NCBI GenBank assembly: GCA_021161345.1
Contig: JAGHAU010000186.1
Coordinates: 1-36,654 of the forward strand
DNA from: Anaerolineales bacterium
GTDB lineage: Bacteria > Chloroflexota > Anaerolineae > Anaerolineales > UBA11858
Direction: 5' to 3'
DNA length: 36,654 nt
The translations under genes were made by a program, and so were the position numbers. Positions 1 to 36,654 of the stretch are shown piece by piece; the stretch's first letter is position 1; every line of letters starts with the position of its first letter. Below the pieces are notes generated by a model. The model did not search any database, was not told the origin of the DNA, and saw only the letters and a list, made by a program, of their open reading frames with translations.

Positions 1-43
1 ATATTGCACACCCCTTTCTTTTTTTTTCAGGAGGAGATTTCGC

Positions 44-541
44 ATGATAGGACCATTTTTAGAAGCACTAATAGGGGATGTTGGACGAGCGATTTTATAT
101 TTTTATCAAGCAAATGAACTGATCATCAATTCGATCATTCTGGTGTATGGGTTGTTCATGTTCCTTTGTTGGAATAATCTCCTTCGCATTTATAGATTCC
201 TTATTGTTGAAATGGCTAAATCGGCCCATCTGTCTGATGAGCTCAACAGAAAGAAATCCAACAAGAAGATCCGAAAGATCATCGGCATTCCCTGGGACAA
301 GGCCATTGAAGTGTCACCTTTCCCCTACATTGCCAGGATCGGGGCACTGAGCCCTAAAAGAAAGACAATTGAAAATTTACAGTTGCTGTTTAATGAAAAA
401 GATCTGGCAGACAAAGCGCTTAAAGCCCTACAGGGCGCCAAGATCCAGCGCATGATGCCCAGCAATCGAGAAATGCTCCAGCGCGAAATGGATCAACGCA
501 AGGAAAAGCAGGCTGCTAAGGATAAAAAACAGAAAGAATAG
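44..541 (+). CDS. Hypothetical membrane-anchored protein with charged C-terminus
   Basis: 165 aa ORF; strong SD (aggaggag) upstream; hydrophobic N-terminal half, Lys/Glu-rich tail. Confidence 0.7.
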   Translation: MIGPFLEALIGDVGRAILYFYQANELIINSIILVYGLFMFLCWNNLLRIYRFLIVEMAKSAHLSDELNRKKSNKKIRKIIGIPWDKAIEVSPFPYIARIGALSPKRKTIENLQLLFNEKDLADKALKALQGAKIQRMMPSNREMLQREMDQRKEKQAAKDKKQKE

Positions 542-574
542 AGCCTGCCCAAAAACCTTTATATTTAACGAATC

Positions 575-612
575 AATCCCGGTTGGAGAGCATACTCCCC
601 GGGATTTCTTTA
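575..612 (+). terminator. Intrinsic terminator-like hairpin after the first ORF
   Basis: AATCCCGG (575-582) pairs with CCGGGATT (599-606), inner GGAG/CTCC stem, then T-rich tail. Confidence 0.65.
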
Positions 613-673
613 TTAAAGCAATGGTTCACTCCAGATATACGACAGAATCACTTCTGACCCCCTATCCTACCGC

Positions 674-702
674 TTGACAAATAACTTCTCCCCCTGTATA
701 AT
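674..702 (+). promoter_or_regulatory. Consensus sigma70-type promoter: TTGACA - 17 nt - TATAAT
   Basis: TTGACA 674-679, TATAAT 697-702, spacer exactly 17 nt. Confidence 0.85.
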
Positions 703-704
703 AA

Positions 705-737
705 TCACATATGTGAGAGCGAATATCACATACGTGA
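705..737. promoter_or_regulatory. Tandem palindromic operator candidates TCACATATGTGA and TCACATACGTGA
   Basis: 705-716 is a perfect palindrome; 726-737 differs at one base; centres 21 nt apart; they lie over and just downstream of the expected TSS. Confidence 0.7.
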
Positions 738-749
738 TTAGGAAGATGT

Positions 750-1637
750 ATGAATAAAATCTGGACCAGCAATCTGGAAACGATCAAGGTAGGCCTGTAT
801 GAAAAAGCCCTGCCAAAAAACCTTTCCTGGGAAGAGCGGTTGAACATTACCCGGAAAACCGGATTCGATTTCCTGGAAGTATCTGTTGATGATACAGACG
901 AACGGCTGGCTCGCTTGGATTGGAGCCCTGCACAGAGAAAAACCGTAATGGGTCTTGTTGAAAAAACCGGCGTGAAAATCCAGTCCTTAAGTCTCAGTGG
1001 ACACCGGCGTTATCCTCTTGGAAGTAAATCGGTTGAAACAAGAACCCGCGCGCTCGATATTTTCAAGCGATCGATCGAACTTGCTGTCGATCTTAATGCC
1101 AGGACGATCCTGTTGGGCGGCGCGGAGGATTATTACGAAGAAATCGATCAATCCACCAAGGATCGTTTCCTGGAAAATCTGGGCAAAGGATTTGAATGGG
1201 CCAGTGGGGCTGGTGTGATGCTGGCTCTGGAAAACTGGGATATCCAGATCAATACTATGCCCCGGGTCATGGAATATGTCGATTATTTTGATTCCCCCTG
1301 GTTCCAGACTTATACCGATCTCGGCAATCTGATCTATGCTGGGGTGGACGTCGTCTCCCAGCTGGACTATGTAAAAGGACATATTGCAGCCCTTCATGTA
1401 AAAGATACCCTGCCAGGACAGCTTCGATATGTATCACCCGGTGAAGGGGCAGTCCCCTTTGTTGAAGCATTTGAAAAATTGGCTGAGACAGGTTTCCAGT
1501 CACCGGTTGTGCTGGAGCTCTGGACTGAGGATTTTCCGGACGCAGTGGAGATTGTTAAGAAAGCTGGTGATTATATCCGGGAGAAAATGAAAGAAGGTTG
1601 GGCCAGATACCAAAGAAAAATCGAACGAGGAGCATGA
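750..1637 (+). CDS. L-ribulose-5-phosphate 3-epimerase / L-xylulose-5-phosphate 3-epimerase family (UlaE/SgbU-like)
   Basis: 295 aa; motifs GLYEKALP, GFDFLEVSVDDTDERLARLDW, SGHRRYPLGS, HVKDTLPG match UlaE family as recalled. Confidence 0.8.
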   Translation: MNKIWTSNLETIKVGLYEKALPKNLSWEERLNITRKTGFDFLEVSVDDTDERLARLDWSPAQRKTVMGLVEKTGVKIQSLSLSGHRRYPLGSKSVETRTRALDIFKRSIELAVDLNARTILLGGAEDYYEEIDQSTKDRFLENLGKGFEWASGAGVMLALENWDIQINTMPRVMEYVDYFDSPWFQTYTDLGNLIYAGVDVVSQLDYVKGHIAALHVKDTLPGQLRYVSPGEGAVPFVEAFEKLAETGFQSPVVLELWTEDFPDAVEIVKKAGDYIREKMKEGWARYQRKIERGA

Positions 1638-1644
1638 TATTGTA

Positions 1645-2310
1645 ATGACAAAACAACCACTAATTCAATTAGCACTAGACTATTTTGACCTCGCCCCTGC
1701 TTTGGCAATGACGCAGATAGTACGGGATGAGGTTGATGTGATAGAAATTGGCACACCGCTATCCAAATCCGCAGGCATGCTTTCTGTCCAGATCGTCCGG
1801 GAACTCTGCCCGGATAAATTGATCCTGGCAGATATCAAATCTCCCGATGTAGGTGGGGGAGAAGCCAAGATGGCCTTTGACGCGGGGGCTGACTGGATGA
1901 CAGTGCTCGGCGCTGCTCCGATGGATACCATCAAACTGGCCCTGGAAGAAGCCAACTCTCGTCCTGGAAAGGAAATGTTCATAGAGCTTACTGGTATTCG
2001 CGACATCATCGCCAGGGCGCAAGAATGGCGGGATATCGGCGTAGAACGAATGGTTTATCACAGAGGTTGGGATGAAGGCAATCTTTCCCGATCCTGGGAT
2101 AAATCCGATTGGCAAACCATACAAACTCTGATCGAAATGGGTTTTAAAGTGTCTGTAGCAGGTGGAATTGGATTGGATTTGATCCCATTTTTTGAAGGTT
2201 TGGAAATCTCGGTTTTTATAATCGGTAGGGCAATTAGGGAAACTGATTATCCTGCAGAATCTGCACGGCAATTTCGGAAAGCGATAGATAATATATCTGG
2301 TGGGAGGTAA
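1645..2310 (+). CDS. 3-keto-L-gulonate-6-phosphate decarboxylase / hexulose-6-phosphate synthase family (UlaD/SgbH-like)
   Basis: 221 aa; motifs QLALDYFDL, EIGTPL, LADIK, IELTG, GFKVSVAGGIGLDLIPFF, FIIGRAIRETDYPAESARQFRKAI. Confidence 0.8.
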   Translation: MTKQPLIQLALDYFDLAPALAMTQIVRDEVDVIEIGTPLSKSAGMLSVQIVRELCPDKLILADIKSPDVGGGEAKMAFDAGADWMTVLGAAPMDTIKLALEEANSRPGKEMFIELTGIRDIIARAQEWRDIGVERMVYHRGWDEGNLSRSWDKSDWQTIQTLIEMGFKVSVAGGIGLDLIPFFEGLEISVFIIGRAIRETDYPAESARQFRKAIDNISGGR

Positions 2311-2315
2311 AAAAT

Positions 2316-3281
2316 ATGAAATTATCGAAGGAAAATGCAGAGCATTATATGCTGCAAATGTACCAGGTACGAGCTTTTGAAGAACAAGCTGAAAAAAGTT
2401 ATATGGCAGGCAAGATCCACGGCACGATGCACCTGTCCATTGGACAGGAAGCATCCGCAATTGGCTCCATAAGCACCCTCGAACCCACCGATTTTATTAT
2501 AGGTCACCACCGCGGGCACGGCCTTTGTATTGCTAAGGGTGCAGATTTAAATTTAATGATGGCCGAGTTTTACGGTAAAGAGAATGGCTACTGTCGCGGA
2601 AGGGGTGGGTCGATGCATATCGCTGATGTGGCCGGGGGGAACTTGGGCGCAAACGGCGTGGTAGGCGGAGGCATCCCTATGGCGGTTGGGATTGGAATTG
2701 GCCTGAAAATGAAGGCAGAGAACCAAGTCCTTTTGGCCTTCTTTGGTGATGGCGCGGCCTCAACAGGCGCGTTCCACGAATCTATGATCCTGGCTGTTCT
2801 TTTCCAGGTACCCGTTGTTTTCATTTGTGAAAACAACCAATATGCCATGTCTTTCTCCGCGAACGATTGGACAACCTCCAAGAAGATCGCAGCCCATGGT
2901 GAGATCTACGGCATGGCTGGAAGCTGTTCAACAGATGGTAATGACCTGATTGAGGTTAAGGCAGCTGTCGGAGCGGCGGTAAAACGAGCACGCGAAGGCG
3001 GAGGTCCCTCCCTGATAGTTAATGATACTTATCGCTGGCGCGGTCACTCGAAAAGCGACCGCAACCGCTATCGCACCACCGAGGAAATCGAGGAATGGAA
3101 AAAGAAGGATCCCATTCTTAAATTCCGAGCCTATTGCGTCAAGGAAAAATTATTGACCGAGAAAGAAGCAGATCAGATCAAGGAAAAAGGTTATTCAGAT
3201 ATTGAAGCCGCTCGTGTCTTTGCTGAAGCCAGCCCGGATCCGAAGGTTGAGACATTGGAAGAAGGGGTTTACGCACCATGA
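2316..3281 (+). CDS. pdhA: Pyruvate/acetoin/2-oxoacid dehydrogenase E1 component, alpha subunit
   Basis: 321 aa; TPP-binding [13 protein letters not shown]...[24 protein letters not shown]. Confidence 0.88.
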
Positions 3282-4264
3282 GAGAGATTACATTCTTAGA
3301 AGCTATACGTGAAGCAATGACCCAGGAAATGGAACGAGACTCCCGGGTATTCCTGATTGGAGAAGATATTGGTGAATACGGGGGAGCCTTCCAGGTTTCC
3401 TATGGCATGCTGGAAAAATTCGGCCACGAGCGCATTCTGGATACGCCCATTACTGAATTAGGATTGACGGGAGCTGCTGTCGGAGCTGCTTTAATTGGTA
3501 TGCGACCGATCGCGGAGATCATGTTCATGGATTTCACCACCCTGGCCTCTGAACAGCTGGTGAACCAGGCAGCAAAGTTGAGATTCATGTTCGGTGGTCA
3601 ATCTTCTGTACCGATGGTTTTACGAACCCCGGCGGGTTCCGGAACGGGTGCGGCAGAGCACCACTCCCAGAGTTTTGAGAATTGGTTTGTGCACGTGCCG
3701 GGCTTAAAGGTGGTTATGCCCACCACTCCATATGATGTCAAAGGTTTGCTGATTTCATCGATCAGGGATAATAACCCGGTCGTATTCATTGAGCACAAAT
3801 TGCTCTATAAGACCAAAGGCGAAGTACCCGAAGAGATGTATGAGATTCCTCTTGGAAAAGCGGATATTAAACGGGAAGGCAAAGACCTGACGATCATCGC
3901 CACTGGCATAATGGTTCAGAAGTCCCTTGCCGCAGCAGAAGAACTGATCAAGGAAGGCATCGATATTGAAGTCCTGGACCCCCGGACCCTGCGGCCGCTG
4001 GACACAGAATCTATAGTCAAATCAGTCAAAAAAACTGGAAAGGTATTGATCGTTCATGAAGCTGTTAAGACCGGAGGTTTTGGCGGTGAATTAGCAGGCG
4101 TGATCGCTGAAAGTGAAGCGTTTGGATACCTGGAAGCGCCGATCATTCGTCTGGCTGGACGGGAAGTTCCCATCCCGTATAATCGCGATTTGGAAAAAGC
4201 AGCAGTGCCGCAAATTGAGGATATTGTTGAAAAAGCCAGGGAACTGGCAACACTAAAGGTGTAA
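3278..4264 (+). CDS. pdhB: 2-oxoacid dehydrogenase E1 component, beta subunit
   Basis: 328 aa; [46 protein letters not shown]; overlaps the E1-alpha stop by 4 nt. Confidence 0.9.
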
Positions 4265-4265
4265 T

Positions 4266-5573
4266 ATGGCCATAGAAATGATCATGCCCAAAGTTGACAT
4301 GGACCAGGAAACTGGTACGGTCGTTGAGTGGTTAAAGACCGACGGGCAGCAAGTAAAAGAAGGTGAAACTATCCTGGTAATTGAGACAGACAAAATTGCC
4401 ATTGATGTTGAAGCGCCTGGTACTGGAATTTTAAACGGGATTTCCGCCAATCAAGGCGATGTGATCCCGATTGGCACAGTGATTGCCTACATCCTTGAAG
4501 AAGGTGAAAAACTGCCGGCTGCAGCAGCATCCCCGTCAGCTCCCGAACCCGCTGCAGTGCCAGAACCAACCGCTGCAGCCGAAGAAGTCTCAGCAACGCC
4601 CGTAGCTAAAAAGATGGCTGAAACTCTCGGCGTGGACCTGTCCAGGGTGACTCCGACTGGGAAGGGCGGAAAAGTCACTAAAGATGATGTGCAATCCTCT
4701 CTGGCCCCGGCAGCGCTGTCTGGAGACGTGATCGCTACGCCAGCTGCCCGCCGAACCGCCCGTTTGAAAGGTGTGGATTTGAGCCGCGTACGAGGAAGTG
4801 GCCCAAAAGGCAGAATCCAGGCCAGTGACGTGGAAAACTTCCAGCCTGGTGCTGGAATGGTAGCAGCCAGCCATGTTCAAAGCGGCGGAACAATTCCATT
4901 GATCGGTATGCGCCGAACAATTGCGGAACGGCTTACTGCAAGTTATCAATCCATCCCGCACATCCAATTCACAGCCAGGGTGGATATGAAGAATTTCATT
5001 AATGCCCGCAATGACTATAATGAGTTGGCCATAGAGCGAGGTGATGAAAAAGTTTCTGTCACCGCCATGCTTGTTAAACTGGTTTCCATGGTGATCGCAG
5101 ATCATCCAATGATCAACAGCTCGCTGGTGGAAAATTCGATCATTCTTCACCAGGATATCAATATCGGTGTGGCTGTTGCCATAGAAAAAGGTTTGATCGT
5201 TCCAGTTGTAAAGAATGCCAATCAAAAAGGGATCAGCAAGATCGCTGTTGAGACCAATGACCTTGTGAAACGGGCTAGAGAGGAAACCCTGGTGGGGCCA
5301 GATGTCAGGGGAGGCACTTTTACGATAACCAACCTTGGACCTTTTGGCGTGGAACAGTTCAACGCGATCATCAATCCGCCTGAGGCTGGGATCCTGGCCA
5401 TTGGCGCAACAACTAATGAAGTAGTCGCCTTGGAAGATGGGGCCATTGCCGTTAGACCGATCATGCGCTTTACTCTTTCCGCAGACCACCGCATCGTAGA
5501 TGGCGCGGTAGCTGCCCGTTTTATTGCAGACTTAAAAACAACTTTTGAGAACCCAATCTTGATGAACTATTAG
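4266..5573 (+). CDS. pdhC: Dihydrolipoamide acyltransferase E2, one lipoyl domain and two tandem peripheral-subunit-binding-like domains
   Basis: 435 aa; lipoyl ETDKIAIDVEAPGTG; ATPVAKKMAETLGVDLSRVTPTGKGGKVTKDDV and ATPAARRTARLKGVDLSRVRGSGPKGRIQASDV; catalytic SADHRIVDGA. Confidence 0.9.
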   Translation: MAIEMIMPKVDMDQETGTVVEWLKTDGQQVKEGETILVIETDKIAIDVEAPGTGILNGISANQGDVIPIGTVIAYILEEGEKLPAAAASPSAPEPAAVPEPTAAAEEVSATPVAKKMAETLGVDLSRVTPTGKGGKVTKDDVQSSLAPAALSGDVIATPAARRTARLKGVDLSRVRGSGPKGRIQASDVENFQPGAGMVAASHVQSGGTIPLIGMRRTIAERLTASYQSIPHIQFTARVDMKNFINARNDYNELAIERGDEKVSVTAMLVKLVSMVIADHPMINSSLVENSIILHQDINIGVAVAIEKGLIVPVVKNANQKGISKIAVETNDLVKRAREETLVGPDVRGGTFTITNLGPFGVEQFNAIINPPEAGILAIGATTNEVVALEDGAIAVRPIMRFTLSADHRIVDGAVAARFIADLKTTFENPILMNY

Positions 5574-5585
5574 CTAGGAGATAAT

Positions 5586-5852
5586 ATGCCGGAAATCAAA
5601 TTAACTATTACCCATGAGGTAGGCCTTCACGCCCGCCCAGCGTCGACCTTTGTTCAAACCGCTGCTAAGTTCTCCAGTGATATAGAAGTCACTCATGGAG
5701 AAACAACAGCCAATGCTAAAAGTATCCTGGCTGTGTTAACACTCGGTGCTCATAAAGACGCGGAGATCGTAGTAAAAGCAGAAGGGGAAGATGCAGATGA
5801 AGCGCTGAAGGCTCTTGAAGAGCTAGTGCTTGATAACTTTGGTGAACACTGA
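5586..5852 (+). CDS. ptsH: Phosphocarrier protein HPr
   Basis: 88 aa; GLHARPAS active-site His motif; NAKSILAVLTLG. Confidence 0.92.
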   Translation: MPEIKLTITHEVGLHARPASTFVQTAAKFSSDIEVTHGETTANAKSILAVLTLGAHKDAEIVVKAEGEDADEALKALEELVLDNFGEH

Positions 5853-5853
5853 T

Positions 5854-7581
5854 ATGAAGTCGATTTCTGGAATTCCCGCTTCGTACGGTATTGCGATAGG
5901 CCCTGCGTTTGTTTTTACCAGGGTCGAGATTGTAATAGAACCTTGTAATATTCAAGATCCTAAAGCAGAATGGAAACGATTCGTTCAAGCCCAGGAAGAG
6001 ACCTCTAAGCAGCTGGATGTAGCATATTTAAAAGCCCAGGAGGAATTGGGGGAAGAAGAGGCAGGAATATTCGAGGCCCAGAAATTAATGCTTCAAGATC
6101 CGGAGCTGATCAATACGGTTAAGTCACGAGTTGATTCAGAACTAATCAACGTTGAAACCGCCCTGTATGAATCCGCAGAATCTTTCGCCTTGCAATTGGA
6201 AGCAATTGAAGATGAATATCTCAGCGCCCGGGCACTGGATATTCGAGATGTGTCTTCCCGCCTCCTGAGGAATTTGCTTGGATTGAAGAATTCTCCAGCA
6301 GATGGATTAAAGATTCCTTCGATCATCACAGCTCAGGACCTGACACCCTCGGATACTGTCATGTTAAACAAGGATTTAGTTCTAGGATTCTGTATTGAAG
6401 TTGGAGGTTCAACTTCCCATACAGCCATACTGGCTAGAGGATTAGGGATCCCGGCAGTGGTTGGTGCCGGCGAACCATTGAGGAAGATCAAAACCGGGGA
6501 CAAACTCGTTATTGATGGCGATGCTGGTGAGATCATCATCGATGCGGATAAAAAATCCCTTAAACAATTCAGGGACCGCCAGAAAAAATTCCTTATGGCT
6601 CAAGCGGATGCGGAGGCGATCAGCCATCAACCAGCGATTACTACCGATGGACATCAGGTGGAAGTTGTCGCCAATATTGGTAGCGTAGACGATGTTCAAC
6701 CTGCAATACTCTCAGGCGCTGAAGGAGTTGGTTTGCTGCGCTCAGAGTTTCTTTATCTTGAACGATCCAGTCTCCCTACAGAAGAAGAACAATACGAAAG
6801 TTATAAAACAATCGGAGACGCCTTTGGCGATCGTCCAGTCATATTAAGGTCACTCGATGTGGGCGGAGATAAAGATATTCCTTATATTGATATGCCGCCA
6901 GAAGCCAATCCTTTCCTTGGAGTAAGGGCTATACGACTGTGTTTATCTCGACCGGACATATTTAAGCCCCAGCTGAGAGCAGCTTTGAGAGCAGGTTATG
7001 GGAATAATCTGAAATTAATGTTCCCTATGGTAGCTACTGTTGAGGATGTAGTGAAAATCCGGGAAGTTCTGGAGGAATGTAAACAGGAACTGAGAGATGA
7101 AGGCTATGATGTTGCAGAAGAAATGGAAATCGGGATCATGATCGAAATCCCATCTGCAGCGATCCTGGCAGATCAGCTGACAGAGGTGGTCGATTTCTTC
7201 TCGATAGGCACAAATGACCTCAGTCAGTATGCACTTGCAGCAGATCGCACCAATGCCCAGGTAGCTCCCATGGCTTCCGGGTTCCAACCCGCAGTTTTTA
7301 GGTTGATTAAAATGGTAATTGACGCTGCTCATGCCAAAGGAAAATGGGTAGGATTATGCGGGGAAATGGCAGGTGAATTATTGGCAATCCCGATCCTGTT
7401 AGGTTTAGGGCTGGATGAGTTCAGTATGAACCCTCCCGCCGTTCCTTTTGCCAAAAGGCTCATCCGTTCCATATCGATGGAACATGCCCGCCAAGTCGCT
7501 GAGACTGCGATAAACCTGAAGGGTGATAAGGAGATCCGGAAATATGTCCAGGAAGCTGTTCCAGAAGTGAACAGGGGGTAA
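5854..7581 (+). CDS. ptsI: Phosphoenolpyruvate--protein phosphotransferase, PTS enzyme I (likely start 5854 rather than 5830)
   Basis: GGSTSHTAILARGLGIPAVVG phospho-His motif; GVGLLRSEFLYL; MIEIPSAAILAD; SIGTNDLSQYALAADR; start MKSISGIPASYG is a better family match. Confidence 0.92.
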   Translation: MKSISGIPASYGIAIGPAFVFTRVEIVIEPCNIQDPKAEWKRFVQAQEETSKQLDVAYLKAQEELGEEEAGIFEAQKLMLQDPELINTVKSRVDSELINVETALYESAESFALQLEAIEDEYLSARALDIRDVSSRLLRNLLGLKNSPADGLKIPSIITAQDLTPSDTVMLNKDLVLGFCIEVGGSTSHTAILARGLGIPAVVGAGEPLRKIKTGDKLVIDGDAGEIIIDADKKSLKQFRDRQKKFLMAQADAEAISHQPAITTDGHQVEVVANIGSVDDVQPAILSGAEGVGLLRSEFLYLERSSLPTEEEQYESYKTIGDAFGDRPVILRSLDVGGDKDIPYIDMPPEANPFLGVRAIRLCLSRPDIFKPQLRAALRAGYGNNLKLMFPMVATVEDVVKIREVLEECKQELRDEGYDVAEEMEIGIMIEIPSAAILADQLTEVVDFFSIGTNDLSQYALAADRTNAQVAPMASGFQPAVFRLIKMVIDAAHAKGKWVGLCGEMAGELLAIPILLGLGLDEFSMNPPAVPFAKRLIRSISMEHARQVAETAINLKGDKEIRKYVQEAVPEVNRG

Positions 7582-7585
7582 ATTA

Positions 7586-8440
7586 ATCATAAAAACCTAT
7601 CCTAAATGTTATGACTGCATTGTCAGGCAGTCAGTCAATGCTGTCTTATTGAATGAAGACGACGAGTTTATTCAAATCCAAACTATTCGAAAAGTGATAA
7701 GCAAACTTGCCCAGATGGACGACAAACTCAGTCCTTCTGAGATCGCTGGCGAGACAAACCGGGTGATCAGAGATTCCCCGGGAGTAATAGACCTTTATAA
7801 AGACGAAAAAGAAGTCAGCCATCAACATGCGCTCAATTACCAGGATGACCTGAGGGATTTGATCTTAAAAGGTCGGGATCGCCTGGAGCAGGGACTGAAG
7901 GTCAGCGCCGCAGGCAATATAATCGATATCATTCATGCCATCGATTATGATCTGTGGGAAGAAGTGGAGAAGACGGTCAGCCAGGAACTCCAAGGTGGCG
8001 GGCTGGAAGCTTTCCGGAAGGGATTGAACGCCGCCCCGCACTTGTTATATCTTGCAGATAATGTTGGTGAAACGATCTTTGATAGGGTCTTTATCGAGAC
8101 CTTGGATATACCTGTAAAATATGTTGTCAAAAGTGGACCGGTTCTCAATGATGCAACCCTTGACTATGCAGTGGCGGCCGGGTTAGATCAGGTAGCCGAA
8201 GTTGTGGAAACAGGGTCCTGGGCTCCTGGAACTGTCCTATCTCAAACCACACCGGATTTTCAGAAGCTTTTTTTGGAATCGCCCTTGGTTCTCTCCAAAG
8301 GACAGGCGAATTATGAAACCATGGATGAACGGGGAGACAAAGTGTTTTTCCTGCTGCGAACCAAATGCCCTGTGCTCAGCAGCCGATTAGATATTCCAAT
8401 CGGCAACCTGGTATTAAAACAGGGACTCCCTCTTAATTGA
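7586..8440 (+). CDS. DUF89/ARMT1-like metal-dependent phosphatase family; true start probably upstream of the TTG at 7649 and non-canonical (ATC 7586 or ATA 7589)
   Basis: Frame upstream of 7649 reads I-I-K-T-Y-P-K-C-Y-D-C-I-V-R-Q-S-V-N-A-V, typical of the family N-terminus; downstream LYLADNVGETIFDRVFIETL is a DUF89 signature. Confidence 0.75.
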   Translation: MIKTYPKCYDCIVRQSVNAVLLNEDDEFIQIQTIRKVISKLAQMDDKLSPSEIAGETNRVIRDSPGVIDLYKDEKEVSHQHALNYQDDLRDLILKGRDRLEQGLKVSAAGNIIDIIHAIDYDLWEEVEKTVSQELQGGGLEAFRKGLNAAPHLLYLADNVGETIFDRVFIETLDIPVKYVVKSGPVLNDATLDYAVAAGLDQVAEVVETGSWAPGTVLSQTTPDFQKLFLESPLVLSKGQANYETMDERGDKVFFLLRTKCPVLSSRLDIPIGNLVLKQGLPLN

Positions 8441-8443
8441 CCC

Positions 8444-9841
8444 TCATAATTCAAACTTAGCGCCAGGCTCTGGATAAACAACGTCAGGGAATCCCTGTTC
8501 TTCTAGTTTCTCCATCAGCGGTTCAGCGCCGCGCGGTTCACCGTGCACTAAAAACACTTTCTTGAGCGTGTCCTTGGTTGCGTGTGCGTAAGCCAGCAGC
8601 CCGTCCTGTCCTGCATGGGCCGAGAACCCATTGATCGTGACTACTTCCGCCCGCCGAAAATATTTCTTTCCAAAGATCTTGATGTCTTTTTCTTGATCGG
8701 CCAGGCGCCGCCCCAGAGTATGAGGAGCCTGCCATGAAACGATCAGAATTGTATTACGAGAATCCTCGACGTGGTTTTTCAGGTGGTGGAGAATGCGTCC
8801 TGTTTCCGCCATGCCGGAAGCCGAGATAACAACATAGGGCGGATCGGTAAAATTAATGGCTTTTGACTCCTCCACGGACAGGGTATATTTCAACCGATCA
8901 AACCCTAAAGCGGCTTGATGTTTATCATCAGCGATGAACTGTCTGGTCTCTTCATCAAAGCACTCTGGATGATCCCTGAAAACTTGCGAGGCTCGAATAG
9001 CCAATGGGCTATCCACAAAGACAGGTATTTCTGGAATATCTCCACTTTCCATCATTTTATGCAGCCCAAAAACAAGTTCCTGGGTTCTCCCCACTGCAAA
9101 GGCAGGTATAATCACCCGCCCTTTACGATGAATGGTCCTCTGGACCACTTCTTTCAATTCAACGAAGGCAGCGTCAGTGTCTCTCTTTTTAGTATCCCCA
9201 TAGGTGGACTCCATGATCAGGTAATCGGCTTTCCTCGGCAGCACAGGATCCTGGATGAGCAGCAATCCGGGCCTGCCAATATCTCCTGAGAACCATAACC
9301 GTTTGGTTTGCCCGTTTTCCTCTACATCCAGAACGACGGCGGCTGATCCCAGGATGTGGCCGGCATCTACCAGGTACGCTTTTACTCCGGGAGCGGGCTG
9401 AAAGACCTCTTCATAATTCAAGCAGTGGAATAGTGGTGCGACCCTGGCGGCATCCTCTTTTGTGTAGAGCGGCTCTATGAGCGGTTTGTCTTGTTTCTCC
9501 AGTCTTTTATTGAGATATTCGGCATCTTTTTCGTGAATATAACCAGAATCCAGCAGCATGATATTGTCCAAATGGGCAGTTGCGTACGTGGTGTAGATTG
9601 GCCCCCTGTAGCCTTGTTTGACAAGATTGGGCAAATTGCCGCTGTGATCAATATGGGCATGAGATAAAATTACGGCATCCAGGTCGGCGGGAGAGAAGGG
9701 AAAATTCCTGTTGCGTTTATAACTCTCTTTCCGCTTACCCTGGTATAAACCGCAGTCCAGCAAGATTTTGTGATGCCCAACTTCCAGTAGATGCATTGAA
9801 CCGGTAACTGTCCTGGCTGCTCCATAAAAAGTGAGATTCAC
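8444..9841 (-). CDS. Beta-CASP metallo-beta-lactamase-fold RNA-processing nuclease
   Basis: 465 aa; SHAHIDHSGNLP, DAGHILGSA, FSGDIGRPG, SASGMAETGRILHHLKNH, VHGEPRG. Confidence 0.88.
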   Translation of the reverse strand: MNLTFYGAARTVTGSMHLLEVGHHKILLDCGLYQGKRKESYKRNRNFPFSPADLDAVILSHAHIDHSGNLPNLVKQGYRGPIYTTYATAHLDNIMLLDSGYIHEKDAEYLNKRLEKQDKPLIEPLYTKEDAARVAPLFHCLNYEEVFQPAPGVKAYLVDAGHILGSAAVVLDVEENGQTKRLWFSGDIGRPGLLLIQDPVLPRKADYLIMESTYGDTKKRDTDAAFVELKEVVQRTIHRKGRVIIPAFAVGRTQELVFGLHKMMESGDIPEIPVFVDSPLAIRASQVFRDHPECFDEETRQFIADDKHQAALGFDRLKYTLSVEESKAINFTDPPYVVISASGMAETGRILHHLKNHVEDSRNTILIVSWQAPHTLGRRLADQEKDIKIFGKKYFRRAEVVTINGFSAHAGQDGLLAYAHATKDTLKKVFLVHGEPRGAEPLMEKLEEQGFPDVVYPEPGAKFEL

Positions 9842-9854
9842 GGTTTTCTCCCGC

Positions 9855-10997
9855 CTAGCTGATATTTAGTAATATAGACAGAATGTCGTCCCCAAATCTT
9901 TCCAATCGCCAGGGAACTTCTTTCAATACCAGGGCCAACTCGGAACGGTTTTTTGGGTTGGATGAGATCAAGCTGTACATGATCTCGCGGGGAAGTACAA
10001 CAGCAGAATTCACATTCATTTTTCGGGCTGTGATCTTGCGCCAATCACGGAGAGCCTTTTCTCGGGCCAGGTAGGAGTCATCCAGGCGCTTTTTCCGGGG
10101 AGGGAGTTCTGGTTTTGATGCCATACCATTCTGGATGGCATCTACCAATCCCTCTGCGTGCCGCTGAATGGCTTTCCCTCCGGGAATATTCAAACTTAGC
10201 AGCTGCTTTACCGACGTGGGTGATTCTTCGGCCAGGAGGAGCAATGTTTTGGCGCTGAGCACCTTAAACACAGGTAGATCCCTTTTTTTAGCAACATCTT
10301 CCCTATACTCACAAAGCCTGGCGAGCACCGCAGCCTTCTGGGGGGACAGTTTCCGGGCCCCATTTATGCGCCAACAGGAAGCGATGTTCTCCTCCTTGGG
10401 TTGGCGGTGTACCTGGCAGGCCCGTTTAAAATCCTCCGAGGCGATCGAAGTGAAGCCTTGCTCTTCCAGCTCCGCAGCCAGGACCTGGCGGATTTTGATC
10501 AAATGATGGGTATCCATTTGGGCATACTGGAGCATATCATCGGACAGGGGCCGTTTCCCCCAGTCCGCCCGCTGATATTTCTTGTTTACCTTGATGCCAA
10601 CGATCTCCTCCATCAGGGTATCCAACCCCAGTTTTTCCCTACCCAGGATCTGGGCAGCCAGCATGGTATCAAACAAATTTCTGAATTCAAATTTGAAATC
10701 ATCGTACATGATCAAAATATCATATTCCGAAGCATGGAACACTTTTTCAATATCGGAATTCTTGAAGATCCGACCCAGGGGAGCCAGGTCAACCAGCGGT
10801 AGAGGATCGATGATGTAATCTGCCGAATCTGTTGAGATCTGGATCAGGCAAACCTGCTCCCGGTAAGCGAACAAACTATTGGCTTCGGTATCGATTGCCA
10901 GGATCTTTTCATTTTGCAGGCGCTGCATCAGTTCTTCAAAAATCAGCTGCTTGTTTATGAATTCCGGTGCGGGAAAGTGATTTGTGCGAGATGACAT
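9855..10997 (-). CDS. rnd: Ribonuclease D (3'-5' exonuclease with HRDC domain)
   Basis: 380 aa; AIDTEANSLFAYREQVCLIQIST, DTMLAAQILG, DWGKRPLSDDMLQYAQMDTHHL; HRDC-like C-terminus. Confidence 0.88.
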   Translation of the reverse strand: MSSRTNHFPAPEFINKQLIFEELMQRLQNEKILAIDTEANSLFAYREQVCLIQISTDSADYIIDPLPLVDLAPLGRIFKNSDIEKVFHASEYDILIMYDDFKFEFRNLFDTMLAAQILGREKLGLDTLMEEIVGIKVNKKYQRADWGKRPLSDDMLQYAQMDTHHLIKIRQVLAAELEEQGFTSIASEDFKRACQVHRQPKEENIASCWRINGARKLSPQKAAVLARLCEYREDVAKKRDLPVFKVLSAKTLLLLAEESPTSVKQLLSLNIPGGKAIQRHAEGLVDAIQNGMASKPELPPRKKRLDDSYLAREKALRDWRKITARKMNVNSAVVLPREIMYSLISSNPKNRSELALVLKEVPWRLERFGDDILSILLNIS

Positions 10998-11109
10998 AGA
11001 GATATATTATAGGATAAACGTTAAAAGTTGGAAGGTTGAACGTTCTACCATTCTAACTTTATCCTTGAATTTCATGAGATTTTTATTTGTGGGGATATAA
11101 ACCTGGCTG

Positions 11110-11577
11110 CTATTGGATATTCTTTTCAAATACCAAAGCGTTATCTCCCCCTTTGTAGTATTTCTTCCATACTTCAATTTGCTGATATCCGTGTTTTTGA
11201 TAGAGCTGAATGGCTGGCTGATTGGATTGGCGAACGCTTAAACGAATTTTGGGCAGGTTCACTTCTTCCTCACAGATCCGGATCAGGGAAGATCCGATAC
11301 CAGATTTCCTATAGTCGGGCAGGACTGCCAGAGTGGCGATCCAGGCAGTTTGCTGCGAGCGCCTTAGATCCATAGCGATAAAACCGACCAGGTTTTCCTG
11401 ATCTGCCGCTTTATACCGGATGATCTGGGGGATGGTCAGGACCCCCATAATATCCAGCAGGGGCCAGGCATCCAGCTGGAAACAAACCTTTTCCAGCTGA
11501 TGCAGGTCTTTTAAGTCACGCCAGGTAGCGGTTTCGATGGTGATGCCGCTACCTGGAAGGATTTTATGAACACTCAT
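11110..11577 (-). CDS. GNAT family N-acetyltransferase (RimI-like)
   Basis: 155 aa; IATLAVLPDYRKSGIGSSLI acetyl-CoA-binding motif; QPAIQLYQKHGYQ. Confidence 0.8.
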   Translation of the reverse strand: MSVHKILPGSGITIETATWRDLKDLHQLEKVCFQLDAWPLLDIMGVLTIPQIIRYKAADQENLVGFIAMDLRRSQQTAWIATLAVLPDYRKSGIGSSLIRICEEEVNLPKIRLSVRQSNQPAIQLYQKHGYQQIEVWKKYYKGGDNALVFEKNIQ

Positions 11578-11601
11578 GGTTCGATCCGGTGTTAAGCCAG
11601 G

Positions 11602-12747
11602 TTAAAGTGTTTTTTCATAGAATCGGTAGGTTTTATAGACTTCCGCCCCCATGGCAATGATGGGGCGATTCATCTTGTCATTGTTGTCAAGGATCCAGCT
11701 CATTTCAGACATCTTCATGCCTTTTTTGATGGCTGCCTGGGCAGATTTATAGTAAAACAGGGCATCTATGCCCAGAGTACGATATTCGGGGATCACACCC
11801 AGGACCAGGACCCGCACCCAGGAAACTTTCTTGAGTACCTTCCAGTTCCAAACTAGTTTTAACATGGTCCACCATTCCGGTGAATTGGGTTTAGGGTAGG
11901 CTTTGAGCAGGGGTTCGTTCAGGTCTGGCAGCGTAATGCTGAAGCCTACAGTTTTCCCGTCTTTTTCAGCGATATAGGTTAAATCTGGATCAAGAATATC
12001 ATGAAGTTCATCAGCCAGCTGGTCAAATTCAGCATCAGTCATGGGCACAAATCCCCAGTTTTGGGACCAGGCTTCGTTATAGAGCAACTTAACCTTGGCG
12101 ACTTCCTCGTCATATATTTTCATATTTATACGACGAAGAGAGATTTCCTTACGCTCCAGGATCTTGGTGGTGATTTTTTCCAGGCGCTCTCCAATGTTGT
12201 CCATGAAATCTTTCACTGGCAGTTGGTAGGCCCACAAATCCCGGGCATATTTAAATCCTGCCTTTTCAACAAAATCGACATAATAACGGGGATTATAGGT
12301 CATCAATATACGGGGGCTGTCATCAAATCCGTCTACCAGTAATCCGCATTCATCATTGGTGTTCCACTGGGCCGGGCCGCGCAGTGCGGTGTGACCCTTC
12401 TCTCGGGCCCAATTTTCAGCCGTCTTTAATAATGCTTCAGCGGCTTCGTAATCTTCCAGAACCTCAAAGAAACCAAAAAACCCGACATTCTCATTTTGAA
12501 ATTCATTGTGCCGTCCATTGGTAAAGGCTGCAATGGTTCCGACTATTTCATCCCCTCTTAATGCCATATAAAGTTGGGCCTCGCTGTGTTCAAAGAAGGG
12601 ATTTTTCTTCGGATCTGTGAAGTGTAGACGTTCTGAAAAAATAGGAGGAACCCAGTAAGGATCGTCTTTATAAACTTTCCAGGGGAAACTTAAGAAGGCT
12701 TTCCTATCTTCAATATTTTCAACAGGTTTGACAACAAGGGGATTCAT
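11602..12747 (-). CDS. GNAT-fold hypothetical protein (381 aa)
   Basis: Contains VGTIAAFTNGRHNEF, GFFGFFEVLEDYEAAEALLKTAENWAREKG, LGVIPEYRTLGIDALFY. Confidence 0.6.
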   Translation of the reverse strand: MNPLVVKPVENIEDRKAFLSFPWKVYKDDPYWVPPIFSERLHFTDPKKNPFFEHSEAQLYMALRGDEIVGTIAAFTNGRHNEFQNENVGFFGFFEVLEDYEAAEALLKTAENWAREKGHTALRGPAQWNTNDECGLLVDGFDDSPRILMTYNPRYYVDFVEKAGFKYARDLWAYQLPVKDFMDNIGERLEKITTKILERKEISLRRINMKIYDEEVAKVKLLYNEAWSQNWGFVPMTDAEFDQLADELHDILDPDLTYIAEKDGKTVGFSITLPDLNEPLLKAYPKPNSPEWWTMLKLVWNWKVLKKVSWVRVLVLGVIPEYRTLGIDALFYYKSAQAAIKKGMKMSEMSWILDNNDKMNRPIIAMGAEVYKTYRFYEKTL

Positions 12748-12827
12748 GGGTTTTTCCTTTTACGTGGAAATTGAAAATCATCTATCATTCATTTTGATCG
12801 TTTTTATTATACTAGATACCCCCCCTA

Positions 12828-12843
12828 TGGTATGATTTTAGGG
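12828..12843 (+). promoter_or_regulatory. Extended -10 element (TGGTATGAT) 6 nt upstream of a GTG start; possible leaderless transcript
   Basis: TATGAT at 12831-12836 with upstream TGg; GTG at 12843. Confidence 0.4.
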
Positions 12844-13595
12844 TGATTACACAACCCCTTTTCCTGGGGACCTTTTCCCTTTACTCGATCATCCTGTCCG
12901 GTACAGTCGCCCTGGGTTTATTCTTATCCTGGTGGATAGCAGAGGATAAACGGACTTTTATCCTTGATGCTGGATTAGGAATCATTTTAACCAGCCTGCT
13001 GGGCGCCAGGGTAGGTTTTGTGCTCCGAAACCTGGTATATTTCCTGGAGCATCCTGGTCAGATGCCTCAATTCTGGCTGGGCGGGCTTAGCTGGCCAGGA
13101 GCTTTGATTGGTGCCGGATTAGCTGTCGTTGGCATCCACTTGATCTGGAAAGAACCCCTGGGAGAACTCGCGGATCAGTATCTACCTCTTTTGGGAATGA
13201 TGGCATTTGGAACCTGGTTGGTGTCCTGGGGGACCGGGATTGGTTATGGTCCGGAGGTTGAGGCCTGGTATGGAATTCTTGTGCAGGATCTGTATGGGCT
13301 TTCCCTGAAACGATGGCCCCTGCCGATCTTGGGAGCTTTGCTCAGTGGGGGATGGACAGCAGGTGTGATCCTCTTTCCAATCAAACGCCAGAGAGATCAC
13401 GGATTCCGGGCGCTGACCGGAACGGCGGGTTTATTGGCAATTAATGGCGTGATCTCATTCTTTAAAATTGATCCGGTTCCTGTTTTGTGGGGGCTGCGAT
13501 GGGAAAGCTGGTTTTCTCTGATTTCCCTTGCTATTATAATGATCTACCTTTTTATGGCCAGGACTGATGAAAAAGATGAAGGATCTAACCCTTAA
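12843..13595 (+). CDS. Prolipoprotein diacylglyceryl transferase (Lgt)-like membrane protein, signature residues degenerate
   Basis: 250 aa multi-TM; LGARVGFVLRNLVYFLEHP...FWLGGLSWPGALIG is Lgt-like, but His of HGG and the GRxGNF motif are absent. Confidence 0.6.
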   Translation: MITQPLFLGTFSLYSIILSGTVALGLFLSWWIAEDKRTFILDAGLGIILTSLLGARVGFVLRNLVYFLEHPGQMPQFWLGGLSWPGALIGAGLAVVGIHLIWKEPLGELADQYLPLLGMMAFGTWLVSWGTGIGYGPEVEAWYGILVQDLYGLSLKRWPLPILGALLSGGWTAGVILFPIKRQRDHGFRALTGTAGLLAINGVISFFKIDPVPVLWGLRWESWFSLISLAIIMIYLFMARTDEKDEGSNP

Positions 13596-14394
13596 TTCAC
13601 AAGAAGCAATTCGGGCCTTAACTGGTTTCATTCAGACCGTAATGCAAGATGCCGGCTTCAATAAAGTTGTCCTGGGCATTTCTGGTGGTGTGGACTCCGC
13701 TCTCAGTGCCTTTTTATCTGCTAAAGCCCTAGGGGCTGAGAATATGCTGGCCCTGCGCCTGCCTTATAGAACCTCGTCTCCAGAATCCCTGGAACATGCT
13801 CAATTGGTCATCGATGAACTTGGCTGCCCCTCAAAAACGATCGAGATCACTGAGGCGGTCGATGCAATCCTGGCCCAGAACCCGGATGCAACTCCCGTCC
13901 GCCGCGGCAACGTTATGGCCAGAGTGCGGATGATAAATATTTATGACCAATCAGCAGCTTTCCCTGGCTTGGTGGTTGGCACGGGGAATAAAACTGAAAC
14001 CTTGTTGGGATACAGTACTATCCATGGTGACGGAGCTTATGATTTCAACCCCCTGGCCGATCTGTACAAAGCCCAGGTTCGCCAGCTTGCAGGTGAATTG
14101 GGGGTCCCTGAGGTGATTATCAATAAAGCGCCCTCTGCGGATTTGTGGGCAGGACAGACAGATGAAGCGGAACTTGGATATTCCTATGATGACATGGATC
14201 AGATCTTTTACTGTTTAGTAGAAGAGAGTTATACGCGGGATGATTGCCTTAAAGGTGGTTTTGCTCCGGAATTTGTGGATGCCATTACCAAACGTATCAA
14301 ACAGTATCGTTTTAAGAGCATCCTTCCCAGGGCGGGATCTGTTGGACAATACTCTCTTGCAGGCCTGGAGGAATTGCCTTTTTATAAGGCATGA
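13567..14394 (+). CDS. nadE: NH3-dependent NAD+ synthetase
   Basis: 275 aa; GISGGVDSALSAFLSAKALG P-loop; VGTGNKTE...GYSTIHGDGAYDFNPLADLYKAQVR; KAPSADLWAGQTDE. Confidence 0.92.
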   Translation: MKKMKDLTLNSQEAIRALTGFIQTVMQDAGFNKVVLGISGGVDSALSAFLSAKALGAENMLALRLPYRTSSPESLEHAQLVIDELGCPSKTIEITEAVDAILAQNPDATPVRRGNVMARVRMINIYDQSAAFPGLVVGTGNKTETLLGYSTIHGDGAYDFNPLADLYKAQVRQLAGELGVPEVIINKAPSADLWAGQTDEAELGYSYDDMDQIFYCLVEESYTRDDCLKGGFAPEFVDAITKRIKQYRFKSILPRAGSVGQYSLAGLEELPFYKA

Positions 14395-14420
14395 AACCTT
14401 TTTTGTTGGGTTAGTGCGCC

Positions 14421-14981
14421 CTAGATCCTTACAGCGTGTTTTTCTCTGAGCAGCGCCAAGGCCCTTTCCTTCTCCCGGATTTTTTGTTTAGCTGTCCACC
14501 CCGGATTATCTCCGATAATTTCAGCCAATTCCACCAGAGATTCTTCTGACACCTTTCCAACCCAGGATGTTTTTGTGCGGCGCAGCACCAGATCATCCAG
14601 GCGAGTGACCATTTCATTCTCAATCAAGAATTTCAAGGGAGAATTAAAAATTCCAGACAGCCATTTGAAGATCGGATTGGTTGTAGGTAGAGGGTGAGTT
14701 AAATGGGGCGCATTGCGGAGTAAATTATTGCGTTCGTGAAGGGCTTCTTTTACCAGCCTGAACTCACCGTTTTCAAGGTAGCGAATGCCGCCATGCAGCA
14801 TGTGGGATGAGGCTGTGCTGGCTCCGGAGCAAAAACCCTCTTTGTCTACGATCAGACAATCCACACCCTGCAGGGCCAGATCCCTGAACGTGCCGATGCC
14901 GTTGATCCCGGCACCGATGATAAGCACAGTTGTTTGTGGTTTGTCTTTGATATTTTGTAGGGTGTTCTTTCTATTGCTCAT
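14421..14981 (-). pseudogene. Internally deleted FAD-dependent glycerol-3-phosphate dehydrogenase (GlpD) remnant
   Basis: 186 aa; N-terminal FAD motif VLIIGAGINGIGTFRDLALQG...ASSHMLHGGIRYLE joined near 14.63 kb to a GlpD C-terminal segment MVTRLDDLVLRRT; most of the protein is missing. Confidence 0.75.
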
Positions 14982-15114
14982 CGGGTTCCTTCTTCCTGGG
15001 GCAGCTTTGACCCTGGGGTTATAATTAATTCGGGTCTATTTTATCACTCCAGTATTGAACGACCAGAACCCTGAAATCTACTTTGTACCAGATTATTGAA
15101 GGTCCGGAGATTAT

Positions 15115-16158
15115 ATGCCAACTTTTCATACTATTAAATGGGTAGATCCTGGTCTGGTTAGCATGATTGACCAGCGGGTGCTGCCCCACCAGGTGGTTTA
15201 CAACGAATACAGGGACCCCGCTGCAGTTGCCCAGGCGATCAAAGATATGGTGGTGAGGGGAGCGCCAGCGATCGGAGCCGCTGCGGCTTTTGGCCTGGCT
15301 TTGGTGCCCGTTCATGATACGTCAGATAAGATGGAGACTGTCCTGGCAGATCTGAAACAAGCTTCCGAAATTCTGCGCCAGGCCCGGCCAACGGCAGTGA
15401 ACCTGTCCTGGGCGATTGACCGAATCTTGGCCCTGGTTGAGGAAAGGAATTTCAAATCAGTGGCTCAGCTGCGAGATGTTGTGCTTGGGGAAGCTCAAAA
15501 AATTGCCCTGGAAGATGTGGAAATCAATTATTCCCTCGGCAGCCATGCCCAATCTCTGATCCTGGATGGAGCGGTGATATTCCATCACTGCAATACCGGC
15601 GCCCTGGCGGCAGTTGATTATGGTACTGCTCTAGGAGCAATCCGAATAGCCCACGAAAAAGGGAAGAAGATCTTCGTCTATCTGGATGAAACCCGACCCC
15701 GACTGCAAGGTGCCAGGTTATCTGCGTGGGAATTACTTCAGTATGGTGTACCCTTCAAAGTTGTTGCCGACGGTGCATCAGGACATTATATGAGAACAGA
15801 GAAGATAGATCTGTGTATTGTCGGTACAGACCGGGTTGCTGCCAATGGAGATGTAGCCAATAAGATCGGCACCTACAATCTTGCAGTTGTTGCTCATGAA
15901 AACAAAGTTCCATTCTATGTTGCAGTTCCTAAATCAACCATCGATATGGCCGCTCCTTCTGGAGATGTGATCGAGATCGAAGAAAGGCCTGCTCATGAGG
16001 TGACCCATGTGGGGAATTTGCAGATCACACCTGATAACACTCCGGTCGGCAATCCGGCTTTCGATATCACTCCGGCAAAATATGTCACGGCTTTTATTAC
16101 TGAAGACGGAATTGTGTATCCGCCTTATCAAGAGAACCTGGCAAAATTATTCCAATAG
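15115..16158 (+). CDS. mtnA: S-methyl-5-thioribose-1-phosphate isomerase
   Basis: 347 aa; MVVRGAPAIGAAAAFGLAL, HHCNTGALAAVDYGTALGAIR, DETRPRLQGARLSAWEL, GTDRVAANGDVANKIGTYNLAV. Confidence 0.93.
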   Translation: MPTFHTIKWVDPGLVSMIDQRVLPHQVVYNEYRDPAAVAQAIKDMVVRGAPAIGAAAAFGLALVPVHDTSDKMETVLADLKQASEILRQARPTAVNLSWAIDRILALVEERNFKSVAQLRDVVLGEAQKIALEDVEINYSLGSHAQSLILDGAVIFHHCNTGALAAVDYGTALGAIRIAHEKGKKIFVYLDETRPRLQGARLSAWELLQYGVPFKVVADGASGHYMRTEKIDLCIVGTDRVAANGDVANKIGTYNLAVVAHENKVPFYVAVPKSTIDMAAPSGDVIEIEERPAHEVTHVGNLQITPDNTPVGNPAFDITPAKYVTAFITEDGIVYPPYQENLAKLFQ

Positions 16159-16194
16159 GGAGCTGGATTAGTTGTAATTGATTGAAGGAAAGCT

Positions 16195-16658
16195 ATGACC
16201 GCAGAGAAGATCCAGAACACAGCATGTTTTTTATTTGACCTGGATGGAACCATATACCTGGGCGAAAATCTTCTCCCGGGGGCGGAAGACCTTTTTTCCT
16301 TACCAATAACTCTTCACGATCCAGGATGGACTACGTTTCAAAATTAAAGGATTATGGATTGGATGTGCCAGAAGAAAAGATATTTTCATCAGGCATGGCA
16401 ACGGCGATCTATCTCAAGAAAGAGAAACCGGGCGCAAGGGTATACCTGGTGGGCACTCCTTCCCTCGAAGAAGAATTCCGGACTTATGGTTTCCATCTGG
16501 TGGACAAGGAACCCGATTTTGCTGTTTTGGGTTTTGACACAACTCTGACCTATCAGAAGATCTGGAAGCTGTGTGATTTTGTGGTTGAGGGAATACCATA
16601 TATTGCCACGCATCCAGATTTCAATTGCCCTACAGGAAGAAAACATTTCCAACCCTAA
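16195..16658 (+). pseudogene. HAD-IIA (NagD-like) sugar phosphatase remnant with frameshift/deletion and missing C-terminus
   Basis: Frame 1 from 16195: MTAEKIQNTACFLFDLDGTIYLGENLLPGAEDL..stop 16347; then a different frame continues FFLTNNSSRSRMDYVSKLKDYG...YIATHPDFNCPTGRKHFQP*; catalytic C-terminal motifs absent. Confidence 0.8.
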
Positions 16659-16660
16659 AC

Positions 16661-16704
16661 CGAGATTGCTTCGTCGTTCATTGTGTTCTCTCCTCGCAAT
16701 GACA
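16661..16704. repeat. REP/MITE-like dispersed repeat fragment (gagattgcttcgtcg...tcctcgcaatgaca)
   Basis: Ends resemble the widespread TGTCATTGCGAGG...CGAAGCAATCTC repeat; inverted ATTGC/GCAAT near the termini. Confidence 0.6.
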
Positions 16705-16796
16705 TAATGATAAAACAACCTTCTATCTTCGGCCCTGTTTAAGTTCTTCACTTAGTCTCCCCTGTCTCCCCCTCACCAAGTCACAATATCCCTGAC

Positions 16797-17432
16797 CTAA
16801 ACCAACCTAACCGTAACCATATTAAAGATCGATAAGCGCCCCCAGGTGCGCTGGAAATCCTCGTCGCTCATCCAGTACAGCTGATCTTTGCTGGTCCAGG
16901 AGCTCAGGAATCCCCAGGGTGTACAGACGCCAGCCAGGTTTTGGTGCCCGGGATCATGAGCGCTCGGGATCATGATATGTCCGCCGACCCAGCGGGCGGC
17001 AGCTAAAACGCCGTCAGTATTCTGCCCCCGGGAGATCAGGGGCTCTTCTCCCTTGAAATATGTCACAGAGATCAGGCTGACAGTCTCCCCATCTTGCAGC
17101 GCATCCAGCAGATCCGGCAGCTTTCCCCGTTTGATGCGGACCTCAAGGTCGATCCCGTTCAGCAAGCCGAATCGTTTGACCAGATTGGCAGTCTGAAAAA
17201 CCAGGCTGCCGTTGTGATTGCCCAGGATTGTATATCTAACACTACCTCTTAATAACCGATTATCCAGCCATGAAACCAGCGAACTTCCGTCAAACGAAGA
17301 ACCCAAAAGGAGATTAATTGCGGAAGCCGAGGCGAATTTCGCACAATGATTGGAGCTGCCCTGATCTTGCTGATAGGCAGCCAGTTTTCTTTCTTCCCAA
17401 TCGCGCCAATAAACGACCAACTCAGACATCAA
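16797..17432 (-). CDS. C39-like papain-fold peptidase family protein (putative)
   Basis: 211 aa; SSNHCAKFASASAINLLLG (candidate Cys), GGHIMIPSAHDPG (candidate His), PWGFLSSWTSKDQLYWMSDEDFQRTW. Confidence 0.5.
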   Translation of the reverse strand: MMSELVVYWRDWEERKLAAYQQDQGSSNHCAKFASASAINLLLGSSFDGSSLVSWLDNRLLRGSVRYTILGNHNGSLVFQTANLVKRFGLLNGIDLEVRIKRGKLPDLLDALQDGETVSLISVTYFKGEEPLISRGQNTDGVLAAARWVGGHIMIPSAHDPGHQNLAGVCTPWGFLSSWTSKDQLYWMSDEDFQRTWGRLSIFNMVTVRLV

Positions 17433-17506
17433 ATCCGGGCCTCCACTAATACAGCTATTTTTGGGCCTAAATATATTCTTTCGGAAGTACTTGTCGGGAA
17501 TTTCGA

Positions 17507-19552
17507 CTAATTAACGTCCCCTCCGGCCAGCTCGTTCTGCAGGATCTCCCATTCGATCATCAGTTCTTCCAATTCATTTTCTGCTTCCCGGTAATCATGT
17601 CCCAAGCTTGCAACCAGGGCTGGATCATCAGGCGGGTTGGCCAGTTTTTCCCCCAGGGTTATCAGCTGTTCTTCAAGCAGTCCAATTCGTTCTTCTACTT
17701 CCTCTAAACGGGCTGAACGTTTGCGATCGGCTGCCAGGGCTTTGTTTTTCGCTGATTTGACATCCTTATAATTTTCAAGAGGTTCCAGTTCCAGTTCCGG
17801 CAAGGGGTCTGCGGGTTCTGGTTCTTCAACCAGATTGCCCTGATAGGCCTGGTAATTGCCCTCAAAGACGATCAGGCTTTCCTCGTTGACATCAATTTCC
17901 CAGATCTGGGTTGCCAGGGCGTTGATCAGGTAGCGGTCATGGGAGACCAACAGGATTGTCCCTGGATAATCGGAGAGTACAGATTGCAGTGTTTCCTGGG
18001 AAGTGATATCCAGGTGGTTGGTTGGCTCGTCCAGCAGCAGCAGATTGGCATCTGATAGAGAGAGCTTGGCCAAGGCCAGCCGACCGCGTTCGCCGCCAGA
18101 TAGAACGCTGACTTTTTTATAAGCATCTTCACCGGAAAAGAGATAGGCTCCCAGGTACCTCCGGGCAGTGTTCTCGGATTGAAAATTACCGACCCGTTCG
18201 ATTTCCTCCAGAACAGTGTTTTTATCCTCAAGGTCCCGATGGGCCTGTGTAAAATACCCCACATCAAGGTTTGCGCCCAGATTTACTTCACCCGCCAGGG
18301 GTGGGATTTCTTCCAGGATGGTTTTTAAAAAAGTGGTTTTCCCAGCACCATTGGGGCCGATCAGGGCAGCGCATTCTCGGCGCAGCAGAGTGATGTCCGG
18401 GACTGAAAATAATGCTTTTTCTCCATCCTGATATCCGACCTCCAGCTCTGAGGTTCTCAGCACGAGATCGCCACCCCGTTTCTTGGTCCGGAAACTCATA
18501 TTTACCAGCTGAGGTTTTTTGGAGGGATTTTTTAGCGCTGCGATGCGGCGATGGGCTTCCTGGGGGCTCATCATGCTGGTTGTGGTATGAACATCCTGGC
18601 TGAGCTTGGACCAGCTCTTTCCCTGGATAGCCTGGATACCTACCTGTTCAATCGCCTGGATGCGGCGGCTTAACCGGCGCAGTTTTCCTCGGGCCATATT
18701 GACCCTTTGGCCCTCGATATTCCTCTTCACGAAATCCAGCTCGTTCACCAGGCGGGCTTTCTCGGCTTCAAAGATACCCTGCTGCCTTTCCCAGCGAGAT
18801 TGGCGTTGGTCCAGATAAGCAGTGTAATTGCCCCGGTAGGTTTCAAAACCAGCCCGGCTCATTTCCCAGATATGATCGCAGACTTGATCAATGAAATAAC
18901 GATCGTGAGAGACCATCAAAACAGCTCCCTCAAAATTCTTAAGGTAGCCCTCCAGCCACTGGATGGCCTCAATGTCCAGATGATTGGTGGGTTCATCAAA
19001 GATCAACAAGTTATTGGGTGCCAGCAGCAGTTTGGCCAGCAGGGCGCGGGTGCGTTCGCCGCCAGAGAGGTGGTTCACGGACATCTGGAACTCTTCTGGA
19101 GTAAAACCAATCCCCCCCAGGACCTGCCTGATGCGGCTTTTGTAGGTGTAACCGCCCAGACGCTCGAATTTTTCCTGCAGAGAACCATAGCGCAAAAGAA
19201 GCTCTTCTGATGATCCTTCCGTCTGCCCCATCATTTCTTCAAGTTTCTTTAATTCCCCCTCCATTTTTATGAGTTCTTCAAGGGCGGTGAGAATTTCTTC
19301 CCAGAGAGTCTTTTCTGAATCCAGGGAACTTTTTTGCGGTAAATAACCGATTTTTAGCTGGTTTGCCCGTTGGATCTTGCCCTCTGAAGGAGACTCGATA
19401 TCAGCCAGCAAATTTAACAGAGTAGTCTTCCCGATCCCGTTTTCGCCAACCAGGGCTATTCTGCTCCTGGGGGGAACGGTCAGATTCAGTCCGCTGAAAA
19501 TATCAACAGACCCATATGATTTTGATAAACCAGCGGTTGTAATTAAGGACAT
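17507..19552 (-). CDS. ABC-F family ATPase (duplicated ABC domains)
   Basis: 681 aa; two Walker A (GENGIGKTT, GPNGAGKTT), two LSGGER signatures, two DEPTNHLDI motifs, charged C-terminal coiled coil. Confidence 0.93.
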   Translation of the reverse strand: MSLITTAGLSKSYGSVDIFSGLNLTVPPRSRIALVGENGIGKTTLLNLLADIESPSEGKIQRANQLKIGYLPQKSSLDSEKTLWEEILTALEELIKMEGELKKLEEMMGQTEGSSEELLLRYGSLQEKFERLGGYTYKSRIRQVLGGIGFTPEEFQMSVNHLSGGERTRALLAKLLLAPNNLLIFDEPTNHLDIEAIQWLEGYLKNFEGAVLMVSHDRYFIDQVCDHIWEMSRAGFETYRGNYTAYLDQRQSRWERQQGIFEAEKARLVNELDFVKRNIEGQRVNMARGKLRRLSRRIQAIEQVGIQAIQGKSWSKLSQDVHTTTSMMSPQEAHRRIAALKNPSKKPQLVNMSFRTKKRGGDLVLRTSELEVGYQDGEKALFSVPDITLLRRECAALIGPNGAGKTTFLKTILEEIPPLAGEVNLGANLDVGYFTQAHRDLEDKNTVLEEIERVGNFQSENTARRYLGAYLFSGEDAYKKVSVLSGGERGRLALAKLSLSDANLLLLDEPTNHLDITSQETLQSVLSDYPGTILLVSHDRYLINALATQIWEIDVNEESLIVFEGNYQAYQGNLVEEPEPADPLPELELEPLENYKDVKSAKNKALAADRKRSARLEEVEERIGLLEEQLITLGEKLANPPDDPALVASLGHDYREAENELEELMIEWEILQNELAGGDVN

Positions 19553-19610
19553 ATTTCCTTCATCGTAATTGTACTGACCATGAATTCCGGGCAGGCATAG
19601 GCACTGAGCA

Positions 19611-19619
19611 TGTTATAAT
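19611..19619 (+). promoter_or_regulatory. Extended -10 promoter element TGtTATAAT upstream of the LCP gene
   Basis: TATAAT 19614-19619 preceded by TGt; no good -35 seen. Confidence 0.5.
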
Positions 19620-19697
19620 GCCGACCAGACCCTAAACCTGTAACCGTCAGCTATTATAGTCTGGTATAAAGGAAAATATAGGGTTTTCCGGAAAATT

Positions 19698-21122
19698 ATG
19701 CAAGCGTATCAACCTGAAAATAACACATCACCTGACCCAATCAGGCGAATATTATTGGGAGCGTTTCTTCTCTCAGCAGTAGTAACCTTACTGCTGGCTT
19801 TTTGTTCCCGAAAATCTCCTGGTCAGCCTACCCCAGCTATTGTGGATAACGGCGCAGAATCAACAAACCAAACATCCAATCAAGCTCAACCAACACTGGA
19901 TGACACCCGACTGCTGCAGACCAACGCCAACCGACCCGGATATAAGGATCTCAACCTTGATCAAACAATTTATTTCCTTTTAACGGGTCTCGACAAACGA
20001 GAATGGGAAGGCGATACTGGCCCCGGGCTAACTGACACGATCATCGTGGCTTTTCTGGATGTTCGTGAAGAAAAAGCAGGCATGATATCTATCCCGCGGG
20101 ATACCTGGGCGGAAGTTCCCGAATTCGGACCTTATAAGATCAACCAGGCTTACTCCCTGGGAGAAGCATACGGTTATCCAGGTGGAGGTCCGGGATTATT
20201 GATGGACACTGCCGGCAATCTACTTGGAATTGATATTGACTATTATGTCCAGGTTGACTTCGAAGCATTTGTGGTCCTTGTGGATGCTGTCGATGGTGTT
20301 CTGGTGGACGTTCCTCAGGAGATCCTGGTCTGGCCAAATGCCGAGATGGAAGGGGACATGAAAAGGATCATGCCTGGTAAACAGGTGCTGCCCGGCAATC
20401 TGGCATTGGGATATGTCCGAACCAGGGATACGGATGAAGGGGATTTTGGACGGACAAAACGCCAACAGCAAGTCCTGGTAGGCCTGCAGAAGAAAGTATT
20501 CTCTTATGACATCCTTCCGGTTGTGATTCCGAGACTGCCGGCTATTTACCGCGATCTTTCTTCCAACGTGGAGACAAATCTGTCATTGAGCCAGATTATA
20601 TCCCTGGGCTGGGCTGTCAGGGACATCAATCCGCAGAGCCTGCACACCCGGATAATTAAAGAACCGGTTGTTGAAGCCGGCATTAACGAAAGAGACCAGT
20701 ATGTACTTTTCCCGGATATTGAACAAATCCGAAATATCTGGCACGATATGCAGGAAATTTCCGCAACGCCGATCCCGGAACCAACCTATGAGGTCACTCT
20801 GGAAGAATATATTTTGCAGGAGAATGCCAGTATAGCCATCTTGAATGGGACATCATCCCCGGGCTTAGCCGGGGAAACTGCTGATTTCCTGATAACCAAT
20901 GGAGTGAATATTACGGAAGTGGGCAATTCTGATAAGTTCAAAGACCAAACCTATATTTACGATTACACTGGAAATCCCTACACAATCCAATCGATTCTTA
21001 GCGTAATGAACTATTCTCAGAACAGGCTCTTTCATCGATCAGATCCAGATACTGCAGCAGACATAGTCATCATTCTGGGAGCAGATTGGATCCTGGATAA
21101 CCCGATGACAGGATCAGATTAA
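19698..21122 (+). CDS. LytR-CpsA-Psr (LCP) family protein with LytR_C-like domain
   Basis: 474 aa; N-terminal TM; TDTIIVAFLDVREEKAGMISIPRDTWAEVP, KINQAYSLG, GYVRTRDTDEGDFGRTKRQQQVL. Confidence 0.9.
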   Translation: MQAYQPENNTSPDPIRRILLGAFLLSAVVTLLLAFCSRKSPGQPTPAIVDNGAESTNQTSNQAQPTLDDTRLLQTNANRPGYKDLNLDQTIYFLLTGLDKREWEGDTGPGLTDTIIVAFLDVREEKAGMISIPRDTWAEVPEFGPYKINQAYSLGEAYGYPGGGPGLLMDTAGNLLGIDIDYYVQVDFEAFVVLVDAVDGVLVDVPQEILVWPNAEMEGDMKRIMPGKQVLPGNLALGYVRTRDTDEGDFGRTKRQQQVLVGLQKKVFSYDILPVVIPRLPAIYRDLSSNVETNLSLSQIISLGWAVRDINPQSLHTRIIKEPVVEAGINERDQYVLFPDIEQIRNIWHDMQEISATPIPEPTYEVTLEEYILQENASIAILNGTSSPGLAGETADFLITNGVNITEVGNSDKFKDQTYIYDYTGNPYTIQSILSVMNYSQNRLFHRSDPDTAADIVIILGADWILDNPMTGSD

Positions 21123-21224
21123 TTTCACAGGAACATCTAAAAACACCTTGAATCTTGTTTGACACGATTCAAGAAAACCGATAGACTTTAAGTATGTTCT
21201 GAAATAGAGATCAGGAGGACGATT

Positions 21225-21854
21225 ATGGGGTATAAAAACTACCGTCTGACAGTAATCAAAGGCTTTAACAAGGGAGAGGTATTTCCCTTGGAAGCGGATG
21301 AGATCATTATTGGCCGTGGAGAGGAGAATGAGATCGTCTTCAATATCGCTGAGGTGTCCAGAACTCATGCGGTTTTGACCAAGGCTGAAGAAGGTTTCAT
21401 GATCAAGGACCTGGGATCGACCAACGGCACATATGTTGACAAGAAAAAGATCGGAGGAAAATACCTCCTAAAACCAGGTGATACGGTCATGTTAGGGGAT
21501 GCCATTTATATGACCTATCAAGCAGATCTTGATCCAGAGGAAACGCTGGTGGCCCCCCGTCCGGAAGAGATCCCGGCTGCGGAAGTTACCGCAGTGACCC
21601 CAAAACCTGCCGAAGTTCCCAGTGAACCTGCCACGCCGACCGCTCCTCGAAAGAGCAGGTCCGCGGAACAAGTCCTCAGCAAACCACAGGTAACCGAAGA
21701 CAAAAAAGGAAAGACCTGGTTATGGGCTGGCATTGGCTGCATCGTGGTAATCTTTTTCTTGATCGTGGTTGGTTTGATCGCTTTTGACTACCTGAATCTG
21801 TACTGCACACCACCATTTGACACCTTGCTAAAATTCCTCTACACCTGCCCGTAA
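21225..21854 (+). CDS. FHA-domain protein with C-terminal transmembrane segment
   Basis: 209 aa; IIGRGEENEIVF..SRTHAVL..LGSTNGTYVDKKKI; Pro/Ala-rich linker; TM helix WLWAGIGCIVVIFFLIVVGLIAF. Confidence 0.88.
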   Translation: MGYKNYRLTVIKGFNKGEVFPLEADEIIIGRGEENEIVFNIAEVSRTHAVLTKAEEGFMIKDLGSTNGTYVDKKKIGGKYLLKPGDTVMLGDAIYMTYQADLDPEETLVAPRPEEIPAAEVTAVTPKPAEVPSEPATPTAPRKSRSAEQVLSKPQVTEDKKGKTWLWAGIGCIVVIFFLIVVGLIAFDYLNLYCTPPFDTLLKFLYTCP

Positions 21855-21877
21855 AAAGGATAACGGTACCGATATAA

Positions 21878-23116
21878 ATGGAATCTACTCAAGAATTTAA
21901 AATCATCCCCACCAAATTTGTTTACGGTGGGGATGCCCTTGCCCGCCTTCCTGATGGTCGGGCAGTTTTTATCCCCAATGCTTTGCCAGATGAAGAGATT
22001 CTCATCCGAATAGTAGAGGAAAAAGAACACTACGCCAGGGGAGAGATCATTGAGATCGTCACCCCGTCTCCCTTGAGGATCCAGCCGCGCTGTCCGCATT
22101 TTGGAGATTGCGGAGGCTGCCATTACCAGCATATATCCTACGAAGAACAGCTCAAGATCAAAAAATCCATCTTCATCGACCAGCTAGTAAGAATGGGGAA
22201 AATAACTGACCCGCCAGTCACAGAAATCGTCCCTTCTCCCCAGATCTGGAATTATCGCAACCAGATCCAGCTTCATATATCCAGGGAGGGGGAGCCCGGT
22301 TTCTTGAAGTATCGTTCCAACCAGGTTGTTCCCATCCAGGAATGCCATCTTCCAGAAGACAGCTTGAATCAGATCTGGCCAGCCCTCAGCCTGGAATATA
22401 TCCCCGGACTGGACCGGATCAGCCTCAGATCGGGAGAAGAGGGACAGGACACGCTGATCGTCCTCGAAAGCAGCGACCCCAAACCAATAGAGTTTGGCGT
22501 TGACCTTGCACTTTCAGCAGTGCATCAGGGACCTGGCGGGGAGATTGTGCTGGCAGGAGATGATTTTACTATCATCCCAGTCCAGGGTATTCCGTTTGTT
22601 GTGTCCGCCGGGTCATTTTTTCAGGTGAATACCAGGGTTGCAGAGCTGATTGTGAATTTCCTCCTGGAGGAACTTCCATTGGAAGACAATAGCCTAATCC
22701 TGGATGTATATTGCGGAGTAGGGTTATTCAGTGCATTTTTGGCTCCCCATGTGGGGAAAGTAATAGGGATTGAATCTGACCCCAAGGCAGCAGAGGACTT
22801 TCAGTATAATCTGGCAGAATATGAAAATGTGGACTTTTATGACCTTCCCGCGGAGAACGTACTGCCATTCCTTGAGCTCTCTCCGGACATCATCTTGTTG
22901 GACCCTCCCCGGGCGGGAATTTCTAAAACTGTTCTCGATAGCGTGGTGTCACTAAAACCAGGATTGATCACATATATTTCTTGTGATCCTGCCACTCTGG
23001 CCCGGGATAGTGATAGATTTCAAAAACAGGGCTATGTATTACAGGAATCAACCCTGTTCGATATGTTCCCGCAAACCTTCCATATCGAGAGTGTAAATAT
23101 GTTCCAAAGGGCATAA
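21878..23116 (+). CDS. Class I SAM-dependent RNA (uracil-5-)-methyltransferase, RlmD/RumA type with Fe-S Cys motif
   Basis: 412 aa; CPHFGDCGGCHYQH; FFQVNTRVAE; LDVYCGVGLFSAFLA; LLDPPRAG; YISCDPATLARD. Confidence 0.9.
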   Translation: MESTQEFKIIPTKFVYGGDALARLPDGRAVFIPNALPDEEILIRIVEEKEHYARGEIIEIVTPSPLRIQPRCPHFGDCGGCHYQHISYEEQLKIKKSIFIDQLVRMGKITDPPVTEIVPSPQIWNYRNQIQLHISREGEPGFLKYRSNQVVPIQECHLPEDSLNQIWPALSLEYIPGLDRISLRSGEEGQDTLIVLESSDPKPIEFGVDLALSAVHQGPGGEIVLAGDDFTIIPVQGIPFVVSAGSFFQVNTRVAELIVNFLLEELPLEDNSLILDVYCGVGLFSAFLAPHVGKVIGIESDPKAAEDFQYNLAEYENVDFYDLPAENVLPFLELSPDIILLDPPRAGISKTVLDSVVSLKPGLITYISCDPATLARDSDRFQKQGYVLQESTLFDMFPQTFHIESVNMFQRA

Positions 23117-23139
23117 AAACAGGTATGATTTATCTCACT

Positions 23140-23167
23140 ATGACTTAAGCTGTGTCTGGTGTAAAAT
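23140..23167 (+). promoter_or_regulatory. Possible promoter for the aminotransferase leader (ATGACT - 16 nt - TAAAAT)
   Basis: Approximate matches to -35/-10 only; upstream of leader ORF. Confidence 0.35.
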
Positions 23168-23260
23168 GCGGGCACAATCAGTTGGGCGCAGACGCATCCA
23201 ACCAAATTGAACAAGTATAGCCAGGTACTGATCCGGGACTTGTTTACAGGATAATAATTG

Positions 23261-23362
23261 ATGGTAAATAAAGGCAGCTTGATTTTATTACCTCTTTGGC
23301 GACCTGATCAACTGATCAGGTTGTTGGTCCTATTGCAGTTGTTATTATTTGAACCTACCTAA
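23261..23362 (+). CDS. Leucine-rich leader peptide MVNKGSLILLPLWRPDQLIRLLVLLQLLLFEPT (not in supplied ORF track)
   Basis: ATG 23261 to TAA 23360-23362; AGGA at 23248-23251 as SD; 12 of 33 codons are Leu, including runs LLVLLQLLL; followed immediately by a terminator hairpin. Confidence 0.65.
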   Translation: MVNKGSLILLPLWRPDQLIRLLVLLQLLLFEPT

Positions 23363-23370
23363 GATGCCAG

Positions 23371-23409
23371 GCCTGTTTCGGGGAAAAAATAGAAACGGGC
23401 TTTTTTTTT
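23371..23409 (+). terminator. Intrinsic terminator in the leader of the PLP aminotransferase gene
   Basis: GCCTGTTTC (23371-23379) pairs with GAAACGGGC (23392-23400), followed by T9 (23401-23409); CDS starts 18 nt later. Confidence 0.85.
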
Positions 23410-23433
23410 ATCCCACTAGCTCGGGAGGTGTAT

Positions 23434-24687
23434 ATGAGTGAAGATCACGACTTGAAACGTGAAATACCAGTTTTAGATTGGGATTCCCATTTGGCCGAAC
23501 GCACTAAATCCATGCAAAGTTCAGCCATCAGGGAACTGCTAAAAATCACCCAGGACCCTGAAGTGATTTCCTTTGCGGGGGGGCTTCCGGCACCGGAAGT
23601 ATTCCCGATTCAGGAAGTAGATGAAGCCTGCTCCTATGTGCTGCAAAATATGGGCAAAAAAGCCCTGCAGTACAGCGCGACAGAAGGATATTATCCCCTG
23701 AAGGAATTCCTGGCCTCATCCATGCATAAATATGGCATCCCTGCTCTGCCCGAGAATGTCTTGTTGACTAATGGCTCCCAGCAAGCCCTAGATCTGGTTG
23801 GAAGGATTTTTATTGATCCTGGAACTTTCGTTTTGTCGGGGCGGCCAACATACCTGGGCGCAATTCAGGCCTGGGGGGCTTATCAGGCAAAGTTCCATAC
23901 TATGCGAGTGGATGAACAAGGTATGGTGGTTGACGAAATTGAACATGCCTATGAAAAAGCATTCAATGAGAGCGGAAAACCGCCGGCATTCATTTATGTG
24001 CTGCCCAATTTCCACAATCCCGCTGGAACTACCCTGCCGCTGGAACGAAGGATCAAACTGGCAGAGATTGCCACAAAATTGGATATCGCAGTTATTGAAG
24101 ATGATCCTTACGGCCAGCTCAGATTTGAAGGGGATCATATTCCGCCGATCTGCCATTTGATCCCGGAACGGACCATATATCTGGGAACGTTCTCTAAAAC
24201 CATGGCACCGGGTTTAAGGTTGGGCTGGATCGTTGCCTCTGAAGCACTGATGAAAAAGCTGATCCAGGCCAAGCAGGGCTGCGATCTTCATACCGGTACT
24301 TTTGTTCAGTATGTCGCCAATGATATTTGCGAACGGGGTCTCCTGAAACCGCATATCGATAAGATTCGCAAAGTCTATAAAAAGCGCCGCGACACAATGC
24401 TGGATTCCCTGGCCGAATTCTGGCCGGAGGAGTGTTCGTGGACAAAACCCGAAGGAGGTTTATTCCTGTGGGCGCGAGTTCCGGAAACGATAGACACAGA
24501 TAAATTCCTGAGGGAAAAAGCACTCAAAGAGAAAGTGGCCTACGTCCCGGGAATCAATTTCTATCCAAATGCAGATGGCGGACATGATGCTATGCGCTTG
24601 AATTTCTCATATGCTCCTCCGGAAGTCATTGTCGAGGGCATTAAAAGATTGGGGCTTGCATTAAAAAAGGAAATAGCCGGGGGCTAA
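23434..24687 (+). CDS. PLP-dependent aminotransferase, class I/II (2-aminoadipate/LysN- or MocR-type branch); start 23434 favoured over 23428
   Basis: Motifs ISFAGGLPAPEVFP, LQYSATEGYYPLKEFLA, NFHNPAGTT, EDDPYGQLRF, YLGTFSKTMAPGLRLGW; SD gggaggtg upstream. Confidence 0.9.
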   Translation: MSEDHDLKREIPVLDWDSHLAERTKSMQSSAIRELLKITQDPEVISFAGGLPAPEVFPIQEVDEACSYVLQNMGKKALQYSATEGYYPLKEFLASSMHKYGIPALPENVLLTNGSQQALDLVGRIFIDPGTFVLSGRPTYLGAIQAWGAYQAKFHTMRVDEQGMVVDEIEHAYEKAFNESGKPPAFIYVLPNFHNPAGTTLPLERRIKLAEIATKLDIAVIEDDPYGQLRFEGDHIPPICHLIPERTIYLGTFSKTMAPGLRLGWIVASEALMKKLIQAKQGCDLHTGTFVQYVANDICERGLLKPHIDKIRKVYKKRRDTMLDSLAEFWPEECSWTKPEGGLFLWARVPETIDTDKFLREKALKEKVAYVPGINFYPNADGGHDAMRLNFSYAPPEVIVEGIKRLGLALKKEIAGG

Positions 24688-24827
24688 TATTCTATAGGAG
24701 GATTATTTCTTTTTCACTGAAACAGACTGCCATTCGTCACAAAAACAGCCATTACTGCCACCAGATGCTCATTTGGCTTGTATGATATAGGGTCTGGAGT
24801 AGAATAGACAAGTTGATTTATTAATAA

Positions 24828-26207
<1,380 letters not shown>

Positions 26208-26226
26208 TCGACGATCTGATAAATAC

Positions 26227-26260
26227 AAAAACCGCCAATTAAAACAATTGGCGGTTTTTT
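26227..26260 (+). terminator. Intrinsic terminator after gdhA
   Basis: AAAACCGCCAATT / AATTGGCGGTTTT hairpin followed by T run. Confidence 0.9.
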
Positions 26261-26265
26261 ATTGT

Positions 26266-26303
26266 TCAGGGACTAAGTCCTTCCAAAAAGACTTAGTCCC
26301 TGA
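26266..26303. repeat. Perfect 14-bp inverted repeat TCAGGGACTAAGTC...GACTTAGTCCCTGA
   Basis: 26266-26279 and 26290-26303, 10-nt loop, no adjacent U tract. Confidence 0.75.
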
Positions 26304-26309
26304 TTATAA

Positions 26310-26966
26310 TCAACTTCCCAACATTTCTTTTTCAGTGAAAACGACAACTTCCTTTCCGGTCAATTTTTCTTGCACTTTCTTGATGATCAGTTCAAGGTGA
26401 CCGTTGTTGGAGACAAAATCAAGATTATCACCGGGGATGGTCAATACCGGGCACAGGTCAATATTGTCGATCCATTGGTCGTAGAGAACATTCAGTTGCT
26501 CCAGGTAAGCTGGATCGATTTGCTCTTCGTAATCTCTCCCGCGCTGCTTGATGCGCCCTTGCAGGGTGGGTACCGAGGCTTTGATGTACAAGACCAGATC
26601 AGGGGGCGGCAGAAATTCTACCAGGGCCTGGTATAGCTCCTGGTATGTTTGATAATCCCGTTCACTCATTTGTTTTTGCTGATAGAGATTGTGGGCAAAG
26701 ATCTTGGCATCCTCGTATACACTCCGATCCTGGATCACTGATCCGGGATGGGCGCAAAGGTTCTTGTGAGCCCTGAGACGGCGGGTTAAGAAAAAGACCT
26801 GGCTGTGAAAAGCCCAGGTTTGCATATCTTGATAGAAATCTGGCAAATATGGATTATCGCTTTCTGGTTCAAAAAATGGTGTCCAGCCGAGATTGTCACA
26901 AAGTCTCTGTACTAAGGTAGTTTTCCCCACTCCGATATTGCCAGCAACCGCAACAAACTTTTCCAT
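26310..26966 (-). CDS. Deoxynucleoside kinase family (dNK/dGK-dAK); likely start 26966
   Basis: VAVAGNIGVGKTTL P-loop; ERDYQTYQELYQALVEFLPPPDLVLYIKASVPTLQGRIKQRGRDYE; aggagcgaaaATG gives a good SD for the internal start. Confidence 0.88.
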   Translation of the reverse strand: MEKFVAVAGNIGVGKTTLVQRLCDNLGWTPFFEPESDNPYLPDFYQDMQTWAFHSQVFFLTRRLRAHKNLCAHPGSVIQDRSVYEDAKIFAHNLYQQKQMSERDYQTYQELYQALVEFLPPPDLVLYIKASVPTLQGRIKQRGRDYEEQIDPAYLEQLNVLYDQWIDNIDLCPVLTIPGDNLDFVSNNGHLELIIKKVQEKLTGKEVVVFTEKEMLGS

Positions 26967-27070
26967 TTTCGCTCCTGTAAACTGATAAGTCTTACTCTGC
27001 ATTTTACTACTATTAACAGGGGATATAATTCATTTACATTAAAAACTGCACTGATTAACCTTAAAAAATC

Positions 27071-27108
27071 AAGCCCCGGTTCTGCTCAGAAAACCGGGGC
27101 TTTTTTTA
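27071..27108. terminator. Bidirectional intrinsic terminator between dnaN and the dNK gene
   Basis: AAGCCCCGGTT / AACCGGGGCTT stem, T7 on + strand and T-rich tail on - strand. Confidence 0.85.
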
Positions 27109-27134
27109 TGGGTTGATACGGGGTTGGGAGGCAG

Positions 27135-28271
27135 TTAATTCCCCAGGTGCATAGGCATGATCACATGCAGGAAATTATCATCACCAACCGGGCGGATCAC
27201 TCCGGGGCTGGTGGACTTAGAGGTTTCCAGGGCCACATTCTGGGATTGGATCACGTCAAGGACTTCTCTCAAATACCGAACGTTGAAGGCAATAATAATG
27301 TCATCGCCTTCAATTGTGGCGTCCATTACTGCCTGGCTGGAGCCGGTTTCTTCGGACTGCCCTGAGATCTCAACTTCGCCGGGTGAGTTTTCTTCCGCTC
27401 CGGGGCGAATATTAACCTGGGCGATGAGCGACCCTTCCCGGGCGAAGATCTCCGCCTGTTTACAAGATTTCAGGAAGGAAGCTGTGGAAAGAATAGTACG
27501 GGATTGATATTCCTTTGGGATGATCTGCTGATAATCTGGGAATGTGCCTTCGATCAGCTGGGAGATCAGTTCGATGTCCTTGGTACGGAAGATCACCTGT
27601 CCCCGATCTGGGGGAAGCGCCATGGTGATCACTTCGCTGCCATCATTGCTGATACGGGCCAGTTCGCTCAGAGCTCGAGCCGGGATAACTGCTTTGATCG
27701 GCGCTGGAACGGGATTGGATAGTTTTGCTGTCCTGACGGAGAGCCGGAAGCCATCCGCTGCGGCCAGGGTCATGGTATTGTCTTCCACGGTAACAAGGAC
27801 TCCTGTCAGAATGGGTCGGGCCTCATCGTGGGAAGCGGCAAACACTACCTGTTTGATCATTTCCTTGAAATCAGATACATTGATCTCAATGCCCGTTTCC
27901 ATATCCGGTGAAGGCATAGGGGGAAATTCCTGGGCATCAATGCATTTGATATCGGTATTAAGGGAGCCGCTCTTGATATTTAATGTTTGAGTGGGCTCGT
28001 TCAGGGAGATGTCGGTCTTGGCCGGGGGAATAGTGCTGACCAGGTCTGTAAATGTCCGGGCAGGCACGGTGGTGGAGCCTTCTTCTTCGATCTTGGCCCC
28101 AATCCAGCAGGTGATACCCAGTTCCAGGTTAGTTGCGGAGAGGCGCAGCCTGCCATTATCGGTGGCAACCAGGATATTGGATAAAACCGGTAGGGTGCTG
28201 CGGGGAGAGACAGCCCGGGAGACAATACTCAACCCATGGGCAAGGTTTTCTTGCAGGACAGAAATCTTCAT
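27135..28271 (-). CDS. dnaN: DNA polymerase III sliding clamp, beta subunit (start MKISVLQENLAHGL at 28271)
   Basis: LPVLSNILVATDNGRLRLSATNLELGI; AADGFRLSVR; C-terminal VIMPMHL. Confidence 0.93.
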   Translation of the reverse strand: MKISVLQENLAHGLSIVSRAVSPRSTLPVLSNILVATDNGRLRLSATNLELGITCWIGAKIEEEGSTTVPARTFTDLVSTIPPAKTDISLNEPTQTLNIKSGSLNTDIKCIDAQEFPPMPSPDMETGIEINVSDFKEMIKQVVFAASHDEARPILTGVLVTVEDNTMTLAAADGFRLSVRTAKLSNPVPAPIKAVIPARALSELARISNDGSEVITMALPPDRGQVIFRTKDIELISQLIEGTFPDYQQIIPKEYQSRTILSTASFLKSCKQAEIFAREGSLIAQVNIRPGAEENSPGEVEISGQSEETGSSQAVMDATIEGDDIIIAFNVRYLREVLDVIQSQNVALETSKSTSPGVIRPVGDDNFLHVIMPMHLGN

Positions 28272-28440
28272 AAATGGCTTCCTATTATGACTATGTCGCA
28301 AAGACTGTAAATTGTACAGTAAGTATACAATGAAACTGTTTTTTGAGCTACCAGAATTCCTCTGGCATGATACTGTCTCACTGGGAGCGTTTTTTCCCTT
28401 TACTGTGAGGGATCCGCCCTTTGGAACCGGACAAGGTTAA

Positions 28441-28469
28441 TTGACAGGCGCAAAGTGCCATGTTATCAT
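28441..28469 (+). promoter_or_regulatory. Promoter of the SAM riboswitch-metK transcript: TTGACA - 17 nt - TATCAT, extended -10
   Basis: TTGACA 28441-28446; TGtTATCAT ending 28469; 17-nt spacer. Confidence 0.8.
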
Positions 28470-28501
28470 CCCTCGTACATACAAATATGCCTCTGAAGGC
28501 A

Positions 28502-28611
28502 CTCTTATCCAGAGAGGTGGAGGGAACGGCCCTTTGAAACCTCGGCAACCGGGCAGCGCTATGCGCTGAATACGGTGCCAACTCCGGCAGGTGGATTCTG
28601 GAAGATGAGAG
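28502..28611 (+). ncRNA. SAM-I (S-box) riboswitch aptamer
   Basis: ctcttatccagagaggtggagggaacggccctttgaaacctcggcaacc...ggtgccaactccggcagg...gatgagag; P1 CTCTTATC/GATGAGAG; directly upstream of metK. Confidence 0.96.
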
Positions 28612-28626
28612 GGCGCTATTGAGTTG

Positions 28627-28660
28627 TTGCCCTTTCCTGCAGACCAGAAGGGGCAATTTT
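28627..28660 (+). terminator. Riboswitch expression-platform terminator
   Basis: TTGCCCTTTC (28627-28636) pairs with GAAGGGGCAA (28647-28656), then TTTT. Confidence 0.85.
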
Positions 28661-28693
28661 AGTTAAGGGAAGAATTCCAACTCAGGAGGATAT

Positions 28694-29905
28694 ATGAGCA
28701 GTACGCTAAATAAAATTCCCAGTTTGTTATTCACCTCTGAATCAGTGACAGAAGGTCACCCGGACAAGATGTGTGATCAGATCAGCGACGCGGTATTGGA
28801 TGCATGCCTCGCCCAGGATCCCAGATCGCGGGTTGCCTGTGAAACGGCGACCAAGACCGGATTTGTCATGCTGTTGGGTGAAATTACGACCTTGGCAGAT
28901 ATAAATTATGATAAATTAGCCCGGGATGTTATCACCGGGATCGGTTATGACCGTGCTAAAAAAGGGTTTGATGGGGCAACCTGCGGTGTGCTGGTAGCCA
29001 TCTCTCAGCAGTCTGGCGACATTGCCATGGGAGTAGACCAGGCCCTGGAATCCAAATCTGGGGAAGTGACAGAAGCTGAAATAGAGTCCATAGGCGCAGG
29101 TGACCAGGGTATGATGTTCGGTTATGCCTGTGATGAAACACCTGCGTTTATGCCAACTCCGATCTATCTGGCGCATAAACTTTCCCGCCGCCTGGCGGAA
29201 GTTCGTAAAAACGGCACCCTGGATTGGGTCCGCCCGGATGGAAAAAGCCAGGTGACCATTGAATATCAATACGGTAAACCCGTACGGGTTGATACGGCTT
29301 TGGTCAGCACCCAGCATGCCCCTGAAATTTCCCAGGAGGAGATCAGGGAATTGATCATCAAACACGTGATCATACCTATTCTGCCGGAAGAGATGGTGAA
29401 TGATAAGATGAAAATCTTGGTCAACCCCACGGGACGATTTGTAACTGGCGGACCACTGGGAGATGCTGGTTTGACAGGACGTAAAATCATCGTTGATACC
29501 TACGGTGGCATGGGACGCCACGGCGGCGGAGCATTTTCCGGGAAAGATCCCACGAAGGTTGACCGCTCAGGAGCCTATGCTGCTCGCTGGGTGGCGAAAA
29601 ATGTTGTTGCGGCCGGATTGGCTAGCCGCTGCGAGATCCAGGTGTCCTACGCGATCGGTGTTGCCCATCCGCTGAGTGTCAATGTGGAGACATTTGGAAC
29701 CGGCAATATCCCTGATGAAAGAATCACTGAGCTGGTGAACAAGTTCTTCGACCTGCGTCCGGGAGCCATTATTCGCGATCTGAACCTGCGCCGGCCGATC
29801 TACCAGAAACTGGCTGCTTATGGTCACTTTGGTCGGGATGATCTGGATTTGGCCTGGGAGAATACCGATCGAGCGTCAGAGATCAAAAAAGCTGCTGGAT
29901 TGTAA
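28694..29905 (+). CDS. metK: S-adenosylmethionine synthetase
   Basis: 403 aa; [64 protein letters not shown]. Confidence 0.97.
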
Positions 29906-29910
29906 ACATT

Positions 29911-29957
29911 AAAATAAAGGACCCGGAGGTCAAATTTCTCCGGGTCCTTTTTATTTT
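29911..29957. terminator. Bidirectional intrinsic terminator between metK and trxA
   Basis: aaaataaaggacccgga...tccgggtcctttttatttt near-perfect hairpin. Confidence 0.88.
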
Positions 29958-30012
29958 ACAGACAATAATTAATATCCCCGGAATTCTTAAAATCCCGGGA
30001 GATTATTATCAA

Positions 30013-30336
30013 TTAGAGATGGGATTCAAACGTTTTCAGAAGTTGTTTTTTGGGTTTGAAGCCAGCTACCCGGGCGGCAACATCTCCCTTTACAAATAAA
30101 AGTAAGGCAGGAATGCCCATTACACCGTATTGGACAGGCAAGTTAGGATTGGAATCCACGTCCATCTTGTAAACTCTGGCTTTTCCTTCCCAATCACCCG
30201 CTAGTTCTTTGACCAGGGGCGACACCATTTTACAGGGACCACACCAGGCTGCCGTGAAATCAACCAGAACCGGAAGCTTTGATCCCAGCACTTTTGTTTT
30301 AAAATCATTTTCAGTTATATATTCAACTTCCGCCAT
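30013..30336 (-). CDS. trxA: Thioredoxin
   Basis: 107 aa; DFTAAWCGPCKMVSPLV; GIPALLLFVKG. Confidence 0.93.
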   Translation of the reverse strand: MAEVEYITENDFKTKVLGSKLPVLVDFTAAWCGPCKMVSPLVKELAGDWEGKARVYKMDVDSNPNLPVQYGVMGIPALLLFVKGDVAARVAGFKPKKQLLKTFESHL

Positions 30337-30417
30337 TCCTGTCTCCTTGACCTAAATTGATCTGTCCGGTCATGTGCTGCGTTTCTATGATTATCTAGAA
30401 GCTTTGTCCGCGCGATA

Positions 30418-32991
30418 TTATACCAAAGTCACCCTGGATCCCCGGGGAGTTTTTTCTACCAGAAGCTGGGTAGCGAAGGCTTCTTTGATCTGTTCCACAT
30501 GGGTGATAACAAGGATCTTTTCAAAATCATCCTGGACCATATTTATGGCTTCTATCAAGCGCTGGCGTCCAACAGCGTCCTGGCTTCCAAACCCTTCGTC
30601 CACAACCAGGGTTTGCAGCTTGGCTCCCGCTCGCTGGGCCAGTACATGCGATAAAGCCAATCGGATAGCGAAGTTGATTCTGAAAGATTCCCCACCAGAA
30701 TATAGTTCGTAATCTCTGAAACCGGACTGGTCCCGGATTTGTATTTCCAAGGTTTCCCGCAGATCCTCTCGTTTGGTGTCCTTATATTCCCGCAGGGTCA
30801 GAAATTGAATTGACATCCCCCCCCCGCTTAATTTATCCAGGATCTGATTGGCCTTGGCCTCGATATTTGGCAAAGCTTGTTCAATAAGCAGGGCCGGGAC
30901 ACCATCTTTGCCAAAGGCAGCTTCCAGCTGCCGGTATTGCTTAACCCGCTGAGAGATTTCCTGGCGTTTGTTTTCCAGTTCTTCCTGGCGTTGTTTTTGT
31001 TTTTCAAGGATCGTGACTTTCTGTTGGGCCGCACCAACTTTGCGTTCCAGGACCTTTTCATGTTCTTTGCATTCGTTCAGCGCATCTTCAGCAGACCGCG
31101 TGTCTGGTGTGGTTTCCTTTGTTTTATCAAGAGATTGGCGAGCTTTATTAAGATCGCTGTTCAGCCGTTTGAGCTCGGCCTCATCTATTGCCAACTGGGA
31201 AACCAGATCCTCAATTTCTCTATTCAACGGCTTTAATGCGGCTTCGGCTTTGTCCAGTCCAGCTTTTTTCTCCTGAATGGTTACTCCCTGGCTGCTGATC
31301 TCTCTGACGCGATCATGTTCAGCGGCATCATAGCCAATGTCTTTCAGATCCTGGTTGATGACCACGAGCTCCTGCCTGGCTTCACTCGCGTAAGTTCCAT
31401 CCGCTAGGGTCTTTTGGACCCCATCCAATTCCTTTTGGTGATTTTTTTCCCAACTTTTATTTTCTTTTTCTAGGTTAGTGATCTGGTTCTCGATCTGGTC
31501 GATTTCCTGGCGTAAATCCCTTAGGGTTTTTTCGGCCAGACTTAATTCAGTGATTTGCAGTTGAAGATCCTTTACAACTTGATCCGCTTCTTTCAATGTG
31601 GATTGGTTCTGCCGGTAGCGATCGCCCAGGTCCTTGCCATCTTCCTTGAGATTTTGGACCAGGGATTCTCTCTCGGCAGGGGATAGTTTCTGCCCACACA
31701 AGGGACATAATGCGCCTTCGGTTATCTCTAGTTCAGCGATCCGTTTTTCCAGATCTTTCATTTCTTTGTACAAGCGCGGATTTTCTGCCTTCGCATCAGC
31801 CTGTTCCTGGCGGGCATCTTCCAGGGATTTCTTCTTCAGTTCCCTCGTTTCCAAGTCGGCCTCATTCTTTTTAATTTTTTCGTTCCCTTCTTTGAGGTGG
31901 GCTTTTAGCTGGGGAATTTTATCAAGTTTGGTTTGAAGGTCCTTGAAGCGGGTCTCCAGTGAGCTGCTTATTTGCAGCAGGCGGGCTTTTTCCGCTGTTA
32001 TCTGCAGTAACGGCTCCTGTCTTTTGATCTCACTTTCCCTGTACTTATCTGCCACTACTTCCCAATCGGCCAGCGATTTTTGGGCTTTTTCCCAATCCTT
32101 GAAAGACTCCCGAATAGCGTCTGCCAGTGAGAGCGTACCCTCATAGACTTTTTTTTCAGAGATACGTTGATTGATCTTCTTTTGGATTTGGGTAATCGAT
32201 TTTTCTTTTCCTTCCACCTGGCTGACTGAAGCAGCAATCAATTTCTCCTGTTCATGAAGCGAAGAGACCAGTGCTTGGAGGTTCGCCAGCTGTTTTTCGG
32301 ATTTTTTCCTTTCTTTCTGGGCCCGGGATAACTCTTCCTCCAGATCCTCCAAATACTTCATGCGCTGATCTCTTTCACCTAATTCAGCGATTATTTCAGA
32401 TATTCGTCCATCTAGCTGGTTAAGATCTTTGTCAGCATAGCGTCTCTTCTGCAAAGCCTGGTTGCGGTAATCTTCCCAGATTTCCAAACCCAGAATCTGG
32501 GATAGGATCCTTTTCCTGGAAGCCGGGTTTTGCTGAGTGAATTGATCTGCCCCGCCCTGGAGTAGGAAGGAGGCATTGGTAAATGATTCATAATCCAGCC
32601 GCAGGATATCGATGATCTTTAGATCCGTGTCACGAAGAGTTCTTTCGGTGAGCGGTATCCAAATAGCCGTGGACTTATCGGCTTTGTCATCCAGGATATA
32701 CAGCTCTACCTGTTTTGTCTTTCCCTGGGGATTGGATCGGACGATTTTGTATTGATTTCCTTCGTAATGGAAAACCAGGCATACTTCAGCTTTTTTGGAC
32801 TCCAGATTGATCACAGTTTCATCGTGTTTTCTGGCTCTACCAAATAAAGCCCATGTGATCCCGTCCAGGATGGATGATTTTCCTGCCCCGTTCTCACCAG
32901 TGATGCAGGCCAAGGCAAAGCTGGTGAAATCAATTTCCACCCGCTCTTTATATGATAAAAAACCTTCCATAGACAGAGAAATCGGGATCAT
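30418..32991 (-). CDS. SbcC/Rad50-like SMC-family ATPase
   Basis: 857 aa; GENGAGKSSILDGITWALFG; zinc-hook CPLCGQ within long coiled coils; LYSGGESFRINFAIRLALS; LVVDEGFGSQD. Confidence 0.9.
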   Translation of the reverse strand: MIPISLSMEGFLSYKERVEIDFTSFALACITGENGAGKSSILDGITWALFGRARKHDETVINLESKKAEVCLVFHYEGNQYKIVRSNPQGKTKQVELYILDDKADKSTAIWIPLTERTLRDTDLKIIDILRLDYESFTNASFLLQGGADQFTQQNPASRKRILSQILGLEIWEDYRNQALQKRRYADKDLNQLDGRISEIIAELGERDQRMKYLEDLEEELSRAQKERKKSEKQLANLQALVSSLHEQEKLIAASVSQVEGKEKSITQIQKKINQRISEKKVYEGTLSLADAIRESFKDWEKAQKSLADWEVVADKYRESEIKRQEPLLQITAEKARLLQISSSLETRFKDLQTKLDKIPQLKAHLKEGNEKIKKNEADLETRELKKKSLEDARQEQADAKAENPRLYKEMKDLEKRIAELEITEGALCPLCGQKLSPAERESLVQNLKEDGKDLGDRYRQNQSTLKEADQVVKDLQLQITELSLAEKTLRDLRQEIDQIENQITNLEKENKSWEKNHQKELDGVQKTLADGTYASEARQELVVINQDLKDIGYDAAEHDRVREISSQGVTIQEKKAGLDKAEAALKPLNREIEDLVSQLAIDEAELKRLNSDLNKARQSLDKTKETTPDTRSAEDALNECKEHEKVLERKVGAAQQKVTILEKQKQRQEELENKRQEISQRVKQYRQLEAAFGKDGVPALLIEQALPNIEAKANQILDKLSGGGMSIQFLTLREYKDTKREDLRETLEIQIRDQSGFRDYELYSGGESFRINFAIRLALSHVLAQRAGAKLQTLVVDEGFGSQDAVGRQRLIEAINMVQDDFEKILVITHVEQIKEAFATQLLVEKTPRGSRVTLV

Positions 32992-33044
32992 GCCTTCAAT
33001 GATAACAGATAGTGAAATTTCGCCAGCTTCAGGTGACCGGAAAT

Positions 33045-33962
33045 CTATGAACCAATTTCTTCTTTCACAGCTTGGAGCAAAATATCGGCCTGTAGATCGG
33101 AAAGGCAGTAGTAGGAGGCATCCATATGTTCGGCGACTTCACTGGCGAGGCCTTTGTCAAACTCTTTATGCTCCATGTTGATCACAACGCTGGGAATTCC
33201 ATCCCTGGCGATTTGTTCAGCGATCTTATAGGCCTCTTCCTGGGGAGGCATGCGAGAAATGGAAACATTGCCTACGCCGTCGGTCAGCAAGATTATCAGG
33301 GATTGAATGTCCGGGTGGGCCAGCTCTTCCCTCTTGATGACTTCATAGGCCAGATTCAGTCCGGCTGAAAGAGGGGTCTTTCCGCCAATCGGGATATCCG
33401 CCAGGCAGCGGCGGGCCAGTTCGATAGAATTTGTAGGCGGCAGCACTATCTGGGCACGGTCCTTTTGAAAAACGATCATTCCAACCTTGTCCCGGCGTTG
33501 ATAAGCATCGGTCAACAGGGAAAGCACTGCTCCCTTGGCTGCACTCATTCTTTCAGCTACCGCCATGGACCAGGATGCATCCACGACAAAAAGGATCAAA
33601 TTTGCGGTTTGTTTTACCCTGACCTTTCGCTGGAGGTCTTGTTTGCGGATTGAAAAGGCTACCTTGTCGTCGGGGGTTCGGCGTTCTTTCTGGAAAGGGG
33701 CTGCGGCCCGTATAGTGGCGTCAAAAGCGATATCAGACAGCTTGCCGTGAGCAGGCCTGGCTTGAATATATCGTCCACGTCTGGTTTCAGATTTGGTCTG
33801 GGATCTGCGGCCGCTGGAGCGGCGGTGTTTCTTGTCCAGGGGGGCAGCAATTTTTTCCGGATCAATGGTATCTCCAATCTTGACCGGATTTCCGCCATCC
33901 CACCAGGAGGACGGAGTCCCATCGAAAATATCACCGGTGCCGGCATCTGCCGGTACTTCCAT
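33045..33962 (-). CDS. VWA-domain chelatase subunit (BchD/ChlD or cobaltochelatase C-terminal half)
   Basis: 305 aa; basic linker HRRSSGRRSQTKSETRRGRYIQARP; VDASWSMAVAERMSAAKGAVLSLLTDAYQRRDKVGMI MIDAS-like motif. Confidence 0.88.
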   Translation of the reverse strand: MEVPADAGTGDIFDGTPSSWWDGGNPVKIGDTIDPEKIAAPLDKKHRRSSGRRSQTKSETRRGRYIQARPAHGKLSDIAFDATIRAAAPFQKERRTPDDKVAFSIRKQDLQRKVRVKQTANLILFVVDASWSMAVAERMSAAKGAVLSLLTDAYQRRDKVGMIVFQKDRAQIVLPPTNSIELARRCLADIPIGGKTPLSAGLNLAYEVIKREELAHPDIQSLIILLTDGVGNVSISRMPPQEEAYKIAEQIARDGIPSVVINMEHKEFDKGLASEVAEHMDASYYCLSDLQADILLQAVKEEIGS

Positions 33963-33985
33963 TTGGGCGGTATCAGTTACTGAAC

Positions 33986-35113
33986 TTACGACTGTTTTTT
34001 TTTATCCCCGTTTTCCCCAACTTCTGTACCTGATTGTTCGCTGCCCTCGCCAACTTCACTTTCGCCATCTGCGGAACCGCCAGCTAATTCTTCGATCTTT
34101 TCTGAAAGTTCCTCAGCAGAAATCTCTGATTGCTGAAAAGGTCCCCGTTTTATCCGATGTGGATAGGCAAGCTCGGCTGCCAGGGATATATCTCTACCGG
34201 TAATGGCTTTTCTACTCTCAAAGGCGGCATGAGCTCGGGCAGTTTTCAGGATAACCAGATCAGACCGGTGGCCATCCACCTGGAGTGAGGTGCTTAGCTT
34301 GGCAATATCCACCATGTTTTTGGACGAATACTGGACATTAGGCAGGAGCTTTCTGGCCTGGGTGATCTGCTTGGATAGTTCCTGTTCTTTTGGGAGCCAC
34401 TGCTCCCGGAATGATTCGGGATCTTCTTCATAAGCCAAATGACGCTCCATGATCAAAACCCTTTCGTGAGTATCCTGGATCCCGCGAATATCCACAGAGA
34501 GGGCAAAGCGGTCCAGCAGCTGCGGACGCAAATCGCCTTCTTCAGGATTCATGGTGCCTACCAGGATGAACCGGGATGGATGGCTGAAGGAAATGCCTTC
34601 CCGCTCAACAATATTCATACCCATTGCAGCAGAATCTAGCAGTAAATCCACAACATGGTCGTCCAGTAGGTTGACTTCGTCAATATACAGCAAGCCCCGG
34701 TTGGCGTCAGCCAGCACACCGGGCTCAAAATGGCGCTCACCTTTTTGAATGGCCTTTTCAATATCCAGGGTGCCTACAACTCGGTCTTCTGTGGCAGAAA
34801 CGGGCAGGTTTACAAAGGGGGTTGGCAGCATTTCAACTTTGCGCTGATCGCCGTTATTGGATTTTTCCCGGCATTCAGTGCACCAGGTGGCAGGTCGGTT
34901 GGGATCGCATCCAAAGCGGCAGTCTGAGAAAGTTTCCACAGTGGGCAGCAGGGCTGCCAGCGCCCGGGCGGCAGTAGATTTTGCAGTTCCGCGTTCTCCG
35001 CGTATCAAAACTCCTCCGATCCGGGGGTTAACGGCATTGAGGACCAGGGCGCGTTTCATGCGTTCCTGGCCAACCACTGCAGTAAAGGGGTAAATTGCTG
35101 TCATAGTGAGCAT
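33986..35113 (-). CDS. Magnesium/cobalt chelatase AAA+ subunit (BchI/ChlI-like N-terminal half); start 35113 or 35104 favoured over 35161
   Basis: [53 protein letters not shown]; Cys-rich insert [41 protein letters not shown]; acidic tail ending in A9-encoded KKK. Confidence 0.9.
33995..34003 (-). other. A9 homopolymer, candidate programmed frameshift or transcriptional slippage site joining the AAA+ and VWA ORFs
   Basis: Minus strand: GAT AAA AAA AAA CAG TCG TAA (0 frame stop); -1 frame reads AAA ACA GTC GTA AGT TCA GTA ACT GAT ACC GCC CAA ATG GAA GTA with no stop into the VWA ORF. Confidence 0.65.
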
Positions 35114-35206
35114 CTTAAAGACAAAATCGCCATTTTTACTAATAATAGTCAAAAACATCATAAATATTATGGATGTTTTTGCTCCGCGTTTATCTTACCA
35201 CAAAGG

Positions 35207-35235
35207 TTGCCAAGTTGATATTTGCACTGTATAAT
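35207..35235 (+). promoter_or_regulatory. Promoter of rpsA: TTGCCA - 17 nt - TATAAT
   Basis: TTGCCA 35207-35212; TATAAT 35230-35235. Confidence 0.7.
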
Positions 35236-35304
35236 AATGTCCATTCTAAAACGGAGCGTGCCCAACTTATGGAAGAAATGAAGTTACAACAAGGGGGAGA
35301 TGCA

Positions 35305-36654
35305 ATGAGCGATAGTTCATCCCCTGTAGAAATTATGGATATGGAAACCCTTTTAGCCCAGGAAGGTCTGGGGCTCGGGAATATTCCTGAAAAAGGTGAT
35401 ATCCGTAAAGGCGTGATTACCGCCATCACATCGAATGAGATCCTGATTGACGTTCAGTCTAAAGCCGACGGTTTGATCGCCGGTAGAGAACTGGAGCAAA
35501 TCAATCCCCGGAATCTGGAAGAATTCCAGGTTGGGGAAGAGATCACGGTATATGTCCTTGAACCTGAGGATATTAACGGCCATGTAGTGCTATCTTACAC
35601 CAGAGCCCAGGAAGAACAGGACTGGGAAAAGGTAGAACAAAGCCTTGAATCCGGAGACGTTATCACGACCTTTGTTGAAGGATATAACAAAGGCGGTTTG
35701 TTGGTGCCGGTCGGCCAACTACGCGGATTTGTACCAGGATCTCTGGTCAGTGTATTCCGTGAAGGAGACACCGGAGCCCCTGAAGATCGCTGGAGCGAAG
35801 CCATTGGCAAGGAAATCACACTCAAAGTCATTGAAGTTGATCGTTCCCGCCAGCGCTTGATCCTGTCCGAACGGGACGCCATTGGCGAAACCCGGGAAGC
35901 GATCAAAGACCAATTGCTGGACAATCTGGCAGTTGGAGATCGGGTAACGGGTTATGTTAGCAGCCTGGCAGATTTTGGCGCTTTTGTCAACATTCAGGGC
36001 GTGGACGGCCTGGTTCACCTCTCAGAACTCTCCTGGGACCACGTAGATCACCCCAGTGACCTGGTGAAAGTTGGCCAGGAACTAGAGGTAGAGGTCATCA
36101 GCATTGACGAAGAGAAACGCCGGATCGGTTTGTCCATGCGAAGACTGCAGGATAATCCTTGGATCGAAAAAGCAGAAATAATCCAGGAAGGACAGCTTAT
36201 TCAGGGCACGATTACTAATTTAACTGATTTTGGCGCTTTTGCACGGATCGAGAACACTGATCTGGAAGGCTTGATCCATATTTCAGAATTGAGTATGGAC
36301 CGTGTAGGACACCCTTCCGAAGTGGTCAGCGTTGGAGAGACATTGGCGCTGCGGGTTATCAGCCTGGATATGGAACGCCACCGGATCGGGTTGAGCCTTG
36401 AGAAAGTGGATTCTGATGAATATGCCGCCATCGACTTTGAACAGATACAGGAAGAAATGAACGGAGAGGGCTCTCTGGAAGAGATCCTGGCCGGCTCAGA
36501 GAAACCTGAAGAAGTTCCTGAAGTGGAAGGTACAGAGGAAGCGCCAGCTGCAGAAGAAGCCGAAGAAGAGGCCGAGCCGGAAGAAGAAGCCGAAGAAGAA
36601 GCCGAGCCGGAAGAAGAAGCCGAAGAAGAAGCCGAGCCGGAAGAAGAAGCCGAA
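35305..36654 (+). CDS. rpsA: 30S ribosomal protein S1 (truncated by the window end); strong SD GGGGGAG before ATG 35305, alternative in-frame ATG at 35269
   Basis: At least four S1/OB repeats (e.g. VGDRVTGYVSSLADFGAFVNIQGVDGLVHLSELSWDHVDHPSDLVKVGQELEVEVISID); no stop within window so absent from the ORF track. Confidence 0.9.
   Translation, partial: MSDSSSPVEIMDMETLLAQEGLGLGNIPEKGDIRKGVITAITSNEILIDVQSKADGLIAGRELEQINPRNLEEFQVGEEITVYVLEPEDINGHVVLSYTRAQEEQDWEKVEQSLESGDVITTFVEGYNKGGLLVPVGQLRGFVPGSLVSVFREGDTGAPEDRWSEAIGKEITLKVIEVDRSRQRLILSERDAIGETREAIKDQLLDNLAVGDRVTGYVSSLADFGAFVNIQGVDGLVHLSELSWDHVDHPSDLVKVGQELEVEVISIDEEKRRIGLSMRRLQDNPWIEKAEIIQEGQLIQGTITNLTDFGAFARIENTDLEGLIHISELSMDRVGHPSEVVSVGETLALRVISLDMERHRIGLSLEKVDSDEYAAIDFEQIQEEMNGEGSLEEILAGSEKPEEVPEVEGTEEAPAAEEAEEEAEPEEEAEEEAEPEEEAEEEAEPEEEAE
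36571..36654 (+). repeat. 30-bp tandem repeat encoding AEPEEEAEEE in the S1 C-terminal tail
   Basis: gccgagccggaagaagaagccgaagaagaa at 36571-36600, 36601-36630 and 36631-36654 (cut by window edge); units identical. Confidence 0.9.

Follow-up and report, generated by a model that had tools for sequence, protein, structure and literature searches.

Organization of the locus

The window analysed here is positions 1-36,654 of contig JAGHAU010000186.1, from the draft genome of an Anaerolineales bacterium (Chloroflexota; assembly GCA_021161345.1). It includes an aminotransferase gene preceded by a co-oriented rRNA methyltransferase gene and followed by a glutamate dehydrogenase (GDH) gene. The features of interest are all on the forward strand:

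23140..23167, + strand: promoter-like element found by promoter scan (ATGACT at 23140-23145, 16-nt spacer, -10 TAAAAT at 23162-23167)
23208..23246, + strand: stem-loop of the 5' UTR upstream of the leader ORF, from a predicted fold
23248..23251, + strand: AGGA, Shine-Dalgarno-like motif of the leader ORF, 9 nt before its ATG
23261..23362, + strand: leader ORF of 33 residues, 12 of them leucine, reading MVNKGSLILLPLWRPDQLIRLLVLLQLLLFEPT; recognized by its sequence and its frame-specific leucine enrichment
23296..23327, + strand: hairpin 1:2 inside the ORF, with core CGACCTGATC (23300-23309) and GATCAGGTTG (23314-23323), from predicted folds
23317..23328, + strand: proposed antiterminator 5' arm (region 2), CAGGT-TG-TTGGT; pairing predicted with a ribosome over region 1
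23366..23375, + strand: proposed antiterminator 3' arm (region 3), GCCAG-GCCTG, overlapping the terminator 5' arm
23371..23409, + strand: intrinsic terminator, stem GCCTGTTTC (23371-23379) with GAAACGGGC (23392-23400), 12-nt loop, T9
23434..24687, + strand: fold-type I multisubstrate or 2-aminoadipate (LysN-like) aminotransferase, assigned by homology, the putatively regulated gene
24852..26207, + strand: NADP-specific glutamate dehydrogenase (NCBIfam PRK09414, above cut-off)

The original prediction, a leucine attenuator, was built on a leucine-rich ORF at 23261-23362 with AGGA 9 nt upstream, a 10-bp hairpin inside it, a strong terminator at 23371-23400 followed by T9 and starting 8 nt after the TAA, and an aminotransferase start within about 25 nt. 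All of these elements are present. The terminator stem has 9 bp and its T9 occupies 23401-23409; a simple terminator scan missed it because the loop is 12 nt long. With G-U pairs, the internal hairpin extends beyond its core and spans 23296-23327. For the aminotransferase, ATG 23434, 24 nt after the U-tract, is a better start than GTG 23428, since GGAGG lies just upstream and orthologues start there.

For comparison we used the genus of the window, represented by 10 genomes (the window's draft, G000, and nine relatives), and within it the leaders of the six closest genomes, L001-L006, which are those of the window and its five closest relatives. The prediction also depended on a promoter upstream of 23261, and the promoter-like element listed above, with a predicted transcription start around 23174, occupies that place. 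Its GTAAAAT is invariant in the six closest genomes, and a -35-like TTGACT is found in three of them; as judged from sequence, the promoter-like element is conserved. At the position of the 5'-UTR stem-loop (23208-23246) several relatives have a stem-loop of different sequence.

A short reading frame rich in leucine codons

Of the 32 codons that follow the start codon of the leader ORF, 12 encode leucine, against 10.0% in the long genes of the window (p=3.2e-5), which served as the reference for leucine content and codon usage. The leucines form two clusters, at codons 7-12 and 21-29. When the intergenic region was shuffled with preservation of dinucleotides, only 0.3% of the shuffles contained an ORF of 15-60 codons having 12 or more leucines. 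Chance is thus a poor explanation for the ORF. In the six closest leaders together, leucine makes up 29.8% of codons in frame versus 13.7% and 4.4% in the other frames, L006 being weakly enriched (6/32, p=0.09). TTG and TTA provide 37 of the 56 leucine codons of these leaders and 29% of those in the window's genes.

Relatives have AGG/GGA-type motifs where the window has AGGA. The short ORF, with its ribosome-binding site and clustered control codons, is translatable, and we infer that it is translated. Its start, ATG 23261 or the alternative TTG 23258, is not certain because L006 has ATT at the position of the ATG; in that genome the start must be TTG or an in-frame GTG two codons on.

Conservation of the leader in the genus

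The aminotransferase has an orthologue in all nine other genomes of the genus (75-85% identity), and a short ORF rich in leucine, isoleucine and valine followed by a U-tailed hairpin precedes the gene in 10/10. The peptides have diverged (examples are MVLNQLLAGSMMISVHLDRWLVLYDLLFWNT and MGLVSILSLEIARRPVQQAILFSLLALLLLVNT) with their content of these three residues kept. Control codons are therefore retained while the rest of the peptide drifts, which is the pattern that the original prediction expected among relatives of a true attenuator. Helices are predicted near the position of hairpin 1:2 in the relatives as well, with different sequences. A more distant orthologue, L066 (70% identical and the closest in the named collection), has no terminator upstream and a promoter-like element close to the gene.

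These comparisons bear on the idea that the peptide acts through its hydrophobic sequence, by nascent-chain arrest or as a small protein, and not through the supply of leucine codons. The leader peptides are indeed hydrophobic. Yet their sequence is not conserved, of the nine codons that differ between L004 and L005, a close pair, eight encode a different residue, with most exchanges among hydrophobic ones (as compared by eye), and the less-used leucine codons predominate. We regard this explanation as very improbable.

The usual neighbourhood in the genus is RlmD, leader, aminotransferase and GDH. This raises the question of whether the hairpin simply terminates the transcript of the upstream methyltransferase, the ORF being accidental, as its place in the window, with co-oriented genes on both sides, might suggest. 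But the leader and the terminator persist both in G006, where the upstream gene is divergent, and in G003, where it is unrelated. In G006 the hairpin cannot be the terminator of the upstream gene, because that gene points away from it. Moreover, a conserved -10 element follows the methyltransferase stop and precedes the leader ORF, the leucine enrichment depends on the reading frame both in the genus and in a second family (see below), and the aminotransferase would need its own promoter within the 24 nt that separate the U-tract from its ATG. This alternative, which the original prediction itself had raised, is contradicted by the two exceptional genomes, and we give it a very low probability overall. 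In addition, each of the six closest genomes has the terminator pattern exactly once, at the aminotransferase locus, so it is not a generic terminator there.

The geometry of the leader is not uniform in the genus. In L001-L006 a gap of 8-12 nt separates the end of the ORF from the terminator stem, whereas in L007-L010 the ORF runs into the terminator 5' arm. ORFs of the latter kind do not fit the simple attenuation model: a ribosome on them should prevent termination, which is the opposite of the classical behaviour. Just before the terminator, L007, L009 and L010 have a separate hairpin (GGTGCTGCAAGAGCACC, GGTGCTGCCGAGGCACC and GATACTGCTTGGTATC) with compensating changes.

A predicted antiterminator and the proposed mechanism

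The best predicted antiterminator of the window pairs 23317-23328 with 23366-23375 by ten base pairs with a two-base bulge, and is favoured in the predictions with a ribosome placed over the 5' arm of the internal hairpin. A CAGGTT/GGCCTG pairing had been suggested originally; it forms the core of this helix, although its statistical support is weak. At region 3, CAGGCCTGTTTCG does not vary among the six closest genomes. L004 and L005 are predicted to form this antiterminator helix as well, so that three of the six species, including that of the window, share it, with other pairings in the rest. A mutually exclusive antiterminator is predicted in all six leaders, but not a uniform one, and none common to all six was found. 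Another candidate lies near the stop codon, where GAACACCTG would pair with CAGGCCTGTTTC; it is good in L002 and L003 but weak in the other leaders.

At the best stall position, the terminator base of the six leaders is predicted to be blocked with values of 0.66-0.89, and of about 0 with a ribosome at the stop codon, the latter value following largely from masking. The predicted block is already 0.42-0.74 without a ribosome, which leaves the default state of the switch unclear. In a joint shuffle test the stalled state reached 0.635 versus 0.538 (sd 0.088; p=0.13, not significant); for the gain over the ribosome-free state, L001 (p=0.04) and L004 (p=0.01) stand out. Given the joint result, the helix between 23317-23328 and 23366-23375 is a proposal.

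Under the mechanism that we propose, the transcript would start near 23174 and its 33-codon leader would be translated, the sensor being leucyl-tRNA with some weight of isoleucine. With enough charged leucyl-tRNA, the ribosome would reach the stop codon at 23360 and cover the sequences that can block the terminator, and the hairpin at 23371-23400 would end transcription. When leucyl-tRNA is short, the ribosome would stall in the first leucine cluster and cover the 5' arm of the internal hairpin; this would free CAGGTTGTTGGT (23317-23328) to pair with GCCAGGCCTG (23366-23375), allowing RNA polymerase to read through. The direction of this response is something that we infer, because the support for the antiterminator is weak and the ORFs of four relatives overlap the terminator.

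A compact leader in a second family

Among public genomes, 36 orthologues of the aminotransferase gene are preceded by a shorter, compact leader. Its ATG lies mostly 9 nt after a TAAGAT-type -10, so that a leaderless or nearly leaderless ORF is predicted. The peptides resemble M.RILAL.L.GILMP and are followed by a strong terminator; leucine makes up 27.9% of codons in frame versus 7.9% and 3.7% in the other frames. The linker after the stop codon is complementary to the base of the terminator, with a score of 224 versus 170.8 in shuffles (sd 7.4), in a set of related sequences whose palindrome also has other uses in some of the genomes. About a dozen compact leaders have an ORF that extends into the stem of the terminator.

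Across 301 genomes of the order, a covariance model of the compact leader finds matches in 64; one other family accounts for 63 of these and the window's own family for none. Since the model misses the window leader, the two are not shown to be homologous, and the window leader may be either a diverged relative of the compact one or an independent gain at the same gene. In f11 genomes (for example G043, G201 and G113), palindromes of the form CCTGACAGGT-loop-ACCTGTCAGG occur up to about 15 times per genome, and apparently constitute a favoured bidirectional terminator. The presence of the same palindrome at many places in some genomes weakens any special status of the conserved hairpin of the compact leaders.

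A T-box or metabolite riboswitch in place of a translated leader was also considered. The same genomes do have several T-boxes, and the window has a SAM riboswitch elsewhere (RF00162, 28502-28611, + strand, 82.3 bits), its sole Rfam match at gathering level. Against this, no Rfam family reaches the gathering score over the window leader or the compact leader, the T-box covariance model has no match in the leader region or anywhere on the window's contig, and the best sub-threshold match over the window leader, at 20.8 bits for a gathering score of 41, is Trp_leader, itself a leader-peptide attenuator. Conservation furthermore follows the reading frame. We regard this reading, too, as very improbable.

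The putatively regulated enzyme and its metabolic setting

The aminotransferase most resembles 1wst and 3aov, both multisubstrate aminotransferases, and LysN of Thermus. LysN accepts leucine, and enzymes of its type have relaxed specificity. The original designation as a 2-aminoadipate or MocR-like enzyme is right in its first part, a stand-alone LysN-like aminotransferase, and wrong in its second. The PdxR profile gives 241 bits for an NCBIfam cut-off of 320, with a match that begins at profile position 90, and an additional N-terminal winged-helix domain is ruled out because the 417-residue aminotransferase has no room for it. A MocR/PdxR-type regulator was therefore rejected.

A GDH homologue follows the aminotransferase in 9/10 genomes of the genus, and in the window it is possibly the second gene of the transcript. 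Searches for ilvC and leuA found neither in 9/10 of these genomes, which are drafts of 84-93% completeness with a consistent absence, and class IV aminotransferases (PF01063) were not found in five of the ten drafts (G000-G009). The missing ilvC and leuA, and often class IV aminotransferases, suggest that the genus is auxotrophic for branched-chain amino acids (BCAA) or uses an unusual route. The first absence also makes the link of the enzyme to leucine an indirect one. In the second family ilvC and class IV aminotransferases are mostly present, which led us to reject the aminotransferase as a general replacement of IlvE there, and no GDH relative was seen in the inspected loci (neighbours were listed for two). 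In the window's genus, with PF01063 absent from five of the ten drafts, it may replace IlvE.

A role of the aminotransferase in branched-chain metabolism, as the original prediction implied, is no more than plausible, the genus having lost ilvC and leuA. The retention of a putative leucine switch after the loss of ilvC and leuA suggests that the aminotransferase and GDH may re-aminate scavenged branched-chain 2-oxoacids when leucine is short, or take part in amino-acid fermentation.

Discussion

Our results make it probable that a ribosome-mediated transcription attenuator responding to leucine, or to BCAA more generally, controls the LysN-like aminotransferase and perhaps GDH too. The conserved leader, the promoter-like element upstream of it, and a terminator that is independent of the upstream gene all support the reading first proposed for this locus. 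Because a leucine-rich ORF and a terminator precede the gene in the window and in nine relatives, a shortage of leucine-loaded tRNA probably switches the gene on.

The sign of the switch could nevertheless be the opposite. A moving ribosome might enter the terminator stem and block it, so that leucine sufficiency would induce a catabolic aminotransferase in a BCAA-auxotrophic fermenter. This would suit the overlap of the ORF with the terminator 5' arm in L007-L010 and in several compact leaders, the loss of ilvC and leuA in the genus, and the presence of archaeal multisubstrate aminotransferases among the closest solved enzymes. But in L001-L006, the window among them, the geometry is classical, with 8-12 nt between the end of the ORF and the stem, the GDH next to the aminotransferase is NADP-specific, and overlapping ORFs also precede ilvB in Actinobacteria, where the mode of regulation is unclear (PMC1262725). 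We hold this opposite sign to be unlikely. Similarly doubtful is the coexistence, at one aminotransferase in one order, of two attenuator forms that differ in sign, one with the ORF ending before the terminator and the other with the ORF running into it; if true, it would mean that a leucine switch flipped its sign when the biosynthetic route disappeared and the enzyme took on a role in amino-acid catabolism.

If the attenuator reading is correct, leader-peptide attenuation would be extended to Chloroflexota, and an enzyme usually named 2-aminoadipate or generic aminotransferase would gain a leucine-linked function. The natural series at one orthologous gene, from a separate ORF with a ribosome-binding site to compact near-leaderless leaders and ORFs overlapping the terminator, allows attenuator geometry to be compared. 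In a literature search of incomplete coverage, leucine-rich attenuators turned up for other phyla but not for Chloroflexota; nor did the literature searched describe leader-peptide control of the LysN/multisubstrate family, to whose members in Thermus (LysN) and Thermococcus/Pyrococcus (2egy, 1wst, 3aov) the aminotransferase has full-length homology (E 1e-94 to 1e-110).

The window leader resembles proteobacterial leuL and ilvL in its short leucine- or BCAA-rich ORF with a ribosome-binding site, its internal hairpin, its less-used leucine codons and the intrinsic terminator just before the gene. It differs from them in its phylum, in its target, a class I aminotransferase instead of leuABCD or ilvGMEDA, in an antiterminator that is not firmly defined, and in the ORFs of several relatives that overlap the terminator. 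In Staphylococcus aureus, a leucine-rich attenuator peptide is reported to be tied to BCAA synthesis genes (PMC5794164); it is likewise a leucine-rich leader outside Proteobacteria, in another phylum and with other target genes. Finally, Actinobacteria have leuS attenuators and ilvB leader ORFs that overlap terminators (PMC1262725). The leaders described here share with them the runs of isoleucine, valine and leucine codons and, in L007-L010, the overlap with the terminator, and are set apart from them by target gene, phylum and, in the window, an ORF that ends before the terminator.
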